In this document: piece by piece, positions 1-64,000 of the stretch
Position numbering within the stretch: the stretch's first letter is position 1
Layout of the letters: each line of letters starts with the position of its first letter
Source: Orrella dioscoreae
GTDB taxonomy: Bacteria > Pseudomonadota > Gammaproteobacteria > Burkholderiales > Burkholderiaceae_B
DNA length: 64,000 nucleotides
Assembly: GCF_900089455.2 (NCBI RefSeq)
Contig: NZ_LT907988.1
Coordinates: 372,001 to 436,000, forward strand
Direction: 5' to 3'
Position numbers and translations under genes: made by a program
Notes under the pieces: generated by a model
The model's database searches: none
Told to the model about the DNA's origin: nothing
The model's input: only the letters and a program-made list of their open reading frames with translations

Positions 1-869
1 CCCACGTCATAGGTCTCCAGCGTGTCCGGGCCGAGGAGCGAGTGCGAATCGCCGCCCACCACGACGTCCACGCCGCTCAGCCTGGCGATGACGTCCTTGT
101 CGTAGTGGTAGCCGATGTGGCTGAGGACGATGACCTTGTCGATGCCATCGGCGCGCAGGGCGTCGATCTGCGCCTGGGCTGCTTCCGTTTCGTCCGAGAA
201 CGTCGTGGTGGCATCCGGGCTGGAGGATTGCTTGGTTTTGGTGGCGATGGTCAGGCCGACGATGCCGATGCGCTGGCCGTCGCGCTCGATGATCGTCGAT
301 GGATTGACCAGACCGGTGCCGTGCAGCGGGGAGCTTTCTCCGAATTGCACGTTCGCACTGAGTACCGGGGTCTTGCAGGTGTCGGCGTGGAGGAAGTCGA
401 TGAAGCCTTTGAGGCCGGCGTCGCCCTTGTCGAATTCGTGGTTGCCCACGGCCATCGCATCGAAGCAGACGGTGTTCATCAGCGCGGCATCGGCCTGTCC
501 GGCCTCGCCGGCACGATTGAAGTACAGCGTGCCGGTCAGGGCGTCACCCGCGTGCAACGTGATCACGTTCGATGATTCGGCGGCCAGCGCGTCGATGGCT
601 GCCTTCACGCGGGGCATGCCCGCCGAGGCGATTTCCACCTCGGTGGGCGTGCCCGTGCTGTCCTTCAGCATGAGGGTCCTGTCGGAACTGTCCAACGCGG
701 AGTGCTGGTCGTTGATGTGGAGGATCGTCAGCTCCAGCGGACGGGGTTCCGCGGGCGTCTCGGTGACGGGGGGCGTTTCATCGTCGTCGTTGCTGCTGCC
801 GCAGCCCGCCATCAGCGCCATTGCGCTCAGCATCGCGGCGGCGATCGCGTTCCGTTTCCAGTCCTTCAT
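1..869 (-). CDS. 5'-nucleotidase/metallophosphatase lipoprotein (3' end outside window)
   Basis: The reverse strand encodes at least 289 residues with no stop before the window edge, so the C-terminal part is missing. It starts at ATG 869. A signal peptide ends in a lipobox (LMAGC, Cys23), followed by an acidic linker, so it should be a periplasm-facing lipoprotein. Metallophosphatase motifs follow in the usual order: HINDQH (Asp54 and His56), HAGDALTG, GNHEFD, SHIGYHYD and GGDSHS. This is the N-terminal metal-binding domain of UshA-type 5'-nucleotidases, which hydrolyse extracellular nucleotides to nucleosides and phosphate. The substrate-binding C-terminal domain would lie outside the window. 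The family call is firm; the exact substrate is not. Confidence 0.9.
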   Translation of the reverse strand, partial: MKDWKRNAIAAAMLSAMALMAGCGSSNDDDETPPVTETPAEPRPLELTILHINDQHSALDSSDRTLMLKDSTGTPTEVEIASAGMPRVKAAIDALAAESSNVITLHAGDALTGTLYFNRAGEAGQADAALMNTVCFDAMAVGNHEFDKGDAGLKGFIDFLHADTCKTPVLSANVQFGESSPLHGTGLVNPSTIIERDGQRIGIVGLTIATKTKQSSSPDATTTFSDETEAAQAQIDALRADGIDKVIVLSHIGYHYDKDVIARLSGVDVVVGGDSHSLLGPDTLETYDV

Positions 870-983
870 TTGCCTCTATCCATCGGTGGTGATCGAGGCC
901 CGCATTCTGTTTGCCGTGTGTGACGGCGGCGTGAATCCAGAATGAAAAAACAATCATCGGAAATGAAAATGAAATCCCCCGGC

Positions 984-1015
984 TTGACATGGTTTTGACA
1001 CGCCGCCGGTATAGT
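984..1015 (+). promoter_or_regulatory. Weak candidate promoter of the dedA-family gene
   Basis: Two TTGACA hexamers lie at 984-989 and 995-1000, and a TATAGT -10-like hexamer at 1010-1015. The spacings (20 and 9) are not optimal, so only one arrangement can be used and it would be weak. Transcription would start about 30 bases before the dedA ATG. Confidence 0.3.
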
Positions 1016-1052
1016 GCGGACTGCTTTCCGTTTCTTTGCTTGTCGCAGCATC

Positions 1053-1688
1053 ATGAACCCTATCGACGCTTTTTCCTGGCTCACCAGCGAGCACGGCCTC
1101 ATGGCCCTGCTGGCGCAGAACTGGGTGCTGGGCACCTTCATCATCTGCGCGGTCGTCTTCGTGGAGACAGGGCTGGTGATCATGCCCTTCCTGCCGGGCG
1201 ATTCGCTGCTTTTCGCCGCCGGCGCCTTCCTGGGGCTGGCGGGCGTGTCGCCCTGGCTGCCCTTGCTGGCCGTGACGGTGGCGGCCATCGCGGGCGATGC
1301 GCTGAACTACAGCATCGGCAACTCGCCGCTCAGCCAGCGCATCCTGGCGCGCAAGCTCGTGAAGCCCGCGCACATGGAAAAGGCCGCTGGCTACTTCGCG
1401 CGCTTCGGCGCGCAGACCATCATCGTGGCGCGCTTCATTCCCATCGTGCGTACCGTGGCGCCGTTCTGCGCAGGCCTGGCCAGGATGCCCCGCCGCACGT
1501 TCTTCGCCTACAACGTGGTGGGGGCGGCGCTGTGGGTGGGCGTGATGCTGCTGGCCGGCCACTTCCTGGGCGCGATTCCGTGGGTGAAGCAGAACCTGCA
1601 CTGGGTGTCGCTCATCATCATCGTGCTGTCGGTGGGGCCGCTGGCCATTCACGCGCTGGCGCGCTGGCGCAACCGGCAGGGCGCCTGA
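1053..1688 (+). CDS. DedA family (VTT domain) inner-membrane protein
   Basis: A 211-residue polytopic membrane protein, the usual length for DedA proteins such as YqjA and YghB. It has the SNARE-associated/VTT domain: the amphipathic re-entrant region FLPGDSLLFAAGAF near residue 50 and the signature ARFIPIVRTVAPFCAG near residues 129-144, with the conserved Arg and Pro. DedA proteins support membrane homeostasis, proton-motive-force-dependent efflux and undecaprenyl-phosphate or lipid flipping; the specific substrate here is unknown. ATG 1053 is preferred over the in-frame GTG at 1014 because the upstream 13 codons overlap the likely promoter. No strong Shine-Dalgarno is visible. The gene converges with the gene at 1724. 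Confidence 0.9.
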   Translation: MNPIDAFSWLTSEHGLMALLAQNWVLGTFIICAVVFVETGLVIMPFLPGDSLLFAAGAFLGLAGVSPWLPLLAVTVAAIAGDALNYSIGNSPLSQRILARKLVKPAHMEKAAGYFARFGAQTIIVARFIPIVRTVAPFCAGLARMPRRTFFAYNVVGAALWVGVMLLAGHFLGAIPWVKQNLHWVSLIIIVLSVGPLAIHALARWRNRQGA

Positions 1689-1704
1689 CGCGCACCGGCC
1701 TTCC

Positions 1705-1719
1705 GGCCCGCCTCGGGCC
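1705..1719. terminator. Small hairpin in the convergent gap
   Basis: GGCCCG-cct-CGGGCC is a perfect six-pair stem between the convergent dedA and prephenate-dehydratase-like genes. No T-run follows on either strand, so termination is only possible, not shown. Confidence 0.3.
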
Positions 1720-1723
1720 TGTC

Positions 1724-2542
1724 TCAGCAGGTGCGCGGATAGGAGCCCAGGACGCGCGTGCCGGGGCAATGCGTCAGCACGTCCGCCAGCGCGGCATCCC
1801 CGCGGTGGCCGGCCACGTCGATGACGTACCTGTGTGTGTCCAGCGAGCGGCGGCTGGGGCGTTCATAGACCGTCAGGATGCGTATGCCGCCCTTCACCAG
1901 GGTGGCCAGGGCCGTGGACAGGCCTTCGTCGTCCGTCTCGACGCACAGCGTGCTCTTGTCGTGGCCCGTCGGCGCTGGCGTTTCGCGCCCCAGCACCCAC
2001 CAGCGCGTGACGTTGTGCGGCCCCTGCTCGATGCCGTCGGCCAGGGAGACCAGGCCATATACCGCTGCGCCCACGCGCGGCCCCATGGACGCCATCGCCA
2101 GCGAGCCGCTGCGCGCAACCTCCTGCGCCGCGGCGCCGTTGGTGGCGGTGTGGACACGGCCGGCGTGCGGCAGCACCCGGTCCATCCAGGCCTTGACCTC
2201 GGCATGGGCGATGGGGTGGGCGAGGACGTTGCGGATGTCATCCAGCGTGGCGCCCCGGTTGGCGAGCAGGCTGTAGTCCAGTTGCCGGGCGTATTCGGCC
2301 ACGATGCAGGGCGCGGACAGGGCCAGGATGGGATCCAGGTAGGGCGTCACGCCGACGGTGGAGGTGATGACCGGCACGCAGATCTTGTCGGCCTGCCCGC
2401 TGGCGTAGGCGGCAAAGAGCGCCTCCTTGTCCAGCGGCGTGATGGCCGTGTAGCGGCCGAAGAGGTCCAGGCAGGCCTGGTGTGACCAGGTGCCCGCGGG
2501 CCCCAGATAGGCGATCTTGGCGGGGGTGTCGGGACGGGACAT
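1724..2542 (-). CDS. Prephenate-dehydratase-like protein (no chorismate mutase domain)
   Basis: 272 residues. The fold is recognisable from AYLGPAGTWSHQA near the start, NGAAAQEVA, and the VTRWWVLG segment (Thr179-Arg180-Trp181), which stands where the catalytic TRF motif of prephenate dehydratase lies. A C-terminal ACT-like domain has ERPSR in place of ESRP. The canonical PIENS substrate-binding motif reads PVITS (residues 57-61), so Glu and Asn are replaced. The ordinary PheA P-protein of this group carries an N-terminal chorismate mutase, which is absent here. It could be a divergent dehydratase or a paralogue acting on another ligand. The start at ATG 2542 is chosen because the homologous region begins there; an open frame extends upstream to 2623. 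Confidence 0.75.
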   Translation of the reverse strand: MSRPDTPAKIAYLGPAGTWSHQACLDLFGRYTAITPLDKEALFAAYASGQADKICVPVITSTVGVTPYLDPILALSAPCIVAEYARQLDYSLLANRGATLDDIRNVLAHPIAHAEVKAWMDRVLPHAGRVHTATNGAAAQEVARSGSLAMASMGPRVGAAVYGLVSLADGIEQGPHNVTRWWVLGRETPAPTGHDKSTLCVETDDEGLSTALATLVKGGIRILTVYERPSRRSLDTHRYVIDVAGHRGDAALADVLTHCPGTRVLGSYPRTC

Positions 2543-2923
2543 GTTGTTGGTATTGGGGGTCTCGGCTCGGGGCGGACACGATGACCGCCACGTCGGGCGC
2601 AAGCATATCGCCCGGCGACGCATTCCAAGCGCTGGAAAACCGCGAGAACGTGCGCTAAATTCGGAGGCTGGAACAGCTAGTTACAGCTGTGACTGGCTTT
2701 TTTCCTTGGGCTGGTCACACTTCGATACCTGGCTGCCTGTTCCAATCGCCTTGGGAAAGAGGGCGATGTTTCGTGGCGCACGACAAACAAAGTTCCAACG
2801 GCACCTCCCGCGGCGCGTGCAGCGATGGCGGCAAGGCAGGAGGTGGGCGTTGTGCGTTTCGCCCGCGTGTCGCCGGGAATCGAGTACGGCGCAGCACAGG
2901 GAGAGTCAGACAGGAGGCTTTCG
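2543..2923. other. Divergent intergenic region of 381 bases
   Basis: No gene is supported here. It holds a hairpin with a T-run at 2675-2703 (listed separately), a short inverted repeat ATCGCC/GGCGAT (2745-2750 and 2762-2767), and the AGGAGG ribosome-binding site at 2912-2917 of the following gene. It should contain the promoters of both flanking genes, but I see no convincing -35/-10 pair. Confidence 0.5.
2675..2703 (+). terminator. Hairpin followed by six T residues
   Basis: The arms AGCTAGTTAC and GTGACTGGCT flank AGCT; as RNA eight Watson-Crick and two G-U pairs form, and TTTTTT follows immediately. This is the form of an intrinsic terminator on the + strand, yet no + strand gene lies directly upstream, so it may end a small RNA or attenuate the c-di-GMP gene leader. 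Confidence 0.45.
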
Positions 2924-4855
2924 ATGAAATGCCCCTCACCTTTGCCGAACGAATCCGAGAGGCTGCATGCGCTTTCGGAGTATGGGCTGGATCCGCAGCA
3001 TTCGCTGCCCAGCCTGGACCCGGTCGTACGTATCGCATCGCGCATGTTCAACATGCCGGTGTCGGCCATCAACATGATCGGCAGCGACCATGTGTTCTTC
3101 GCCGCCAGCGTCGGCGTCGGCGTGGGCGTGACGGACATGCGGCGCGACGTGTCCTTCTGCGCCCACGCGATCACCCAGGGCGATGTCATGGTCGTGCCCG
3201 ATGCGCGGCTGGATGACCGTTTTCACGACAATCCGCTGGTGTCCGGGGAAGCGAACATCCGGTTCTATGCCGGGGTGCCCCTGCATTCGCCCGAAGGCCA
3301 TCCGCTGGGCGCACTGTGCATCATCGACACCGAGCCGCATGGTGACTTCGGCGAGGAAGACAAGGACCGCTTGCGCGAGCTGGCCCGCATGGCGGGGGAT
3401 CGGCTGGAGTTGCGCCGGGTCGAGGTCTGCGCCGAGCATGCCCGCGAGGAGGCCCAGGCGCGTGCCCAGCAGGAGCGCGCCAATGCGGCGCTTGCCGCCG
3501 CTGCCGCGCAACAGGCCGATTCCGACATGGCGCGCAAGCGCGAGAACGACGACCTGCGCAAGCTCTCCAGCTTCGATCCGTTGACGGGCCTGGCCAACCG
3601 CGGCATCTTCTATCGGCGCGTGGAGGAGGTGCTGTCGCACCCCTCGTCAGCGGCCATCCTCATGGTGGACCTGGACGGTTTCAAGGACATCAACGACACG
3701 ATGGGCCACGCGGTGGGCGACGTGATCCTGCGCGAACTGGCCGCCCGGCTGGCGCGCACCGTGGGGCTTTGCGACACGGTCGCGCGCCTGGGCGGGGACG
3801 AGTTCGCCATCCTGCAGCCCAACGTCATGGACCTCAAGCAGGCGACCGAGTTGGCGCAGGCGGTACTGGCGCGCGTTGCCGAACCGATTTCCGTGCAGGG
3901 GCAGGAGTTGCGGCTGACCGCCAGCTGCGGCGTGGCACTGGCGCCGCTGCATGCCCACGAGGCGCTCGAGCTGGTGGGCAATGCCGACCTGGCGCTGGTG
4001 AAGGCGAAGGCCGTCGGCCGGGGCCGGATCTTCGTCTTCGTGCCCAACCTGAGGCTGGAGGCCGTGGCCCGGCGCCTGTATGGCATGGAGTTGCACCGGG
4101 CGGTCGCCAATGGTGAATTCCTGCTTTTCTACCAGCCGCAGATCAAGCTGGCGAGCGGTGAACTGACGGGCGCCGAAGCCTTGCTGCGCTGGCGGCATCC
4201 GCAATTGGGCTTGCTGGCGCCGGGGGTTTTCCTGCCTTCGCTGGAGGGCGGGCCCCTGGCGGCCACCGTGGGGTCATGGGTGCTGGACGAGGCCTGCAGC
4301 CAGGCCGCCTTCTGGCGGCGCAGCGGCGCCCATGATTTCCGCATCGGGGTGAATCTTTTCGGCGTGCAGTTCCGCGTGGGCGACCTGGCGACCGAGGTCA
4401 TGGAGACGCTGGCGCGCCACGGTCTGCCGCCAGAGGCGCTGGAACTGGAGATCACCGAGAACATCGTCCTGAACAATGACGATACGGCGCTCGAGATTCT
4501 GCGGCGCCTGCGCGCGCATGGCGTGGGCATCTCCTTCGATGACTTCGGCACGGGCTATGCGTCGCTGAGCCTGCTGAAGACGCACCCGCTCACGCGCATC
4601 AAGATCGACCGCTCCTTCGTCAGCGGGATCCTGGAGTCGAAACGCGATGCCACGGTGATCCGGGCGATCCTGGACGTGGCGCACAGCTTCGACCTGTGCA
4701 CCATCGCCGAGGGCATCGAGACCGATGCGCAACGCGAGCGCTTGCTGGCCGAGCATTGCGAGGAGGGGCAGGGCTATCTGTTCGGCAGGCCATTGCCGGC
4801 ACAGCAGTTTGCGCAGACTTTCGGTCTCGAGGCGGCCTTGCGGATATCGGCCTGA
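2924..4855 (+). CDS. GAF-GGDEF-EAL cyclic-di-GMP turnover protein
   Basis: 643 residues, cytoplasmic, with no membrane segment. A GAF sensor domain spans roughly residues 25-165 (SFCAHAI near 77-83), followed by a charged helical linker (165-215), a diguanylate cyclase domain with GGDEF intact at 290-294, and an EAL domain (about 395-640). The EAL catalytic set is complete: EALLRW, VNLFGVQF, ELEITEN, DDFGTGY, KIDRSF and AEGIET. The allosteric inhibition site normally RxxD reads GLCD (281-284), so feedback inhibition of the cyclase is probably lost. ATG 2924 is set by AGGAGG six bases upstream; the frame is open further upstream but lacks a site. Net activity (synthesis or hydrolysis) cannot be told from sequence. 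Confidence 0.95.
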   Translation: MKCPSPLPNESERLHALSEYGLDPQHSLPSLDPVVRIASRMFNMPVSAINMIGSDHVFFAASVGVGVGVTDMRRDVSFCAHAITQGDVMVVPDARLDDRFHDNPLVSGEANIRFYAGVPLHSPEGHPLGALCIIDTEPHGDFGEEDKDRLRELARMAGDRLELRRVEVCAEHAREEAQARAQQERANAALAAAAAQQADSDMARKRENDDLRKLSSFDPLTGLANRGIFYRRVEEVLSHPSSAAILMVDLDGFKDINDTMGHAVGDVILRELAARLARTVGLCDTVARLGGDEFAILQPNVMDLKQATELAQAVLARVAEPISVQGQELRLTASCGVALAPLHAHEALELVGNADLALVKAKAVGRGRIFVFVPNLRLEAVARRLYGMELHRAVANGEFLLFYQPQIKLASGELTGAEALLRWRHPQLGLLAPGVFLPSLEGGPLAATVGSWVLDEACSQAAFWRRSGAHDFRIGVNLFGVQFRVGDLATEVMETLARHGLPPEALELEITENIVLNNDDTALEILRRLRAHGVGISFDDFGTGYASLSLLKTHPLTRIKIDRSFVSGILESKRDATVIRAILDVAHSFDLCTIAEGIETDAQRERLLAEHCEEGQGYLFGRPLPAQQFAQTFGLEAALRISA

Positions 4856-4893
4856 GCCAGGCGCAGGGCTGGCTGGGCGGCTGACGTTGATGT

Positions 4894-4912
4894 AATAATA
4901 AGAACTATTTTC
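4894..4912 (+). promoter_or_regulatory. Fur-box-like site upstream of the iron operon
   Basis: AATAATAAGAACTATTTTC agrees with the 19-base Fur consensus at 13 positions. It lies 34 bases before the sigma-factor start, where Fur would repress the iron-uptake operon when iron is plentiful. The first 12 bases recur in front of the TonB receptor that starts at 36762. Confidence 0.6.
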
Positions 4913-4946
4913 AAATACGGCGCTGCACGCCGATCTTCGCAACGCC

Positions 4947-5462
4947 ATGCCTCCCTCCGTTGAATCCAGTCGGCAGCAGGTCCTGCACGGGCTCTACGCC
5001 GAGAATCATTCCTGGCTGGTCTCGCTGTTGCTGCGCCGCATGCGGCATCAGGGCGACGCGCAGGACATCGCATCCGAGACCTTCTGCCAAGTGGTGGCGT
5101 CGCGCGAGGACCCCAGCCTCATCCGCGAGCCGCGCGCGTATCTCACGCGCATCGCCAAGCGCTTGGTCTATCACCTGTATCGCGATCGCGAGATCGAGCG
5201 GGCCTATCTGCAGTGGCTGGAGACCGCGTCGCCCGATCACGCCCCGTCGGCCGAGGCGCGCGCGATGGCCATCCAGGCGATCGCCCAGCTGGACCGCCTG
5301 CTGGACGGCTTGCCGCGCGACGTGCGCCGGGCCTTCCTCTATAGCCAGTTCGACGAGATGGGCTATGACGAGATCGCCGCCAGGCTGGGCGTTTCGACCC
5401 GCACCGTGGCGCGCCACATCAAGCAGGCGCTGCTGCACTGCGTGGCCGTGGCCCAGGCATGA
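4947..5462 (+). CDS. FecI-type ECF sigma factor
   Basis: 171 residues, the normal size for the iron-starvation ECF group. Region 2 covers about residues 10-75 (AENHSWLVSLLLRRM, then DAQDIASETFCQV and PRAYLTRIAKRLVYHLYRD), and region 4 covers about 115-165 (LPRDVRRAFLYSQF, then the helix-turn-helix GYDEIAARLGVSTRTVARHI). Such sigmas direct RNA polymerase to the adjacent siderophore receptor gene when released by the inner-membrane FecR. The stop codon overlaps the FecR start (ATGA), showing translational coupling. A Fur-like box lies upstream. The assignment rests on motif order plus its FecR and TonB-receptor neighbours. Confidence 0.95.
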   Translation: MPPSVESSRQQVLHGLYAENHSWLVSLLLRRMRHQGDAQDIASETFCQVVASREDPSLIREPRAYLTRIAKRLVYHLYRDREIERAYLQWLETASPDHAPSAEARAMAIQAIAQLDRLLDGLPRDVRRAFLYSQFDEMGYDEIAARLGVSTRTVARHIKQALLHCVAVAQA

Positions 5463-6448
5463 GCGGCGTGGCAAGACGCGCGGCGACGCACGACAAGGAG
5501 GACGCCCAGGCCGCGACCGAGGCCGCGGTCGACTGGATGGTGAGGCTGCGTTCGGGCGCCGCCACGGCCGAGGATCGCCTTGCCTTCGACGCCTGGCGCG
5601 CGCAGCCGGATCACGAGGCGGCCTGGCAGCGCGTGCAGGCCGCCCTGCAGCCCGCCTGTCTGGCCGCGGGCAACGGCGCCGCCTGGCCGGCACGCGAGGT
5701 GGCGCGCGACATCCTGCTGCGCCCGCGACGGCGGGTCGTGCTGAAGTCGCTGGTGGCGATGGGCACGGGCGCGGCCCTGGGCGGCGTCGTGGCGAACCGC
5801 TACCTGCCGCTGTCCGAGCTGGGCGCCGATCTGCGTACCGGCACGGCCGAGCGCCGCCATTACGCCTTGCAGGACGGCAGCGACCTGGCCTTGAACGCCC
5901 GCTCGGCCGCCGACGTCGCCTATACCGCTGAACGGCGCGAGGTCCGCCTGCGAGCGGGCGAACTCGTGGCCAGCGTGGTGGCGGACGCGGTGCGCCCCTT
6001 CGTCGTCTTGACGCGGGAAGGCGGCGTGCTGGCCCTGGGCACGCGCTTCCTGGTGCGCCAGGAAGCCGAGCGCACGCGCGTCGCGGCCTTGTCGCACGAC
6101 GTCGAGATCCGTACGCGGCATGGCGCCAGGCGGGTCCTGCGCGAAGGGGAAGGAGCGGTCTTCGATGCCGCGCGCATCGACGGCTTCGACGCCGCGGGCA
6201 TCACCGGCGCCGAATGGCTGGAAGGCCATCTGCTGGTGAACCAGCGGCCGCTGGCCGAGGTGGTGGCCGAATTGCAGCGTTATCGCCGTGGCGTGCTGCG
6301 CGTGGCGCCCGATGCGGGACGCCTGCTGGTTCAAGGCGGCTTTCCCCTGGATGACGTGGCGGCCTCCCTGGCGGGCCTGGCCGACACCCTGCCCATCCGG
6401 GTGCGCGACTATGGCGGCTGGCTGACGCTGATCGAACGCCGGGTGTAG
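5459..6448 (+). CDS. FecR-family anti-sigma/sensor protein
   Basis: 329 residues. The cytoplasmic DUF4880 domain (residues about 18-65, with AVDWMVRLRSG and FDAWRAQPDHEAAWQRV) binds the sigma factor. A single membrane segment follows at about 90-112; it begins RRRVVLKSL, resembling a twin-arginine leader, as in other FecR proteins. The FecR periplasmic domain covers about 125-240 (LQDGSDLALNARS, LRAGELVASV, LGTRFLVRQE). The C-terminal part about 245-325 is an STN-like module expected to contact the signalling domain of the receptor. The gene overlaps the sigma gene by four bases and precedes the receptor by 105 bases. Confidence 0.93.
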   Translation: MSGVARRAATHDKEDAQAATEAAVDWMVRLRSGAATAEDRLAFDAWRAQPDHEAAWQRVQAALQPACLAAGNGAAWPAREVARDILLRPRRRVVLKSLVAMGTGAALGGVVANRYLPLSELGADLRTGTAERRHYALQDGSDLALNARSAADVAYTAERREVRLRAGELVASVVADAVRPFVVLTREGGVLALGTRFLVRQEAERTRVAALSHDVEIRTRHGARRVLREGEGAVFDAARIDGFDAAGITGAEWLEGHLLVNQRPLAEVVAELQRYRRGVLRVAPDAGRLLVQGGFPLDDVAASLAGLADTLPIRVRDYGGWLTLIERRV

Positions 6449-6553
6449 GCCACTCGACCTCGATCGGCAGTTTGGTGAATATTTGTAAATTCGTGTCTGG
6501 TTCCGGCTCCTCGACGACACAAGCCTTGCAGAGTCGATAATCGGAGAGCCTCC

Positions 6554-8968
6554 ATGCCCTGCCCCACCGGGTCCCGTCCGCGCGCGCCAGCCCTTGCGGT
6601 CGCTGCCCTGCCCGTCGCGCTGGCGTTGGCCGCCAGCACGCTGGCCACGCCCGTCCTGGCCCAGTCCATCCCGCCCGGCCAGTCGGATGCCTTGCACGTC
6701 TATGCCTTGCCTGCCGGTCCGCTGGCCGACACGCTCAATCGCATTTCCTTGAGCAGCGGGCGGGTCATCTCGGTCGATCCCGCGCTGGTGGCCGGCCGAC
6801 AGGCCGGCGCGGTGCAGGGAATGTTCGACGCGGAAGAGGCGGTGCGCCGCGCGTTGGCGGGCACGGACCTGGAAAGCGTCACCACGCCCAGCCGCGCGAT
6901 CACCGTCAGGCCGGCGCCCGCGCCGGTGCGCGGCGCCTCGCAACTGGCGCCGGTGATGGTGGCGGCCACGCTGGTCGATCCAACCGTCACGGAAGGCACG
7001 CGTTCCTATACCGCGCGCGCGGTCTCCATGGGCAAGAGCACGCACTCCTTGCGCGAGACGCCGCAATCCATCACGGTGCTGACCCGCCAGCGCATGGACG
7101 ACCAGAACGTCACGACGCTGGGCCAGGCCATGGACTACGTCACCGGCGTGAAGGCAAGCCCGACGGGCACGGGCATCGTGAACATCGAGTCGCGCGGCTT
7201 CCTCATCAACGAATACCTGGTCGACGGCCTGCCGTTCAAGGGCGGGCAGGGCATGTGGGGCAACGCCCTGATGGACCTGGGTATCTATGACCGCGTGGAA
7301 GTCTGGCGCGGTCCCACGGGCCTGCTGGAAGGCGCGGCCGAGCCCAGCGGCACGATCAACCTGGTGCGCAAGCGCGCGCTGGCCGAGCCCGGCTTCAAGG
7401 GCGCGGTGTCGGTGGGCACCTGGGACCGCTATCGCGCCGAGATCGACGGCACGGGCGCGCTGACCGAGGATGGCCGCCTGCGCGCGCGTGGCGTGGTGAT
7501 CGAGGATCGCGCGGGCAGCCACCTGCACCGGGTCTATTCGGATCGCCGCACGGTCTATGGCACGCTGGAGTACGACTTCACGCCGTCGACCACGCTGTCG
7601 GTGGGCGGCACCTGGCAGGAGGGCGGCTCGCTGGTGTTCGTGGGCCTGCCGCAGTACGCGGACGGCCGCAACATCGACGTGCCGCGCTCCACCTACCTCG
7701 GGTCGAAGGATGCCAACAAGGATGACAACGCGCTCAGCTACTTCGCCGAGCTGGAGCATCGCCTGGCCGATGGCGGCAAGTTCCGCCTGAATGCCAGCCA
7801 TTCGGTGCGCAGGACCTGGCTGAACCGCTACATGACGCACAGCTACATCGACCCCGTCACGAACGACGTCACGATCCGTGCCGCGCGCCAGCGCTCGCGC
7901 CAGGAGAACAAGGGCGTGGACGCCTTCCTGACGTTGCCGGTGGACGCCTGGGGCCTGCGCCACGAGATCACGGCGGGCGCGAACTACCAGGAATACCAGG
8001 GCGGGCAGGTGCAGGCGCCGTTCGTGTCGTTCCGCCAGAACATCGACCGGCCCGACCTGGGCGTGGCCCCCACGCTGTTCGAGCCGGGCGAGTTGCCGCG
8101 CACCCAGGTGACGCAGTACGGCGTGTATGCCCAGGCCCGGGTGAAGCCCGTCGAACCCGTGACCGTGCTGCTGGGCGGACGCTATGCCTGGTGGGACACC
8201 CGCGACCCGGATGCGCCGGACAGCGACCAGCGCATCAAGGCCGAGTTCGTGCCCTATGCGGGCCTGGTCGTGGACCTCGACGCGCATCATTCGGCCTATG
8301 CCAGCTACAGCCGCATCTTCAGCCCGCAGACCGAGCAGTCGGCGGGCGGCGGCTTCCTTGCGCCGCGCGTGGGGCGGCAGGTGGAGCTTGGCATCAAGGG
8401 CGAATACCTGGACCAGCGGCTGAACACGCACCTGGCGGTGTTCCGCATCGACGACGTGAACCGCGCCATCGCGGACCCGGACAACGAGGACTTCTCGCTG
8501 GCTGCGGGCAAGGTACGCAGCCAGGGCGTCGAGGCCGAGGTGTCGGGACGCCTGACCCCGCAGTGGGAAATGAGCGCCGGCTATGCCTATACCTCGACCA
8601 GGTATCGCGAGGGCGCCGACAACGAAGTGGGCCTGCCGTACAACTCGGCCTATCCACGCCACAACTTCTCGTTGTGGACGAAATATCGCTTTGCCGATGG
8701 CGTGCTCGACCGGGTGTCGGTGGGCGGCGGCCTGCGCTGGCTCAGCGAGCAGTACGTGCAACGCGGCGGCGCGCGCTGGACGCAGCCGGCCTACACCCTG
8801 GTGGACCTGCAGCTGGGCTATGCCTTGCGTCCCGACATGGACCTGACGTTGACGGTCACCAACCTGTTCGACAAGCGCTACTTCAAGAAGATATCGGGCC
8901 ATGAGTTCCGCCAGACCTACTACGGCGAACCGCGCGGCGCGATGCTGACCTTGCGCGGCGCGTTCTGA
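6554..8968 (+). CDS. TonB-dependent siderophore receptor with signalling (STN) domain
   Basis: 804 residues. A signal peptide ends near ALA-QSI (about residue 38). The STN domain follows (about 48-110; LHVYALPAGPLADTLNRI), the part that passes the ligand signal to FecR. The plug (about 150-290) contains RETPQSITVLTRQRM and the ESRGF and VDGLP strands. A 22-strand barrel ends in Phe (LTLRGAF), the outer-membrane insertion signature. GGAG lies 7 bases before ATG 6554. With the preceding sigma and FecR genes it forms a cell-surface signalling circuit of the FecA/FpvA kind. The siderophore is not predictable; the following ABC genes show that the complex crosses the inner membrane intact. Confidence 0.95.
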   Translation: MPCPTGSRPRAPALAVAALPVALALAASTLATPVLAQSIPPGQSDALHVYALPAGPLADTLNRISLSSGRVISVDPALVAGRQAGAVQGMFDAEEAVRRALAGTDLESVTTPSRAITVRPAPAPVRGASQLAPVMVAATLVDPTVTEGTRSYTARAVSMGKSTHSLRETPQSITVLTRQRMDDQNVTTLGQAMDYVTGVKASPTGTGIVNIESRGFLINEYLVDGLPFKGGQGMWGNALMDLGIYDRVEVWRGPTGLLEGAAEPSGTINLVRKRALAEPGFKGAVSVGTWDRYRAEIDGTGALTEDGRLRARGVVIEDRAGSHLHRVYSDRRTVYGTLEYDFTPSTTLSVGGTWQEGGSLVFVGLPQYADGRNIDVPRSTYLGSKDANKDDNALSYFAELEHRLADGGKFRLNASHSVRRTWLNRYMTHSYIDPVTNDVTIRAARQRSRQENKGVDAFLTLPVDAWGLRHEITAGANYQEYQGGQVQAPFVSFRQNIDRPDLGVAPTLFEPGELPRTQVTQYGVYAQARVKPVEPVTVLLGGRYAWWDTRDPDAPDSDQRIKAEFVPYAGLVVDLDAHHSAYASYSRIFSPQTEQSAGGGFLAPRVGRQVELGIKGEYLDQRLNTHLAVFRIDDVNRAIADPDNEDFSLAAGKVRSQGVEAEVSGRLTPQWEMSAGYAYTSTRYREGADNEVGLPYNSAYPRHNFSLWTKYRFADGVLDRVSVGGGLRWLSEQYVQRGGARWTQPAYTLVDLQLGYALRPDMDLTLTVTNLFDKRYFKKISGHEFRQTYYGEPRGAMLTLRGAF

Positions 8969-10032
8969 TGGCGGTTGCCGTGGCCGAGGGCGCCCGCGCC
9001 GGGATCGCGCGGGCGCATGCCGCCGCGCAGCGCGCGCGGTGGCTGCGCCTGGCGCTGATTGCGCTGGGACTGGCGTTCAGCGTGGCGATGGACGTCTCGC
9101 TGGGGGCGGCGGCGTTCGCGCCGGGCGAGATCCTGGCGGCGATCCTGTCGCCGGGCAGTGTCGAGGCCGAGACGGCGGTCATCGTGTGGTCGCTGCGCTT
9201 GCCCTACGCGCTGATGGCCGTGCTGGTGGGCGCCGCGCTGTCGCTGGCGGGCGCCGAGATGCAGACCATCCTGGACAACGCGCTGGCCGACCCCTTCACG
9301 CTGGGCGTGTCCTCGGCCGCCTCGCTGGGCGCGGCCCTGGTCATCGTGCTGGGCCTGCAGATTCCCGGCGTGCCCGCGGGCTGGAGCCTGGCGGCCAGCG
9401 CCTTTCTCTTCGCCTTCGGCTCGGTGCTGCTGCTGCAGGCCGTCACGCGTGGCGGGCGCGGCGGCCGGCAGACGATGGTGCTGTTCGGCATCGCCATGGT
9501 GTTCTCCTTCAACGCGCTGGTGGCGCTGCTGCAGTACATCGCCAACCCCGAGGACCTGCAGCAACTGGTGTTCTGGAGCATGGGCAGCCTGGCGTTGTCC
9601 AACTGGCCCAAGCTGCAGGCGCTGGGCCTGGTGCTGCTGCTGGTGCTGCCTTTCACGCTGCGGTCGGCCTGGCGCCTGAATGTGCTGCGCATGGGCGAGG
9701 ACCGCGCGCGTACCCTGGGCGTGGACGTGGGCCGCCTGCGGCTGGGGGCCTTGCTGCGGGTCAGCCTGCTGGCGGCCACGGCGGTGGCCTTCGTCGGGGC
9801 CATCGGCTTCGTGGGGCTGGTCGGGCCGCACGTGGCACGCATGCTGGTGGGCGAGGATCACCGCCATTTCCTGCCGGCCAGCGCCCTGGTCGGTGCCCTG
9901 TTGATGTCGCTGGCGTCCATTGCCAGCAAGACGCTGGTGCCCGGCGTGCTGCTGCCCGTGGGCATCGTCACCGCGCTGGTGGGCGTGCCGGTGTTCCTGG
10001 GGTTGATCCTGCGCCGGGAGCGCCGATCATGA
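8968..10032 (+). CDS. FecCD-family iron-complex ABC permease
   Basis: 354 residues with about ten hydrophobic segments, as in BtuC/FecCD/FhuB permeases. Recognisable family stretches include SLRLPYALMAVLVGAALSLAG, DPFTLGVSSAASLGAAL and GAIGFVGLVGPHVARML, the last being the coupling helix region that contacts the ATPase. Only one permease gene is present, so a homodimer is expected rather than a FecC/FecD pair. Its ATG shares one base with the receptor stop codon, and its stop overlaps the ATPase start. It imports the ferric siderophore from the periplasm. Confidence 0.95.
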   Translation: MAVAVAEGARAGIARAHAAAQRARWLRLALIALGLAFSVAMDVSLGAAAFAPGEILAAILSPGSVEAETAVIVWSLRLPYALMAVLVGAALSLAGAEMQTILDNALADPFTLGVSSAASLGAALVIVLGLQIPGVPAGWSLAASAFLFAFGSVLLLQAVTRGGRGGRQTMVLFGIAMVFSFNALVALLQYIANPEDLQQLVFWSMGSLALSNWPKLQALGLVLLLVLPFTLRSAWRLNVLRMGEDRARTLGVDVGRLRLGALLRVSLLAATAVAFVGAIGFVGLVGPHVARMLVGEDHRHFLPASALVGALLMSLASIASKTLVPGVLLPVGIVTALVGVPVFLGLILRRERRS

Positions 10033-10865
10033 GCGCGATGCCGAGCCACGCCTTGCAGGACGTGGCGGCGCCTGGCGGCCTGCGCGTGCGCGGGTTGCGG
10101 GCAGGCTACCGCCGCAAGCCGGTGATCGATGGGCTCGATCTCCCCGACCTGCGGCCGGGCAGCGTGGTGGCTTTGCTGGGGCCGAACGGCGCGGGCAAGA
10201 GCACCTTGCTGAAGACGCTGGCAGGCATCGTGCCGTGCACGGGCGAGATCTCGCTGGATGGCTTGCCGCTGGCCGCGATGCCGCCCGCCGAGCGCGCGGC
10301 GCGCGTGGGCTACATGCCGCAGCGGCTGCCGGACGATCTGGACATGACGGTGCTGGACAGCCTGTTGAGCATCTTGCGGCTGCGTACGGGCCGTGCGCCG
10401 ATCACGAGTGACGCCGCGATGGCGCGGGCCATGGATACGCTGGATCACCTGGGCATCGCGGCGTTGGCGATGTCGCCGCTGCACGGGCTGTCGGGGGGCC
10501 AGCGGCAGATGGCAAGCCTGGCACAGGCCCTGGCGCCGGACCCTGGCGTGTTGCTGCTGGACGAACCCACCAGTGCGCTGGACCTGCGCCATCAGGTAAC
10601 GGTCATGCGCACCCTGCGCGCCCTGGCTGGCGAGGGCAGGCTGGTGATCGTCGTGCTGCACGACCTGAGCCTGGCCGCGCGCTGGGCCGACGAGGTCGTC
10701 GTGCTGAAGGCAGGCGTGCTTTGCGCGGCCGGCACGCCCCTGTCGGCGCTGACCCCCGAGACGCTGGCGCGGGCGTATGGCGTGCGCGCCCGTGTGGAGA
10801 CCTGCGCGCGGGGTTACCTGAGCGTGCATGCGGACGAGGCCATCGATGCCGATCCCTCGCATTGA
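10029..10865 (+). CDS. Iron-siderophore ABC transporter ATP-binding protein
   Basis: 278 residues with a complete nucleotide-binding domain: Walker A GPNGAGKST (near residue 55), Q-loop region YMPQRLP, signature LSGGQRQ, Walker B VLLLDEPTSALD and the switch histidine in VLHDLSLA. It belongs to the FecE/FepC class. ATG 10029 overlaps the permease stop by four bases; a second in-frame ATG at 10038 is possible. It powers the FecCD-type permease upstream. Confidence 0.95.
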   Translation: MSAMPSHALQDVAAPGGLRVRGLRAGYRRKPVIDGLDLPDLRPGSVVALLGPNGAGKSTLLKTLAGIVPCTGEISLDGLPLAAMPPAERAARVGYMPQRLPDDLDMTVLDSLLSILRLRTGRAPITSDAAMARAMDTLDHLGIAALAMSPLHGLSGGQRQMASLAQALAPDPGVLLLDEPTSALDLRHQVTVMRTLRALAGEGRLVIVVLHDLSLAARWADEVVVLKAGVLCAAGTPLSALTPETLARAYGVRARVETCARGYLSVHADEAIDADPSH

Positions 10866-12051
10866 GTGGCGAGCGCCGTTGCTGGCGGCCATGTTGGGGT
10901 GGTCGGCCCTGTCCGGCGCGTTTGCGCAGACGCCCGACGCTGGCGCCTATCCCGTCACCGTGACCGATGTCGCGGGACGCGACGTCCACCTGGCGCGCGA
11001 GCCCCGCCGCATCTTCCTGCAGAACGGCGGCCACCTGCTTGCGCTGGCGCTGTTGAATCGCGAAGACCCTTTCGCGGGGCTGGTCGCCTGGGAAAACAAT
11101 CTGGGGAATTCCGACCCGACCATCTGGAACCTGATGCGCCAGCGCTGGCCGCAAGGTGGGCAGGTGCCTGAGCTGCATTTCGACGCGAGCGGCAACGCCG
11201 ACCTGGAGCGGCTGGTGCGCATGAAGCCCGACCTGCTGGTGCTGGAGTTGCGCGCGCGGCCGGCCGTGGAGCGCGGGCCGGCCCAGGCGGTGCTGGCGGC
11301 GCTGAACATTCCAATCCTTTATGTGGACGCGTCCATCGACCCGCTGGGCAACACGCCGCGCACGATCCGGGCCCTGGGGCAGGCGGTGGGCCAGCAGGCC
11401 CGCGCCGAGGAGTACCTGGCGTTCCACGCGGCCCGCTGGCAGGCGCTGCAGGCGGGCATCACGCAGCCCCGCGAGGCGGGCATGGCCGCGCCGCGCGTCT
11501 TCATCGAGAGCCGGGCCGGGCGGCTGGGCCTGGACCAGTGCTGCTATTCGCAGGGGCGCACGTCCTGGGGCCAGATGGTCGATGCCGCGGGGGGCAGCAA
11601 TTACGCCACGCCGCTGCTGCGCGGGTCCACGGGCGACATCGCGCTGGAACGCCTCATCCGTGACCGGCCCGATCACTACGTGATGACGGGCACGGCGCGC
11701 GTGCGGCGCGGCGCGCGCGTCATCCCTTTCGGTTATGGCGCGACCCGCGAGGCGGCCGCTGCGGTCATGGCCGACCTGATGGCGCGGCCGGCCTTCAGGC
11801 TGGTCGCGCGCACGCCGGCGGATTGCGCCCAGGGGTTGTATCACCAGTTCTACACCAGCGCCTACAACATCGCCGCGCTGGAGTACCTGGGGCGGATGAT
11901 GTATCCGGCCACGCTGGGGCACCTGGATCCGGCGGGAACCTACCGGGAGATCATTCGGCGCTACACGCAGATTCCGGATGCCCCTTTCCTGTTCCACCTG
12001 AGCCGGGGTTTCGGCGATGGACGCGATTGCGAAAAGGACGCGGCAGGCTGA
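10846..12051 (+). CDS. Iron-complex ABC transporter periplasmic binding protein
   Basis: 401 residues from ATG 10846, with GAGG seven bases upstream; an ATG at 10828 is an alternative. A signal peptide ends LSGAFA-QT. The mature part begins with TVTDVAGRDVHLAREPRRI, the typical start of FepB/TroA-fold iron-complex receptors, and continues with LERLVRMKPDLLVLE and the C-terminal lobe GQMVDAAGGSNYA. It is somewhat longer than the 300-350 residues common in the family. The gene overlaps the ATPase by 20 bases, so the whole import system appears to be one transcript. Ligand unknown, presumably the ferric complex bound by the receptor. Confidence 0.9.
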   Translation: MPIPRIEWRAPLLAAMLGWSALSGAFAQTPDAGAYPVTVTDVAGRDVHLAREPRRIFLQNGGHLLALALLNREDPFAGLVAWENNLGNSDPTIWNLMRQRWPQGGQVPELHFDASGNADLERLVRMKPDLLVLELRARPAVERGPAQAVLAALNIPILYVDASIDPLGNTPRTIRALGQAVGQQARAEEYLAFHAARWQALQAGITQPREAGMAAPRVFIESRAGRLGLDQCCYSQGRTSWGQMVDAAGGSNYATPLLRGSTGDIALERLIRDRPDHYVMTGTARVRRGARVIPFGYGATREAAAAVMADLMARPAFRLVARTPADCAQGLYHQFYTSAYNIAALEYLGRMMYPATLGHLDPAGTYREIIRRYTQIPDAPFLFHLSRGFGDGRDCEKDAAG

Positions 12052-12070
12052 ACGTTCGCGCCTGGATTGC

Positions 12071-12622
12071 TCAGCGCTGGACGGGCGGGCGGTCCAGGTC
12101 CACGGTGCCGCGATAGGCGATCAGGCGCCGCGTGCCGGGCCAGTTGGCGCGGATGTCGAAGGCATAGCGGCCATCGGCCTCGCGCTCGCTGGTCTCGATG
12201 CGCGGGGTCAGGAAGCCGGGCAGGGGGATGCCCAGGAGACTGGCGCGCCCCGCGCGCATGCGCAGGCCGGTGGCGTCCGCCTCGACCTCATAGCGCAGGC
12301 GCAGCGGACCGAAGGACTCCACCAGGTGATTGTCGCGCAGGACCAGGGTGGTGACGGTGTGGCGCGCCAGCATGTGGCGTGTCCAGATTTCCCTGTCGGG
12401 CGTGGCGTCCAGCTCGAAGCGCAGCGGACGGGCCATGCTGGTGGGCGGGAAACCCATGGCGCGCATGAGCAGGCGGCCGATGGCGGATTCCGCGCCGTCG
12501 ACCACGATATGGCCGCCCAGGGTGTGCTGGCCTTGCAGGGAGTGGAAGCGACGGACGGCGGCGGGCAGGAGGGCGTAGCGGGGGCCCAGGAGCTGTTCGT
12601 AGAGGGACGCGCGTGGAGTCAT
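12071..12622 (-). CDS. DUF4166 domain protein
   Basis: 183 residues with the layout of the DUF4166 family: LYEQLLGPRYALLPAAVRRFH at the start, RLLMRAMGFPP, and DREIWTRHML in the middle. No signal peptide or membrane segment is seen. The function is unknown; the family is often attached to or placed beside oxidoreductases of the saccharopine-dehydrogenase fold, but none is adjacent here. It is convergent with the iron operon, with 19 bases between the stop codons. Confidence 0.8.
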   Translation of the reverse strand: MTPRASLYEQLLGPRYALLPAAVRRFHSLQGQHTLGGHIVVDGAESAIGRLLMRAMGFPPTSMARPLRFELDATPDREIWTRHMLARHTVTTLVLRDNHLVESFGPLRLRYEVEADATGLRMRAGRASLLGIPLPGFLTPRIETSEREADGRYAFDIRANWPGTRRLIAYRGTVDLDRPPVQR

Positions 12623-12748
12623 GGCTGCTTTCAGTTGCGGCTGAAATATTAAACGTCCTTGTCAGCCCGTGGCACATTTCGCGGCCATGAAATTGTTTTC
12701 ACTGGCCATTCGCCGGGCGCCGCGATGCTGCGGGAGCCAACGTTTTTT

Positions 12749-12764
12749 CCTATGCGCGCATAGG
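12749..12764. promoter_or_regulatory. Perfect 16-base palindrome upstream of the Bug gene
   Basis: CCTATGCGCGCATAGG is a perfect palindrome in the divergent region between the DUF4166 gene and the Bug receptor gene, 125 bases before the latter's start. It is preceded by TTTTTT on the + strand. It has the shape of a dimeric regulator operator. Confidence 0.45.
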
Positions 12765-12888
12765 CAAGCCGTATTTGTCGGGGGCGGGCGGCGTTCCTAA
12801 GATGCTCGCAAGCCCGGGCGGTACCGGGCACACCCGGCCAGGCCGGAGTGACACAAGGCGGCTCAAACCGCCAAGCAAGGGGAATGCC

Positions 12889-13863
12889 ATGTCCACACGC
12901 CACATCCTGGGCGCGCTGTGCGCCGCCATCTCGTTGCTTGCCACGCCCGCGCAGGCGCAGCAAGCCTTTCCCAGCCATCCCGTCCGCCTGATCGTGCCGC
13001 AGTCCGCGGGCTCGGGCGGCGACGTGGTCGCCCGTCTCATCAGCGACAAGCTGGGCGCCTCGCTGGGCCAGCCCGTGGTGGTGGAAAACCGTCCGGGCGC
13101 CAATGGCGTGATCGCGGCATCCTTCGTGGCCAAGTCGGCGCCCGACGGCTATACCCTGATGCTGGCCGGCGTCTCGCAGATCAGCTTCAATCCGCACCTG
13201 TACCAGAACCTGCCCTACGACGCCGAGAAGGATTTCTCGTATGTCGCGCCGGTGATCGACACGCCTTTCATCGTGGTGGCCAGCAAGGCAAGCGGCATCA
13301 CGTCGATGCAGGCGCTCATCGAGCGCGCCCGTGCCAAGCCCAATACGCTGACCTATGGCAGCGCGGGCGCCGGCAATTCGACGCACCTTTCCACCGAGAT
13401 GGTCGCCGACGCCGCGGGCATCAAACTCATGCACGTGCCCTACAAGGGGTCCGGCCCTGCCTTGAACGCCGTCCTGGCCGGCCAGATCGATCTCATGACC
13501 AGCGTGCTGGGCGCGGCCCTGCCGCAGGTGACGGCGGGCAACGTCGTGCCCCTGGCCGTGCTGGGCGAGCAGCGCATCGCGGAGGTGCCTGACGTGCCGA
13601 CGCTGAAGGAGCTGGGCCTGAAGGCGCCCACCATGCCCGGCTGGTTTGCCATCGTCGGCCCCGCCGGCCTGGACCCCCAGGTCGTGGCGCGGCTGAACGC
13701 CGCGACGCAGGCCGCCGTGAACGACGCCGGCATCCAGGCGCGCCTGAAGGCCCTGTACTTCCTGCCCTTTGCCGGCACCGCCGACGAGATCCGCAAGCGC
13801 GCGGGCGAAGATTCCGCCTTCTGGGGCGAGTTCGTGCGCCGCGTGGGCGTGCAGGTGGAGTAA
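12889..13863 (+). CDS. Bug/TctC-family periplasmic solute receptor
   Basis: 324 residues. The signal peptide ends AQA-QQ, and the mature N-terminus reads FPSHPVRLIVPQSAGSGGD, the classic Bug signature. The rest (VVVENRPGANGVIAA, NTLTYGSAGAGNSTHL, VPYKGSGPALNAVLAGQIDLM) matches the family, which binds carboxylates and related small acids for tripartite tricarboxylate transporters. No TctA or TctB gene is adjacent; a lone tctA sits 5 kb downstream. AAGGGGA precedes ATG 12889. It ends 26 bases from the converging LysR gene. Ligand unknown. Confidence 0.92.
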   Translation: MSTRHILGALCAAISLLATPAQAQQAFPSHPVRLIVPQSAGSGGDVVARLISDKLGASLGQPVVVENRPGANGVIAASFVAKSAPDGYTLMLAGVSQISFNPHLYQNLPYDAEKDFSYVAPVIDTPFIVVASKASGITSMQALIERARAKPNTLTYGSAGAGNSTHLSTEMVADAAGIKLMHVPYKGSGPALNAVLAGQIDLMTSVLGAALPQVTAGNVVPLAVLGEQRIAEVPDVPTLKELGLKAPTMPGWFAIVGPAGLDPQVVARLNAATQAAVNDAGIQARLKALYFLPFAGTADEIRKRAGEDSAFWGEFVRRVGVQVE

Positions 13864-13888
13864 GGCGCCAGGCGCGCCCGGGCCGTGT

Positions 13889-14821
13889 TCAACCGTCCAG
13901 GCGCGTCACGCCCTGCCAGCGTCCATCGTCGATCATGTCCCTGATCAGCGCCCGGGCCAGTTCGCGCACCGCCTTGCAGGCCAGGCTCTGCTGGGCCGAG
14001 GCGGACAGGCACAGCGATGCCCGCCGCGTGAACACGTGGTCCGAAATGGGAATGCCCACGAGGTCCTGTCCCTTGGCGTCCGGGTCGCCCAGCGCCGAGG
14101 CAGGCAGGATGGTCCAGCCGCGGCCGGCCCGCACCAGTGCCAGCAGCACCGACACCGCGCTGGTCTCGGCGATCAGGTTGAACGCCAGGCCGGCGTCGCT
14201 GAAGGCGCGCTCGGACAGGACGCGGATCGAGTTCGGGAAGCTGGGCAGCACCAGCGGCAGCGCCGCGACGCCCGCCAGGCTGACGGCGCGCGCGCCGTCG
14301 GGCAGCGGCAGGCCCACCAGCAGCAGCTGTTCGTCCAGGACCGGCGTGGCTTGCATATGGTCGGGACGCTGCCCCACGTCCATGGCCAGCGCCAGGTCCA
14401 GCCGCTGCCGCACGACCGATTCCGCCAGGTCGGCGTTGCTGCCTTCGATCAGCTCCAGCATGACTTCCGGGTATGCCTGCCGGACCGCGTCGAAGAGTGG
14501 CACGGCGACCACGCGCGAGGCGCTGGTGGACAGTCCGAAGCTCACGTGGCCCGACGGCGTGTCGCGGCCATGTTCGACCGCCGCCCTTGCCGCATCCACC
14601 TGGCGCAGGACCTGCTTCGCGTGGCTGTACAGCAGCCTGCCGGTCTCGGTGGGGCGCACGCCGGCCGGGCCGCGCACCAGCAGTTGCGCGTTGAATTCGT
14701 TCTCCAGCTTGGCCACGTGCTGGCTGAGCGAGGGCTGGGCCACGTGCAGCGATTCGGCGGCCGCGGTGATGCTCTCCAGTTCCACGATCCGGGTGAAGTA
14801 TTTCAGCTGGCGTAAATCCAT
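13889..14821 (-). CDS. LysR-type transcriptional regulator
   Basis: 310 residues. The winged helix-turn-helix occupies residues 1-60 (MDLRQLKYFTRIVELESIT, then LHVAQPSLSQHVAKLE), as in the Nac/CynR branch. The effector-binding domain occupies about 90-300 (GHVSFGLSTSASRVVAVPLF, GRGWTILPASALG). It is divergent from the CocE-type hydrolase gene at 15037, with palindromic sites between them, so it most likely controls that gene. ATG 14821 fits the family N-terminus; a longer open frame lacks a site. Confidence 0.92.
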   Translation of the reverse strand: MDLRQLKYFTRIVELESITAAAESLHVAQPSLSQHVAKLENEFNAQLLVRGPAGVRPTETGRLLYSHAKQVLRQVDAARAAVEHGRDTPSGHVSFGLSTSASRVVAVPLFDAVRQAYPEVMLELIEGSNADLAESVVRQRLDLALAMDVGQRPDHMQATPVLDEQLLLVGLPLPDGARAVSLAGVAALPLVLPSFPNSIRVLSERAFSDAGLAFNLIAETSAVSVLLALVRAGRGWTILPASALGDPDAKGQDLVGIPISDHVFTRRASLCLSASAQQSLACKAVRELARALIRDMIDDGRWQGVTRLDG

Positions 14822-14910
14822 GGGTCGTTCCGATAGGGCAGCCTGGCGTGCCCGGCATGGAGCGGCCAGCGCGGGGACATGCTCGCCCCCGCGCCTAAGT
14901 CTAGCAAGGC

Positions 14911-14949
14911 TTGCGCCGTGTGCGTGGCGCAATCGTTTTGGCATATGCC
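14911..14949. promoter_or_regulatory. Two palindromes in the LysR/hydrolase divergent region
   Basis: TTGCGCC-N8-GGCGCAA (14911-14932) is a perfect seven-pair inverted repeat, and GGCATATGCC (14940-14949) is a perfect ten-base palindrome eight bases later. Together they look like the recognition and activation sites of the divergent LysR regulator. Confidence 0.5.
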
Positions 14950-15036
14950 TCGACGCCTTCTTTCGTCTTTCCGGCGTATCGCATCGGCTTCCGATGCGTG
15001 CGCGCCCTTTCCTGTCTTCCCTTCCTGGATGTGCTC

Positions 15037-16872
15037 ATGTCTTCCGATAACCCGACCGCCTGGCGCGTCACGCCGCAACAGTACGAAGCCTCGCGTCCCG
15101 CCACCCATCGCGTGCCGGCGCCGGCATCGCGCTACCTGGCGATGCGCGATGGCTGCCGCCTGGCCATCGATGTCTACGTGCCGGTGCCGCTGGCGGACCA
15201 GGCAGCGCCTGCCGCGTTTCCCACCATCACGCTGTTCACGCCGTACTACCGCCGTTTCAGGATGGCGCCCGGCGCGACTGGCGAGTGCGCGCCCAACACC
15301 GCCAAGTTGCGCGACTACCTGGTGCCGCGTGGCTATGCCGTCGTGGTGATCGACGTGCGTGGCACGGGGGCGAGCTTCGGCACGCGCGACAGCTTCCGCT
15401 CGCCGCGCGAGCGTGACGACAGCAAGGAGGTGGTGGACTGGATCGTGGCGCAGCCCTGGTCCGATGGCGTGGTGGGCGCCACCGGCATTTCCTATCTGGG
15501 CGCGGCCTCGGATTTCCTGGCAAGCACCGGCCACCCGGCGGTGCGGGCCATCGCGCCTTTGTTCTCGGTGTGGGACACCTATGCCGACAACTACTTTCCT
15601 GGCGGCCTGCAGCTCAAGGCGCTGACGCAGAGCTACGACGACCTGATGGTGGCGCTGGACCATGACCAGCGCCAGATGCTGTCGCGCTTCGTGTATTACG
15701 CGAATCCCGGTTTCGCGGGCCCCCAGCCCGTGGACGAGGACCCGGACGGCGCGCTGCTGGCCCAGGCCGTGCACGAGCACCTGGGCAACTTCCGCCAGAC
15801 GGAGTTCATGCCGGAGTTCCGCTTCCGCGAAGATCCGCTGCCCTATGACGAGACCTTCAGCTCCGCCTCCTTCAGCCCCTACAGCCTGGCCGCCTCCATC
15901 CCCAAGGACGTGGCCGTGCTGTCGGTATCGGGGTGGATGGATGGCGGCGGCTACATGAACGGCGCCATCTCGCGCTACCTGACCCTGTCGGAAAACCGCC
16001 GGCACCTGATGCTGGGGCCGTGGGACCATGGCGCGCGCATCGACATCTCGCCGTGGCGCAAGCAGGAGATGGCCGAGGCGCCCTGGCTGGGTGAAGTGCT
16101 GCGCTTTTTCGACCACTATCTGCTGGGTCGCGACACGGGCCTGGACCGGGAGGCGCCGATCCACTATTACGCCCTGCATTCGGAACAGTGGCGCGCCGCC
16201 AGCCAGTGGCCGCCCCTGCCGCAAGCGCAGGACACGCCGCTTTACCTGTCCGCCGGCGCGGCGCTGGCGGGCCAGGCCGATGCGGCCGCCACGCAGGCCG
16301 ACTACCAGGTGGACTTCACGCTGGGCACGGGGCAGGGCACGCGCTATGAGCGCATCGCCGCCATCAACAGCACGTCCTATTACCCCGACTGGCAGGGCCG
16401 CACCGACCGCATGCTGAGCTTCACGTCCGCGCCGCTGGCGCAGGCGATGGAACTGGCAGGCCATGCCGTGCTGGAACTGTTCGTCGCCAGCAGCGAACGC
16501 GACGGCGCGCTGTTCGCCTACCTGACCGAGATCGAGGCGGATGGCACCGAGCGGTATGTCAGCGAAGGCTTGTTGCGTCTCCTGCACCGCAAGGAGTCGC
16601 CGTGTCCGGACAGCTACCGCACGACCTGGCCCTTCCATTCCTGCCGCAAGGACGACGCCGCGCCGCTGGTGCCGGGGCGGCAGGAATTCGTGCGCCTGGC
16701 GTTCATTCCCACGGCGTGGCGTTTCTCCGCCGGCAGCCGGGTGCGCCTGTCGATCGCGGGGGCCGACAAGGACCACTGCGGGCAAGTGCCGCATGGCCGG
16801 CCGCCGCGCCTGAGCGTGGGGATGGGCGAAGGCCAGGCCTCGCGGGTGCTGCTGCCCTGGAAAACCGCCTGA
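15037..16872 (+). CDS. CocE/NonD-family alpha/beta hydrolase
   Basis: 611 residues, the usual size. The alpha/beta-hydrolase core has DVRGTGASFG and the nucleophile elbow GISYLG with Ser152. The other likely triad members are Asp302 in GWMDGG and His331 in WDHGAR. The C-terminal third (about 400-611) is the jelly-roll domain of the X-Pro dipeptidyl-peptidase/cocaine-esterase group (MELAGHAVLELFVASSERDG, RLSIAGADKDH). Family members cleave esters, amides or glutaryl side chains; the substrate cannot be inferred. No signal peptide is seen. It is divergent from the LysR gene at 14821, its likely regulator. Confidence 0.9.
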   Translation: MSSDNPTAWRVTPQQYEASRPATHRVPAPASRYLAMRDGCRLAIDVYVPVPLADQAAPAAFPTITLFTPYYRRFRMAPGATGECAPNTAKLRDYLVPRGYAVVVIDVRGTGASFGTRDSFRSPRERDDSKEVVDWIVAQPWSDGVVGATGISYLGAASDFLASTGHPAVRAIAPLFSVWDTYADNYFPGGLQLKALTQSYDDLMVALDHDQRQMLSRFVYYANPGFAGPQPVDEDPDGALLAQAVHEHLGNFRQTEFMPEFRFREDPLPYDETFSSASFSPYSLAASIPKDVAVLSVSGWMDGGGYMNGAISRYLTLSENRRHLMLGPWDHGARIDISPWRKQEMAEAPWLGEVLRFFDHYLLGRDTGLDREAPIHYYALHSEQWRAASQWPPLPQAQDTPLYLSAGAALAGQADAAATQADYQVDFTLGTGQGTRYERIAAINSTSYYPDWQGRTDRMLSFTSAPLAQAMELAGHAVLELFVASSERDGALFAYLTEIEADGTERYVSEGLLRLLHRKESPCPDSYRTTWPFHSCRKDDAAPLVPGRQEFVRLAFIPTAWRFSAGSRVRLSIAGADKDHCGQVPHGRPPRLSVGMGEGQASRVLLPWKTA

Positions 16873-16886
16873 CGCTGGCCTGGCGG

Positions 16887-16916
16887 CGCCGCGGCGGGCA
16901 AGGGCTTGCCGCGGCG
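16887..16916 (+). terminator. GC-rich hairpin after the hydrolase gene
   Basis: CGCCGCGGC and GCCGCGGCG form a perfect nine-pair stem around a 12-base loop, starting 15 bases after the hydrolase stop. No long T-run follows, so it may slow polymerase or protect the 3' end rather than act as a full terminator. Confidence 0.4.
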
Positions 16917-17069
16917 TTATGATCGCTGCCTTGAAAAGCGGCGGTGCGAAGGAGCGGCGGTGGGCGGTGAGGGCGGCCTCTCGCTGGCAGGGCGTGGGCA
17001 TGGTCACGGCGGGATCCCTGCTGTGCTGGGCGGCCACGCGCGAACGCGGGCGATAATTCCGCTTTGCCC

Positions 17070-17318
17070 ATGGCGACCGACATCATGACCGACACCGACG
17101 CGCTGCCTGACCTGCAGGCGCTGGCCAAGCGCCTTTTCGACCTGGAGATCAAGGCCGGGCTGGCCGACGACATGCTGGACCAGCTCAACCAGACGATCTT
17201 CCGCCAGCAACGCCAGATCGAGCTGCTGGGCAAGGAACTGTTCGAGTTGCGGCGGCAGGGGCAGGAAGGCCCCGGTACGCCGCGCAACCTGCGCGACGAA
17301 CTGCCTCCGCATTACTAG
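17070..17318 (+). CDS. slyX: SlyX family protein
   Basis: 82 residues from ATG 17070 (a TTG at 17064 and an ATG at 17085 are alternatives). The protein is one long amphipathic helix (LAKRLFDLEIKAGLADDMLDQ, LNQTIFRQQRQIELLGKEL) ending in the SlyX-type tail DELPPHY. SlyX proteins are small coiled-coil proteins of unknown function, widespread in proteobacteria. The gene stands alone between the hydrolase and the converging phytase-like gene. Confidence 0.85.
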   Translation: MATDIMTDTDALPDLQALAKRLFDLEIKAGLADDMLDQLNQTIFRQQRQIELLGKELFELRRQGQEGPGTPRNLRDELPPHY

Positions 17319-17345
17319 GCCCACCCCCGAGGCGCTGGCGCGCGC

Positions 17346-17392
17346 GCCCCTTCAAGGGGGCGATGCTGGCGGACCGGCGGAGCCGGCTCCGC
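17346..17392. repeat. Intergenic hairpin element
   Basis: Two inverted repeats sit close together: CCCCTT-c-AAGGGG (17347-17359 region) and GCGGAGCCGGCTCCGC, a perfect 16-base palindrome at 17377-17392. The block resembles the GC-rich hairpin elements scattered between genes in beta-proteobacteria. It overlaps the 3' end of the phytase-like gene and encodes that protein's low-complexity tail. Confidence 0.45.
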
Positions 17393-18608
17393 TGCGTCCC
17401 GGCTCGTTGCGGCTTTCCTCTCGGACTTCGAACGCCAGGAACAGCGTGACCTGGGATGCATTGAAGTTGTCGTCGGACACCATCACCAGCGTGGCGTTGC
17501 CGTTGGGCAGGCGCGGGCCCCAGGCCATGCCTTCCAGGTTGTCCAGGCGCGTGTCCAGCGTCGTCAGGTCCAGCACCAGTTGCTTCGTCACCGGCGTGAA
17601 GGCGCCGGGCCGCAACCGTTCCTGGCCACGCACGTCGCTGCCCGTGGACAGGTCCGCCAGGTAAAGCCGGAGGAAGTTGCGCATGGGGCCGTCTGCCGGT
17701 TGCACCGCCGCGCGTTCCAGCACCAGCAGCCGGGTGGCATCCAGGGCCAGGATCTCCGACACGCCGTTGTCCGCGTGGCGTCCGTGCGCGGGACGCGCCG
17801 GAATCGGGTCCACCGGATACGCCACCTGGGCCAGCATCCCGCCTTCTCGGTCGATGCGCGTGAACCGCGCCCAGCCGCCTTCATCGGGCGTGGGCGCCGG
17901 CCCGTCCTGCGCCAGCGGCCCCTCCATGCCCACCCACAGCGATTGCCCGTCCGGCGTGAAGGTCAGCCCCTCGAAGGCCAGGTTGCGGCGTGGCCCCTGG
18001 ATGCGCAGGCGGTGGACACCGAAGCCCGGCAGCGTGGGCAGTTGCGCCTGCAGCTGGCCGGCGGGACTCATGCGGACGATGCCGGGCGGCAGGCCCAGCG
18101 CCCGGTCGCCTTCGCCAGCCAGCCAGAAGCCGGGCGCCAACGGGTCCCATCGCACCGCTTCCCAGTCCGGCACGTCGCCACCCGCCCACAAGTAGCGCCA
18201 CGGGTCGGGATAGGGCGTGCCGTCCGCCTGCCGCAGCACGCGCATGCCGGTGAAGGTCACGCCGTGCAGGCCATCGGCGTCCAGGTCCAGCGTGGCGGTG
18301 TAGACCCGTGCCGGGGCGTGCTGGGAGCGGTCATCGCTGACCAGCAGCCATTTCCGCGTGGCCGGGTCGTAGTCCAGGCCGGACAGGCCGCCCACGCGCG
18401 TGCCGTCGACCATCAGGCCGGCGGGCAGCGTGGCGCTGCCCAGCAGGCGCAGGCCGGGCAGCGCGGGCGTCGGGGAGGGCGCTTGCGCGAGCACGGCCTG
18501 TGGCGCCACGGCCAGCCAGCAGGCAATGAAAGCAGTTCGACAGAATTTCCGGAAATAGAGTGGTGACACGATATATGAGTCGCGCGAGCGGAATCTGATA
18601 AATCCCAT
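17352..18608 (-). CDS. Phytase-like esterase family protein, secreted
   Basis: 418 residues. An unusually long basic N-terminal stretch precedes a hydrophobic signal segment (FIACWLAVAPQAVLAQA), so the protein should reach the periplasm. The mature part has the esterase-like/phytase beta-propeller hallmarks: GGLSGLDYDPATRKWLLVSDD, FEGLTFTPDG, and near the end NLEGMAWGP with LVMVSDDNFN. The family (PF13449 type) is thought to hydrolyse phosphate or ester bonds, but enzymology is sparse. The last 15 or so residues (GRSGAGSAGPPASPP) come from a palindromic intergenic element and are probably not part of the ancestral protein. ATG 18608 lacks a clear ribosome-binding site; a GTG 14 codons in is possible. 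Confidence 0.8.
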   Translation of the reverse strand: MGFIRFRSRDSYIVSPLYFRKFCRTAFIACWLAVAPQAVLAQAPSPTPALPGLRLLGSATLPAGLMVDGTRVGGLSGLDYDPATRKWLLVSDDRSQHAPARVYTATLDLDADGLHGVTFTGMRVLRQADGTPYPDPWRYLWAGGDVPDWEAVRWDPLAPGFWLAGEGDRALGLPPGIVRMSPAGQLQAQLPTLPGFGVHRLRIQGPRRNLAFEGLTFTPDGQSLWVGMEGPLAQDGPAPTPDEGGWARFTRIDREGGMLAQVAYPVDPIPARPAHGRHADNGVSEILALDATRLLVLERAAVQPADGPMRNFLRLYLADLSTGSDVRGQERLRPGAFTPVTKQLVLDLTTLDTRLDNLEGMAWGPRLPNGNATLVMVSDDNFNASQVTLFLAFEVREESRNEPGRSGAGSAGPPASPP

Positions 18609-18698
18609 GTGTTCAATGCAGGTTATCCCGGGTGTCTAAGGGTAAATGTATCGCTATACGATCCTTTCACTTTGCTTTCTCCGTGTCTGGAGTCGATC

Positions 18699-20204
18699 GT
18701 GGAATTGTTAGACAACCTCATGCTGGGCTTCTCGGTGGCCTTCACGCCCGAGAACCTGCTTTATGCCCTGCTGGGCTGCATCCTGGGCACGCTGGTGGGG
18801 GTGCTGCCTGGCCTGGGTCCAGTGCCCACCATCGCCATGCTGCTGCCCATCACCTATGTGCTGCCACCCATCGCCGGCCTGATTATGCTGGCTGGCATCT
18901 ATTACGGCACGCAGTATGGCGGCTCGACCACGGCCATCCTGGTGAACCTGCCGGGTGAGACCGCTGCCGTGGTGACCGTGCTGGATGGGCACCAGATGGC
19001 GCGCAATGGCCGCGCCGGTGCGGCGCTGGCGCTGGCGGCGATCGGCTCGTTCTTCGCTGGCAGCTTCGCCACCCTGCTGATCGCGGCGTTCGCGCCGCCG
19101 CTGGCGGAGATCGCGTTCAAGTTCGGTCCCGCCGAATATTTCTCTTTGATGGCGTTGGGCTTGATCGGTGCCGTGGTGCTGGCGTCGGGCTCGCTGCTGA
19201 AAGCCATCGGGATGATCCTCATCGGCCTGCTGCTGGGCATGGTCGGCACGGACGTGAACTCGGGCGTGGCGCGCTACGACTTCGGCATCCCGGAACTGCA
19301 GGACGGTATCGACTTCGCCATCGTCGCCATGGGCGTGTTCGGCCTGGCCGAGATCATGTCCAACCTCGAGCAGAAAGAGAACCGCGTCGACATCACCGAC
19401 AAGGTTGGCTCGCTGTATCCGAACCGGCAGGAAATGAAGGAGGCGGCGCCCGCCATGCTGCGCGGCACGGCGCTGGGCTGCATGCTGGGCCTGCTGCCGG
19501 GCGGCGGCGCGACGCTGTCGTCGTTCTCTTCCTACACGCTGGAAAAGAAGATATCGAAGGAGCCGGAGCGTTTCGGCAAGGGCCATCCCGCCGGCCTGGC
19601 GGGGCCGGAGTCGGCCAACAACGCGGGCGCGCAGACCTCCTTCATTCCGCTGCTCACCCTGGGCATACCGGGGAACGCCGTGATGGCGTTGATGGTGGGG
19701 GCCATGACCATCCACAACATCCAGCCCGGCCCGCAGGTCATGACGAGCCATCCGGAACTGTTCTGGGGCCTGGTGGCGTCGATGTGGATCGGCAACCTGA
19801 TGCTGGTGGTGCTGAACCTGCCGCTGGTGGGCCTGTGGGTGAAGCTGCTGAAGGTGCCCTACCGCATCCTGTTTCCGGCCATCCTGGTGTTCTGCACGGT
19901 TGGCGTCTATTCCCTGAACTACAACGTCTTCGACATCTACATCACTGCCGTCTTCGCGATGGTGGGCTATGTGTGGGCGAAGCTGAAGTGCGAAGGCGCG
20001 CCGCTGCTGTTGGGTCTGGTGCTGGGTCCCATGATGGAAGAGAACTTCCGCCGGGCGCTGCTGCTCTCGCGCGGGGAATTCATGACCTTCATCGAGCGTC
20101 CGCTGTCGGCGTCGCTACTGGGCGCGGCGCTGATACTGGTCGTGTTGGTGGCCCTGCCGTCGGTGAAGCGCAAGCGCCAGGAGGCGTTCGTCGAAGAGGA
20201 GTAG
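18699..20204 (+). CDS. tctA: Tripartite tricarboxylate transporter large membrane subunit TctA
   Basis: 501 residues, matching the family length of about 500, with roughly a dozen membrane segments. Conserved loops are present: GVLPGLGPVPTIAMLLP, YYGTQYGGSTTAILVNLPGE, LLPGGGATLSSF and PLLTLGIPGNAVMALMVGAM. GTG 18699 is chosen because GGAG lies six bases upstream and the family N-terminus (ELLDNLMLGF) begins there. TctA forms the transport channel with the small TctB and a periplasmic Bug/TctC receptor. No tctB is visible on either side, so it depends on a partner elsewhere. It is divergent from the phytase-like gene. Confidence 0.95.
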   Translation: MELLDNLMLGFSVAFTPENLLYALLGCILGTLVGVLPGLGPVPTIAMLLPITYVLPPIAGLIMLAGIYYGTQYGGSTTAILVNLPGETAAVVTVLDGHQMARNGRAGAALALAAIGSFFAGSFATLLIAAFAPPLAEIAFKFGPAEYFSLMALGLIGAVVLASGSLLKAIGMILIGLLLGMVGTDVNSGVARYDFGIPELQDGIDFAIVAMGVFGLAEIMSNLEQKENRVDITDKVGSLYPNRQEMKEAAPAMLRGTALGCMLGLLPGGGATLSSFSSYTLEKKISKEPERFGKGHPAGLAGPESANNAGAQTSFIPLLTLGIPGNAVMALMVGAMTIHNIQPGPQVMTSHPELFWGLVASMWIGNLMLVVLNLPLVGLWVKLLKVPYRILFPAILVFCTVGVYSLNYNVFDIYITAVFAMVGYVWAKLKCEGAPLLLGLVLGPMMEENFRRALLLSRGEFMTFIERPLSASLLGAALILVVLVALPSVKRKRQEAFVEEE

Positions 20205-20245
20205 GTGCCGCGGCCGGTGTCGGGCTTGCGCCGCGCGATGCGAGC

Positions 20246-20707
20246 TCAGGCCCGTTTCACGAAGTGCTTCAGCAGGGTGCTGAGCAGCGGGCCGGTGGCG
20301 CTGAGTTCGTCCAGGTGCGCGCCTGACAGCAGCCGCAACTTGGCTTCGGTCAGTTCGGTGACGCGGATGTTGATGCGGCGCCGGTCGCGCGGATCGTGCT
20401 CGCGGCTGACCAGGCCCATGCGCTCCAGGCGGCCGACCAGTTCGCCCGCGCTGTGATGGCGCAGCAGCATGCGGTCGGCGATTTCGCCGACCGTCAGCAC
20501 GTCGTCGGGAGAGCCCTTGATGGCCAGCAGCACCTGGTGCTGCTGCGGCGTGAGGCCATTGGCGGCGGCGGCCGCTTCGCTGAAGGCGAGGAACTTGCGT
20601 AATTCGTAGCGCAGCTTGGACAGCGCAATGAAGTCCGCCTTGCCGGGAACGCGCTGCGGCACGGCGGGCACGACGGGACTGTGTTCGGTGTCTGGCATCG
20701 CGGACAT
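20246..20707 (-). CDS. MarR-family transcriptional regulator
   Basis: 153 residues from ATG 20707 (ATG 20698 also possible). The core is a winged helix-turn-helix: LTPQQHQVLLAIKGSPDDVLT, then the recognition region VGEIADRMLLRHHSAGELV and the wing HDPRDRRRINIRVTE. MarR dimers repress transport, stress or catabolic genes and respond to small phenolic or lipophilic ligands. It is convergent with tctA (41-base gap) and divergent from the DUF445 gene, either of which might be a target. Confidence 0.88.
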   Translation of the reverse strand: MSAMPDTEHSPVVPAVPQRVPGKADFIALSKLRYELRKFLAFSEAAAAANGLTPQQHQVLLAIKGSPDDVLTVGEIADRMLLRHHSAGELVGRLERMGLVSREHDPRDRRRINIRVTELTEAKLRLLSGAHLDELSATGPLLSTLLKHFVKRA

Positions 20708-20800
20708 GGTCTGTACCCTGAGGACGTTCCATTGTACGGCTGCATGCCGCCATGGGCCGCGTGCTTGGTCGGCCCGTCCGCCGGTGCTACGCTGCGGGCC

Positions 20801-22102
20801 ATGACAGACGCCTCGCGTACCCAGACCCTTGCCGCGCGCCGCGCCGAACTGCGCCGCATGAAGATCGGCGCCGCGGCGCTGCTGGCGCTCATGGTCGCGG
20901 GGCTCATCCTTGCGCATGCCATGGGCGGGCAGGGCGGCTGGGCCTGGCTGCGCGCCTTCTGCGAAGCGGCCACCGTGGGCGCCTTGGCGGACTGGTTCGC
21001 CGTGGTGGCGTTGTTTCGCCACCCGCTGGGCATACCGGTGCCGCACACCGCCATCATTCCCTCAAACAAGGATCGCCTGGCCGACAAGCTGGGCGTCTTC
21101 GTGCGTGACCACTTCCTGGAGCCCGGCATCTTGATGGCGCGCATCCAGGCCTTCGACCCAGCCGCACGCCTGGGGCAATGGCTGGCCGTGCCCGACAACA
21201 CGCGCCGCCTGGCGCAGGGGGCGCGCCAGGCGGCACTGCAGTCGCTGGAATTGCTGGACGAGGTTGCCGTGCGCCGCGCCATCCACGGTTTCGTCATGGG
21301 CCGCCTGCACCGGTGGAACGCGGCCGCCACCGCGGGAGACGTGCTTGGCCTGCTGACGCGCGACGGCCGTCACCAGGAACTGCTGGACGCCGCGCTGGAG
21401 CGCATGGCGCAATACCTGGGCAAGGAGGAAATCCGCCAGCGCGTGTCGGCCCTGCTGGTCAAGCACGCCAGCCGTGAATGGCCGCGCCTGGTGGGCGCGG
21501 TGGAGCTGGTGTCGTCGGTGGATGACATCGCCGATCGGCTGGCCGACCGGATGTCGCGCGCGCTGCTGGAAGAGCTGCGCGACGTGCTGTCGGCGCCCGA
21601 GCATCCGCTGCGCCAGGAATACGAAGCCTGGTTCGCGGACTATGTCACGCGCCTGCGCGACGATCCCGACCTCGCACACCAGGCCGAGGCCATCAAGCAG
21701 CGCCTGATGGATCATCCCGACGTGCAGGAATACGTGCGCGGTCTGTGGGACGACATCCAAGACGCCTTGCGCCGCGACCTGATGCGCGAAGATTCGGTGC
21801 TGGCGCGCCACCTGGACGACGTATTGCTGGCGCTGGGCCGCAAGGTAAGCGAGGACGCGTCCCTGCGTGACGCGATCAACGCGCATGTGATGGCCAACGC
21901 CGAGACGCTGACGGAAGACCTGCGCGAGGAGGCCTCGGCGCACATCGCGCGCACGGTCAAGGCCTGGGACGAACGCAAGCTGGTCGACGAACTGGAGCTC
22001 AGCGTGGGCCGCGACCTGCAGTACATCCGCTACAACGGCACGCTGGTGGGCGGCCTGATCGGCCTGGCCCTGCACGCCCTGGTGCTTGCCGCATCGGCGT
22101 GA
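20801..22102 (+). CDS. DUF445 family membrane protein (YjiN-like)
   Basis: 433 residues. A hydrophobic segment near residues 22-40 and the conserved block CEAATVGALADWFAVVALFRHPLGIPVPHTAIIP (given here as the segment at about 50-83) mark DUF445. A long helical charged region (about 100-390) follows, and a final hydrophobic segment GGLIGLALHALVL ends the protein. It is likely an inner-membrane protein with a large soluble helical domain. The function is unknown. It is divergent from the MarR gene. Confidence 0.85.
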   Translation: MTDASRTQTLAARRAELRRMKIGAAALLALMVAGLILAHAMGGQGGWAWLRAFCEAATVGALADWFAVVALFRHPLGIPVPHTAIIPSNKDRLADKLGVFVRDHFLEPGILMARIQAFDPAARLGQWLAVPDNTRRLAQGARQAALQSLELLDEVAVRRAIHGFVMGRLHRWNAAATAGDVLGLLTRDGRHQELLDAALERMAQYLGKEEIRQRVSALLVKHASREWPRLVGAVELVSSVDDIADRLADRMSRALLEELRDVLSAPEHPLRQEYEAWFADYVTRLRDDPDLAHQAEAIKQRLMDHPDVQEYVRGLWDDIQDALRRDLMREDSVLARHLDDVLLALGRKVSEDASLRDAINAHVMANAETLTEDLREEASAHIARTVKAWDERKLVDELELSVGRDLQYIRYNGTLVGGLIGLALHALVLAASA

Positions 22103-22108
22103 CACGCC

Positions 22109-22198
22109 TTGCTTTCGCCGGAAGATAAAAATGCCGTCAAACAACGCCGTTCGTTTCTGAAGAACGCCACGCTGGGCGCCGCTGCAGGCGGCGCGCCT
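22109..22198 (+). pseudogene. Remnant of a twin-arginine signal peptide
   Basis: The frame starting at TTG 22109 encodes QRRSFLKNATLGAAAGGA, a convincing twin-arginine export signal, after a short polar stretch. It has no ATG in frame, and it runs directly into the palindrome and sigma-54 promoter region of the next operon with no matching mature protein. I read it as the 5' end of a lost Tat-exported gene left behind by a deletion. The frame stays open to 22417 but the rest has no recognisable protein character. Confidence 0.5.
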
Positions 22199-22204
22199 CA
22201 CCAC

Positions 22205-22222
22205 TGCGTGGCATGCCACGCA
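22205..22222. promoter_or_regulatory. Perfect 18-base palindrome, candidate enhancer-binding site
   Basis: TGCGTGGCATGCCACGCA is perfectly palindromic and lies about 170 bases upstream of the sigma-54 promoter, within the range where bacterial enhancer-binding proteins bind. A related sequence with GCATGCCA occurs about 50 bases further on (around 22261-22268), and GCGGA-T-TCCGC (22239-22249) is another inverted repeat between them. Confidence 0.6.
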
Positions 22223-22387
22223 AATGCTGCACGACGGTGCGGATTCCGCCCCGCCAACGTGCATGCCAGCCGTGTCGCCCGTGCCATGAAGCGGGGTGCA
22301 CCACTTATCTTGACCTGCCGCAAACCCGCGCCGATAAAGGCCTGGCGGGGATGCCGCGTATCAGCGCAGGGAAGACCTGGAAATACC

Positions 22388-22403
22388 TGGCACGCAACTT
22401 GCA
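22388..22403 (+). promoter_or_regulatory. Sigma-54 (RpoN) promoter
   Basis: TGGCACG-CAAC-TTGCA matches the -24/-12 consensus TGGCACG-N4-TTGCW exactly, with GG at 22389-22390 and GC at 22401-22402. Transcription would start near 22414, giving a leader of about 70 bases before the receptor gene at 22486. Confidence 0.85.
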
Positions 22404-22485
22404 TGGTTGAAGCATGAACGGCTGCCGCCGTGTCCGCTGGGGCAAGATTTCATGCGCCTCTTGAATCACTCAAGGGATCACTGCG

Positions 22486-23718
22486 ATGCATCACCTCATG
22501 GGTTTTTCCGCCGCCAGCGCGCGGCGTCTGTGGCGCGCCGTCGTGGGCGGGGCGCTGGCCTGTCTGGCGGCCACCGCCAGCCTTCCCAGCCTGGCGGAAA
22601 AGCCGTTGCGCATCGGGGCGCCCCTGGCACTGAGCGGCGGGCTGGCCGAGGAAGGCAAGAAGCAGCAGGTGGCCTACCAGCTTTGGCTCGAACGCATCCA
22701 GGCCCAGGGGGGCATCATGATCGGCGGCGCGAAAGTGCCGGTCGAGCTGGTGACCTATGACTACCAGTCCGACGAAAAGCGTGCGCAGCAATTGGCCGAG
22801 CGCCTGATCACCCAGGACCGCGTCGATTTCATGACCGCGCCCTTCGGGTCCGGCCATGCCAAGGTGGTCGCCGGCGTCGCCGAGCGCTATGGCGTGCCGG
22901 TGATCGCGGTCGCCTCCAGCGAGCCCGTGCACAACCAGGGCTACAAGCATCTGTTCGGCACCCTGGCGCCCTCCGTGGGGCTGATCGACACGATGATCGA
23001 GTATTTCACGGCGCAGCGGCCGGGGACCGGCACGATCGCCGTGCTGGGGCGCGACGACGTCTTTCCCAAGGTGATGGCGACCACGATGTCCAGGCAGGCG
23101 GCGAAGGCCGGCTTGAAGGTCGTGTACGACACGCTCTATCCCGTGGGCACGATGGACTTCAGCGCGGCGCTTACCGCGATCAAGGCGGCCAGGCCGGACT
23201 GGATATACGTCACCGGCTACACCAGCGATCTCATCCTGGCGCGCAAGCAGATGGCCGACCTGGGCGTGGATGCGCCCATCCTCACCATGGTGACGGGTCC
23301 CGCCTATCCCGAGTTCGTCGATGGCCTGGGCCCGCTGGCCGAGAACGTGACCAGCGCGACGTGGTGGCACGCGTCGCAGACCTATTCCTCGGATGACGTG
23401 TTTGGCGGAACGCAGGCCTTTGCGCAGGCCGTGCGCGACCGCACCGGCAAGGATCCGGACTACGTCCATGCCTCGTCGGCCGCGGCGCTGGTGGTGCTGC
23501 AGAAGGCGGTGGAGGCCGCGGGCACGCGGGACCGTGCCAAGGTACGCGATGCGCTGGCGGGGCTGGACGTCATGACTTTCTATGGTCCGGTGAAATTCCG
23601 CGAGGACGGCATGAACATGAATCGCGAACTGCCCATCATCCAGATCCATGACGGCAATCCCGTCGTGCTGTTCCCCGTCCCCGCGCAGGCCTCCGCGTTG
23701 CGGCTGAGCGCGAAGTGA
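22486..23718 (+). CDS. Branched-chain amino acid/amide-type ABC substrate-binding protein
   Basis: 410 residues. The signal peptide runs to about residue 37 (LPSLAEK). The mature protein is a type I periplasmic receptor of the Leu/Ile/Val or amide class: LRIGAPLALSGGLAEEGKKQQ at the start, VELVTYDYQSDEKRAQQLAERL, then FGSGHAKVVAGVAERYGVPVIA. No permease or ATPase gene is nearby, so it is an orphan receptor. It is the first gene after a perfect sigma-54 promoter and is followed 30 bases later by a PhyH dioxygenase, suggesting a nitrogen-controlled uptake and oxidation pair. Ligand unknown. Confidence 0.88.
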   Translation: MHHLMGFSAASARRLWRAVVGGALACLAATASLPSLAEKPLRIGAPLALSGGLAEEGKKQQVAYQLWLERIQAQGGIMIGGAKVPVELVTYDYQSDEKRAQQLAERLITQDRVDFMTAPFGSGHAKVVAGVAERYGVPVIAVASSEPVHNQGYKHLFGTLAPSVGLIDTMIEYFTAQRPGTGTIAVLGRDDVFPKVMATTMSRQAAKAGLKVVYDTLYPVGTMDFSAALTAIKAARPDWIYVTGYTSDLILARKQMADLGVDAPILTMVTGPAYPEFVDGLGPLAENVTSATWWHASQTYSSDDVFGGTQAFAQAVRDRTGKDPDYVHASSAAALVVLQKAVEAAGTRDRAKVRDALAGLDVMTFYGPVKFREDGMNMNRELPIIQIHDGNPVVLFPVPAQASALRLSAK

Positions 23719-23748
23719 ATCAACGGAAAGAACGACCGGAGACTTGCC

Positions 23749-24579
23749 ATGCCCAAGCACCTGAGCCCCGCGCAGATCGATGATTTCCGCCAGCACGGCT
23801 ACGCCTATCCCTTCGATGCCTTCGACGCACAGGAGGCCGCGCGGCTGCGCGCCCGCATCGAGTCCTACGAGCAGCAGAGCGGCTACGACGCCAACCAGAC
23901 GCTGAAGATCAAGGGGCACCTGGCCTTGCCCGACCTGGTGGCGTTGGGCCGCCATCCTCGCATCCTCGACGCGGTCGAGGACCTGATCGGCCCCAACATC
24001 CTGCTTTTCGGCGCCTCCATCTTCGCCAAGGACGGCGGCGATCCGCGCTACGTCTCCTGGCACCAGGACTCGGCCTATTTCGGCCTGGATCCGCACGACG
24101 AAATCACGGCATGGGTCGGCCTGACGGACTCGACGGAGGAGAACGGCTGCCTGCGCGTGCTGCCCGGCTCGCATCGGGGGCCGGACTTCAAGCATGAGGA
24201 AACCTACGCGCCGGACAACATGCTGGCCAAGGGACAGTCGCTGATCGGCATCGATGAAAGCCGGGCCGTGTCGATGCCGCTGCGCGCGGGACAGTTTTCG
24301 CTGCACCACGAGCGCACGGCGCACAGCTCGTTGCCCAACCGGAGCACGGGCCGGCGGATGGGGTTCGCGTTCTTCTACGTGCCCACCCATGCGCGCCTGC
24401 TCAAACGGCGTGGCCGCGCCACGCTGGTGCGGGGTGTGGACGAGTACGGCCATTGGGATGCCGACGACCTGCCCACCATGGACCTCGATCCGTTGTCGAT
24501 GCAGCAGCTCCGTTCCGCCTGGGGCAGCTACAAGGATGGCAAGGTATTGCAGGCCGCGGACATGTCGGCGCAGGCCTGA
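23749..24579 (+). CDS. Phytanoyl-CoA dioxygenase (PhyH) family Fe(II)/2-oxoglutarate oxygenase
   Basis: 276 residues, cytoplasmic. The metal-binding HxD is SWHQDS (His105, Asp107). The distal histidine is probably His192 in RTAHSSLPN, and the 2-oxoglutarate-binding Arg follows at 202-203 (GRRMGF). Cofactor residues therefore appear complete. Bacterial members hydroxylate small molecules such as ectoine, amino acids or aminophosphonates, with succinate and CO2 as by-products. Position in a sigma-54-driven unit with an amino-acid-type receptor suggests hydroxylation of an imported nitrogen compound; that is inference. GGAG lies ahead of ATG 23749. Confidence 0.88.
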   Translation: MPKHLSPAQIDDFRQHGYAYPFDAFDAQEAARLRARIESYEQQSGYDANQTLKIKGHLALPDLVALGRHPRILDAVEDLIGPNILLFGASIFAKDGGDPRYVSWHQDSAYFGLDPHDEITAWVGLTDSTEENGCLRVLPGSHRGPDFKHEETYAPDNMLAKGQSLIGIDESRAVSMPLRAGQFSLHHERTAHSSLPNRSTGRRMGFAFFYVPTHARLLKRRGRATLVRGVDEYGHWDADDLPTMDLDPLSMQQLRSAWGSYKDGKVLQAADMSAQA

Positions 24580-24642
24580 GGGCGTCGGGGAGCGGAGCGG
24601 GCGGGTGCTACGATCCCGCCAGTTCCCCTATCCTGCGCGCCC

Positions 24643-25209
24643 ATGGCGCGCGTGTCTGCCATGTCCCTGGTCCTGCGCGGCATGTGCGCCGCGGACATCC
24701 CCGACGTGCTCGATGTCCAGGCCGCCGCCTACCCCGCCATCCTCAACGAAGAGGCGGGCTTCTTCCTGAATCGCCTGGCCTTGTCTCCGGCGACCTGCTG
24801 GGTGGCGAGGGATGCCGCCAGCGACGCGATGCAGGGCTACCTGGTCGCGTATCCGTGGTCGGGCGGGTTGCCGCCCGAACTCGGCCAGGCCTTGCCCTCA
24901 CTGCCGGCAGGCGCCGACCATTGGTTCCTGCATGATTGCGCCGTGCATCCCCGCGCGCAGGGGCGCGGCGTGGGCAAGGCACTGTACGAAGCCGGCAGGC
25001 GCCAGGCCTGGGAAGCTGGTTTGCGACATGGCTGCCTGGTGGCACTGGCCGAGGCCGTTCCCTACTGGCTGCGGCTGGGGTACGCGACGCCGGTCGGGGT
25101 GATGCCGGGGCTGGCGGAAAAGTTGCGCCAGTATGGCGAGGGCGCCTGCTACCTGGCGCGTGCGATGGATTCAGTGGTGGACCGTGGCGCCGCGGGGCAG
25201 GGCGGCTGA
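24643..25209 (+). CDS. GNAT-family N-acetyltransferase
   Basis: 188 residues from ATG 24643 (ATG 24661 is equally possible). The acetyl-CoA-binding motif A is clear: HDCAVHPRAQGRGVGKALYEA, with the Q/R-x-x-G-x-G/A loop. It is followed by a helix and VPYWLRLGYATPV, the usual motif B. The acceptor substrate cannot be deduced. It follows the PhyH gene by 63 bases and could share its transcript. Its 3' end overlaps the converging yrbL-like gene by 39 bases. Confidence 0.88.
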   Translation: MARVSAMSLVLRGMCAADIPDVLDVQAAAYPAILNEEAGFFLNRLALSPATCWVARDAASDAMQGYLVAYPWSGGLPPELGQALPSLPAGADHWFLHDCAVHPRAQGRGVGKALYEAGRRQAWEAGLRHGCLVALAEAVPYWLRLGYATPVGVMPGLAEKLRQYGEGACYLARAMDSVVDRGAAGQGG

Positions 25210-25854
25210 TGCCGCCTTCGAGCCAGCCGGCGGTGCGTCACTCAGTCCGAGATACGCCAGGATCTTGGGGAAGTGCTGGTTGATCTTTCGGCGCGCGGTC
25301 CAGCGTTCAAGAAACTTGAACTTGCAGCGTAGCCGGTAGCGGAAATCGTAGCGGCGTCCGCCCAGGCCATCCACGATGACCAGGTAAGGGCGCCCCGCAC
25401 AGGTATGTGCGACGACGACATTGCACAGATTCACGTCGTTCCAGATGACACCGTTCTTGTGCAGCCAGTGCAGCATTTCGGTGATCAAGCCAAGTGCTTC
25501 CAGCTGGGAGATGGCGCCCGAGTGGAGCATGCGCTCGAGCGTCTGCGCGGCCTGGCCATCGCGGCCCCGGATCAGTTCCACCACGATCCCGTGGCCCTTC
25601 GAGGTGGCTACCGGTTGATGGATCTTGGGCAGGTGCTGCGACGTGAGCTTGCGGGTGTTGAGGTGCTGGAGGTAATGCAGCTCGAGCGCATTCTCGAGGA
25701 GGTCGGCAGATTGCCCGGCGCGGCTCACCTTGATGCACAGGGATGGGTCCAGCGGGTGTTGCCAGCATTCCCGCTGATTGCCGGTGCCGATCAGGGTGGC
25801 CAGGCTCAATGCCTCGGGTGGGTCTGTCGATGTGGCGCGGCCAGTCGAATCCAT
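25171..25854 (-). CDS. yrbL: YrbL family protein (PhoP regulatory network, kinase-like fold)
   Basis: 227 residues from ATG 25854, preceded by GGAGA. Typical YrbL segments are present: IGTGNQRECWQHPLDPSLCIKV near the N-terminus, a glycine-rich start plus a lysine in the nucleotide-binding position. Then come IWNDVNLCNVVV, which resembles the catalytic loop of protein kinases (D-x4-N), and VIVDGLG, which resembles the metal-binding DFG. In enteric bacteria YrbL is a PhoP- and acid-induced protein of unresolved activity. It overlaps the GNAT gene at the 3' end. No PhoPQ genes are in the window. Confidence 0.8.
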   Translation of the reverse strand: MDSTGRATSTDPPEALSLATLIGTGNQRECWQHPLDPSLCIKVSRAGQSADLLENALELHYLQHLNTRKLTSQHLPKIHQPVATSKGHGIVVELIRGRDGQAAQTLERMLHSGAISQLEALGLITEMLHWLHKNGVIWNDVNLCNVVVAHTCAGRPYLVIVDGLGGRRYDFRYRLRCKFKFLERWTARRKINQHFPKILAYLGLSDAPPAGSKAASAALPRGATVHH

Positions 25855-26018
25855 CTGCGTCTCCGCCCGTCCTCGTCGCACAAGGCAAGGATTCCCGGCA
25901 TTTATTTCATGATGATGAAACAAATATTATCAGCGCTTCTTGCCTTGGAGGGCCCAGGTGGCGCGTGGAAGCCCCCTGGAATGCTTGAGTCACCTCAAGC
26001 CCAAGGGGATTCGTTGTT

Positions 26019-26045
26019 TTGACGCAAATTCGACGTTTGTGTCAA
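26019..26045. promoter_or_regulatory. 27-base inverted repeat upstream of the yrbL-like gene
   Basis: TTGACGCAAA and TTTGTGTCAA pair at nine of ten positions around a seven-base spacer. It lies between the IclR stop and the yrbL-like start, in a locally AT-richer 233-base gap that also has CTTGAG-tcac-CTCAAG and the hairpin GCCTCCG-ctgca-CGGAGGC (26059-26077). It could be an operator for the yrbL-like gene or part of the iclR terminator. Confidence 0.4.
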
Positions 26046-26087
26046 CGTGGCGGACAGGGCCTCCGCTGCACGGAGGCTGGCGTCGGC

Positions 26088-26801
26088 CTAGTTGCTGTCC
26101 AGCGTGTCGCAGAGCTCGCGCGCCGCGTCCTTCACCAGTTGCACGTGGCTCGGGTTCAGGCGATGCGTGGGCATGGTCAGTGTGACGGCGCCCACCAGCT
26201 CCGTGCCGTTCTTGAAGACCGGCGCCGAGATGCCCGACAGGTCGGGCGTGCGGTCGCCGTTCAGCAGGATGACGCCGTCGCGGCGGATCTGCTCATAGAC
26301 CTCGCCGATGCCGCCGCTGTAGGCGCTCAGCACGCGGCCACCCGCGCCACGCCCCATGGGCAGCACGTCGCCGGCCTTCAGGTGGTCGCGCAGCGGCTGC
26401 GGGGAATCGACCCGATACAGGCAGATGCGCTGGTCGCCCTGGCGCACGTGGAAGGCCGCGCTTTCACCGGTCTGCGCCACCAGGCGTTGCAGCAGCGGCG
26501 TGACCAGCGGTTCCAGTGAAAAGGACGCCGCGTAAAGGGCATGCAAGCGTGCCACTTCCGGGCCGATAGCATAGCGACCGGTTTCCGTCTGACGGATCAG
26601 TCGGCCATGGACCAGCGAGGCAAGCAGCCGCGACACCGCGCTCTTGTAGAGCCGCGTGCGGTTGGCCAATTCGGTCAGGCTCAGCGACTCGTCGCCATTG
26701 CGAAAGGCGGCAAGCACCGTGAGGGCTTTGTCGACGGCGGCAACGCCGCCGGGGGCGAGGTTCTCGTCGGCGACGGACTTCTGCGCGGATTTCCTGGGCA
26801 T
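26088..26801 (-). CDS. IclR-family transcriptional regulator
   Basis: 237 residues from ATG 26801. The N-terminal winged helix covers about residues 22-85 (AVDKALTVLAAFRNGDESLS, then LTELANRTRLYKSAVSRLLASL). The IclR effector domain covers about 95-235 (VRQGDQRICLYRVDSPQPLRDHL, DLSGISAPVFKNGTELVGAVTL). It is divergent from the HMG-CoA-lyase operon and separated from it by an AT-rich region full of short repeats, so it most likely controls that operon and itself. The frame is open upstream into the operator region, but the conserved part starts at MPRKSA. Confidence 0.93.
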   Translation of the reverse strand: MPRKSAQKSVADENLAPGGVAAVDKALTVLAAFRNGDESLSLTELANRTRLYKSAVSRLLASLVHGRLIRQTETGRYAIGPEVARLHALYAASFSLEPLVTPLLQRLVAQTGESAAFHVRQGDQRICLYRVDSPQPLRDHLKAGDVLPMGRGAGGRVLSAYSGGIGEVYEQIRRDGVILLNGDRTPDLSGISAPVFKNGTELVGAVTLTMPTHRLNPSHVQLVKDAARELCDTLDSN

Positions 26802-26888
26802 GAATGACTCGCGTACCAAAAAGACAGCAGGGAAAAGACCGCGGCGCGATTGACAGCGCGGACGGTCAAGCGAATAATCTATTTTAAG

Positions 26889-26975
26889 GATAGAACTTGA
26901 TTCTATCAAATAGAATTTATAAGTAGCGTTCCTTAGGATATGTATCCTATAGAACGGAATCTTATAGAACAGAAT
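26889..26975. promoter_or_regulatory. AT-rich operator cluster between iclR and the lyase operon
   Basis: Three repeat structures occur within 90 bases: GATAGAA-N5-TTCTATC (26889-26907), TAGGATA-TG-TATCCTA (26934-26949), and a direct repeat TATAGAACrGAATC with a 15-base period (26948-26961 and 26963-26976). ATAGAA occurs four times. The region stands out against the GC-rich surroundings and should hold the binding sites of the IclR regulator and both promoters. Confidence 0.6.
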
Positions 26976-27074
26976 CGCGGACTGCAAGGTCTACGATGAA
27001 TAAATCCGGAGACGCGGTCCAAACGCACAACGCTTCGTGCGCTGGGACGTCCCCGACAGAAACAGGAATGTCCC

Positions 27075-28046
27075 GTGGCAACAAAAGTATTGGTGAGCGA
27101 GGTCGGACCCCGCGACGGCCTGCAAAGCGTCAAGCGCACGATGAGCCTGGCGCACAAGACGCAGTGGATCTCGGCGCTGCATGCGGCGGGCCTGCAGGAA
27201 ATCGAGGTCGGCTCCTTCGTCTCTCCCAAGCTGTTGCCGCAAATGGCCGACACCGCGCAGGTGGTGGCCCATGCCAAGACCCTGCCCGGCCTGCACGTGG
27301 CCGTGCTCGTGCCCAACCTGAAGGGCGCGCAGGCCGCGTTCGAGGCTGGCGTGCACAAGATCACGCTGCCGATCTCGGTGACGGAAGTGCATTCGCTGGC
27401 GAACATCCGCCGCACGCACGAACAGGTCTTCGAGGAAGTGCGCCAGGTCGTGGCGCTGCGCAACGCGCAGTACCCCGGCATTGCCATCGAGGCCGGCATG
27501 TCGGTGGCCTTCGGCTGCACGCTGGCCGGCGCCGTGGCCGATGACGAAACGATGCGCATCGGGCATCTGATGGCCGAGCTGGGCGTGGACGAGGTCGGCC
27601 TGTCCGACACCACGGGCTACGGCAACCCGGCCCAGGTGGGCCGCATGTTCCGTCGCCTGCAGGCCGAGCTGGGCGAGAAGGCGGGCGGCGCGCACTTCCA
27701 CAACACGCGTGGCCAGGGCATGGCCAACGTGGTCGCCGCGCTGGATGCTGGCGTCACCACCTTCGACGCCAGCCAGGGCGGCCTGGGCGGCTGTCCCTAC
27801 GCGCCGGGCGCCACCGGCAACATCGTCACCGAAGACCTGGTGTATCTGCTGGAAGCCATGGGCCTGGACACCGGCATCGACGTCGAGAAGCTGCTGGCCG
27901 CGCGCGCCGTGCTGGCCGAAGGCCTGCCTGGCGAGCCGCTGTACGGCCACGTCCCTGACGCCGGCCTGCCCAAGGGCTTCGTCTATGCCGATGGCCGCGT
28001 GCCGCCCGAGACGCCCGCGCGCGTCGGTTGCGGAGCGCAGGCCTGA
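27075..28046 (+). CDS. Hydroxymethylglutaryl-CoA lyase family enzyme
   Basis: 323 residues from GTG 27075 with AGGAA upstream. A DRE-TIM barrel: VSEVGPRDGLQSVKR at the start binds the metal and substrate, the metal ligands HFH lie at 207-209, and the catalytic cysteine loop GGCPYAPGA has Cys240. It cleaves a 3-hydroxy-3-methylglutaryl-CoA-like thioester to acetyl-CoA and a keto acid. The next gene, a class III CoA-transferase two bases downstream, can make the thioester from the free acid. Together with the Bug receptor and lactonase this suggests catabolism of an imported branched hydroxy-dicarboxylate. Closely related lyases acting on other 3-hydroxyacyl-CoAs cannot be excluded. Confidence 0.9.
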   Translation: MATKVLVSEVGPRDGLQSVKRTMSLAHKTQWISALHAAGLQEIEVGSFVSPKLLPQMADTAQVVAHAKTLPGLHVAVLVPNLKGAQAAFEAGVHKITLPISVTEVHSLANIRRTHEQVFEEVRQVVALRNAQYPGIAIEAGMSVAFGCTLAGAVADDETMRIGHLMAELGVDEVGLSDTTGYGNPAQVGRMFRRLQAELGEKAGGAHFHNTRGQGMANVVAALDAGVTTFDASQGGLGGCPYAPGATGNIVTEDLVYLLEAMGLDTGIDVEKLLAARAVLAEGLPGEPLYGHVPDAGLPKGFVYADGRVPPETPARVGCGAQA

Positions 28047-28048
28047 TC

Positions 28049-29269
28049 ATGAGCGAACAGAAGAACCCCTTGCCGCTCGCCGGCATCCGCGTCGTCGAAT
28101 TCACGCACATGGTCATGGGCCCGAGCTGCGGCATGCTGCTCGCGGACCTGGGCGCCGAAGTCATCAAGGTCGAACCCGTCAACGGCGACAACACGCGCCG
28201 CCTGCCCGGTTCGGGCTCGGGCTTCTATGCCATGTTCAACCGCAACAAGAAGAGCCTGGCGGTGGACGTGAAGCAGCCCGCTGGCCGCGAAGCCGTGCTG
28301 CGCCTGCTTGCCACGGCCGATGTGTTCAGCGAGAACTTCAAGCCCGGCACCATGGAAAAGCTGGGCCTGGGCTATGAGGCGCTGTCCAAGCTCAATCCCC
28401 GCCTGATCTATGTCTCGCACAAGGGCTTCCTGAAGGGGCCCTACGACCAGCGCACCGCGCTGGACGAGGTCGTGCAGATGATGGGCGGCATGGCCTACAT
28501 GACCGGTCCCGAAGGCCGTCCGCTGCGGGCCGGGGCGTCGGTCAACGACATCATGGGCGGCATCTTCGGCGCCATCGGCGCCATGGCCGCGCTGCGCACC
28601 CGCGACACGACGGGCCGCGGCCAGCAGGTCGAAAGCTCGCTCTTCGAGAACAACGTGTTCCTGATGGGCACGCACATGATGCAGTACGCCGTGACCGGCA
28701 AGCCCGCCAAGCCCATGCCCAGCCGCGTGGCGGCCTGGGCGGTCTACGACGTGTTCGAGGCGCGCGACGGCGGGCAGATTTTCCTCGGCGTGGTGTCGGA
28801 TACGCAATGGCGCCTGTTCTGCGACGCCTTCGGCCTGGCCGCGCTGAAGGCGTCGCCGCGCCTGGCGACCAACCCGCAACGCGTGGCCGAGCGCGAGTGG
28901 CTGATGCCGCAACTGCGCGCCGTGATGGCAACCTATTCCGCGGACGAGATCTCGACGCGCTTCGAAGCGCACGGACTGCCCTTCGCGCCGATCACGCAGC
29001 CGCATGAACTGTTCGAGGACGAGCACCTGCGCGAAAGCGGCGGCCTGGCACCTGTGCATATCGCGCCCGATGCCAGCGGCGCGCAGGCGGACCTGGATAC
29101 CCGCACGCCGCTCCTGCCGCTGATGCTGGATGGCGAGCGGCTGGGCGTGCGCAGCAATCCGCCTTCCATCGGCGAGCATACCGCTGCGTTGCTGCGGGAA
29201 CTGGGTTACAGCGCCGACGAGATCAAGGCGCTGGAATCCCAGCAGATCATCCACGACGGCGAAGGCTGA
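28049..29269 (+). CDS. CaiB/BaiF class III CoA-transferase
   Basis: 406 residues, the normal length. The family start VVEFTHMVMGPSCGMLLADLGAEVIKVE is split over residues about 13-40. The catalytic aspartate is Asp167 in SVNDIMGG, and GRGQQVESSLFE follows. Class III enzymes move CoA between carboxylic acids through an aspartyl-CoA thioester. Mammalian SUGCT of this family transfers CoA from succinyl-CoA to hydroxymethylglutarate, which would fit the adjoining HMG-CoA-lyase-type enzyme. The two genes are two bases apart and surely co-translated. The acceptor acid is inferred from context only. Confidence 0.92.
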   Translation: MSEQKNPLPLAGIRVVEFTHMVMGPSCGMLLADLGAEVIKVEPVNGDNTRRLPGSGSGFYAMFNRNKKSLAVDVKQPAGREAVLRLLATADVFSENFKPGTMEKLGLGYEALSKLNPRLIYVSHKGFLKGPYDQRTALDEVVQMMGGMAYMTGPEGRPLRAGASVNDIMGGIFGAIGAMAALRTRDTTGRGQQVESSLFENNVFLMGTHMMQYAVTGKPAKPMPSRVAAWAVYDVFEARDGGQIFLGVVSDTQWRLFCDAFGLAALKASPRLATNPQRVAEREWLMPQLRAVMATYSADEISTRFEAHGLPFAPITQPHELFEDEHLRESGGLAPVHIAPDASGAQADLDTRTPLLPLMLDGERLGVRSNPPSIGEHTAALLRELGYSADEIKALESQQIIHDGEG

Positions 29270-29401
29270 TCGCGGGCGGTGCCAAAGGAAAGGACGCGGC
29301 CGGATTTCCGGACGCGCCCCGGTTCCTTGCATCCCGCGCCCGCGACAGTCGCGAACTTTTCACTTTTTGGTGCGAAATAACCCCTTTGTTCAAACGTTTC
29401 A

Positions 29402-29419
29402 ATCGGTGATACAACCGAT
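29402..29419. promoter_or_regulatory. Inverted repeat in the leader of the second Bug gene
   Basis: ATCGGT-GATACA-ACCGAT is a perfect six-pair inverted repeat, just upstream of a TATAAC hexamer (29426-29431) that could serve as a -10 element. It lies about 110 bases before the Bug start, in the 258-base gap after the CoA-transferase, and suggests separate control of the receptor gene. Confidence 0.4.
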
Positions 29420-29527
29420 ACCTTTTATAACGCTTTCATGCGTGGCAGCATGTTGCGACTTGACGGGTCAAAAGCCCGCCAGGTCTGGACTGTTCCCATG
29501 CTTTGCTTATCCACCTGGAGACTTAGT

Positions 29528-30496
29528 GTGAAATTCCCCCTCGTCGCAGCGGCCATGCTGGCCTTCGCGTTCAACGCCCAGGCCGCAGAATCGGCTGATA
29601 CCTATCCGTCCAAGCCCGTGCGCATCGTCGTGCCGTATTCGGCAGGCGGCACCACCGACTACGCTGCCCGCATCGTCGCGCAAAAGCTGACGGAACAAAA
29701 TGGCCAGACCTTCTTCGTCGAGAACAAGGCCGGCGCGTCGGGCACCATCGGCACCCTGGACGTGGTCCGGTCGGCCGCCGACGGCTACAACATCCTGACC
29801 AACGACACGACCTACGCCATGCTGCCGGCGCTGTTCGACAAGCTGGCCTGGGACCACAAGAACGACCTGGTGCCGGTCAGCATGCTGATCCAGTCGCCCG
29901 TCACGCTGGTCGTGCCGCAAGCGTCGAAATTCCAGACGATGCAGGACCTGATCGACTACGCCAAGCAGAACCCCGGCCTGCTGAACTTCGGCTCGGGCGG
30001 CCAAGGCAGCTCCACCCACCTGTCGTCGGAAGTCTTCCGTGACCAGGCCCAGATCAACGTCGCCCACATCCCCTACCGTGGCGCCGGCGCCGCCATGACC
30101 GACCTGATGGCCGGCCAGATCGACTTCCTGATCACCGCCACGCCCACCGCCATCGGCCCCATCAAGGGCAATCGCGTGCGCGCGCTGGCCGTCAGCGGCA
30201 ATGAGCGGCTGAAGGCCCTGCCGAACGTGCCGACCTTCAAGGAAGCCGGCCTGGCCGACTACCAGGTCATCAACTGGTTCGGTTTCGCCGTGCCGCGCAA
30301 CACGCCCGCGCCCGTCGTCGAGAAGCTGTCGACGCTGGTGCTGAAGGCCCTGGACGACGACAAGCTGCGTGCCCAGCTGGAAGAGCAGGGCGCCAAGCCC
30401 GGCACGCTGAAGCCCGCCGAGTTCCAGAAGCTGGTCAGCGAGGAAATCACGCTGTGGACCGACGTCGCCAAGAAGGCTGGCGTCAAACCCGAGTAA
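29528..30496 (+). CDS. Bug/TctC-family periplasmic solute receptor
   Basis: 322 residues from GTG 29528, with GGAG seven bases upstream. The signal peptide ends NAQA-AES. Family hallmarks are YPSKPVRIVVPYSAGGTTD, FVENKAGASGTIGTLDVVRSA, NFGSGGQGSSTHLSSEVFR and IPYRGAGAAMTDLMAGQIDF. It presumably captures the acid degraded by the lyase and CoA-transferase upstream. A strong intrinsic terminator follows at 30559-30590. No membrane subunits are linked, although a tctA is found at 18699. Confidence 0.93.
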   Translation: MKFPLVAAAMLAFAFNAQAAESADTYPSKPVRIVVPYSAGGTTDYAARIVAQKLTEQNGQTFFVENKAGASGTIGTLDVVRSAADGYNILTNDTTYAMLPALFDKLAWDHKNDLVPVSMLIQSPVTLVVPQASKFQTMQDLIDYAKQNPGLLNFGSGGQGSSTHLSSEVFRDQAQINVAHIPYRGAGAAMTDLMAGQIDFLITATPTAIGPIKGNRVRALAVSGNERLKALPNVPTFKEAGLADYQVINWFGFAVPRNTPAPVVEKLSTLVLKALDDDKLRAQLEEQGAKPGTLKPAEFQKLVSEEITLWTDVAKKAGVKPE

Positions 30497-30558
30497 TCGG
30501 CGCGGGCAAGGCAATACGCGTGAACGCGTGCCTGTCGTAGACTGACACGCGCGCCCCA

Positions 30559-30590
30559 CAGGCGCGGCCATCGGCCGCGCCTGTTTTCTT
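30559..30590 (+). terminator. Intrinsic terminator after the Bug gene
   Basis: CAGGCGCGGCC-ATC-GGCCGCGCCTG is a perfect eleven-pair hairpin followed by TTTTCTTT. It ends the Bug transcript. The ribosome-binding site AGGAGA of the lactonase gene begins only a few bases later, so the lactonase would depend on read-through. Confidence 0.85.
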
Positions 30591-30607
30591 TCCAGGAGAA
30601 AAAGAAG

Positions 30608-31531
30608 ATGTGGAACCTTTCCTTCACCCCGCCCGAACGCATCCAGGCCGAGGTGCTGACCGCGATGCCCGATGCGCTGCGCCTGCCCCGGCCGTCAGCC
30701 TGGGCGGATGCCAACAAGGCGGGCGAACCCATCGACAGTTTCCTGGAAGGCCCGGTCTTCGACCGCGCGGGCAACCTCTATGTGACCGACATTCCGCACG
30801 GCCGCATCCTGCGTATCGATGCGCAAGGCGCCTGGCACGTGGTGGCCGAGTACGACGGCTGGCCCAATGGCCTGGCCATCCATCGCGATGGCAGCATCTG
30901 GATTGCCGACTACCGCCGCGGCCTGCTGCGCCTGTCGCCCGAGGGCGGCCAACCCGAAGCCGTGCTGGGCCATCGCAACAGCGAGTCCTTCAAGGGCATC
31001 AACGACCTGATCTTCGATGCACAGGGCCGCTGCTGGTTTACCGACCAGGGCCAGACCGGCATGCACGACCCCAGCGGACGCGTCTACCGCTACGATCCCG
31101 CCGATGGCCGCCTGGACGTGCTGCTGTCCAATGCGCCCAGCCCCAACGGCCTGGCGCTGGACGCGCATGGCAAGGCCTTCTTCCTGGCTGTCACGCGCGG
31201 CAACGCCGTGTGGCGCGGCCCGGTGCAGCGTGACGGCTCGCTCAGCAAGGTGGGCGTGCTGCGCACGTTCTTCGGCACCAGCGGCCCCGATGGCATGGCG
31301 GTGGGCGCGAACAACGAACTGGTGGTTGCGCACGCCAGCCTGGGCGGCGCCTTCGTGCTGAACGCCATGGGCGAGGTCACCCATTTCGTGCAAAGCCCTT
31401 GCGGCAAGACCATCACCAACGTGGCTTTCCGGCCGGGCACGCGTCAGCTGGTGCTGACCGATTCCTCGACCGGCACGGTGCTGACCGCCGCGCTGCCCTG
31501 CGAGGGCGCGGCGCTGTACTCGCACGCCTGA
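30608..31531 (+). CDS. SMP-30/gluconolactonase/LRE family protein
   Basis: 307 residues, no signal peptide. A six-bladed propeller is evident from repeated blade motifs: FLEGPVFDRAGNLYVTDIPHGR (metal ligand Glu in LEGP), GWPNGLAIHRDGSIWIADYR, KGINDLIFDAQGRCWFTDQG and APSPNGLALD. The Asn in PNGLAL and the Asp in GPDGMAV are the usual metal-binding positions. These calcium- or zinc-dependent enzymes open lactones, so it may hydrolyse a lactone form of the acid used by this cluster. Its 3' end overlaps the converging MFS gene by 88 bases. Confidence 0.9.
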   Translation: MWNLSFTPPERIQAEVLTAMPDALRLPRPSAWADANKAGEPIDSFLEGPVFDRAGNLYVTDIPHGRILRIDAQGAWHVVAEYDGWPNGLAIHRDGSIWIADYRRGLLRLSPEGGQPEAVLGHRNSESFKGINDLIFDAQGRCWFTDQGQTGMHDPSGRVYRYDPADGRLDVLLSNAPSPNGLALDAHGKAFFLAVTRGNAVWRGPVQRDGSLSKVGVLRTFFGTSGPDGMAVGANNELVVAHASLGGAFVLNAMGEVTHFVQSPCGKTITNVAFRPGTRQLVLTDSSTGTVLTAALPCEGAALYSHA

Positions 31532-32697
31532 CGGCGCGCGTCGCGCTGGTCCAGGCGACCGCTCCAGGCCGTCAGGGCCAGGGCGCCCAGCACCACCACG
31601 CCGCCGATCCAGGGCGTGTGCATGAGGCCCAGGTGTTCCACGATGAGGCCGCCGCCCCAGGCGCCCAGCGCGATGCCAAGGTTGAAGGCCGCGATGTTCA
31701 GGCCCGAGGCCACGTCCACCGCCTGCGGCGCGTGGCGCTCAGCCTGGCGCACCACATAGACCTGCAGGCCGGGCACGTTGCCGAAGGCGACGGCGCCCCA
31801 GGCCAGCACGGTGGCCAGCGCCAGCCACGGACTGTGCGCGGTCCAGGTCAGCACGAACAGCACGATGGCCAGCAGCAGGAAGATGCGCGTGAGCGCCGGG
31901 ATCGGTCCCTGTCGATCGGCCAGGCGGCCGCCCCACAGGTTGCCCACGGCGACCGACACCCCATAGACCAGCATCACCAGGCTGACCGCGCCGGGCGCGA
32001 AACCGGTGACGTCCTGCAGGATCGGCGCGAGGAAAGTGAAGGCGATGAACGAGCCGCCGTAGCCCACGGCCGTCATGGCGTAGACCAGCAGCAGCCGGCC
32101 CTGGCCCAGCACCTTGGCCTGCTGCAGCAGGGTGGCCGTGGTGCCGCGCGGGATGTTGCGCGGCACGAACAGCAGGCTGCCGATGAAGGCGACCACCCCC
32201 AGCAGCGACACCGCCAGGAAGGTCTCGCGCCAGCCGTAGTGCTGACCGATGAAAGTGCCCAGCGGCACGCCGGTCACCAGCGCGACGGTCAGGCCGGTGA
32301 ACATGATGGCGATGGCGCCGGCGGCCTTCTCCTTGGGCACCAGGCTGGTGGCCAGGGTCGAGCCGATGGAGAAGAACACGCCGTGCGCCAGGCCCGTGAG
32401 GATGCGCGCGGCCACCAGCGGGCCATAGCCCGGCGCCTGCCAGGCCAGCAGGTTGCCCAGCGTGAAGAGCACCATGAGCGCGAGCAGCAGCGTCTTGCGC
32501 GGCAGCCTGCCGGTCAGCGCCGTGAGCACGGGCGCGCCGATGGCCACGCCCAGGGCATAGAGACTGACCAGCAGGCCAGCCGAGGGCAACGACACGCCGA
32601 GATCGGCGGCGATGGTCGGGATGAGTCCGACGATCACGAACTCGGTGGTACCGATGGCGAAGGCGCTGATCGTGAGCGCCAGGAGGGCAATGCGCAT
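31444..32697 (-). CDS. MFS efflux transporter (DHA1, AraJ/SotB type)
   Basis: 417 residues with twelve hydrophobic segments. The N-terminal segment carries the AraJ/sugar-efflux pattern TTEFVIVGLIPTIAADLGVS, and the loop 2-3 motif reads LTGRLPRKTLLL. The half-transporter repeat begins at about residue 205 (LLVYAMTAVGYGGSFIAFTFLAP). Such proteins export drugs, arabinose-like sugars or purines; the substrate is not predictable. The hydrophilic C-terminal tail of about 30 residues is encoded opposite the lactonase gene. It is divergent from the LysR gene at 32799, which is its probable regulator. Confidence 0.9.
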   Translation of the reverse strand: MRIALLALTISAFAIGTTEFVIVGLIPTIAADLGVSLPSAGLLVSLYALGVAIGAPVLTALTGRLPRKTLLLALMVLFTLGNLLAWQAPGYGPLVAARILTGLAHGVFFSIGSTLATSLVPKEKAAGAIAIMFTGLTVALVTGVPLGTFIGQHYGWRETFLAVSLLGVVAFIGSLLFVPRNIPRGTTATLLQQAKVLGQGRLLLVYAMTAVGYGGSFIAFTFLAPILQDVTGFAPGAVSLVMLVYGVSVAVGNLWGGRLADRQGPIPALTRIFLLLAIVLFVLTWTAHSPWLALATVLAWGAVAFGNVPGLQVYVVRQAERHAPQAVDVASGLNIAAFNLGIALGAWGGGLIVEHLGLMHTPWIGGVVVLGALALTAWSGRLDQRDARRQACEYSAAPSQGSAAVSTVPVEESVSTS

Positions 32698-32773
32698 GGC
32701 GGGAATCCGGTTGCGGGGAAAGTGCCCGGCAGTATCGCGCCGCCCATCCTTTCAAAAAACGGGGTTCCAGGCA

Positions 32774-32794
32774 GAATATTTTTGACTAATATTC
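32774..32794. promoter_or_regulatory. Inverted repeat at the MFS/LysR divergent promoter
   Basis: GAATAT-N9-ATATTC is a perfect inverted repeat of 21 bases ending four bases before the LysR start codon. The position suits autorepression by the LysR regulator and control of the MFS gene. Confidence 0.6.
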
Positions 32795-32798
32795 AAGA

Positions 32799-33695
32799 AT
32801 GAAAACGACCCTCGATGAGCTTTCCGTCTTTGCCGCCGTGGTGGACACAGGCTCCATCACCGCCGCGGCCGAGCAGTTGTCCCAGACCGCTTCCGGCGTC
32901 AGCCGGGCGCTGGCGCGCCTGGAGGAAAAGCTGGGCACCACCTTGCTGCGCCGGACCACGCGGCGGCTGGCACTGACGGAGGAAGGCGCGCTGTTCCTGG
33001 CGCGGGCCCGCCAGATCCTGGACGCGGTCGAAGACGCCGAGAACCAGATGGCCGTGCGCCGCAGCCGCCCCGCCGGGCGGTTGCGCGTGAACGCGGCCAC
33101 GCCGTTCATGGTGCATGCGCTGGTGCCGCTGGTGGATGGCTTTCGCCGGCGGTTTCCGGAGATCGACCTGTCGCTGCACAGCGACGAGGGCAACATCGAC
33201 CTGCTGGAACGGCGCACCGACGTGGCGATCCGCATCGGCATCCTGCGCGACTCCACGCTGCACGCGCGCCCGCTGGGCCACAGCCGCCTGCGGGTGCTGG
33301 CCAGTCCGGCCTACCTGGCCGAGCGCGGCAAGCCGCGCAACGTGGCTGACCTGGCACGGCACAGCCTGCTGGGTTTCTCGCAGCCGGAACACTTGAACCA
33401 TTGGCCGCTGCGCCATGCGCAGGACGAGCGCTACGTCATCACGCCGGCCTTGCAGGCCAGCAACGGCGAGATCCTGCGCGAGCTTGCCTTGGCAGGGCAG
33501 GGCATCGTCTGCCTGGCGGACTTCATGACCCACGCCGATCGCGCGCGCGGGGATCTGGTGCAGGTGCTGGCGCGCGTCACGGTGGACGTGCGCCAGCCCA
33601 TCCAGGCGGTGTACTACCGCAACACCGCGCTGGGCGCGCGGATTTCGTGCTTCCTGGATTATGTGCAGGAGGGATTGCGGGGGCGGTTGGAGTGA
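32799..33695 (+). CDS. LysR-type transcriptional regulator
   Basis: 298 residues. The DNA-binding domain spans residues 1-60 (LDELSVFAAVVDTGSITAAAE, then LSQTASGVSRALARLEEKLG). The effector domain follows from about 90 (GRLRVNAATPFMVHALVPLV, RTDVAIRIGILRDSTLHARPLG), typical of the AaeR/DmlR branch. It is divergent from the MFS efflux gene with an inverted repeat overlapping the promoter, so it most likely controls efflux. The effector is unknown. Confidence 0.93.
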   Translation: MKTTLDELSVFAAVVDTGSITAAAEQLSQTASGVSRALARLEEKLGTTLLRRTTRRLALTEEGALFLARARQILDAVEDAENQMAVRRSRPAGRLRVNAATPFMVHALVPLVDGFRRRFPEIDLSLHSDEGNIDLLERRTDVAIRIGILRDSTLHARPLGHSRLRVLASPAYLAERGKPRNVADLARHSLLGFSQPEHLNHWPLRHAQDERYVITPALQASNGEILRELALAGQGIVCLADFMTHADRARGDLVQVLARVTVDVRQPIQAVYYRNTALGARISCFLDYVQEGLRGRLE

Positions 33696-33704
33696 GGCGG
33701 TGCT

Positions 33705-34010
33705 TTATGAGGTGGCGTGCGCCAGGGGCCGGATTTCCAATCGAAGTCCCATTGCCTTCAGTATCGCAGTCAGGCTGCTGAGCGCAGGGTTGCCCTGCGG
33801 AGAAAGTGTGCGGTAGAGCTGGGTGGGATTCAAGGCCGCCCGCCGGGCAACTTCCTGCACACCGCCGAACGCTTGCGCGAATTGGCGCAGGACGGCCAGG
33901 AGTTCTCCCTGGTCGCCATCCGCCAGGATGGCATTGAGCGCGGCAAGCGCCAGTTCGGGGTCGTCGCGGTACAGCTCGGCCATGGCATCGTCATGCGGGC
34001 GGGTTTTCAT
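33705..34010 (-). CDS. Antitoxin of a HigBA-like module (HI1420 family)
   Basis: 101 residues from ATG 34010. The C-terminal half is a Cro/CI-type helix-turn-helix: FGGVQEVARRAALNPTQLYRTLSPQGNP, followed by SLTAILKAMGLRLEIRPL. The N-terminal half (AELYRDDPELALAALNAILADGD) is typical of the probable-addiction-module antidote family. It would bind the toxin and repress the pair. Its start overlaps the toxin stop by 20 bases; toxin-first order is typical of HigBA-like modules. Confidence 0.88.
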   Translation of the reverse strand: MKTRPHDDAMAELYRDDPELALAALNAILADGDQGELLAVLRQFAQAFGGVQEVARRAALNPTQLYRTLSPQGNPALSSLTAILKAMGLRLEIRPLAHATS

Positions 34011-34338
34011 CGTCTTTCCTTTGCTGCCAGTCGTTCCAGTACGCCACGGCACGGGCGATGTCGTTGGTCTGATTGCGCTTGTCGCCAGCGCAAAGCAGAA
34101 GCACCCGTTGTGGGCCAGCCGTGGCGTAGTACACGCGGTAGCCTGGTCCCATGTCGATGCGCAATTCCCAGACACCCTCTCGGCAATAGCGATGGTCGCC
34201 GAAGTTGCCTTGCCCTAGGCGAGCGATACGCCGGATGACGGCGATTCGCGCCTGCTGATCACGGGCGTACTTCAGCCGTGAGAGATACGGGTCGTGGTGG
34301 TCGGCGGTTAGGTAATGCGCAATTCGATATCGGGCCAT
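33991..34338 (-). CDS. RelE/HigB-type toxin (HI1419 family)
   Basis: 115 residues from ATG 34338. The RelE-fold core is recognisable: DQQARIAVIRRIARLGQGNFGD, then CREGVWELRIDMGPGYRVYYA and LLLCAGDKRNQTNDIARAVAYW, which matches the phage-derived Gp49-like/HI1419 killer family with the conserved Arg and the GDKxxQxxDI motif. Such toxins cleave ribosome-bound mRNA. The frame is open 14 codons upstream, but that segment overlaps an array of TTTCG operator half-sites, so ATG 34338 is preferred. The partner antitoxin overlaps downstream. Confidence 0.88.
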   Translation of the reverse strand: MARYRIAHYLTADHHDPYLSRLKYARDQQARIAVIRRIARLGQGNFGDHRYCREGVWELRIDMGPGYRVYYATAGPQRVLLLCAGDKRNQTNDIARAVAYWNDWQQRKDDENPPA

Positions 34339-34374
34339 TTTCGTTAATAAGCGAAATTTCGTCAACGCGCGAAA
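34339..34374. promoter_or_regulatory. Operator array of the toxin-antitoxin pair
   Basis: Four half-sites occur: TTTCG (34339-34343), CGAAA (34352-34356) abutting TTTCG (34357-34361), and CGAAA (34370-34374). The middle two form the palindrome CGAAATTTCG. They lie immediately upstream of the toxin ATG, as expected for conditional autorepression by the antitoxin-toxin complex. Confidence 0.65.
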
Positions 34375-34477
34375 CACCATGGAGAGGGGGTGCGCGGGAT
34401 GGCCAGGATTGTCGCGGGGAGGCTTGCTCTGTGCCTCCCCCTGCGCGCGTTTTCTCCATGAGGAGAGACTCGAACGG

Positions 34478-34519
34478 AAAAGAAAAACCGCCCCGGCGCC
34501 TTATGGCGGCCGGGGCGGT
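34478..34519 (-). terminator. Intrinsic terminator of the TonB receptor gene
   Basis: Read on the minus strand, ACCGCCCCGG and CCGGGGCGGT form a ten-pair stem around a 13-base loop, and TTTTTCTTTT follows. It lies 35 bases after the stop of the receptor gene that ends at 34555. Confidence 0.85.
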
Positions 34520-34554
34520 CTTGCCCTGCTTCAGTACGCCTGGCGGCGCGGCGA

Positions 34555-36762
34555 TCAGAAGGCGACGGACATCGTGGCCTTGTAGACGCGGCCCGTGCCG
34601 GCCGTGATCTGGCCGAACTGGGGCGCTACGGTGGCCCAGTACTTCTTGTCGAAGACGTTGTCCACGCCCAGGCGCCACGTCACTTCCTTGCCTTGCAGCT
34701 TGGTGGTGTAGCGCGCGCCCAGGTCGACGCGGGTCCACGCCGGGATCTCGGCGCTGTTGTTGATGTCGATGTACTGCGCGCCGCGGCGCGAGACATGGCC
34801 TTGCAGGGTCAAGCCCTGCAGCGCGGGCAGGTCGTATTCGGCGCCCAGGACTGCCTGGTACTTGGGCACGCCTCGGGCATAGTTGCCGTCCTGCAGGCCG
34901 CCGTTGGTGTTGCGCAGCTTGGCTTGCATGAGCGTGATGCCGCCGATCAGGCGCAGGCCCGTCATGGGTTCGCCGTACACATTCAGTTCGACACCGCGAT
35001 TACGTTGACGGCCGGCGTCGCTGAAGATATTCGTGTTGATGTCCTGATAGAAATCAGGCCGTTGGATCTGGAACACGGCGAAACTGGCGCCGTAGTCGCC
35101 GAAGTCGGCCTTCACGCCGGCTTCGATCTGCTTGGTGCGTGCTGGCTTGAACAATTCGCCGGGGTTGGCGGCGTTGTTCGGGGCGACTTCACCGCGTGCC
35201 AGGCCCTGGATGTAGTTCGCGTACACCGACAGGTTGTCCGTGGCGCGGAAGACGATACCGCCCATCGGAGAGATGACCGAGTCGTCGTACGCCGAGCCGA
35301 AGGCGCCGTACGTGCGCTGGTCGATCGACTGGTGGCGTGCGCCGATCGTCACGAGCAAGCGTTCATCCATGAAGGACAGGGTGTCCGACAGCGTGACACT
35401 GCGCAGGATGGTGCGCTCGGAGCGGGGCGGGTCATTCAAATCGCCGACCGAAGGGCCTTCGGCAGGGCGTTCGAATTGCACGGGGTCGTGGATGTTCTGG
35501 GGGCTGGCCGGCGTGCCGAAGGCCGGGCTGGCGTAAGCCGTGCGACCGATCTGCTTGAGCGCCGAGACGTTCAGGTTGACGCGATGACCGACCGATCCCG
35601 TGTTGAAACGGCCGCGCAGGCCGGTTTCGCCGGTGACCGAGTCGCGGCGATAGGGCGAATTCAGGTAGCCCTGGGTGCCGATACCGTCTCCGCCGACCGT
35701 CGGCGTGGCGTAGAGGCCTTCTTCTTCATCGGTGCTGGTGCCGATGGCCGCATAGGCCATCCAGTTGTTGTTGATGTCGAATTCAGCGCGGCCCACCAGG
35801 AAGCGGCTTTCCAGGTCGGAGTAGGCCCACGATTGCCCGTAGTTCACGTCCGTTTCCGGTGCGCTCGGCACGTCGGTGCTGCTCAGGCGGATGGCCGAGC
35901 GCGGATGGTCGTAGCGGACCCTTTGTGCGCCGGCATCCACCGACACGCGCAGGCGCTCTCCACGGAAGTCGAGACCGACCGAACCCATGCTGATGCGCTC
36001 GTCGGCGTCCTTGACCGAGGTTTCACCATCGCGGTGTGCGGCATTGACGCGCACGCCGAACTGGTTGTCTGCCCCCCAGCGGCGGCCGATGTCCACGCCG
36101 CCGCCGAATTGGCCGCGGCTGGTGTAGTCGACGTCGACGCGGGAGATGGGGTCATCCGTGGCGCGCTTGGGCTGGATGTTGATCAGGCCGCCCAGGCCCG
36201 AACCGCCGGGGGCGGCGCCGTTCAGGAAGCCGCTCGCGCCCTTGAAGACCTCGACGCGCTCGACCATCTGGGTGGGCAGCACCTGGCGCGGCAGGATGCC
36301 GTACAGGCCGTTGAAGGACAGGTCGTCGTTGTTCAGCGCGAAGCCGCGGATCACGAAGGTCTGCGCCTGGTTGCCGAAGCCGTTGCCTACTTGCACGGAC
36401 GAGTCGTTCTTCAAGACGTCGCCCAGCGTGCGAGCTTGCTGATCCTGGACCAGTTTCGAGGTATAGCTGCTGATCGTGAAGGGCGCTTCCATGATGTCCA
36501 GGTTGCCCAGGATCCCCATCTGGCCACCCGTGGCGACCTGGCCGCCGCCGTAGGTCGTCGGCGTGGGGGCCGAGATCGGGGCTTCGGCCCGGACCGTCAC
36601 GCTCTGCAGCGTCTGCACGTCGGGCGAAGGCGTGGGCGCGGAGACGGTCTGCGCCTGCACTGCCAGGGGGAGCAGGGCGGGGCTGACGAACGCCGTCGCC
36701 AAGGCGGCGCGCAGGGCGCGGGCCAGGAGCGTGGGGCGGACGGTGGGGAAACGAGAAGGCAT
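34555..36762 (-). CDS. TonB-dependent siderophore receptor (no signalling domain)
   Basis: 735 residues. A long signal peptide ends VQA-QT (about residue 38). A TonB-box-like stretch (LQSVTVRAEAP) precedes the plug (about 75-200: EAPFTISSYTSKLVQDQQART, FVIRGFALNNDDLSFNGLYG). The barrel ends VYKATMSVAF with terminal Phe. No STN domain is present, so it is not part of a FecI-FecR circuit. A Fur-box-like sequence upstream shares its core with that of the fec-type operon. It stands as a single gene with its own terminator. The siderophore is unknown. Confidence 0.94.
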   Translation of the reverse strand: MPSRFPTVRPTLLARALRAALATAFVSPALLPLAVQAQTVSAPTPSPDVQTLQSVTVRAEAPISAPTPTTYGGGQVATGGQMGILGNLDIMEAPFTISSYTSKLVQDQQARTLGDVLKNDSSVQVGNGFGNQAQTFVIRGFALNNDDLSFNGLYGILPRQVLPTQMVERVEVFKGASGFLNGAAPGGSGLGGLINIQPKRATDDPISRVDVDYTSRGQFGGGVDIGRRWGADNQFGVRVNAAHRDGETSVKDADERISMGSVGLDFRGERLRVSVDAGAQRVRYDHPRSAIRLSSTDVPSAPETDVNYGQSWAYSDLESRFLVGRAEFDINNNWMAYAAIGTSTDEEEGLYATPTVGGDGIGTQGYLNSPYRRDSVTGETGLRGRFNTGSVGHRVNLNVSALKQIGRTAYASPAFGTPASPQNIHDPVQFERPAEGPSVGDLNDPPRSERTILRSVTLSDTLSFMDERLLVTIGARHQSIDQRTYGAFGSAYDDSVISPMGGIVFRATDNLSVYANYIQGLARGEVAPNNAANPGELFKPARTKQIEAGVKADFGDYGASFAVFQIQRPDFYQDINTNIFSDAGRQRNRGVELNVYGEPMTGLRLIGGITLMQAKLRNTNGGLQDGNYARGVPKYQAVLGAEYDLPALQGLTLQGHVSRRGAQYIDINNSAEIPAWTRVDLGARYTTKLQGKEVTWRLGVDNVFDKKYWATVAPQFGQITAGTGRVYKATMSVAF

Positions 36763-36797
36763 GTGGCGGAATCCTGTCAGGACGCTTTAAGGAAAAT

Positions 36798-36816
36798 GTG
36801 AATCGTTCTTATTATT
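36798..36816 (-). promoter_or_regulatory. Fur-box-like site upstream of the TonB receptor
   Basis: On the minus strand AATAATAAGAACGATTCAC agrees with the Fur consensus at 12 of 19 positions. Its first 16 bases match the site at 4894 with a single difference. It lies 35 bases before the receptor start. Confidence 0.6.
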
Positions 36817-37014
36817 CTTGACGATTCTTGACTCTTGCAAGGCGGATAGCCCTCAACCCCCAGCCTCTTGCAACAAAGTAAGCAACTGTGTCGCATGCAC
36901 GCCACACCGAGTGGGTGCGTAACGTTGCGGCACAATTTAAATCCGGGTGATATTGAAAGCGAAATTGGGCTGGGTAGTATCGGAAGGATGATGGACCGTT
37001 ACCGGAGACGCCCC

Positions 37015-37638
37015 ATGAATGACATCGCCTTCTCGCCCAGCTATACGGCTTTTTCGGGGGACCAGTGCCTGGCTACTGGCGCGCCTTCGCATGTGGCCGG
37101 CGCGGCGCGCGCGGCGCTGGATGCGCAACCTGGGCGCAGCCTGCTGGTATTCGACGACGCCACCGGCAGGCAGGTGGATCTGGACTTGCGGGGCTCGCCC
37201 GACGAAGTGGCCGCGCGCCTGCGCGTGGCGGATGCCAGCCCGGAGGCAGAGGTGGCCCCGGCAGCGCCCGTTCCCCGAGGCCCGGGCCGGCCAAGACTGG
37301 GCGTGGTGGCGCGCGAGGTGACGCTGCTGCCCCGGCATTGGGAATGGCTCTCCGCCCAGCCCGGCGGGGCGTCGGTGACGCTGCGCAAGCTGGTCGATGC
37401 CGCCAAGCGCGAGAACGCGTGGCATGACCGGGTGCGCAGCGCCCAGGCAGCGTGCGACGCCTTCATGCAGACGATGGCGGGCAACCGCCCTGGCTACGAG
37501 GAAGCGTCGCGGGCGTTATATTCCGGCGATGCCGCCGCGTTTCGTGAACATATCAGCGGCTGGCCGGTCGATATACGCGCGCATGCCGCGCGGCTGGCCC
37601 TGACGGCCTTCGAGATCGAAGAGCCGGCCCTGGCCTGA
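37015..37638 (+). CDS. DUF2239 family protein
   Basis: 207 residues from ATG 37015, with GGAG eight bases upstream. It starts MNDIAFSPSYTAFSGDQCLA and has the family's conserved centre PGRPRLGVVAREVTLLPRHW followed by EWLSAQPGGASVTLRKLVD. The RPRLGV segment looks DNA- or RNA-binding in style, and the ribbon of basic residues fits, but the function is unknown. A possible promoter, TTGCGG-N17-TGATAT, is at 36925-36953. It lies 92 bases before a TonB receptor gene and may share its transcript. Confidence 0.85.
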   Translation: MNDIAFSPSYTAFSGDQCLATGAPSHVAGAARAALDAQPGRSLLVFDDATGRQVDLDLRGSPDEVAARLRVADASPEAEVAPAAPVPRGPGRPRLGVVAREVTLLPRHWEWLSAQPGGASVTLRKLVDAAKRENAWHDRVRSAQAACDAFMQTMAGNRPGYEEASRALYSGDAAAFREHISGWPVDIRAHAARLALTAFEIEEPALA

Positions 37639-37730
37639 GGGCCGTTTTCCCTGGGGGACCAGCGCGGACGGCTGGTGGCGACGCGGCACTTTCCTGGTGG
37701 TTCGACCGCCTTGCTTCACCCGAGATCCGC

Positions 37731-39920
37731 ATGACCCCTGAACGGTCCGCCCCGCAGGCCCGCCCTGTCTTCGTCTTTCATTCCTCCTGGCGGCTGCGTC
37801 CCGGCGCGCTGGCCGTGGCCCTGCTGGCCGGTGGCCTGAGCGCCGCCCACGCGCAGGCCGCGCAGCCTTCCCCCGAGCCGAACACGCTGGACACCATCGT
37901 GGTGTCCGGCAGCTACGGCGCAATCTCCAGCTTCATGGCGCCGTATTCGGTCGACAGTGTCGACGCGAGCCAGATAGCGACCGGCCAATTGCGGATCAAC
38001 GCGTCCGAAGCGTTGGCGCGCGTCCCGGGCCTGGTGGTGCAGAACCGCCAGAACTACGCCCAGGACCTGCAGATCTCCTCGCGCGGTTTTGGCGCGCAGA
38101 CGCCCTTCGGCGTGCGTGGGTTGAAGCTCATCACCGACGGCATTCCCGCCAGCACGCCCGACGGACAAGGCCAGGCGGCCACCTTCAACCTGGACACCGC
38201 CGAGCGCATCGAAGTGCTGCGCGGCCCGATGGCGACCTTGTACGGCAGCAATGCCGGTGGCGTGATCCAGGTGTTCTCGCGCGATGGCCAGGGACGTCCC
38301 AGCATCACCGCGGAAACGCTGTCGGGCAGCGACGGCCTGTGGAAGCGCCGGCTGGGCTCGGAAGGCGAGATCGACGGCGTGGGCTATGTGCTGGATGCGT
38401 CGCGCATGAGCAGCGATGGCTATCGCGAGCACAGCGCGGTGCGGCGCGACCAGGGCTTCGGCAAGCTGACGATCCGGCCCGATGACCGCAGCACCTTGCG
38501 CGTGGTGTTCAGCAGCCTGGATCAGCGGAACACGGATGATCCGCTGGGGCTGACCTGGCAGATGGCGCGGGACAATCCGCGTGGGGTGGCGTCGCAGGCG
38601 CTGGACTTCAATACACGCAAGAGCATTCGGCACAGACAGGGTGGTATCGCCTACGAGCGGCGGATCGGCGATGGAACGCTGTCATTGAATGCTTACGGCG
38701 GTGCGCGGAGAGTGACACAGTATCTGTCGATACCGAGTGATGTTCAGCAACGGCCACACCCGAGCACCGGCTTGCAGACGCATGCCGGCGGGGTTGTGGA
38801 CTTCAACCGCCGCTTCGAGGGTGGCGGAGCGCAGTGGCAACAGCCTTTTGGGTTTGGCGGAGGGACGCTGACGCTGACGGGCGGTTTGGCATATGACCGT
38901 AGCGAGGACGACCGTCAGGGTTACGAGAATTTCATCGTTGAGGGCGGCGTCGAGCACCTGGGGGTGCGTGGACGTCTTCGCCGTGACGAAATCAACACCG
39001 TCACATCGGTTGACCCCTACGCCCATGCGAGTTGGGAAGTGGGCCGTTGGACGCTTCAGGCCGGGTTGCGTCGCAATGAGGTGAAGATCGAGGTGGACGA
39101 TCACTATCTGTCCAACGGAGATGACACGGGCTCAAGGCGCTACACGCGTTATGCCCCAGCCTTGGGGGCCTCTTATGCTGTAACGCCTGCCTTGCATGTC
39201 TATGTGAATGCGGGCAAAGGAACGGAAACGCCGTCCTTGGGTGAGCTGGCTTATTCGGCAGGTGGCGGCGGTTTCAACAGCGCGTTGGGCCCCTCGCGCA
39301 GCGAACAGATAGAGGCTGGCATCAAGGCGTTGATCGGCGAGGATACGCGTGTGGATGTGGCCGTCTTCCAGATTCGTACGAAAGATGAGTTGGTGGTTGC
39401 CGAGGCGCAAGGCGGCCGAAATAGCTACAGGAATGCCGGCAACACCCTGCGCCGCGGCGCCGAACTCTCGCTGGATTCGCGTCTGAGCCCCCAGTGGCGT
39501 GCTGCTGCGGCGTTCACGTATCTGGACGCGACCTACGACAGTAGCTTCACGAACGGAACCAACCTTATCGCGCGCGGCAACCGCCTGCCAGGTGTGCCGG
39601 AAATGAACGCCTACGCCGAGATTGCCTGGACACCTCGTCCGTGGGTGACCACCGGCTTGGAGGCCGTATATCGCGGTAAGGTCTACGTCGAGGACACTAA
39701 CACCCGAGCCCCCGCGCCTGCCTACACCGTCCTGAACTGGCGCACCCAGTTCGAGCAGACGCACGGCCCGTGGACCTTCCGCCAACTGTTCCGCCTGGAC
39801 AACCTGCTGGACAAGCAATACATCGGCTCGGTCATCGTGGGGGATGGCAATCGCCGCTATTACGAGCCGGCGCCGGGTATCGCCTGGTATGCGGGCGCCA
39901 GCGTGCAATACACGTTCTGA
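37731..39920 (+). CDS. TonB-dependent receptor (FecA/PfeA-like), mosaic composition
   Basis: 729 residues. The signal peptide ends AHAQA, a TonB box (DTIVVSGSYG) lies near residue 54, the plug covers about 60-195 (SEALARVPGLVVQNRQNYAQ, SRGFGAQTPFGVRGLKLITDG, VLRGPMATLYGSNAGGVIQV) and the barrel ends in VQYTF. No STN domain is present. Base composition changes inside the gene: from about 38590 to 39740, that is most of the barrel, the sequence is visibly poorer in GC and uses different codons than the plug and the last strands. This suggests recombination of the surface-exposed part. Substrate unknown. Confidence 0.9.
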   Translation: MTPERSAPQARPVFVFHSSWRLRPGALAVALLAGGLSAAHAQAAQPSPEPNTLDTIVVSGSYGAISSFMAPYSVDSVDASQIATGQLRINASEALARVPGLVVQNRQNYAQDLQISSRGFGAQTPFGVRGLKLITDGIPASTPDGQGQAATFNLDTAERIEVLRGPMATLYGSNAGGVIQVFSRDGQGRPSITAETLSGSDGLWKRRLGSEGEIDGVGYVLDASRMSSDGYREHSAVRRDQGFGKLTIRPDDRSTLRVVFSSLDQRNTDDPLGLTWQMARDNPRGVASQALDFNTRKSIRHRQGGIAYERRIGDGTLSLNAYGGARRVTQYLSIPSDVQQRPHPSTGLQTHAGGVVDFNRRFEGGGAQWQQPFGFGGGTLTLTGGLAYDRSEDDRQGYENFIVEGGVEHLGVRGRLRRDEINTVTSVDPYAHASWEVGRWTLQAGLRRNEVKIEVDDHYLSNGDDTGSRRYTRYAPALGASYAVTPALHVYVNAGKGTETPSLGELAYSAGGGGFNSALGPSRSEQIEAGIKALIGEDTRVDVAVFQIRTKDELVVAEAQGGRNSYRNAGNTLRRGAELSLDSRLSPQWRAAAAFTYLDATYDSSFTNGTNLIARGNRLPGVPEMNAYAEIAWTPRPWVTTGLEAVYRGKVYVEDTNTRAPAPAYTVLNWRTQFEQTHGPWTFRQLFRLDNLLDKQYIGSVIVGDGNRRYYEPAPGIAWYAGASVQYTF

Positions 39921-39933
39921 CGTGTGTACACCG

Positions 39934-39954
39934 GGCGGCCCGTTCAGGGCCGCC
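39934..39954 (+). terminator. Hairpin after the third TonB receptor
   Basis: GGCGGCCC-gttca-GGGCCGCC is a perfect eight-pair stem followed by TCCTGTTTG, in the 45-base gap between the converging receptor and thioesterase genes. Confidence 0.55.
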
Positions 39955-39965
39955 TCCTGTTTGCC

Positions 39966-40463
39966 TCAGCTTTCCGCCGCGACCTTCAGCTTGATCGCCT
40001 TCTGGCGGCGTTCCATTTCCTGGCGCAGCTCGCGGCGCAGCTCGGCGGCCTGGAAGCGTTCGCGCTCTTCGTCGTCCGAAGGCTGCAGCGGCGGCACGGG
40101 CACCGGGTTGCGGTCGTCGTCCACCGCCACCATCGTGAAATAACAGCTGTTGGCGTGGCGCACCAGCTTCTGGCGGATGTCCTCGGCCACGACCTTGATG
40201 CCGACCTCCAGCGAGGTGCGGCCGGTGTAGTTCACCGAGGCGTAGAACGTCACCAGCTCGCCCACGTGGATGGGCTGGCGGAAGATCACCTGGTCGACCG
40301 ACAGGGTCACGACGTAGCGGCCGGCATAGCGGCTGGCACAGGCGTAGGCCACCTGGTCGAGGTACTTCAGGATGGTGCCCCCGTGGACGTTCCCGGCGAA
40401 GTTCGCCATGTCGGGCGTCATCAGGATGGTCATCGAAAGCTGGTGGTTGGAATCGTTCTTCAT
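39966..40463 (-). CDS. Acyl-CoA thioesterase (hotdog fold)
   Basis: 165 residues from ATG 40463. The hotdog signature is MANFAGNVHGGTILKYLDQ, with the Asn and Asp used in catalysis by YciA/ACOT7-type enzymes, then SVDQVIFRQPIHVGELVTFYA. A charged helical C-terminal tail (ERERFQAAELRRELRQEMER) is added to the usual core. It hydrolyses acyl-CoA to the free acid and CoA; chain-length preference is unknown. It is divergent from the gntR gene of the apionate cluster. Confidence 0.92.
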   Translation of the reverse strand: MKNDSNHQLSMTILMTPDMANFAGNVHGGTILKYLDQVAYACASRYAGRYVVTLSVDQVIFRQPIHVGELVTFYASVNYTGRTSLEVGIKVVAEDIRQKLVRHANSCYFTMVAVDDDRNPVPVPPLQPSDDEERERFQAAELRRELRQEMERRQKAIKLKVAAES

Positions 40464-40616
40464 GGGCGGCGGCCGCAAAGAGGGTGGCGGGATGGCGCGA
40501 TTGTACGGACTGGCGTGCCTGCGCAGTGCGGGGAGCAAGGGGCGGTTCCTGCTGTTGCGCGGGCCCCGCATCCGGGAAATCGAGGATGGCGAGGCGCGCT
40601 GGCAGAACTCATAGTC

Positions 40617-40631
40617 TCATCAGACCAGTTG
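40617..40631. promoter_or_regulatory. Operator copy 1 of the GntR regulator
   Basis: TCATCAGACCAGTTG occurs here, 13 bases before the GntR start, and its exact reverse complement occurs at 41457-41471 directly before the RuBisCO-like gene. The core TGGTCTGATGA is one mismatch from the FadR-subfamily pattern TNGTNNNACNA. Confidence 0.7.
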
Positions 40632-40644
40632 TGGAGTGCCGCCG

Positions 40645-41388
40645 ATGCCCGACGTCATCAACCGCCGCAAGCTCTACCAGGAAGTGGCCGATCGCCTGCT
40701 GGCCCGCATCCAGGCGGGCGAGTTCGCGCACGACGCGCGCCTGCCCTCCGAGCGCACGCTGATGGAGGCGTACGGCGTGGGACGCCCGGCCGTGCGCGAG
40801 GCGCTCTTCGCGCTGGAGAAGATGGGCATCGTCGAGATCCTGCATGGCGAGCGCACGCGGGTGACGCGGCCTTCGCCGGCTTCGGTCATCCAGCACATGG
40901 CCGCGCTGGGGGACCACATGCTGGCAGGCTCGGAAGCCAACCTGGCCTACCTGAAGGATGCGCGCCAGTTCTTCGAGGTCGGCATGGTGCGCCGCGCGGC
41001 CGAGCGCGCCACCGAGCCCCAGTTGGCGGCGCTGCGCGACAACCTCCGTCTGCAGGCCGCGGCGGCGGATGACGGCCAGCGCTTCCTGCAGGCGGACAAG
41101 GCCTTTCACCAGCAGTTGGCCGACATCTCCGGCAATCCGATCTTCACGGCCGTCAGCGTGGCCATGTACGAGTGGCTGGCGCGCTATCACGTGGCGCTGG
41201 TGCAGACGCCGGGCGCCGAGCAGCAGACCCTGGCCGAGCACCAGGCCATCTACGACAGCGTGGCGGCGGGCGACCCCGACGGCGCCGCGCGCGCCATGAC
41301 CGATCACCTGACGCGGGCCAACCGCTTGTATCAGCAGTCGACCCAGGCGTGCGTGCCGGCGGGACGCGCCGTCCGCAAGCGAGCCTGA
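40645..41388 (+). CDS. GntR/FadR-subfamily regulator of the apionate-type cluster
   Basis: 247 residues from ATG 40645, with GGAG eight bases upstream. The GntR winged helix covers about residues 8-75 (LYQEVADRLLARIQAGEFAH, LPSERTLMEAYGVGRPAVREAL). An all-helical FCD domain follows at about 95-225 (AYLKDARQFFEVGMVRRAAE, ADKAFHQQLADISGNPIF), with metal-ligand-type His and Asp residues. FCD regulators release DNA on binding sugar acids. It precedes the RuBisCO-like gene by 84 bases, and identical 15-base sites flank it, so it should control itself and the catabolic genes. Confidence 0.92.
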   Translation: MPDVINRRKLYQEVADRLLARIQAGEFAHDARLPSERTLMEAYGVGRPAVREALFALEKMGIVEILHGERTRVTRPSPASVIQHMAALGDHMLAGSEANLAYLKDARQFFEVGMVRRAAERATEPQLAALRDNLRLQAAAADDGQRFLQADKAFHQQLADISGNPIFTAVSVAMYEWLARYHVALVQTPGAEQQTLAEHQAIYDSVAAGDPDGAARAMTDHLTRANRLYQQSTQACVPAGRAVRKRA

Positions 41389-41456
41389 CAGGGGCGGTCC
41401 GGCGGCAAAAGCGATCCTTTCATCCTGTTGCGAGCCAGCACGGGCGCGGCATCAAC

Positions 41457-41471
41457 CAACTGGTCTGATGA
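41457..41471. promoter_or_regulatory. Operator copy 2 of the GntR regulator
   Basis: CAACTGGTCTGATGA is the exact reverse complement of the site at 40617-40631. It ends one base before the ATG of the RuBisCO-like gene, so a bound repressor would block transcription elongation or the start region directly. No Shine-Dalgarno is visible in it. Confidence 0.7.
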
Positions 41472-41472
41472 C

Positions 41473-42771
41473 ATGACGAAATCCGGCAGCATCCTCTCCA
41501 GCGGCAAGGCCCCCAATACGCGGCTGCGTGCCCGCTATTGGCTGGAAACCCCGGCAGACCCGCGCAAGGTGGCCGAGACCATCGCCGGCGAGCAGTCCAC
41601 CGGCACCTTCGTGCGGCTGGCGCCGGAGGTCGAGGCGCGGGCCGCGCGTTGCGATGCCGTCGTGGAGTCGGTGCAGGAAGTGGAGGGCGCCCCGCACGCC
41701 AGCCTGCCCACGGCCCGCCGCGCGGGCGATGTGCCGGTGCGGCGGGCGCTCATCGAGCTGTCCTGGAGCGAGGAGAACTTCGGCTGTTCCCTGCCCAACC
41801 TGATGGCGACGGTGGCGGGCAATCTGTTCGAGCTGCGCGACGTGACGGGGCTGCGCCTGCTGACGCTGAATCTGCCTGACGGCTATGCGGCGCGCTATCC
41901 GGGGCCGCAGTTTGGCGTGACGGGCACGCGGCGGCTGGCGGGCGTGCGCGCGGGTCCGCTGGTGGGCACGATCATCAAGCCCAGCGTGGGGCTGTCGCCC
42001 GAGCAGACGGCGGCGATGGTGGCGACGCTGTGCGAAGGCGGCATCGACTTCATCAAGGACGACGAGTTGCAGGCCGACGGGCCGCACTGTCCGTTCGAGG
42101 CGCGGGTGCATGCCGTGATGCGCGTGGTCAACGACCATGCCGCGCGCACGGGCAAGAAGCCGATGGTGGCCTTCAACATCACCGACGACCTGGACGCCAT
42201 GCGGCGCCACCACGATACGGTGCTGGCGCATGAAGGCACGTGCGTGATGGTCAGCGTGAACAGCATCGGGCTGGCTGGGCTGGCCTACCTGCGGCGCCAT
42301 TGCGCGCTGCCCATCCACGCGCATCGCAATGGCTGGGGTTACCTCAGCCGCCATCCGGCCCTGGGTTTCGACTATGCCGCCTGGCAGGTGTTGTGGCGGC
42401 TGGCGGGCGCTGACCACATGCATGTGAACGGCTTGCGCAACAAGTTCTCGGAGCCCGATGAATCGGTGATCGCATCGGCCAGGGCGCTGGCCGAGCCGCT
42501 GTTCTCGGAGGGGCTGCCGGGCTACGCGGCCATGCCCGTGTTTTCTTCGGGGCAGTGGGCGGGGCAGGCCGCGGACACCTATCGTGCCCTGGGCAGCGAC
42601 GATCTCATCTACACCTGCGGCGGCGGCATCGTGGCGCATCCGGGCGGCATTGCCGCGGGGGTGGAGAGCGTGCGCGCGGCCTGGCAGGCGGCAGCGCGCG
42701 GACAAGCCGTGCAGGAGGCTGCCGTCGGCAACGCGGCGCTGCGCCAGGCGCTTGATTTCTTCGGCAAGTGA
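41473..42771 (+). CDS. oiaX: RuBisCO-like protein, 3-oxo-isoapionate-4-phosphate decarboxylase type
   Basis: 432 residues, a RuBisCO large-subunit homologue of the type IV (RuBisCO-like) class. The active-site lysine is in GTIIKPSVG (Lys169), the carbamylated-lysine motif is intact as KDDE (Lys195 to Glu198), His residues lie in IHAHRNGWGY, and the phosphate-binding CGGG is at 382-385. The CO2-fixing loop 6 differs from true RuBisCO. In known D-apionate pathways the OiaX RuBisCO-like enzyme decarboxylates 3-oxo-isoapionate 4-phosphate. The following DUF1537 kinase and ApnO-type gene make that role the best fit. No small subunit or phosphoribulokinase is present, so carbon fixation is not indicated. 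Confidence 0.85.
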   Translation: MTKSGSILSSGKAPNTRLRARYWLETPADPRKVAETIAGEQSTGTFVRLAPEVEARAARCDAVVESVQEVEGAPHASLPTARRAGDVPVRRALIELSWSEENFGCSLPNLMATVAGNLFELRDVTGLRLLTLNLPDGYAARYPGPQFGVTGTRRLAGVRAGPLVGTIIKPSVGLSPEQTAAMVATLCEGGIDFIKDDELQADGPHCPFEARVHAVMRVVNDHAARTGKKPMVAFNITDDLDAMRRHHDTVLAHEGTCVMVSVNSIGLAGLAYLRRHCALPIHAHRNGWGYLSRHPALGFDYAAWQVLWRLAGADHMHVNGLRNKFSEPDESVIASARALAEPLFSEGLPGYAAMPVFSSGQWAGQAADTYRALGSDDLIYTCGGGIVAHPGGIAAGVESVRAAWQAAARGQAVQEAAVGNAALRQALDFFGK

Positions 42772-42779
42772 GGGGCGAC

Positions 42780-44195
42780 GTGTCCCAGTCGTCCTTCTCG
42801 ATGCCTTCCGATGCCGAGGCGCCCGCCCTGGCATTCCTGGGCGATGACTTCACGGGCTCCACCGATGCCATGCAGGCCCTGGCCGTGCAGGGCGCGCCGA
42901 CCCTGCTGTTCCTGCGTACGCCGGACGCACGGGCGCTGGCGGCGGCGCGGGGGCGCTATGCGGCGATCGGCCTGGCCGGCGTGAGCCGCAGCCAGGGGCC
43001 GGCCTGGATGGACGCGCATCTGCCAGCGGCGTACGCGGCACTGGCCGCCTCAGGCGCGCCGCTCGTGCACTACAAGGTCTGTTCCACCTTCGACTCCTCG
43101 CCCGCCTTGGGCAGCATCGGCCGGGCCATCGAACTGGGCCGGGCGGCGTTTCCCTCGCCCGTGCCGCGCGCGACGCCGGTCATCGTGGGCGCGCCTGCCT
43201 TGCGCCGCTACACCGCTTTCGGTCATCTGTACGCGTCTGGCGGCGAGCGCGTCTGGCGCATCGACCGCCATCCCACCATGGCCGCGCATCCCGTCACCCC
43301 GATGGCGGAAGCCGACCTGCTGCGGCACCTGGCCGCGCAGACGACCTTGCGTGGCGGCCTCTTCGATTTCACCGAGGCGACGCGGCCGGACGCCAGGGCG
43401 CGCCATGCCCGAGCGATGGCGGACCACGAGATCCTGCTGATGGACGTGCTGGACGAGGCGACGCTGGCCTCGGCAGGCCGCCTGCTGTGGCAGGCGGCCT
43501 GCGCGCAGCCCGGGCATCCCCTGTTCTGCGTGGGCTCGTCGGGCGTGGAGTACGGCTTGATCGCCGCCTGGCGCGAGACCGGCGGACTGGCCCGGCCCGG
43601 CGCGCCACCGCCCGGCCGGGCGTCGCGGGTGCAGGCCATCGCGGCGGTGTCGGGCAGTTGCTCGCCGGTCACCGCCGCGCAGATCACGCAGGCGGGGCAG
43701 GATGGCTTCGCCTGCCTGCGCGTGGCGCCGGAGACCCTGCTGGACGACGTGGCCGCCAGCGGTGCCGCGCTGGGCGCGCGCATGCTGGCCGCCTTGTCAG
43801 GCGGGCGCAGCGTGCTGGCCTATACGGCGCAGGGACCGGATGATCCGGCGATCACGCAGTTCCGCTCCGTGCTGCGCGCGCGCGGCCTGGACGAGGCCGA
43901 TGCCCTGGCCCGCGTGGGCCAGGCGTTGGGCATCGCCCTGCGCGCCGCCGCGCAGGGGGCGGGCCTGCAGCGGGTGGCGGTGGCCGGCGGCGACACCTCG
44001 GGACAGGTGATGCAGGCCATGGGCATCTCGGCCCTGCGCCTGCATGCGGCCTTCGCGCCGGGCGTGCCGCTGTGCGAGGCCTGCGAACCGAGGGACGGCG
44101 CGCCAGGCCTGCAGGTGGCGCTGAAGGGGGGGCAGATGGGCGGAGAAGGATTCTTCGGCGACGTGCGGGCGGGCATGCCGCGCGTGGCGGGGTGA
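42780..44195 (+). CDS. oiaK: DUF1537 four-carbon acid-sugar kinase, 3-oxo-isoapionate kinase type
   Basis: 471 residues from GTG 42780, which has GAGGGG just upstream; GTG 42768, overlapping the oiaX stop, and ATG 42801 are alternatives. The N-terminal sugar-acid-binding domain carries LGDDFTGSTDAM and VCSTFDSSPALGSIGRA. The C-terminal nucleotide-binding domain carries AGGDTSGQVMQAMG and LKGGQMGGEGFFG. DUF1537 enzymes phosphorylate four-carbon or branched sugar acids. Linked to the RuBisCO-like gene and apnO, the expected substrate is 3-oxo-isoapionate. A second, different DUF1537 kinase lies at 46668-47948. Confidence 0.85.
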   Translation: MSQSSFSMPSDAEAPALAFLGDDFTGSTDAMQALAVQGAPTLLFLRTPDARALAAARGRYAAIGLAGVSRSQGPAWMDAHLPAAYAALAASGAPLVHYKVCSTFDSSPALGSIGRAIELGRAAFPSPVPRATPVIVGAPALRRYTAFGHLYASGGERVWRIDRHPTMAAHPVTPMAEADLLRHLAAQTTLRGGLFDFTEATRPDARARHARAMADHEILLMDVLDEATLASAGRLLWQAACAQPGHPLFCVGSSGVEYGLIAAWRETGGLARPGAPPPGRASRVQAIAAVSGSCSPVTAAQITQAGQDGFACLRVAPETLLDDVAASGAALGARMLAALSGGRSVLAYTAQGPDDPAITQFRSVLRARGLDEADALARVGQALGIALRAAAQGAGLQRVAVAGGDTSGQVMQAMGISALRLHAAFAPGVPLCEACEPRDGAPGLQVALKGGQMGGEGFFGDVRAGMPRVAG

Positions 44196-44227
44196 AGCAC
44201 AACACACACAAGGACGAGGAGACAAGC

Positions 44228-45064
44228 ATGCAACACATCGCCATCGTGGGCGCGGGCGGCAAGATGGGCTATCGCGTATCCGCCAACCTGAAGGGCGCGC
44301 CGTACCAGGTAAGCCATATCGAAGTCAGCGAGGCGGGCCGCCAGCGGCTGCGCGAGCTGGACATCACGTGCGTCGAGGCCGAGGCGGCATTGCGGCAGGC
44401 CGACGTGGTGATCCTGGCCATTCCCGACAACCTGATCGGCCGCATCACCGCGCAGCAGGAGAGTCTTTACAAGCCGGGCGCCATCCTGATCGCGCTGGAT
44501 GCCGCGGCGCCGTTCGCGGGCGAATTGCCGGAACGCGAAGACCTGACGATCTTCGTGGCGCATCCGTGCCACCCGCCGCTCTTCAATGACGAGGTGACGC
44601 CCGAGGCCAAGCAGGACTACTTCGGCGGCGTGGCCGCCAAGCAGCACATCGTGTGCTCGCTGATGCGCGGGCCCGACGCGCACTATGCGCTGGCCGAGGA
44701 CGTGGCGCGGCGCATGTACGCGCCGGTGATGCGCGCGCACCGCGTCACGGTGGAGCACATGGCGATCCTGGAGCCGGTGCTGTCCGAGACCATCGGCGCG
44801 ACCTGCATCGCCATCATGCGCGAGGCGACGCAGGAGGCCGTGCGGCGCGGCGTGCCGGAGCAGGCCGCGCACGATTTCATCCTGGGGCACATGACGGTGC
44901 TGACCGCGATGCAGTTCGGGCTGATGGGGCCTCACGCGCGCATGTCGGACGCGGCCATCAAGGCGGTGGAGATCGCCAAGCGCGAGCTGTTCGCGCCGGA
45001 CTGGAAGAAGGTCTTCGAGCCCAAGGCGGTGGCCGAGAGCATCCGGCAGATCACCACGCCTTGA
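44228..45064 (+). CDS. apnO: D-apionate oxidoisomerase-type dehydrogenase
   Basis: 278 residues from ATG 44228 with GAGGAGA upstream. The N-terminal Rossmann domain (IAIVGAGGKMGYRVSANLK) belongs to the 6-phosphogluconate/ketol-acid reductoisomerase superfamily. The C-terminal helical domain includes FVAHPCHPPLFNDE and VEHMAILEPVLSETIGATC. ApnO enzymes oxidise and rearrange D-apionate to 3-oxo-isoapionate with NAD, the step before OiaK and OiaX. The three-gene order oiaX-oiaK-apnO in one transcript supports this. An alternative would be another branched sugar-acid dehydrogenase. No D-apionolactonase gene is visible. Confidence 0.78.
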   Translation: MQHIAIVGAGGKMGYRVSANLKGAPYQVSHIEVSEAGRQRLRELDITCVEAEAALRQADVVILAIPDNLIGRITAQQESLYKPGAILIALDAAAPFAGELPEREDLTIFVAHPCHPPLFNDEVTPEAKQDYFGGVAAKQHIVCSLMRGPDAHYALAEDVARRMYAPVMRAHRVTVEHMAILEPVLSETIGATCIAIMREATQEAVRRGVPEQAAHDFILGHMTVLTAMQFGLMGPHARMSDAAIKAVEIAKRELFAPDWKKVFEPKAVAESIRQITTP

Positions 45065-45148
45065 TCCGCCTGCCGGGTGCCGCATTGTGCGAGCCGTCAT
45101 GCCAGGCGCACAATGACGGGCCCGGCAACGTCCACGGAGACAACACGC

Positions 45149-45877
45149 ATGGCCGCCAACGAGACCCTCCTGCGGGAAGCCATCTGCCGTTATGGCCGCT
45201 CGCTCTTCGAGCGGGGCCTGACGCCCGGCTCATCGGGCAACATCAGCTATCGCCTGGAAGATGGCGGCTGGCTCGTCACCCCCACCAATGCCTCGCTGGG
45301 TTTCCTGGACCCGGCGCGGCTGTCGCGCCTGGACGCGCAGGGGCGCCTGCTGTCGGGTGATGCGCCGACCAAGGAGATTCCGCTGCACACGGCCTTGTAC
45401 GACACGCGCGATGGCGCGCGCGCCGTGGTGCACCTGCATTCCACGCATTCGGTGGCGATTTCCATGTTGCCGGGCATCGACCCGCGCGACGTGCTGCCGC
45501 CGCTCACGCCCTATTACCTGATGCGCGTGGGCCGCACGGCATTGCTGCCGTACTACCGTCCCGGCGATCCCGCCGTGGCGGAAGCCATCCGGGGTCTGGC
45601 GGGCAAGTACGCGTCGGTGCTGCTGTCCAACCATGGCCCGGTGGTGGCTGGCGCGGACCTGGAGGCGGCGGTCTTCGCCACCGAGGAGCTGGAGGAAACC
45701 GCCAAGCTCTTCCTGTTGCTGCGCGGCATGAACCCGCGTGGGCTGGATGCCGCGCAGGTGCGTGACCTGGTGTCGGTCTTCAAGCTGGATGACGCGGTAG
45801 GCCAGTTGCCTGCGCACGGCAGTTGCGAGGCAGGGCATGCGGGTTGCGCGGGGCATGGCCCAGCGGTCAAGGACTGA
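45149..45877 (+). CDS. otnC: Class II aldolase, 3-oxo-tetronate-4-phosphate decarboxylase type
   Basis: 242 residues from ATG 45149 with CGGAGA upstream. Zinc-dependent class II aldolase/adducin fold: SGNISYR near residue 31, PTKEIPLH with the catalytic Glu, the metal histidines in VHLHSTHSVA, and SNHGPVV. OtnC decarboxylates 3-oxo-tetronate 4-phosphate to dihydroxyacetone phosphate. The partners otnI, otnK and denD lie on the opposite strand and converge on it, the stop codons overlapping by 11 bases. It follows apnO by 84 bases and is probably read with the apionate genes. A cysteine/histidine-rich tail ends the protein. Confidence 0.85.
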   Translation: MAANETLLREAICRYGRSLFERGLTPGSSGNISYRLEDGGWLVTPTNASLGFLDPARLSRLDAQGRLLSGDAPTKEIPLHTALYDTRDGARAVVHLHSTHSVAISMLPGIDPRDVLPPLTPYYLMRVGRTALLPYYRPGDPAVAEAIRGLAGKYASVLLSNHGPVVAGADLEAAVFATEELEETAKLFLLLRGMNPRGLDAAQVRDLVSVFKLDDAVGQLPAHGSCEAGHAGCAGHGPAVKD

Positions 45878-46649
45878 GGCCCATCTTGCCGAACCATGCC
45901 AGCCCCGCGTCGGTGTCGCCGCGCGGCTTGTATTCGCAGCCCACCCAGCCCGCGTAGCCCAGCGCGTCCAGCTGTTCGAAGAGGATCTCGTAGCGCAGCT
46001 CGCCTTCATCCGGCTCGGCCCGGCTGGGCACGGCGGCGATCTGCACGTGCCCGATGCGCGGCAGGTGCCGCGCCAGCCTGGTCAGCACGTCGCCCTCGGT
46101 CACGCCCACGTGATAGGCGTCGAACATCAGGCGCACGTTGTCCTTGCCGACGTAGTCGATGATCGTGTCGGCCTCGGCCACGCGGGAGTAGAAATAGCCG
46201 GGCTTGTCGCGCGGGTTGATGGGTTCCAGCAGCAGCGTCAGGCCGTGCTCGGCGGCCTTGTCGGCCGCCAGCCCCAGGTTGCGCACGAATGTGTCGGTGG
46301 CGAGCGGGCGCGAGCCCGGGGGCACGATGCCCGCCATGGCGTGGATGGACTGGCCGCCTGCTGCCACGCTCCAGGCGATGGCCTGGTCGACGGCGGCCTG
46401 GAAATCGGCTTCGCGCCCGGGCAGCGCGCCCAGCCCGAACTCGCCGCGTCCGCCGTCTCCCACCACCGTGTTCACGCCCAGCAGGGTCAGGCCAAGCTGC
46501 TCGCAGCGGGCGCGCACTTCGTCCGCCGGTGTGTCATAAGGCCAATGCAATTCGATGGCCTTGAAGCCTGCCCGGGCCGCGGCCTCGATGCGTGCCGGCA
46601 GCGGCAGGTCGGGCCAGAGGAAACCGAGGTTGGCGGAGAAGCGGGGCAT
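45867..46649 (-). CDS. otnI: 2-oxo-tetronate isomerase (hydroxypyruvate isomerase family)
   Basis: 260 residues, a TIM-barrel sugar isomerase. The start is MPRFSANLGFLWPDLPLPARI. The metal-binding acids are in LLLEPINPRDKPGYF (Glu), MFDAYH (Asp), HVQIAAVPSR (His) and GCEYKP (Glu), all typical of the Hyi/OtnI family. In the acid-sugar pathway it converts 2-oxo-tetronate to 3-oxo-tetronate. It is 18 bases downstream of otnK and the last gene of a minus-strand unit gntR-denD-otnK-otnI. Its stop overlaps otnC on the other strand. Confidence 0.9.
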   Translation of the reverse strand: MPRFSANLGFLWPDLPLPARIEAAARAGFKAIELHWPYDTPADEVRARCEQLGLTLLGVNTVVGDGGRGEFGLGALPGREADFQAAVDQAIAWSVAAGGQSIHAMAGIVPPGSRPLATDTFVRNLGLAADKAAEHGLTLLLEPINPRDKPGYFYSRVAEADTIIDYVGKDNVRLMFDAYHVGVTEGDVLTRLARHLPRIGHVQIAAVPSRAEPDEGELRYEILFEQLDALGYAGWVGCEYKPRGDTDAGLAWFGKMGLSP

Positions 46650-46667
46650 GGCAGGGCTCCAGCAGAA

Positions 46668-47948
46668 TCAGGGGTGGGGGGCGGCGTGCGACATCTGCCG
46701 CAGGGCCTTGCGATAGAAATCCGGCGTGCCGAAGTTGCCGCTTTTCAAGGCCAGCCGGATGCCTTGCGGCCCGGCCAGGGCGGGGCAGGCGGACAGCACG
46801 GGCACGCCCGGGTCGATCTCGGGGCCGATGGCGAGCTGGCGCAGCGACAGCGCGCCCACCACCGCACCCGAGGTTTCGCCGCCGCCGACGGCCAGGCGCG
46901 TGACGCCGGCCTGGATCAGCTGCGCCGCGAGTTCGCCGAAGAAGGCTTCCACGGCCTGTGCCGCGCGGTCGCGGCCATGGGCGGCCTGGGCGCGGGCGAC
47001 GCTGTCGGGGTCGGCGCTGGAATAGATCAGCGGGGCGTCGGCCAGGTGCTTGCGCGCGAAGGCCAGCGCCGTTTCCACGGTCAGTGTGCCGGAAAGCAGC
47101 GCATCGGGCGAGACCGCCAGCGAGGGATGGTCCTGGCGATAGTCGTCCACCTGCCGCAGCGACATGCTCGAGCAGGAGCCGGACAGCACTGCGGCGGGCC
47201 CCAGCAATGGCTCGAAGGCGAGCCGTTCGCCGGACAGCAGGCCTTGCGCGCGGAAGTTCTCGGGCAGTCCCAGCGCAATGCCCGAGCCGCCGGTGATCAG
47301 CGCGTGGCCGCGCGCGGCATGTCCGATGGCGCGCAGGTCGTCGTCGGTGATGGCGTCGACCACCACGAGCCTGCGGCCGGCCGCCACCTCGTCGCGCCAC
47401 GCCTCGCCGATCGCGGCACTGCCGCGCCGAACGGCGTCGTGGCGCACCAGGCCGGCTTCACCCTCGATCTGGCGGCCCAGCCAGCGGCGGATGTCCGGGT
47501 CGGTCATGGGCGTGAGCGGATGCCGTTGCATGCCGGATTCCGACAGCAGCCTGTCGCCCACGAACAGGTGGCCCATGTAGAGCGTGCGGCCCGTGGCGGG
47601 AAAGACCGGGCAGACGAAGGCGCCGGGCGCGTTCAGCGCGTCCAGCAGCGCCAGGGCCACCGGGCCGATGTTGCCTGCCGGGGTGGAATCGAAGGTGGAG
47701 CAATACTTGAACAGGAACTGGCGGCAGCCCTGGGCACGCAGCCAGCGCAAGGCGGCCAGCGACTGGGCCACGGCTTCGTCGGCAGGAATGGAGCGCGTCT
47801 TCAACGCGACCACGCCAGCCTCGCAGGTGTCGGGCGAGGCGTCGGGCGGCACGCCCACGAACTGCGTCGTGGCCATGCCGGCACGCGCCAGCGTGTTGGC
47901 CAGATCGCTGGCCCCGGTGAAATCATCGGCGATGCAGCCCAGCAGCAT
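46668..47948 (-). CDS. otnK: DUF1537 kinase, 3-oxo-tetronate 4-kinase type
   Basis: 426 residues from ATG 47948, preceded by GGAG. The N-terminal domain has CIADDFTGASDLANTLARAG and KYCSTFDSTPAGNIGPVA. The C-terminal domain has VGGGETSGAVVGALSL and ALKSGNFGTPDFYRKAL, the OtnK type of the DUF1537 family. It phosphorylates 3-oxo-tetronate at C4 with ATP. It lies between denD (29-base gap) and otnI (18-base gap). It is clearly distinct from the OiaK-type kinase at 42780, so two DUF1537 kinases of different specificity occur within 5 kb. Confidence 0.92.
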   Translation of the reverse strand: MLLGCIADDFTGASDLANTLARAGMATTQFVGVPPDASPDTCEAGVVALKTRSIPADEAVAQSLAALRWLRAQGCRQFLFKYCSTFDSTPAGNIGPVALALLDALNAPGAFVCPVFPATGRTLYMGHLFVGDRLLSESGMQRHPLTPMTDPDIRRWLGRQIEGEAGLVRHDAVRRGSAAIGEAWRDEVAAGRRLVVVDAITDDDLRAIGHAARGHALITGGSGIALGLPENFRAQGLLSGERLAFEPLLGPAAVLSGSCSSMSLRQVDDYRQDHPSLAVSPDALLSGTLTVETALAFARKHLADAPLIYSSADPDSVARAQAAHGRDRAAQAVEAFFGELAAQLIQAGVTRLAVGGGETSGAVVGALSLRQLAIGPEIDPGVPVLSACPALAGPQGIRLALKSGNFGTPDFYRKALRQMSHAAPHP

Positions 47949-47977
47949 GGCGGTGTCTCCTTCGGTGTCGGGCGGGG

Positions 47978-48952
47978 TCAGGCCGCGGGGGCCTGCGTGC
48001 GCACATAGTCGGCCACCAGTTCGGCGCCGGTGCCGGGCGGGGCAAAGCCCAGCGCCTGGGCGCGGCTGGTGTCGATGCGCGCGGGCCAGGTGTCGACGAT
48101 GGCCTTGATGCGCGTGTCGGGCTGCCAGTCGATGCGGTCGGCCACGGCATCGCCCGCCAGCTCGCGCAGCGTGTCCACCATTTCGCCCGCCGTGACCGTC
48201 AGGCCGGGCAGGTTGATGCTGCGTGCCTTGCCCAGTTTGCCGCCCGGCAGCAGGAACGCGTGCACCAGCGCTTCCACCGCGCGGTCGGTGGCCGCCAGCC
48301 ACAAGGGCGTGCCGGGGTCCACGGGACAGATGGCGCGCTCGCCCGCCATGGGCTCGCGGATGATGCCGCTGGCGAAGCTGGATGCCGCGCCATTGGGCAG
48401 GCCGGGGCGCACCGACACGGTGGGAATGCGCACGCTGCGGCCGTCGATGTAGCCCTTGCGCGTGTAGTCGGCCACCAGCAGTTCGCCGATGAGTTTCTGG
48501 ATGCCGTAGGAGGACTGCGGGTCGGGGCGGGTGTCGTCGTCGACCACCTCCGGCAGGTCGCCGCCGTACACGGCCAGCGAGCTGGAGAACAGGAAGGGAA
48601 TGGGACGGCCCAGGCCGCGCGCCGCCTCCAGCAGCGTGCGGGTGCCGTCCAGGTTCACGCGCATGCCCAGGTCGAAGTCGGCTTCGGCCGTGCCGCTGAC
48701 CACGCCGGCCAGGTGGGCGATGCCAACGAGGTCGGGCGTCATCAGGTCACGCAATTGCGCGGCATCGGCGATGTCGGCCTGGATGTCGCGCACCCGCGTG
48801 TCCTGCAGGGCGCCTGGACCCTGGTCCAGCGCCAGGATCTCGGTGACGGGCCCGGCGCCGCCACGCCCATCCGGGATGTCCCGGCGCGCCAGCAAGGCCT
48901 CGATGAAACGCTGTCCAAGAAAACCGCTGCTGCCGGTCACGAGCACTTTCAT
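47978..48952 (-). CDS. denD: D-erythronate dehydrogenase (NAD-dependent epimerase family)
   Basis: 324 residues, extended short-chain dehydrogenase fold. The nucleotide-binding TGSSGFLGQ is at residues 6-14, FLFSSSLAVYGGDLPE carries the catalytic Ser, and YGIQK carries the Tyr-x3-Lys pair. The C-terminal substrate domain ends LVADYVRTQ. In Cupriavidus-type pathways DenD oxidises D-erythronate to 2-oxo-tetronate, which OtnI, OtnK and OtnC then take to dihydroxyacetone phosphate; all are found next to it here. Its start overlaps the GntR stop (ATGA), so the two are translationally coupled. Confidence 0.88.
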   Translation of the reverse strand: MKVLVTGSSGFLGQRFIEALLARRDIPDGRGGAGPVTEILALDQGPGALQDTRVRDIQADIADAAQLRDLMTPDLVGIAHLAGVVSGTAEADFDLGMRVNLDGTRTLLEAARGLGRPIPFLFSSSLAVYGGDLPEVVDDDTRPDPQSSYGIQKLIGELLVADYTRKGYIDGRSVRIPTVSVRPGLPNGAASSFASGIIREPMAGERAICPVDPGTPLWLAATDRAVEALVHAFLLPGGKLGKARSINLPGLTVTAGEMVDTLRELAGDAVADRIDWQPDTRIKAIVDTWPARIDTSRAQALGFAPPGTGAELVADYVRTQAPAA

Positions 48953-49752
48953 GGGTGGGTCTCCTGTTTCCTTCTGCTTGGGGTGGGGCGCGCAGGGGAA
49001 CGGGGCGCGTCGCCCGCCGCTGCGCTGGCGTGTTCCTGCATGGCCGCGCGGATACGCGTGTCGGTGTTGCGCATATGGGTGCTGGCCGCGCGCCGTGCCG
49101 CGACGGCGTCGCCATCCTGGATGGACTGCGCAAGCGCGGTGTGCTCGGCGATGACCTTCTGCGCCTTGCGCGGGTATTGCGCCTCGTGGCCCCGCGTCAG
49201 GTGCATGGTGTCCGTCAGCAGGTGGCCCAGGAAGCGCAGCATGGAGGGGAAAAGCGGGTTGCCGCTGGCCTGTGCGATGGCCATGTGGAAGGCGATGTCT
49301 TCCTTCACGCCGTCGCGGCCCTGGCGGGTGGCCTGGGCGATGGCTTCCAGCGCGCGCCAGATGGCGGCGGCCTCGGCGCGGCTGCGGCGTTGCGCGGCCA
49401 GCGCGGCCATCTCGGCCTCGACGCTGCGGCGCAGCTCCAGCACATAGATGGCGTGGTCCGCCGAACCGCGCATGTCCAGGTCGATGCGGAAGGGCACGTT
49501 GGGATTGGCCCCCAGCACGACCGTGCCGCTGCCCTGGCGCGTGCCGACCAGGCCGTCGACGCGCAGCCGCGAGATGGCTTCTCGCACGACGGTGCGGCTC
49601 ACTCCGTGGCGTTGCGTCAGCACGGCCTCGGTGGGCAGGTTGGAGTGCACGGGGTACTGGCCATCGTGGATGGCTTGCCGCAATGCGGCGGTGACCTGGT
49701 CGGCCAGGGTGCCTTGGTCGGACGGAGCAGGGCGCGCGGTGTCCAGGCTCAT
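48949..49752 (-). CDS. GntR/FadR-subfamily regulator of the erythronate genes
   Basis: 267 residues from ATG 49752. The winged helix covers about residues 14-80 (LADQVTAALRQAIHDGQYPV, LPTEAVLTQRHGVSRTVVREAISRLRVDGLV). The FCD domain covers about 95-235 (YVLELRRSVEAEMAALAAQR, DIAFHMAIAQASGNPLFP). A basic, proline-rich tail follows. It is the first gene of the minus-strand unit with denD, otnK and otnI and is divergent from the dehydrogenase-TRAP operon. Tandem sites fitting TNGTNNNACNA lie in the shared promoter region, so it probably controls both units. Confidence 0.92.
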   Translation of the reverse strand: MSLDTARPAPSDQGTLADQVTAALRQAIHDGQYPVHSNLPTEAVLTQRHGVSRTVVREAISRLRVDGLVGTRQGSGTVVLGANPNVPFRIDLDMRGSADHAIYVLELRRSVEAEMAALAAQRRSRAEAAAIWRALEAIAQATRQGRDGVKEDIAFHMAIAQASGNPLFPSMLRFLGHLLTDTMHLTRGHEAQYPRKAQKVIAEHTALAQSIQDGDAVAARRAASTHMRNTDTRIRAAMQEHASAAAGDAPRSPARPTPSRRKQETHP

Positions 49753-49854
49753 GCGTTTTCCTTGGTAGCGGTGCGGCGCGCGCCTGCCGGCACGGCGGGA
49801 CCCTAGGGTTATTCCGGTTACGTGCGGCCGGGCGCGTCTGGCACCATGCGCAAA

Positions 49855-49878
49855 TTGTATGACGAATTTGTATAACAA
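49855..49878. promoter_or_regulatory. Tandem GntR operators between gntR and the dehydrogenase operon
   Basis: TTGTATGACGA (49855-49865) and TTGTATAACAA (49868-49878) both fit the FadR-subfamily pattern TNGTNNNACNA and are 13 bases apart. The second is a perfect inverted repeat (TTGT-ATA-ACAA). They lie 35 bases before the dehydrogenase start. Confidence 0.7.
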
Positions 49879-49912
49879 GTCACGGTGCACACGCCGGACG
49901 CGAGGAGACGAA

Positions 49913-50983
49913 GTGGGTACGAAGCACAGGATCGCCGTGATCGCCGGCGACGGCATCGGCACGGAAGTCATGCCGGAAGGACTGCGCGCGCTGGATGCCG
50001 TGGCCACGCGTTTCGGCATCGGTTTCCAGTTCGACGAATTCGACTGGAATTCGCAGCGCTACGCCCGCGAAGGCGCGATGGTGCCGCCCGACTGGGAAGA
50101 CCAGATCGGCAGGCACGAGGCCATTTTCTTCGGCGCGATGGGCTGGCCCGAAATCGTGCCGGACCATATTGCGCTGTGGGGCTCGCTGCTCATGTTCCGC
50201 CGCCGCTTCGACCAGTACATCAACCTGCGTCCCGTGAAGCTGATGCCCGGCGTGCGTTCGCCGCTGGCGGACCGCAAGCCTGGCGACATCGATTTCCTGA
50301 TCGTGCGCGAGAACACCGAAGGGGAGTATTCCAACAGCGGCGGCAGGCTCTTCGAAGGCACCGACCGCGAGGTGGTCATCCAGGAAAGCGTCTTCACCCG
50401 GCACGGTGCGCACCGCGTCCTGAAGTACGCCTTCGAGCTGGCGCAGAAACGCGGCAAGCACCTGACGGCGGCCACCAAGTCCAACGGCATCTCCATCTCC
50501 ATGCCCTGGTGGGACGAGCGCGTGGCCGATATCGCCACGCAGTATCCGGACGTGCGCTGGGACAAGTACCACATCGACATCCTGACGGCGCACTTCGTGC
50601 AGCACCCCGACTGGTTCGACGTGGTGGTGGCGTCCAACCTGTTCGGCGACATCCTGTCGGACCTGGGGCCCGCGTGCACGGGCACCATCGGCATCGCGCC
50701 GTCGGCCAACCTGAATCCCGAGCGAGCCTTTCCGTCCCTGTTCGAGCCGGTGCACGGCTCGGCGCCGGACATCGCGGGCAAGGGCATCGCCAACCCCATC
50801 GGCCAGATCTGGAGCGCCTCGCTCATGCTGGACTTCCTGGGGCACGCCGAGGCGGCGAAGACGGTGTTGTCCGCCATCGAGACCGTGCTGGCCGACGGAC
50901 CGCGCACGCGTGACCTGGGCGGCAAGGCCAGCACGGTCGAGGTCGGCCGCGCGGTGGCGGCGGTCATCGCCTCGGGCGCCTGA
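49913..50983 (+). CDS. Tartrate dehydrogenase family enzyme (isocitrate/isopropylmalate dehydrogenase superfamily)
   Basis: 356 residues from GTG 49913, with GAGGAG six bases upstream. Beta-decarboxylating dehydrogenase fold: IAVIAGDGIGTEVMPEGL, then ALWGSLLMFRRRFDQYINLRP with the substrate arginines, RENTEGEYSN, KSNG, and the metal aspartates in NLFGDILSDL. FEPVHGSAPDIAGKGIANP completes the NAD site. Sequence style is that of the TtuC/DmlA group that oxidises tartrate, D-malate or similar hydroxy-acids. In this context a four-carbon sugar acid such as threonate is also possible. It is the first gene of a six-gene operon ending in a TRAP transporter. Confidence 0.9.
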   Translation: MGTKHRIAVIAGDGIGTEVMPEGLRALDAVATRFGIGFQFDEFDWNSQRYAREGAMVPPDWEDQIGRHEAIFFGAMGWPEIVPDHIALWGSLLMFRRRFDQYINLRPVKLMPGVRSPLADRKPGDIDFLIVRENTEGEYSNSGGRLFEGTDREVVIQESVFTRHGAHRVLKYAFELAQKRGKHLTAATKSNGISISMPWWDERVADIATQYPDVRWDKYHIDILTAHFVQHPDWFDVVVASNLFGDILSDLGPACTGTIGIAPSANLNPERAFPSLFEPVHGSAPDIAGKGIANPIGQIWSASLMLDFLGHAEAAKTVLSAIETVLADGPRTRDLGGKASTVEVGRAVAAVIASGA

Positions 50984-51032
50984 ATCCCCCGGCGGCCACG
51001 GGCCGCCACCCACGCATCGCAACGGAGCGGAC

Positions 51033-52469
51033 ATGGAAGGCATGGTGTACATCGGCGGCAAGTGGCAGCATCCCCAGTCGGGCAAGACGATCCCGGTGAT
51101 CGACCCCGGCACGGGCGAGGAGATCGGCGTGATCGCCGACGGGCAGGCGGGCGATATCGACCTGGCCGTGCAGGCCGCGCGCGCCGCGCTGGCCGGCCCC
51201 TGGGGGGCTGCGACCGCGACCGAGCGGGGCAGGATCCTGTCGCGGCTGGCCGAGCTCATCACCGACCATGCCGACGAACTGTCGGGGCTGGAGTCGCGCG
51301 ACTGCGGCAAGGTCATGACGACCGCGCGCAACGACATCAAGCTGCTGGCGCGCTATTTCGAGTTCTATGGCGGCGCCGCCGACAAGATCCATGGCGACGT
51401 CATCCCCTACCAGCGCGGCTATGGCGTGAACCTGGTGCGCCAGCCCTTCGGCGTGGTCGGCCACATCATCCCGTGGAACTATCCGGCGCAAATCCTGGGC
51501 CGCTCGGTGGGCGCGGCGCTGGCCATGGGCAATGTCTCGGTCATCAAGCCGGCCGAGGACGCCAGCCTGACGATCCTGCGCGTGGCGGAACTGGCCACGC
51601 AGGCCGGCCTGCCCGATGGCGTCTTCAACGTGGTGCCGGGCTACGGCCAGACCGCCGGCGCGGCGCTCATCTCGCACCCGCGCGTGAACTTCGTGTCGTT
51701 CACGGGCTCGCCCCAGGTGGGCACGCTGGTGCAGCAGGAAACCGCGCGCAACCATGTGAAGTGCGTGCTGGAGCTGGGCGGCAAGTCGCCGCAGGTCGTG
51801 TTCGCCGACGCGGACCTGGACCGCGCGATTCCCGCCATCGTCAACGGCATCATCCAGAACGCCGGCCAGACCTGCTCGGCGGGGTCGCGGCTGCTGGTGC
51901 AGCGGGACATCTATGCCGACGTGGTGGCCCGCGTGGCCGGGCGCTTCCGCGCGCTGCGCACCGGCGTGCAGGCCGACGACCTGGATTGCGGCCCGCTCAT
52001 CAATGCGTGCCAGCTGGGCCGTGTGCGCCGCTTCATCGAGAACGCGCAGGGCGCGGGCGCGCGCATCGCCGCGCAGGGCGAGCTGGACAAGGGCCTGCCC
52101 GAGGGCGGCTTCTATGTCGCGCCGACCTTCTTCGCGGACGTACCGCGGGACCACATGCTGGCCAGGGAAGAAGTGTTCGGTCCGGTGCTGGCCGCGCTGC
52201 CCTTCGAGGACGAGGCCGACGCCATCGCGCTGGCCAATGGCACCGACTATGGCCTGGTGGCAGGCGTCTGGACCGAGAACGGCGGCCGCCAGCAGCGCGT
52301 GGCGCACGGCATCGACAGCGGCCAGGTCTACATCAATTGCTATGGCGCCGGCGGCGGGGTGGAACTGCCCTTCGGTGGATTCGGCAAGAGCGGCCACGGG
52401 CGCGAGAAGGGCCTGCTGGCATTGGAAGAAATGAGCATCACCAAGACCATCGTTCACCACTACGCGTGA
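51033..52469 (+). CDS. NAD(P)-dependent aldehyde dehydrogenase
   Basis: 478 residues. Conserved features run in order: the cofactor-binding IIPWNYP and KPAEDASLT, FTGSPQVG, the general base Glu247 in LELGGKSP, the nucleophile Cys281 in GQTCSAGSR, EEVFGPVL and PFGGFGKSGHGREKG. ATG 51033 has GGAG six bases upstream and follows the dehydrogenase stop by 49 bases. The substrate is probably a hydroxylated aldehyde related to the four-carbon acids handled here, but the sequence does not fix it. Confidence 0.92.
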   Translation: MEGMVYIGGKWQHPQSGKTIPVIDPGTGEEIGVIADGQAGDIDLAVQAARAALAGPWGAATATERGRILSRLAELITDHADELSGLESRDCGKVMTTARNDIKLLARYFEFYGGAADKIHGDVIPYQRGYGVNLVRQPFGVVGHIIPWNYPAQILGRSVGAALAMGNVSVIKPAEDASLTILRVAELATQAGLPDGVFNVVPGYGQTAGAALISHPRVNFVSFTGSPQVGTLVQQETARNHVKCVLELGGKSPQVVFADADLDRAIPAIVNGIIQNAGQTCSAGSRLLVQRDIYADVVARVAGRFRALRTGVQADDLDCGPLINACQLGRVRRFIENAQGAGARIAAQGELDKGLPEGGFYVAPTFFADVPRDHMLAREEVFGPVLAALPFEDEADAIALANGTDYGLVAGVWTENGGRQQRVAHGIDSGQVYINCYGAGGGVELPFGGFGKSGHGREKGLLALEEMSITKTIVHHYA

Positions 52470-52554
52470 GCGCGCCGGGCCGCCCCAAGCGGGCACACCT
52501 GAGTGCGCAGCACGAAGATAGTCCATTGAGACATCACCAGACAGGAGAAGAGGC

Positions 52555-53310
52555 ATGGCAGCACTGAAGGGAAAAATCGCGATCGTGACCGGCGCGGGCG
52601 GCGGTTTCGGCGAAGGCATCGCACGGGCCTATGTGCGCGAAGGCGCCAAGGTGGTGCTGGCCGACATCAAGCCCGAGACCGTGGAGAAGCTGGCGCGCGA
52701 ACTGGGCGCCGACACCAACTTCGTCGGCTGCGACGTGAGCAAGGGCGCCGACGTCGAGAAAATGATCCAGCACACCCTCGATACCTTCGGCGTGCCCGAC
52801 ATCCTGGTGAACAACGCGGGCACCACCCACCGCAGCCAACCCATGCTGGACGTGGACGAGGCCACCTTCGACCTGGTCTATGCGGTGAACGTGAAGTCCA
52901 TCTATCTGACCGCCAAGTCGCTGATCCCGCACCTGCGCAAGCGCGGCAAGGGCGGCTGCATCATCAACGTCAGCTCGACCGCGGGCGTGAAGCCGCGCCC
53001 CGGCCTCACCTGGTACAACGGCACCAAGGGCGCGGTGAACACGCTGACCCGCTCGATGGCCATCGAACTGGGACCGGAGGCCATCCGCGTCAACGCCATC
53101 CTGCCCGTCATGGGCGCCACCGGCCTCATCGAGCATTTCATGGGCATGAGCGACACGCCCGAGAACCGCGCCAAGATCACCGCCAACATCCCGCTGGGCA
53201 GGCTGTCCACGCCCGAGGACATCGCGGGCGCGGCGGTCTACCTGGCATCGGACGCTGCCAGCCTGCTCACCGGCGTGGAACTGCCGGTGGATGGAGGACG
53301 CACCGCCTAG
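52555..53310 (+). CDS. Short-chain dehydrogenase/reductase (classical SDR)
   Basis: 251 residues, the classical length. The NAD-binding TGAGGGFGEG lies at about residues 13-22 and NNAG near 86. The catalytic Ser is in NVSSTAG, and Tyr and Lys in WYNGTKGA. The C-terminal GVELPVDGGRTA is typical. An acidic residue after the second strand (LADIK) favours NAD over NADP. It oxidises or reduces a hydroxyl or keto group of an unknown member of this catabolic route. AGGAGA precedes the start. Confidence 0.92.
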   Translation: MAALKGKIAIVTGAGGGFGEGIARAYVREGAKVVLADIKPETVEKLARELGADTNFVGCDVSKGADVEKMIQHTLDTFGVPDILVNNAGTTHRSQPMLDVDEATFDLVYAVNVKSIYLTAKSLIPHLRKRGKGGCIINVSSTAGVKPRPGLTWYNGTKGAVNTLTRSMAIELGPEAIRVNAILPVMGATGLIEHFMGMSDTPENRAKITANIPLGRLSTPEDIAGAAVYLASDAASLLTGVELPVDGGRTA

Positions 53311-53372
53311 CAACACCCCAGCAGCACCTCGCGCGCGCGGCTCAGGCGCCATGACAACAACGGAGACGAATC

Positions 53373-54356
53373 ATGCATAAGAAACCCGCAGGACTCTGGC
53401 TGGTGGCTTTGTCGGCGCTGTTTGCCGCCCAGGTCTCGGCCCAGGACAAGCCCAAGCAGATGCGCATGAGCACCACCGTGGCGGAGAACTCCCACTACGG
53501 CGACCTGGTGCATAAATTCGCCGATGAGGTGAAGCGCCTGACCAACGGCCGCTACCAGATCCAGGGCTTCCACGCGGGCGCCCTGGGCGGCGAACGCGAG
53601 GCCATCGAGGCCGTGCAGCTGGGCACGCAGGAGCTCACGCTGTCGTCCACCGGACCGGTGCCCAACTTCGTGCCCGAGGCGCGCATCCTGGACGTGCCCT
53701 TCCTGTTCCGCGATTACGACCACGCGCGCAAGGTGCTGGACGGCCCCATCGGCCAGAAGATGCTGTCGCAGTTCGAGCCCAAGGGCATGAAGGCGCTGGG
53801 CTGGTGTGACAACGGCTTCCGTCACATGACCAACAGCCGTCGCGCGGTGAATGCGCCGGCCGACCTGAAGGGCCTGAAGATGCGCACCATGGAGAATCCG
53901 GTGCACATCCAGGCCTACAAGGCCTTCGGCATCATTCCCACGCCCATGTCCTTCACCGAGGTCTTCACGGCCTTGCAGCAGGGCACGGTGGACGGGCAGG
54001 AAAACCCGCTGTCCATCATCCAGTCCAACAAGCTCGACCAGGTGCAGAAATACATGAGCCTGACCGGCCACGTGTTTTCGCCCTGCGTGGTGCTGATGAG
54101 CATGGACGCGTGGAAGGGCCTGTCGGCGGAAGACCAGAATGCCTTCCAGGAGGCGGCCAAGGCCGGCATCGCCGCCAACCGCGCGCGCGTGGACAAGGAC
54201 GAAAGGGAGGCCGTCGCCGCCTTGCAGAAGAACGGCATGCAGATCGTCACTGACGTGGACAAGACGGCCTACCAGGCTGCGCTGGCGGACGTCTACAAGC
54301 AGTTCGCCAAGCAGTTCGGCCAGGACAAGCTGGACGAGATCCGCAACGTCCAGTAA
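53373..54356 (+). CDS. dctP: TRAP transporter periplasmic receptor DctP
   Basis: 327 residues. The signal peptide ends VSA-QD. The mature chain has the DctP-family order: MRMSTTVAENSHYGDLVHKFADEV split over residues about 30-53, FHAGALGGEREAIEAVQLGTQ, then the carboxylate-binding region LKGLKMRTMENPVHIQAY with the conserved Arg, and FTEVFTALQQGTVDGQENP. It delivers organic acids to the DctQM membrane pair encoded next. With the oxidising enzymes upstream, the ligand is probably a four-carbon sugar acid or tartrate-like acid. Confidence 0.93.
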   Translation: MHKKPAGLWLVALSALFAAQVSAQDKPKQMRMSTTVAENSHYGDLVHKFADEVKRLTNGRYQIQGFHAGALGGEREAIEAVQLGTQELTLSSTGPVPNFVPEARILDVPFLFRDYDHARKVLDGPIGQKMLSQFEPKGMKALGWCDNGFRHMTNSRRAVNAPADLKGLKMRTMENPVHIQAYKAFGIIPTPMSFTEVFTALQQGTVDGQENPLSIIQSNKLDQVQKYMSLTGHVFSPCVVLMSMDAWKGLSAEDQNAFQEAAKAGIAANRARVDKDEREAVAALQKNGMQIVTDVDKTAYQAALADVYKQFAKQFGQDKLDEIRNVQ

Positions 54357-54447
54357 GTCCTCCGGCCGTGCCTGGACTGGGCGCGGCCGGCCTCATGCTC
54401 CGGACGGCGGGTGCCGGCCGGGGCCGCCTCCTTGCAAGGTGTCGACC

Positions 54448-54942
54448 ATGAAACGGCAATTCCTGGCAGTGGAAAACGTCGTCACGCAGACGGCGTTGGT
54501 GCTGGCCTGCCTGATGCTGGCCCTGGCCGCGGGCCTGGGCTTCTACCAGGTGATCGCCCGCTTCGTGCTGGAGCAGACCACCGAGTGGACCGAAGTGCTC
54601 ATCCGCTTCTCGCTCATCTGGATGGTCTTCCTGGGCATCCCGAAGGCCTATCGCGTGGGCGCCATGATCAGCGTGGACGTGCTGCGCCGCTGGACGCCGC
54701 GCGGGGTGGGGCGCGGCCTGGATGCCGTGGTGGCGCTGGCTGGCATCGCGCTGTCGCTGGTGTTCATCGTGGTGGGCTGGGACTACGCCCGTCGAGGCAG
54801 CGTGCAGACCATCGCCGGGCTGGAAAGCATCTCCATGTTCTGGGCCTACCTGGCCGTGCCCGTGGGCGGCGTCGTGTCGCTGTTCGGCATCGTCGGCCAG
54901 TGGCTGGACCCCATCAATCGCGAGCTCGAAAACGCGCAATAG
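54448..54942 (+). CDS. dctQ: TRAP transporter small membrane subunit DctQ
   Basis: 164 residues with four predicted membrane helices. The family motif EQTTEWTEVLIRFSLIWMVFLG is split over about residues 33-54; a second characteristic stretch is VGAMISVDVLRRW. AAGG precedes ATG 54448. It stabilises and couples the receptor to DctM, whose gene follows 36 bases later. Confidence 0.92.
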   Translation: MKRQFLAVENVVTQTALVLACLMLALAAGLGFYQVIARFVLEQTTEWTEVLIRFSLIWMVFLGIPKAYRVGAMISVDVLRRWTPRGVGRGLDAVVALAGIALSLVFIVVGWDYARRGSVQTIAGLESISMFWAYLAVPVGGVVSLFGIVGQWLDPINRELENAQ

Positions 54943-54978
54943 CGCCGCGGCAAGGCCACGGCCTGGAGGAGGCAGGAC

Positions 54979-56253
54979 ATGTCTACAGCGATGCTGATCA
55001 GCATGGTGCTGTGTTTCGCGCTGACGATTCCGGTGGCGGTGTCCATCGGGCTGTCGGCGATCCTCGGCATCCACGTCGTGGACGCCAACATGCTGTTGTC
55101 CGTGAAGGAAATCTTCGGCGCGATCAACAAGTTTCCCCTGGCGGCCATTCCCTTCTTCATCCTGGCGGGCAATCTCATGGAGACGGGCGGCATCTCGCGT
55201 CGTCTCGTGGAGTTCGCCAAGTCCATCGTGGGCGGCGTGCAGGGCGGCCTGCCGATGACCTGTGTATTGACCTGCATGATCTTCGCGGCGGTGTCGGGCT
55301 CGTCGGTGGCCACCACTTTCGCGGTGGGCGCCATCCTGATTCCCGCGCTGATCAAGCATGGCTATCCCACGCCGTACGCGGCCTCGCTGCAGGCGACCAG
55401 CGCCGAGCTGGGCGTGATCATGCCGCCGTCCATTCCCATGATCCTTTACGGCGTGTCGGCGGAAGTGTCGATTGGCGAGCTGTTCATCGCAGGCATCGGC
55501 CCGGCCATCTTCGTCTGCCTGGCATTGATGGGCTTCGTGTGGGTGACCTGCAAGATCCGTGGCTGGGGCAAGAACGACGGCGAAGGCCGCCTGTCGCTCT
55601 GGCGCTCGTCACGCCTTGCGTTCTGGGCCTTGATGATGCCCGTCATCATCCTGGGCGGCATCTACGGGGGCATCTTCACGCCCACCGAGGCCTCCGCCGT
55701 GGCGGTGGTCTATGCGCTCTTCGTGGGCACCTGCGTCTACCGCGAGATCGGCCTGAAGGACCTGTTTCCCGTCCTGAAGAAGTCGGCGGTCTCGTCGGCG
55801 GTGATCATGTTCATCATTGCCAACGCCGGGCTCTTTGCCTTCCTGATCACCCGCGCGGGCGTGCCGAACGACATCGGCAACTACCTGAAGGAAACGCTGA
55901 CCTCGCCGATATGGTTCCTGCTGGGCGTGAACGTGGCGTTGTTCCTGATCGGCATGTTCATCGAGACCTCGGCGGCCATCATCGTGCTGGCGCCGATCCT
56001 GGCGCCGGTGGCGATGTTCTTCGGCATCGACCCCGTGCACTTCGGGCTCATCATGGTGGTGAACCTGGCGCTGGGCATGATCACGCCGCCATTCGGGGTG
56101 AACCTGTTCGCGGCCTGCGCGGTGGCGCGAATATCGCTGGACCGGATCATCGGCAGCCTGTTGCCCTTCGTGGCGGTGATCCTGGTGTGCCTGGTCTTCA
56201 TCACGACGATCCCGGCGATCAGCCTGACGTTGCGGGATTTGGTCTATCGGTAA
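54979..56253 (+). CDS. dctM: TRAP transporter large membrane subunit DctM
   Basis: 424 residues with about twelve membrane segments, the standard size for DctM. Typical stretches are FPLAAIPFFILAGNLMETGG, FAAVSGSSVATTFAVGAILIP, AELGVIMPPSIPMILYGVSAE and MITPPFGVNLFAACAVA. It is the sodium-driven transport channel of the TRAP system. GGAGGAG-type sequence precedes the start. It is the last gene of the operon; the hairpin just downstream appears to serve the converging yggS gene. Confidence 0.95.
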   Translation: MSTAMLISMVLCFALTIPVAVSIGLSAILGIHVVDANMLLSVKEIFGAINKFPLAAIPFFILAGNLMETGGISRRLVEFAKSIVGGVQGGLPMTCVLTCMIFAAVSGSSVATTFAVGAILIPALIKHGYPTPYAASLQATSAELGVIMPPSIPMILYGVSAEVSIGELFIAGIGPAIFVCLALMGFVWVTCKIRGWGKNDGEGRLSLWRSSRLAFWALMMPVIILGGIYGGIFTPTEASAVAVVYALFVGTCVYREIGLKDLFPVLKKSAVSSAVIMFIIANAGLFAFLITRAGVPNDIGNYLKETLTSPIWFLLGVNVALFLIGMFIETSAAIIVLAPILAPVAMFFGIDPVHFGLIMVVNLALGMITPPFGVNLFAACAVARISLDRIIGSLLPFVAVILVCLVFITTIPAISLTLRDLVYR

Positions 56254-56287
56254 AAAGGGCCGCCGCGCCGCGTGGGGCGGCGCGGCG
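56252..56287 (-). terminator. Intrinsic terminator of yggS
   Basis: CGCCGCGCCGC and GCGGCGCGGCG form a perfect eleven-pair stem with a five-base loop (56261-56287). On the minus strand it is followed by GGCCCTTTTTACC, giving a T-run. It lies eight bases after the yggS stop and may also stop dctM transcripts poorly in the other direction. Confidence 0.8.
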
Positions 56288-56295
56288 ATGCGATG

Positions 56296-57021
56296 TCAGG
56301 CGTAGCTGCGCGCGCCGAACAGCGCCGAGCCGATGCGCACCTCGGTCGAGCCTTCGGCGATGGCCAGTTCGAAGTCGCCGCTCATGCCCATGGACAGGCG
56401 GTCCAGCGTGATGCCGGCGGGGGCATCCTGCCGCAGCTGGTCGCGCAACGTGCGCAGGCTGGCAAAGCATGTGCGCACGGCAGCCTCGTCATCCGAGTTG
56501 ACGGCCAACGTCATCAGCCCGCGCACGCGCAGGGTGTCCAGTCTGGCCAGTTCGCGCAGCAGCGCGGGCGCGTCGGCGGGCGCCAGGCCCGACTTGGTTT
56601 CCTCGTCGGACGTCTTCACCTGCAACAGCACATCCAGCGCGCGGCCTTCCTGCTGCAGGCGGCGGTCCAGCGCTTGCGCCAGTTCCAGCCGGTCCAGCGA
56701 TTGCACCTCGGCGGCCAGGCGCGCCACGTCGCGTGCCTTGTTGGTCTGCAGGTGGCCGATCACCACCCAATCGATGCCGCAATCGGCCAGCGGTTCGGCC
56801 TTGTCGCGGATCTCCTGCACCTTGTTTTCGCCGAAGCGCTTCAGGCCCAGGCGGGTGGCTTCGCGGATGAGGTCCGGGCCGAAGGTCTTGCTGACGGGGA
56901 GCAGGGCGACGTCGGCCGGGTTGCGGCCGTGGCGCACGCAGGCGGCGTCGATGCGGGCACGCAGGGTGGCGAGGCGGGTGGCGAAGGTGTCGGGGGGGAG
57001 GGTCGGCGCGTCATCGGCCAT
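56296..57021 (-). CDS. yggS: Pyridoxal-phosphate homeostasis protein (YggS/PLPBP family)
   Basis: 241 residues. It is a single-domain alanine-racemase-like barrel. The PLP-binding lysine lies in LLPVSKTF, followed by GLKRFGENKVQEI and WVVIGHLQTNKA; the phosphate-binding end reads LSMGMSGDFELAI and EVRIGSALFG. It binds PLP without known catalysis and balances vitamin B6 and amino-acid pools. It often sits beside proC or yggT, but not here. The start at ATG 57021 matches the family; the open frame upstream lacks a site. Confidence 0.95.
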   Translation of the reverse strand: MADDAPTLPPDTFATRLATLRARIDAACVRHGRNPADVALLPVSKTFGPDLIREATRLGLKRFGENKVQEIRDKAEPLADCGIDWVVIGHLQTNKARDVARLAAEVQSLDRLELAQALDRRLQQEGRALDVLLQVKTSDEETKSGLAPADAPALLRELARLDTLRVRGLMTLAVNSDDEAAVRTCFASLRTLRDQLRQDAPAGITLDRLSMGMSGDFELAIAEGSTEVRIGSALFGARSYA

Positions 57022-57076
57022 GGAAGAAACACTCGGTTCGGCATGCGATGGGGCCGAGGATAGCGGATTCTTCGGG

Positions 57077-57122
57077 AAAGAAAAATTCCCGGGCACCGCA
57101 AGGGTATGCGGTACCCGGGAAT
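57077..57122 (-). terminator. Intrinsic terminator of the PAP2 lipoprotein gene
   Basis: A 16-base arm beginning ATTCCCGGG (57085-57100) pairs with TGCGGTACCCGGGAAT (57107-57122) at 15 positions. On the minus strand TTTTTCTTT follows. It lies 86 bases after the PAP2 gene stop. Confidence 0.85.
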
Positions 57123-57207
57123 GCCATGCGTTGATGTCGGGTGCGCGGCGTTGACCTGCCTCACGGATCAAAGGCGGTGGGATTGCCGCGCGATGCCTGC
57201 GCCAACC

Positions 57208-59241
57208 TTATTTCGGCTCCGCCAGATCCACCGAAATGCCGGTGGGGGTGAAAACCGACAGGACGTTCCAGTTGTCCACCGTCACCTTGGAGAAGTCGCC
57301 TTCCATCCTGCCCGCGCTGATGATCCTGAGCGTCGTGCCGGCGATGGGTTGATAGCCAGGGGCGAACTTCACGTGCAGGGTGCCGCCTTCGATTTTTGCG
57401 GTGTTCTTCACTTGCACGCCGACCTGGTCGTCCGCACCGATCACGACTTCAAGGTGGGCGCCGGCGCTTTGCGTGTAGTTGTTGCCGACCTCCAGCGGTG
57501 CACCGGCACTGACGATCAGGGTGCCGCCGTTCACCTGCACGCTGCCGCTGCCCAACGCGGAGGCCGAGGCGGCTTCCAGCGCACCGCCATTGATCAGCGT
57601 GCCGCCGCTGTAGGCGTTGCGCCCGCCGAGCTTCAGCGTGCCATCCCCGTTGAAGACCAGCTTGCCTTCACCGGAAATGTCGTTACGCCAGATGTCGTAG
57701 GTGGCGAAAGTGCCGAGCGACGAATCCATGTCGATGGTGACCAGGCCGTTGAACTGTCCATAGCCGTCGCCTGCGGCGAACATGTTCAGGCGGCCCCAGC
57801 CTTCCTCATCCGTCATGACGGGGTAGCCCGAGGGGAAGGCCGTCGTCTTGAGCACGACGCGGCGTTGCTCGGAAGTCAGGTAGGGGTAACGGGTTTCTAT
57901 CAGGACCTCGGCGCCCTTGGGTACGACTGCGGCAAGATCCGTGGGGTGGATGATCTGGTCCGTCATGCCATAGTTCATGCCTTCCAGGAACGCAGCCTTG
58001 TTCTTGCCGTGGTCCGCGAAGCGATCGTAGTCCTGGCCAGCCGGATCCGTGTTCTGACCGGCATGCAGATAATCGTAGAACTCACGCCACGTGGTGGTGC
58101 CGGCACGGGCCTGCATGACCGTCAGGGCCTGTTCGCGTGCTTCGCGCTTGGCTTGGGCGGTGATGTCGGGGTTGCGCAGTTCCTGTTTCAGGTCGGGATT
58201 CTCCGAGCTGTAGAGGTTGGCGGCCGCGATGGCGAGTCCCGACATGCGTCCGCCGATCGAGGCCAGCGGAGAGTGCGCGCCACCCCAGACGCGGGATTGC
58301 CCATGGATCATCGCGCGGGCATAGAACTCCTGGAAGCGTTCCGGCATGGCGTAGGCCATGCTGGCCGCCCGGCGCCAGGCGCCCACGGTGTGGCCGCTGA
58401 CGAAGTCGGAGGAACCGACGCTGGGACCGGTGTAGTTGACGCCCGGGGCCATCTTGACGTTGTTGTCCCAGAGGTAGGGGCGCGCATACTTGTAGAAGCG
58501 CTTTGCTTCGTCATTGTCGGGCTGGTCGAGGCCGTCATCGATCAGGACGACGACCTTGCCGAGCTGGCTGTTCACCGAGCCGCTCATCGTGCCCGTGGCC
58601 GTGACGCTTCGGTCGGGATTGAATGCGTAAGACCCTGTGATGCCGGAAGCATCCCGCCAGGCCTGGGCCATGTGCCCCATGCCTTCGGTCATCAGGTAGG
58701 CGCCGTGCACGGGTTGGTCGATCGATGCCGTTTCTTCCTGCTCCAGGCTGCGGTTGTTCGTCGCCTGCACGGAGAACCTGATGTTTGCGTCATGTACCGC
58801 TTGGTTGACGACCGTCCCGCCCGAGTTCGCATTGCCGTCCCACGTACCGGCAGGCACGGCGGGACATGCTTCGCCCGTGACCGGATCGGTTCCGGCTGCG
58901 CGGGCCCCACGGCCGGCATCGGCAAGGAGGGTGGCCGGCGTCCAGATGTCCAGGAAACCGTCAGCCAGGCGAATCCCGGCATTCGAGTCCACCGTGACAT
59001 GGCAAACATTGTTCTGCGTATTGCTGTAGGAGGCATCGACATACGCCGTGACGGCGTCGTTGACAGGCGCGCTGTCGACGAAATCAGGATCAGCCGGCTC
59101 GGTCGGGGTGTCGGGATGGGTCGGGGTGACGGGCTCGTCGGGGACTGCCGGGCTGCCCGAATCGCCGCCGCCGCAACCGGCCAGACTGATCGCGCAGGCC
59201 AGGAAAACGGCGTAAGCGAGTTTATTTCTTTGGAATTCCAT
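57208..59241 (-). CDS. PAP2-type acid phosphatase lipoprotein with autotransporter-style repeats
   Basis: 677 residues. A lipoprotein signal ends SLAGC (Cys23), and a Pro/Thr-rich linker covers about 29-58. The phosphatase domain has the first motif KRFYKYARP (247-255, fitting K-x6-RP) and the second as VSGH (281-284). The third is SRVWGGAHSPLA (316-327), where the position normally Asp in SR-x5-H-x3-D is Ala327. From about residue 530 a passenger-type repeat begins (GKLVFNGDGTLKLGG, AYSGGTLINGGALEA), as in autotransporter beta-helices, but no beta-barrel translocator domain follows. It is likely anchored in the outer or inner membrane. It has its own terminator, and an inverted repeat lies in its leader. 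Confidence 0.85.
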   Translation of the reverse strand: MEFQRNKLAYAVFLACAISLAGCGGGDSGSPAVPDEPVTPTHPDTPTEPADPDFVDSAPVNDAVTAYVDASYSNTQNNVCHVTVDSNAGIRLADGFLDIWTPATLLADAGRGARAAGTDPVTGEACPAVPAGTWDGNANSGGTVVNQAVHDANIRFSVQATNNRSLEQEETASIDQPVHGAYLMTEGMGHMAQAWRDASGITGSYAFNPDRSVTATGTMSGSVNSQLGKVVVLIDDGLDQPDNDEAKRFYKYARPYLWDNNVKMAPGVNYTGPSVGSSDFVSGHTVGAWRRAASMAYAMPERFQEFYARAMIHGQSRVWGGAHSPLASIGGRMSGLAIAAANLYSSENPDLKQELRNPDITAQAKREAREQALTVMQARAGTTTWREFYDYLHAGQNTDPAGQDYDRFADHGKNKAAFLEGMNYGMTDQIIHPTDLAAVVPKGAEVLIETRYPYLTSEQRRVVLKTTAFPSGYPVMTDEEGWGRLNMFAAGDGYGQFNGLVTIDMDSSLGTFATYDIWRNDISGEGKLVFNGDGTLKLGGRNAYSGGTLINGGALEAASASALGSGSVQVNGGTLIVSAGAPLEVGNNYTQSAGAHLEVVIGADDQVGVQVKNTAKIEGGTLHVKFAPGYQPIAGTTLRIISAGRMEGDFSKVTVDNWNVLSVFTPTGISVDLAEPK

Positions 59242-59244
59242 CTA

Positions 59245-59279
59245 ATCCAACCTAAGTACCACGAATTGAAAGGTTGGAT
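59245..59279 (-). repeat. Inverted repeat in the leader of the PAP2 gene
   Basis: ATCCAACCT (59245-59253) and AGGTTGGAT (59271-59279) are perfect nine-base arms 17 bases apart, and the pairing partly continues outward after a three-base bulge. In the minus-strand mRNA the distal arm ends three bases before the ATG, so the hairpin would cover the ribosome-binding region. Confidence 0.5.
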
Positions 59280-59423
59280 AATTTAGATTTTAAGTATTTC
59301 AGGGGAATGAAATAGATCGATATTTTTTGAGAAATACGCCATTTCTCCAGTCCCTTCATTCCCCATGCCTATCGATGCCGCCTTGCCAAGGCGTGCATGG
59401 GGTTCGCGGCAGGCCTGGCCGTT

Positions 59424-60569
59424 CTAGGCCGCCCGCAGCCGCCACAGCGACGTTACTTCCGCCGCCCGCGCCGCATGCAGCGGGTCGCTCGCGTCGGCGG
59501 CGCGCGGGTGTTCGGGCCTGGCGTCCAGCCGGCCGGCCACGGTCAGCCCTGCCGCCGCGATCCAGTCCAGCAGCGCTTCCCGGCTGCGCAGCCCCAGGTG
59601 CTCGGCCAGGTCTGACAGGATCAGCCAGCCTTCGCCGCCAGGCGCCAGATGCGCGGCCAGGCCGTCCAGGAAGCCGCGCAGCATGCGGCTGTCCTGATCG
59701 TAGACGGCCATTTCCAGTTGCGAGGACGGCCGGGCAGGCAGCCACGGCGGGTTGCACACCACGAGCGGTGCCCGCTCGGGCGGGAACAGATCCGCCTCCC
59801 GCACGGTGACGCGTTGGGCCAGCCCCAGGGCCGCCAGGTTGTCGCGTGCGCAGGCCAGCGCGCGGGGATTCAGGTCGGTGGCGATGACGCGGGCCACGCC
59901 GCGCCGGGCCAGCAGCGCGGCCAGCACGCCGGTGCCCGTGCCCACGTCGACGGCCAGTGTCTCGGCGCCAGCGGGCAGCGGCGCCTGTGCCACGAGCCGC
60001 AGGTATTCGCCGCGCACGGGCGAGAACACGCCATAGTGCGGATGGATGCGCGCGCCGCCCAGCGCGGGCAGCTCGACGCCTTTCAGGCGCCATTGCTGCG
60101 CGCCCACCAGGCCTTGCAGTTCGCGCAGCGAGGCGACGCTGGGGCCGTCCGCGGGGCCATAGGCAGCCAGACAGGCGTCGCGCAGGTCGGGCGCGCGCCG
60201 CAGCGCGCAGCCGTAGCCTGCGTCCAGCTCGATGAGCAGCATGCCCAGCGTGCGGGCGCGCTGCGCCTGCGCCTGGCGGTGCTGGTTGAAGGCCTCTCGC
60301 GGGTCGCTGGCGGGCAAGGCCTGCTTGGCGCGTCGTTTGTCGATGCGCCGCGCCAGGGCTTGCAGCAGTTGCCGCGCATTGTGGAAGTCGCCGCGCCACA
60401 GGAGACCGGTGCCTTCGCTGGCCAGCCGATAGGCGGCGTCGGCCGTCATCGTGTCGTCGGCCAGCACGACGCGGCGCGGCGGCGCGGCGCCATTCTCGGC
60501 GCGCCAGCGAGCGCTGGCCGGCAGTTGGTTCTCGGTCCAGTGCAGCAGGGGAGGGGAAGTGTCAGGCAC
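59424..60569 (-). CDS. Class I SAM-dependent methyltransferase
   Basis: 381 residues, starting at GTG 60569 (MPDTSPPLLHWTENQLP); an ATG 44 codons in is an alternative. The N-terminal 190 residues are a family-specific domain (LASEGTGLLWRGDFHNARQLLQ). The catalytic domain has AVDVGTGTGVLAALLARRG (SAM-binding), ATDLNPRALACARDN and NPPWLP, the NPPY-type motif of methyltransferases acting on amide or exocyclic amino nitrogens, as in PrmC and RsmC. The target may be a ribosomal protein, rRNA or release factor but cannot be assigned. It lies 47 bases after the PCuAC gene, in the same direction. Confidence 0.88.
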   Translation of the reverse strand: MPDTSPPLLHWTENQLPASARWRAENGAAPPRRVVLADDTMTADAAYRLASEGTGLLWRGDFHNARQLLQALARRIDKRRAKQALPASDPREAFNQHRQAQAQRARTLGMLLIELDAGYGCALRRAPDLRDACLAAYGPADGPSVASLRELQGLVGAQQWRLKGVELPALGGARIHPHYGVFSPVRGEYLRLVAQAPLPAGAETLAVDVGTGTGVLAALLARRGVARVIATDLNPRALACARDNLAALGLAQRVTVREADLFPPERAPLVVCNPPWLPARPSSQLEMAVYDQDSRMLRGFLDGLAAHLAPGGEGWLILSDLAEHLGLRSREALLDWIAAAGLTVAGRLDARPEHPRAADASDPLHAARAAEVTSLWRLRAA

Positions 60570-60616
60570 GGTAGGCAAGGCAGGGCACGGCGCCAATGCA
60601 CCGCGCGTCAGGAAAC

Positions 60617-61117
60617 TCAGTGTTTGTGCGCGCCGTGGCCCGCATGGCCGGCATCCTTGCCGGCGTCGTTGCCAGCGGGGGTGCCAGTATAGGTGGCCGG
60701 CTTCACCTCGAAGTTCACCGGCACTTCGCCCGCGCACTCGAAGCGCAGCGTGGCGGCCACCGTCGCGCCTTGCTTGAAGGGCTCGGCCAGCTTCAGGAAC
60801 ATGATGTGATAGCCGCCCGGGCTCATCGTGACGGTGGCGCCGGGTGCCAGGTCCACGGCCTCGACCGGCCGCATGCTGGCCACGCCTTTCTCGTTCACGA
60901 CGGTATGCAGCTCCACGCGTCCGGCGGCAGCGGAGGAAATACCCAGCAGCCGGTCGGGCGCCTGTCCGGTGTTGGTCACGGCCAGGTAGCCGGCGCCGTT
61001 CTTCTGGCCGGGCGCCGAGGCCCGCACCCAGGGGGCGTCGATGGCGATGTCGGCGGCCAGGGCGGACGTGGACAAGGCAAGGCCGAGCAGGCCGGCTGCA
61101 ATGCTGCGCAAGATCAT
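60617..61117 (-). CDS. PCuAC-type periplasmic copper chaperone
   Basis: 166 residues from ATG 61117 with GGAG upstream. The signal peptide ends ALA-ADI. The copper site fits H-(M)-x10-M-x21-H-x-M: ELHTVVNEKGVASMRPVE then GGYHIMF. A His-rich tail (AGHAGHGAHKH) may bind further metal. PCuAC proteins deliver Cu(I) to the CuA or CuB centre of cytochrome oxidases. It lies directly downstream of a Crp/Fnr regulator, with a 23-base palindrome between them, which hints at oxygen- or redox-linked control. Confidence 0.92.
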   Translation of the reverse strand: MILRSIAAGLLGLALSTSALAADIAIDAPWVRASAPGQKNGAGYLAVTNTGQAPDRLLGISSAAAGRVELHTVVNEKGVASMRPVEAVDLAPGATVTMSPGGYHIMFLKLAEPFKQGATVAATLRFECAGEVPVNFEVKPATYTGTPAGNDAGKDAGHAGHGAHKH

Positions 61118-61191
61118 GGAGGGTCTCCTCGTCGGGCCGACGGCGGTGCCGGTCGGCGGATCGCAGCAAGTGTACCCGCCGCCCGCGGCCC

Positions 61192-61214
61192 GGCCTTGAA
61201 CCTGGATCAAGGCC
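61192..61214. promoter_or_regulatory. 23-base palindrome upstream of the copper chaperone gene
   Basis: The inverted repeat pairs at ten of eleven positions, with core CCTTGAACCTGGATCAAGG. TTGA and TCAA are seven bases apart, one more than in a standard Fnr box. It contains the stop codon of the Crp/Fnr gene and lies about 80 bases before the PCuAC start. Confidence 0.5.
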
Positions 61215-61881
61215 CGTAGCGCTTCAGGCCGTCCAGGTCCAGGACGCGCACCGCGCCGTATTCCACCTTCAGCAGCCCGGCCGCCTCCAGCGTGCGCAAG
61301 GCCTGGTTGGCGCGCTGGCGTGACACGCGGCCCAGGTAGCCGAGTTCTTCCTGCGTGATGGCCAGCCGCATGCCCATGCCCGGGTAGAGCAGCGGGTTGA
61401 AAAGCTCGGCCAGGCAGCGGGCCACGCGCGCATCCGGATTCAGCAGGCGGTCGTGCTCGGCCTTGCCGATGAACTGCGCGACGCGTTCATTCAACTGGTC
61501 GAGCAGGTAACGATTGAAGGCGATGCTGGAATCGAGCAGCCATTCGAAGGTGGGCGCAGGCAGGCGGGCGATGACGGAGTCGCGCAGGGCCACCACGTCA
61601 TAGCGGCGGCGCTCGCGTTTCAGCAGGGAGCCTTCGCCGATCCAGCCGCCGGCGGGCACGCCGGTCAGCGAGGCCAGCTTGCCCTCGGCATTGCCCACGG
61701 AAATCTTCACCAACCCGGCGATGACGCCGATCCAGACCTGCGCCAGCTCGCCCTTGCGTTCGATGATGGCGCCGGCCGGCACCTCCTGCGTCGTGACGTC
61801 GCGCTCCACGCGCGCGAGCTGTTCCGGCGTGAGCACGCGGGTCCAGGCAGCGGCGAGTTGAAGCGAGTCGGCAATCGGCAT
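61207..61881 (-). CDS. Crp/Fnr-family transcriptional regulator
   Basis: 224 residues from ATG 61881. A cyclic-nucleotide-binding-like beta-roll covers about residues 15-130 (TQEVPAGAIIERKGELAQVW, VPAGGWIGEGSLLKRERRRYD). The dimer helix and winged helix cover about 140-224 (ITQEELGYLGRVSRQRANQALRTLEAAG). The N-terminal cysteine cluster of oxygen-sensing Fnr is absent and there is only one Cys, so it is not an iron-sulfur Fnr. The effector may be a nucleotide, haem or nothing. It is divergent from the acyl-CoA synthetase gene and followed by the copper chaperone. Confidence 0.92.
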   Translation of the reverse strand: MPIADSLQLAAAWTRVLTPEQLARVERDVTTQEVPAGAIIERKGELAQVWIGVIAGLVKISVGNAEGKLASLTGVPAGGWIGEGSLLKRERRRYDVVALRDSVIARLPAPTFEWLLDSSIAFNRYLLDQLNERVAQFIGKAEHDRLLNPDARVARCLAELFNPLLYPGMGMRLAITQEELGYLGRVSRQRANQALRTLEAAGLLKVEYGAVRVLDLDGLKRYGP

Positions 61882-62022
61882 CGGGATATACCCTGAATGC
61901 CCCGGGAATGTCGTGATTCTGACAGTTGGGGCGGCAGCTAGCTTATACCTTATGCCCAACAATCACGGATACCGGTATTTCCCGTCCAGCGCGGGGAACC
62001 AGGTGATCCGGAGGAGACGAAC

Positions 62023-63993
62023 GTGTCGCGACCCGAATCCACCGCCGCCACGCTTGCCGACACCTTCCCGGCGCTGCTGCTCGCGCATGCCCGGGAGCGC
62101 GGCGACCGTCCGGCCTTGCGCGAGAAGGACCTGGGCATCTGGCAGACCTACACCTGGTCGCAGGTTGCCCGCGAAGTCGAACGCATGGCGCTGGGGCTGG
62201 CCACGCTGGGCGTCGAACCTGGCCAGCACGTGGCCGTGGTCGGCGAGAACCGGCCGCGTCTCTACATGGCCATGATGGCGGCCCAGGCCCTGGGCGCCAT
62301 CCCCGTGCCGCTCTACCAGGACGCCGTCGCCCAGGAAATGGGTTTCGTGCTGCAGGATGCCGACGTGGGCGTCGCCGTGGTCGAGGACCAGGAGCAGGTC
62401 GACAAGCTGCTGGAGGCGCGCGCCCAATGCCCGCAACTGCGCAGCATCATCTATGACGACCCGCGCGGCCTGCGCCACTACGACGACCCGGCGCTGCTGT
62501 CCTGCGATGCGCTGGCCGAGCGCGGCGATGCGCATGGCGCGGCGCATCCGGACGCGTATGCATCGGCCATCGCGCGGGTGCAGCCGCAGGACCCCGCGGC
62601 CATGTTCTATACCTCCGGCACCACCGGCAAGCCCAAGGGCGTGGTGCTGACCCACCATGCGCTGATCGACCGGGCGCGTGCCGTGGAACGCATGGAGTCG
62701 CTGACGGACCGCGAGGACGTGCTGGCCTACCTGCCGCCAGCGTGGATCGGGCAGAACATGTTTTCGTACACGCAGTTGCTGGTGACCGGTTTCACCGTGA
62801 ACCATCCCGAGTCGCCCGAGACCGTCGCCATCGACATGCGCGACATCGGTCCCACCTATTACTTCGCGCCGCCGCGCGTGCTGGAAGGCCTGCTCACGCA
62901 GGTGCTGATCCGCATGGAAGATGCCGGCTGGGTGAAGCGCCAGCTCTTCAGGCGCTGCATGGCGCTGGCGCGCCGGGTGGGCACGCGCATCCTGGACGGC
63001 GAGGACGTGGGCGCGCTGGACCGCCTGATGTACGGCTTGGGCAACGTGCTGATCTACGGTCCCTTGCGCAATGCGCTGGGCATGAGCCGCGTGCGTATCG
63101 CCTATACGGCGGGCGAGGCCATCGGGCCGGACCTCTTCGTGTTCTATCGCTCGCTGGGCATCAACCTGAAGCAGCTGTACGGCTCCACCGAGACCTCCGT
63201 GTTCGTGTGCGTGCAGGCCGACGGCCAGGTGCGCGCCGATACGGTGGGCCCGCCCGTGGCGGGCGTGGAGATCCAGGTGAGCGAGGCCGGTGAAGTGCTG
63301 GTCAAGAGCCCCGGCCTCTTCAAGGAATACCACCGCAACCCGCAGGCCACCCGGGAAACGATGACCGAGGACGGCTGGTTCCGCACCGGCGACGCGGGGT
63401 TCCTGGACGAGGACGGGCAACTGAAGATCATCGACCGCGCCAAGGACGTCGGCAAGCTGGCCGATGGCAGCCTGTTCGCGCCCAAGTACATCGAGAACAA
63501 GCTGAAGTTCTTCCCCTACATCAAGGAGGCCGTGGCCTTCGGCGCCGACCGCGAGATCGCCTGCGCCTTCGTGAACATCGACCTGGAAGCGGTGGGCAAC
63601 TGGGCCGAGCGGCGTGGCCTGCCCTATGCCGGCTATGCCGACCTGGCGGGCAAGAAGGAGGTCATCGACCTGATCGCCGAGTGCGTGGACCAGGTGAACG
63701 CCGACCTGGCCGGCGATGCCAAGCTGGGCAGTTCGCAGCTGCGCCGCTTCCTGGTGCTGCACAAGGAGCTGGACCCGGACGACGACGAGCTGACCCGCAC
63801 CCGCAAGGTACGGCGCGGCTTCATCGCGCAGAAGTACGCGGTGCTGATCGATGCGCTGTTCGCGGGGCAGGCGTCGCAGTACATCGAGACCGAGGTCAAG
63901 TTCGAGGATGGCCGCAGCGGCAAGATCGCCGCGACGCTGACCATCCGCGAGGCAACCGTGCATCCGGTGCGCGCGGCGGAGGCAATCGCATGA
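62023..63993 (+). CDS. Long-chain acyl-CoA synthetase (AMP-binding)
   Basis: 656 residues from GTG 62023 with GGAGGAG upstream. ANL-superfamily motifs are in order: P-loop FYTSGTTGKPKG near residue 195, QLYGSTETS near 385, GWFRTGDAGFLDEDG near 450, and the hinge KIIDRAKDVGKL. The length and the long C-terminal part resemble FAA1/FadD15-type long-chain fatty-acid or acyl-acid ligases that activate with ATP and CoA. Its stop overlaps the next start (ATGA), a layout often seen where the following genes encode a branched-chain-amino-acid-type ABC importer. Divergent from the Crp/Fnr gene; CTGACA-N17-CTTATA (61919-61947) is a possible promoter. Confidence 0.9.
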   Translation: MSRPESTAATLADTFPALLLAHARERGDRPALREKDLGIWQTYTWSQVAREVERMALGLATLGVEPGQHVAVVGENRPRLYMAMMAAQALGAIPVPLYQDAVAQEMGFVLQDADVGVAVVEDQEQVDKLLEARAQCPQLRSIIYDDPRGLRHYDDPALLSCDALAERGDAHGAAHPDAYASAIARVQPQDPAAMFYTSGTTGKPKGVVLTHHALIDRARAVERMESLTDREDVLAYLPPAWIGQNMFSYTQLLVTGFTVNHPESPETVAIDMRDIGPTYYFAPPRVLEGLLTQVLIRMEDAGWVKRQLFRRCMALARRVGTRILDGEDVGALDRLMYGLGNVLIYGPLRNALGMSRVRIAYTAGEAIGPDLFVFYRSLGINLKQLYGSTETSVFVCVQADGQVRADTVGPPVAGVEIQVSEAGEVLVKSPGLFKEYHRNPQATRETMTEDGWFRTGDAGFLDEDGQLKIIDRAKDVGKLADGSLFAPKYIENKLKFFPYIKEAVAFGADREIACAFVNIDLEAVGNWAERRGLPYAGYADLAGKKEVIDLIAECVDQVNADLAGDAKLGSSQLRRFLVLHKELDPDDDELTRTRKVRRGFIAQKYAVLIDALFAGQASQYIETEVKFEDGRSGKIAATLTIREATVHPVRAAEAIA

Positions 63994-64000
63994 TGGACAA
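63990..64000 (+). CDS. Start of the next gene, cut by the window edge
   Basis: ATG 63990 overlaps the acyl-CoA synthetase stop by four bases, and a second in-frame ATG follows at 63993. Only the first few codons (Met-Met-Asp) are inside the window, so the product cannot be named from sequence. Confidence 0.4.

Follow-up and report, generated by a model that had tools for sequence, protein, structure and literature searches.

What do a receptor gene and an oxygenase gene do together when they stand behind a sigma-54 promoter and a perfect 18-bp palindrome, with neither a permease or ATPase gene nor one for an enhancer-binding protein seen around them? We addressed this question for one such pair in Orrella dioscoreae (Table 1), beginning with the two genes and their promoter and proceeding to the palindrome, to a second set of genes elsewhere in the same genome and to the corresponding loci of other bacteria. 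The window is the whole stretch of DNA that was analyzed (64,000 nucleotides, or 64 kb), and its receptor is referred to as receptor A.

Table 1. Positions of the genes and of the known and predicted sites discussed in the text (numbered within the window unless marked as genome positions).
Feature	Position	Strand	Remarks
Operator O1, perfect 18-bp palindrome TGCGTGGCATGCCACGCA	22205-22222		Read as a MarR-family operator (predicted)
Candidate operator O2 AAGCGGGGTGCACCACTTAT	22289-22308		Rank 2 in window, 12.3 bits
Sigma-54 promoter TGGCACGCAACTTGCA	22388-22403	+	Exact match; GG 22389-22390, GC 22401-22402
Receptor A, periplasmic binding protein, amino-acid/amide type	22486-23718	+	PF13458 (Peripla_BP_6), E 9e-63
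PhyH-family Fe(II)/2-oxoglutarate oxygenase	23749-24579	+	PF05721, E 3e-35; 30 bp 3' of receptor gene
MarR gene	genome 91054-91563		Followed by PRK06031-type phosphoribosyltransferase

The receptor-oxygenase pair and its sigma-54 promoter

The gene types proposed in a preliminary description of this DNA, and the intact metal residues of the oxygenase, were borne out by the PF13458 and PF05721 matches and by the invariance, across 15 homologs, of H105, D107, and H192 (the HxD...H triad), to which the 2-oxoglutarate residue R203 can be added. Because the metal residues are kept, the enzyme is predicted to hydroxylate rather than to halogenate; a SyrB2-type halogenase, in which the metal aspartate would be alanine or glycine, was rejected on the retention of Asp107. 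The structure closest to the AlphaFold2 model of PhyH (pLDDT 86.6) is ThoJ, which is also closest by sequence (30% identity). Against the NCBIfam models PhyH scored 24.8 of 336.5 bits for ectoine hydroxylase and 24.2 of 500 bits for methylphosphonate hydroxylase, and a urea, leucine, ectoine, or phosphonate identity was rejected as all family-model scores were far under cut-off. Since PhyH reaches no curated equivalog, its substrate cannot be named. As had also been described, no permease or ATPase gene was seen around the pair, and no enhancer-binding protein gene is nearby, all of the Sigma54_activat matches in the genome (seven strong and four weak) falling outside the window. The 5' fragment of a TRAP DctP-type receptor gene with a Tat signal (KQRRSFLKNATLGAAAGG) occupies positions 22142-22194 of the window; this gene is intact in many genomes of the family (e.g., L011:1498-2592), and a DNA search of the Orrella genome found no intact copy.

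The sigma-54 promoter, TGGCACGCAACTTGCA, has GG and GC at -24/-12 with consensus flanks and lies 82 nt 5' of the receptor ATG. The preliminary description took it for a full consensus match and left its conservation to be checked, and the claim is upheld by the exactness of the match, by enrichment across the genome and by conservation. TGGCACN5TTGCW is found at 15 sites in the whole 4.85-Mb genome, vs. three for the reversed control, and the neighboring genes include glnA, glnK-amtB, dctA, urtA, and those for urea carboxylase and allophanate hydrolase. When species genomes were scanned, 35 loci with receptor homologs (838 kb) were obtained, in which the strict form TGGCAYN5TTGC was counted on both strands 25 times, vs. 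zero reversed, mostly at the start of units of the receptor/PhyH/LivHMGF system. Ten of the PhyH loci are readable, in that receptor A is first in its unit and its upstream DNA can be read, and eight of these retain a sigma-54 site; in the exceptions, L099 and L121, there was no clear site 5' of the receptor gene. By this comparison the predicted promoter is maintained before the orthologous genes, with exceptions. In Cupriavidus, the region 5' of the amidohydrolase gene contains the variants TGGCAGAGTTCTTGCG and TGGCAAAGTTCTTGCG, and a search of the region upstream of the Azoarcus operon found no sigma-54 site. The Orrella genome has one copy of the RpoN gene, and, besides the sites next to the genes named above, it contains further strict sigma-54 sites (L059, L060, L062, and L065).

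The palindrome and a MarR-family regulator

The palindrome TGCGTGGCATGCCACGCA is perfect, as originally described, and lies where it was placed, with 165 bp between it and the -24 box downstream. An 18-bp palindrome is not significant by itself (two perfect ones are seen in the 64-kb window vs. 1.05 expected), and it is through comparison with other genomes that this one gains significance as a candidate site. A 20-bp operator matrix trained solely on genomes other than that of Orrella placed O1 at rank 1 in the window with 17.0 bits, a score equaled by two random matches in one simulation (5 Mb) and by two in another (2 Mb). O2 is weak, there being 13 random matches that good in 2 Mb. The center of O2 lies 89.5 bp before the -24 box and the proximal operator of Cupriavidus 89.5 to 90.5 bp before it; for O1 the distance is 174.5 bp and for its Cupriavidus counterpart 194.5 to 204.5 bp. 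A second operon in the Orrella genome, the sister operon described below, has operators 134.5 and 29.5 bp from its -24 box.

The motif GNGGYATRCCNCNYA occurs at nine places in the genome (reversed control, zero). Position 2 is A or T at four of them, namely one at a MarR gene, two at the sister operon and the window palindrome, while the remaining five have C at this position and overlap long open frames; within its own genome, then, the A/T form marks three promoters only. The preliminary description had suggested a genome search for the palindrome and for a cognate enhancer-binding protein; the search did find a motif shared by three promoters, though the tie is to the MarR gene and not to an enhancer-binding protein. 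In several betaproteobacteria the motif ATRNGTGGYATRCCACNYAT is present once or twice upstream of the sister operon. On the strength of these comparisons, we consider the palindrome very likely to be functional.

The MarR promoter of Orrella carries GTGGCATACCCCCTA, with the motif at genome position 90982, and this site reaches only 7.7 bits over the 20-bp matrix, with a match on one side. In Azoarcus and Cupriavidus the motif is situated between the amidohydrolase gene and a divergent MarR-family gene. MarR is encoded in all nine loci that hold the operator and its flank, the other copies being 61-70% identical to that of Orrella; L157 and L158, with upstream regions that do not contain the motif, gave no MarR match. 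From this co-occurrence, and from what is known of the family, we propose that the MarR protein binds the operators and acts as a repressor. Compared with the named NCBIfam MarR models, the protein falls far under every cut-off. A GntR/FCD regulator, whose gene precedes the amidohydrolase gene in one locus (L158), was discarded as the binder, the upstream region there being without the operator. Another MarR-family gene is found near the pair, at 20246-20701 of the window (minus strand), the product of which is distant from the MarR protein of the system (32% identity over 69 residues).

A sister operon and its arrangement in other bacteria

The sister operon is at ~107-119 kb in the genome, about 280 kb from the receptor A-PhyH pair, and begins with its own sigma-54 site, TGGCACGGTTGTTGCT. 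It comprises genes for an amidohydrolase, the MoCo large, FAD, and 2Fe-2S subunits of a hydroxylase, a CoxG-like protein, a second receptor (receptor B), LivHMGF and an AllG-like protein. The Mo-hydroxylase is of the three-subunit, CO-dehydrogenase type, and its subunits all stay below the equivalog cut-offs (highest score, 548.5 of 950 bits). Receptors A and B are 66% identical and diverge around residues 141-150; the next paralog of receptor A is 32% identical, and 16 further receptors of the superfamily are encoded in the genome.

A homolog of PhyH (47-71% identical) adjoins the receptor gene in 14 of the 35 loci. In the receptor tree, 13 of these 14 PhyH-adjacent receptors form one clade (support 100/99) together with the window receptor and that of L118, a locus at a contig end, and it is to this clade that the name receptor A applies; the fourteenth locus, L121 (Ectothiorhodospiraceae), has a tandem receptor pair that falls outside it. 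Receptors followed by LivHMGF, to which the name receptor B applies, are placed elsewhere in the tree. In Sneathiella, a Rhodospirillales MAG and others, the receptor A-PhyH unit comes first and the receptor B-LivHMGF unit after it, each having its own sigma-54 site. In Azoarcus and Rubrivivax, for which gene names were transferred by similarity from the annotated Orrella operon, the amidohydrolase, Mo-hydroxylase subunits, CoxG, receptor A, PhyH, receptor B, and LivHMGF are encoded in one apparent operon. A close ortholog of PhyH was absent from the other sampled genomes of Orrella's own family (next best, 283 bits vs. 465), and no receptor was seen in the flanks that were read for the PhyH matches listed there.

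The Alphaproteobacteria have a similar architecture with a different candidate operator. An element resembling TAGTTACAATAGTTATAGTTACGACT adjoins the -24 box of both units in L090, L091, L094, L095, and L117. In many lineages an AllG-like (PF06545) gene is in or beside the cluster (L107:9106-10230, L121:2082-3332, and L123:3290-4414), and no other subunits of oxamate carbamoyltransferase were seen with it in those clusters.

The transporter missed in the preliminary description is most likely the LivHMGF permease of the sister operon, and the "orphan" receptor A probably uses it. The idea of a self-standing unit without a transporter is not supported, as the sister operon has LivHMGF and the two parts are adjacent, or within one apparent operon, in relatives.

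A proposed nitrogen-scavenging regulon and its alternatives

We consider it likely that receptor A-PhyH is a detached part of a single uptake-and-breakdown system whose other pieces, the sister operon and the MarR gene, lie elsewhere in the genome, because the receptor A clade is linked to PhyH, because receptor A-PhyH adjoins receptor B-LivHMGF or shares an operon with it in other bacteria and because receptor B is the closest paralog. Several observations count against it: the lack of a clear sigma-54 site in L099, in L121 and before the Azoarcus operon, the weakness of O2, the low matrix score of the site in the Orrella MarR promoter, and the different element carried by Alphaproteobacteria. 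Under nitrogen limitation, RpoN and an activator, probably NtrC, would open both sigma-54 promoters, while MarR, occupying O1/O2 and the sister operators, would repress them until released by the compound or a breakdown product. Receptor A would then collect the compound and pass it to the LivHMGF permease that it has in common with receptor B, and PhyH would hydroxylate it, perhaps in this order, as a step toward ring opening and release of nitrogen. NtrC is a plausible activator of both promoters; the best NtrC box before the window promoter has 10 of 14 positions, a weak match reached by 9% of shuffles, and the glnA box has 12 of 14. With its conserved sigma-54 promoter and the nitrogen genes that share this type of site, the pair is probably nitrogen-controlled, so that this part of the earlier proposal of a nitrogen-controlled capture-and-oxidation unit is supported, the self-standing part being the one that is not. 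Our guess is that the substrate is a nitrogen heterocycle, since the proteins that accompany the pair in the system include a Mo hydroxylase and an amidohydrolase, together with an AllG-like protein and a phosphoribosyltransferase. That the whole is an undescribed nitrogen-scavenging pathway, in which an Fe/2-oxoglutarate oxygenase and a Mo hydroxylase are combined with two paralogous receptors per permease and gated both by sigma-54 and by a dedicated MarR protein that binds upstream of the sigma-54 promoters, we hold to have an even chance of being correct.

The palindrome could instead be the upstream activating site of an enhancer-binding protein (NtrC or a dedicated activator), with the pair a self-standing capture-and-hydroxylation unit. 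In the window and in Cupriavidus, operators precede the -24 box by 90 to 205 bp, a usual distance for an activator site, there are seven enhancer-binding protein genes in the genome, and the fixed spacing of ~90 bp to the -24 box, which counts against our own explanation, also fits an activator site. Nevertheless, we think this reading unlikely: the motif is present without a recognizable sigma-54 site in Azoarcus, Lacisediminimonas, and the MarR promoter of Orrella, it accompanies a MarR gene at every locus that holds the operator and flank, and one of the sister-operon sites is just 29.5 bp from the -24 box. An NtrC box in particular was rejected, as the palindrome is unlike the glnA and glnK boxes. 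We thus prefer a MarR operator to a sigma-54 enhancer as the best reading of the palindrome. Less probable still is that the palindrome is a product of chance, or a leftover of the neighboring truncated TRAP receptor gene, and that the sigma-54 promoter alone is functional. Chance alone would give a window about one perfect 18-bp palindrome, and this one starts ~10 bp past the end of the TRAP remnant, yet intact TRAP genes in relatives are without it, and chance was dropped as an explanation on the match to the motif of other genomes (with its few random equals), on the first rank given by the matrix and on the restriction of the motif to promoters of the system.

It is also feasible that receptor A has a different Liv-type permease as its partner, or that it is a sensor in the periplasm, and that no functional tie links it with the sister operon. 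The 16 further superfamily receptors make it likely that other permeases are available, and the divergence of receptors A and B around residues 141-150 could be taken in the same sense. This too we regard as improbable, since receptor B, followed by LivHMGF, is by far the closest paralog, since the two receptors stand side by side with LivHMGF in relatives and since operator and promoter type are common to both units. Under our preferred explanation, a detached part of one system, what seemed an orphan pair becomes a testable part of a defined regulon, whose candidate regulator and operators, together with the permease and the partner enzymes, are distributed over three places in the genome, and the substrate, if found, would add to the nitrogen sources known for such bacteria.

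In our assessment this would be a doubly controlled nitrogen-scavenging regulon with an unusual enzyme set, within the known kind of nitrogen-controlled uptake and catabolic systems. It resembles the nitrogen-controlled uptake and breakdown of urea (by a UrtA-type receptor, urea carboxylase, and allophanate hydrolase) in its Peripla_BP_6 receptor and in sigma-54 sites that have the same form in the Orrella genome, and differs in having an oxygenase instead of the urea enzymes, as well as MarR-type operators; receptor A, at 79 of 492.75 bits, falls far short of the UrtA (TIGR03407) cut-off. The sister operon, with its Mo, FAD, 2Fe-2S, CoxG-like, amidohydrolase, and AllG-like components, is similar to catabolic operons in which a Mo-hydroxylase of the CO-dehydrogenase/xanthine-dehydrogenase type is combined with LivHMGF, and in the literature searched we found no description of a gene set that couples a PhyH oxygenase and two receptors to such an operon. 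With the HpaR- and SlyA-type MarR proteins, which are local regulators of catabolic genes, the system shares the MarR domain, the divergent gene with a palindromic operator between, and the operator in the regulator's own promoter, but here the operators precede sigma-54 promoters by 30 to 205 bp. To our knowledge, MarR-type operators up to ~200 bp upstream of sigma-54 promoters would be an unusual means of adding substrate control to nitrogen control. The HxD...H triad is common to PhyH and to ThoJ, its closest solved structure, and to other PhyH-fold hydroxylases; ThoJ acts in the biosynthesis of a peptide natural product, whereas the PhyH of the window is tied to an uptake receptor.

Follow-up and report, generated by a model that had tools for sequence, protein, structure and literature searches.

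Two 15-base sequences flanking a gntR gene of Orrella dioscoreae are very probably two copies of one operator for the adjacent GntR protein, a NanR-like member of the FadR subfamily, which would locally repress its own gene and the neighboring operon until a sugar acid brings about its release. The window, meaning the whole stretch of DNA that was analyzed, is 64,000 nucleotides (64 kb) long, and the features around the operator pair are as follows.

40617..40631, forward strand: predicted operator copy 1, core TCATCAGACCAGTTG, before gntR, with the weak left arm of the longer site beginning at 40609 (from the sequence; 20.6 bits with a relatives-only matrix)
40645..41388, forward strand: gntR (P0001), GntR helix-turn-helix (HTH) plus FCD, FadR subfamily, NanR-like, the presumed binder of both sites (Pfam, NCBIfam, PDB)
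41389..41472, forward strand: gntR-RLP spacer of 84 bases (simple consensus scan)
41457..41471, reverse strand: predicted operator copy 2, core the exact reverse complement of TCATCAGACCAGTTG, before the RuBisCO-like gene (from the sequence; 22.9 bits with the same matrix)
41473..42771, forward strand: RuBisCO-like protein (RLP), OiaX-like (P0002), first gene of the presumed regulated operon (Pfam RuBisCO_large; closest PDB chain 3nwr)

On re-reading the sequence, the coordinates, strands and spacings of the pair all agree with those of an earlier sequence-only reading, copy 1 ending 13 bases ahead of the gntR ATG and a single base separating copy 2 from the RuBisCO-like gene's ATG. In the proposed mechanism, a GntR dimer would bind both copies, so that copy 1 would serve the autoregulation of gntR and copy 2 the control of an operon encoding the RLP, a kinase, an oxidoisomerase and a decarboxylase. 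When inducer is absent, GntR would occupy both copies and block transcription; a metal-chelated sugar acid from the pathway, once in the FCD pocket, would release it. We infer that the protein binds the copies and that it represses instead of activating, and the ligand and promoters are likewise inferred. Nothing about a local repressor that has its operator in duplicate is out of the ordinary.

The 15-mer might have proved frequent elsewhere, yet the whole 4,848,101-base (4.85 Mb) genome holds only two exact copies, both at this locus. Near-matches with two mismatches occur at seven places genome-wide and with one mismatch at none, and the 64-kb window contains no further match at three mismatches or fewer. 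The earlier claim that a chance match is very unlikely needs correcting, since the match stands out by where it lies and not just by its length. The window is GC-rich, and exact inverted 15-mer pairs are no rarity in it when distance is disregarded: the count is 52, and 20 second-order Markov simulations gave a mean of 22.7. Less than 1 kb apart there is this pair alone, against a simulated mean of 0.4. Taken alone, the pair is only moderately surprising; what makes it secure is where its two copies lie and, most of all, that relatives conserve it. The suggestion that a genome search for extra copies would expose more pathway genes was not borne out. Of three genomic occurrences of the shorter core TCATNANACCAG, two belong to the pair and the third lies at 716123 between two long open reading frames (ORFs). 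Six of the seven 15-mers with two mismatches were looked at, L004, L007 and L008 falling within long ORFs, and neither search led to another pathway operon or transporter.

Because the GntR is rare in close relatives (1 of 101, its own genome only; 3 of 399 in the order, its own genome included), conservation was tested on more distant loci. A scan of a genome collection with the RLP supplied the comparison set, the best 80 of at least 569 confirmed loci, and 56 of these 80 carry an orthologous gntR, called by tblastn at an E value of 1e-15 or better. A 12-mer within one mismatch of TCATCATACCAG, with the seventh base ignored (11 positions), was found at 40 of the 56 gntR-bearing loci, at 3 of the 24 RLP loci lacking gntR and in none of the 80 reversed sequences, where many of the 80 loci are congeneric (Halomonas, Herbaspirillum, Paraburkholderia, Caballeronia and Limnohabitans). 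With a leave-one-out matrix, which contains a few chance matches from coding regions, 48 of the 56 gntR loci reach at least 13 bits, compared with 2 of 56 reversed, and the other eight have no such site. Beyond the training set are 13 loci, 11 on plasmids and two from genomes, with L095, L097 and L098 all from Sinorhizobium. At 18 bits or more the site is present in 10 of the 13 and in none of the 13 reversed sequences, a threshold chosen post hoc with the scores already known; lowering it to 13 bits leaves the 10 of 13 unchanged and lets one reversed sequence through (14.0). The three outside loci without a site are L091, L099 and L103; in the last two, gntR stands beside a sugar ABC operon, with no annotated RLP in the stretch shown. 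When the window was left out of the matrix, its two sites received the scores listed above and no other match of 10 bits or more appeared in the 64 kb, the reversed control yielding zero. Site and regulator are thus conserved together across alpha-, beta- and gammaproteobacteria. Such recurrence of one sequence next to orthologous gntR genes (40/56 versus 3/24; 10/13 outside training) gives strong support to the prediction that the adjacent GntR has the 15-mers as its operators.

The arrangement of the sites varies among relatives, in which they stand upstream of gntR, RLP and apnO-type genes. In three plasmid records, from S. meliloti pSymB, R. johnstonii and Ensifer, gntR and OiaX-annotated genes diverge around a site that parts the NanR-annotated from the OiaX-annotated genes. 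One locus (L077) shows the identical inverted arrangement around a tandem gntR-RLP, and in another tandem locus (L066) both sites share one orientation. In L010, the relative whose RLP is nearest and whose gene order is likewise tandem, gntR is preceded by a site and the RLP gene is not (-1.4 bits). Because the sites precede two separate genes and because of the same-orientation tandem, the inverted orientation of the pair appears to carry no meaning of its own. The operons behind the sites include TRAP transporter genes in L010 and L045, and an MFS gene follows the site in L031 and L050. As a separate observation, positions 6001-9373 of L028, on a contig titled as an Akkermansia muciniphila metagenome-assembled genome (MAG), have the gene coordinates and nearly identical pre-RLP sequence of Limnohabitans L021; this contig is probably a mislabelled or contaminated bin.

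The predicted site is asymmetric and longer than the 15-mer, which forms its core; a weak outer TnnT at -8 to -5 precedes TCATnAnACCAG. The relatives' consensus is TCATnATACCAG, and this genome has G at the seventh position. According to the matrix of relatives' sites, information sits mainly in TCATCA-n-ACCAG, and the T at -8 and the T at -5 are weaker, at 0.65 and 0.60 bits. The strong half is ACCA, with weaker TCAT and TnnT parts, and the predicted operator would be about 19-23 bp long, exceeding the 15-mer. The window copies both have the two outer T bases, within TCAT for copy 1 and within TCGT for copy 2. This TCGT occupies 41476-41479 of the minus strand and agrees with the weak outer arm, and the longer site of copy 2 probably extends to about 41479, across the RLP start codon at 41473-41475. 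FadR-subfamily operators have the general layout TnnT-NNN-AnnA, which TCAT-CAG-ACCA fits. Unlike FadR-type palindromes, the site has a left half of poor symmetry, and the ligand class would differ too. Near-perfect 7-7-7 palindromes (ATGGTAT-ACTCATC-ATACCAT and CTGGTAT-AGTGATG-ATACCAG) stand in a Cupriavidus locus (L096, near 8903-8923) and in L031, L036 and L043 (near 3424-3495), and some Herbaspirillum loci have a nearly perfect palindrome of this kind. These palindromes suggest an ancestral operator in which both halves were strong.

Turning to the protein, the gntR product matches PF00392 (GntR; 67.2 bits) and PF07729 (FCD; 104.6 bits), both above the gathering score. A GntR winged HTH at the N terminus and an all-helical FCD domain at the C terminus make up an architecture that belongs to the definition of the FadR subfamily in the NanR study (PMC8012715) and is common to this protein and E. 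coli FadR. It exceeds the cut-off of NCBIfam NF003011 (293.7 bits against 260), a model of the NanR subfamily and not an equivalog, and its best PDB match is E. coli NanR itself (6on4, E 3.4e-43). The NanR zinc ligands Asp172, His176, His222 and His244 are all kept, together with Arg128 and Phe168. The metal ligands are D151, H155, H199 and H221 in this GntR, and each is invariant wherever the residue is present (n = 56, 56, 54 and 54 of 57 orthologues); R107 is the counterpart of the carboxylate-binding Arg128. In NanR the bases are contacted by Arg59, Arg69 and Arg73 (PMC8012715), and their counterparts R37, R47 and R51 are invariant in 57 of 57. The same source describes DNA binding by NanR as asymmetric, with one domain on consensus and the other on non-consensus sequence (PMC8012715), and this would fit the strong and weak halves of the present site.

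NanR proper was ruled out by the operator, the N-terminal extension and the ligand contacts. The E. coli NanR operator is given as (GGTATA)3 (PMC8012715); the relatives' half-site TGGTAT resembles it, and a search of 40501-41600 found no NanR-type GGTATA or TATACC. The long N-terminal extension of NanR is missing here, with residue 6 aligned to NanR residue 28 and five residues ahead of it; the extension is reported to comprise 32 residues and to be needed for cooperative assembly (PMC8012715). The wing residue Asn89 is replaced by His in 57 of 57, and the Neu5Ac contacts Asn165, Arg203, His214, Asn215 and Gln221 have become G, H, Q, Q and E. The neighbors of this GntR are sugar-acid genes and not, as for NanR, sialic-acid genes. 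Since the five Neu5Ac contacts are lost and the metal ligands and carboxylate arginine are kept, the inducer is probably some chelating sugar acid, and not sialic acid. Apionate or 3-oxo-isoapionate would be candidate ligands.

Behind copy 2, the RLP gene is followed by three more.

42801..44195, forward strand: four-carbon acid sugar kinase, SBD_N/NBD_C, OiaK-like (P0003; domain profiles)
44228..45064, forward strand: PGDH_C-domain dehydrogenase, ApnO-like by domain (P0004; PF16896, 216.8 bits)
45149..45877, forward strand: 3-oxo-tetronate 4-phosphate decarboxylase, class II aldolase family (P0005; NF043034, 326.7 bits, cut-off 250)

One branch of D-apiose catabolism proceeds by way of 3-oxo-isoapionate and the enzymes OiaX, OiaK and ApnO. 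Here too, an RLP, an acid sugar kinase and a PGDH_C enzyme stand in a row, and in rhizobial records a NanR-annotated orthologue adjoins OiaX-annotated genes. Unlike the OiaX and OiaK of that branch, the RLP and kinase of the window score below the curated cut-offs, with 457.5 bits against 700 for the OiaX equivalog NF042437 and 482.1 bits against 700 for the OiaK equivalog NF042436. The third enzyme is ApnO-like by its domain; no ApnO model among the NCBIfam profiles matched it. Given the low OiaX and OiaK scores, the RLP and kinase may act on a related substrate, and assignment to the apionate pathway is thus plausible, short of established. No transporter gene was identified among the scanned operon genes with NCBIfam and Pfam profiles. 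Adjoining the operon at 45867-50983 is a D-erythronate-type cluster of genes for a 2-oxo-tetronate isomerase-like protein, a 3-oxo-tetronate kinase, D-erythronate dehydrogenase, a GntR and tartrate dehydrogenase. Within this cluster, the interval 49741-49918 between the LldR-like GntR gene (48949-49740, minus strand) and the tartrate dehydrogenase gene contains AATTGTATGACGAATTTGTATAACAA, with repeats near 49843-49870. It consists of two near-repeats of AATTTGTAT and is probably a FadR-type operator of the LldR-like GntR itself.

The RLP gene begins in an unusual setting. Copy 2 had been said to occupy the place of a ribosome-binding site, and the pairing energies agree: the 20 bases upstream of the RLP ATG bind the anti-Shine-Dalgarno sequence at only -3.2 kcal/mol, weaker than the median of -4.0 for random 20-mers of the window; for gntR the value is -5.9 kcal/mol. 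The RLP start is taken as 41473. No in-frame ATG or GTG lies upstream before a stop; a TTG is present at 41428. An alternative start was considered and 41473 retained. L010 shares a longer start, at a similar GATGACATGA sequence with AGGTG ahead and no operator. In most relatives shown, the RLP starts about 14 residues later and further downstream of the site. Simple consensus scans gave no promoter-like or terminator-like match in the 84-base spacer and no consensus promoter or terminator at copy 1 or copy 2; hand-picked weak hexamers, such as CATAGT before copy 1, were kept out of the evidence. Counting the window, 15 of 16 sites before RLP genes are in reverse orientation, and along the gene the relatives' reverse-oriented sites read TGGTATRAT (14/14), a sequence resembling an extended -10 element. 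In the window, TGGTCTGAT stands at this position instead. Readthrough of the RLP gene from gntR is possible, with no terminator between them.

This setting leads to a somewhat unlikely alternative, in which transcription of the RLP operon starts at the gntR promoter and copy 2 serves as an auxiliary operator, either as a roadblock or by looping with copy 1. It accords with the bare spacer and with the alteration in the window of the -10 embedded in relatives' sites. The centers of the copies are 840 bp apart, exactly 80 turns (80.0 at 10.5 bp per turn), a distance compatible with looping and also with chance, phasing this close being expected by chance in roughly 1 case in 5. Against an auxiliary role, the extended -10 in the relatives' RLP-proximal sites suggests a promoter at that position. 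That GntR acts at the sites as an activator or dual regulator instead of a repressor is improbable: the distances of only 13 bases and one base to the start codons fit repression, as does the overlap of many relatives' sites with -10-like sequence. A repeat arising by chance and having no function has a negligible probability. Such pairs are indeed common in the window, in excess of simulation, but the position of this one, its being the sole pair within 1 kb and its conservation with the regulator in three proteobacterial classes argue otherwise, and all three comparative tests reject it (40/56 versus 0/80; 48/56 versus 2/56; 10/13 versus 0/13).

The copies could also meet in RNA. In a joint gntR-RLP transcript, a 15-bp duplex between them would hide the RLP start region and so control translation. 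Complementarity between the copies is perfect (-24.9 kcal/mol), they are paired in the predicted fold of 40617-41520, no terminator separates the genes, and the RLP gene has no detectable Shine-Dalgarno sequence. However, long-range minimum-energy folds are unreliable, and a transcript starting within copy 1 would carry only part of it. The divergent gntR/oiaX loci keep their sites yet share no transcript, L010 has a single site, and the same-orientation sites of L066 cannot pair; therefore, RNA pairing is not the conserved function. Site orientation and the divergent layouts disfavor it as the main function, which is extremely unlikely. Very improbable, too, is a dual use, in which the operator at copy 2 spans the start codon and replaces the ribosome-binding site while the copies also pair in the joint mRNA, making a protein site in DNA and a self-complementary mRNA switch of the same sequence. 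If true, one sequence at copy 2 would serve both DNA-level repression and translation initiation, with an RNA lock added to the protein lock.

Two operator copies for local repression by the adjacent GntR is the preferred reading. A search of the open-access full-text literature, with subscription papers and regulon databases outside its scope, found no description of this operator, and the operator family seems undescribed in the literature searched. What emerges is a testable operator consensus for a GntR group that is widespread in alpha-, beta- and gammaproteobacteria, apparently undescribed, and found beside RuBisCO-like sugar-acid operons. Such a consensus would enable regulon prediction, including the transporter of relatives, and would guide the choice of inducers to try.
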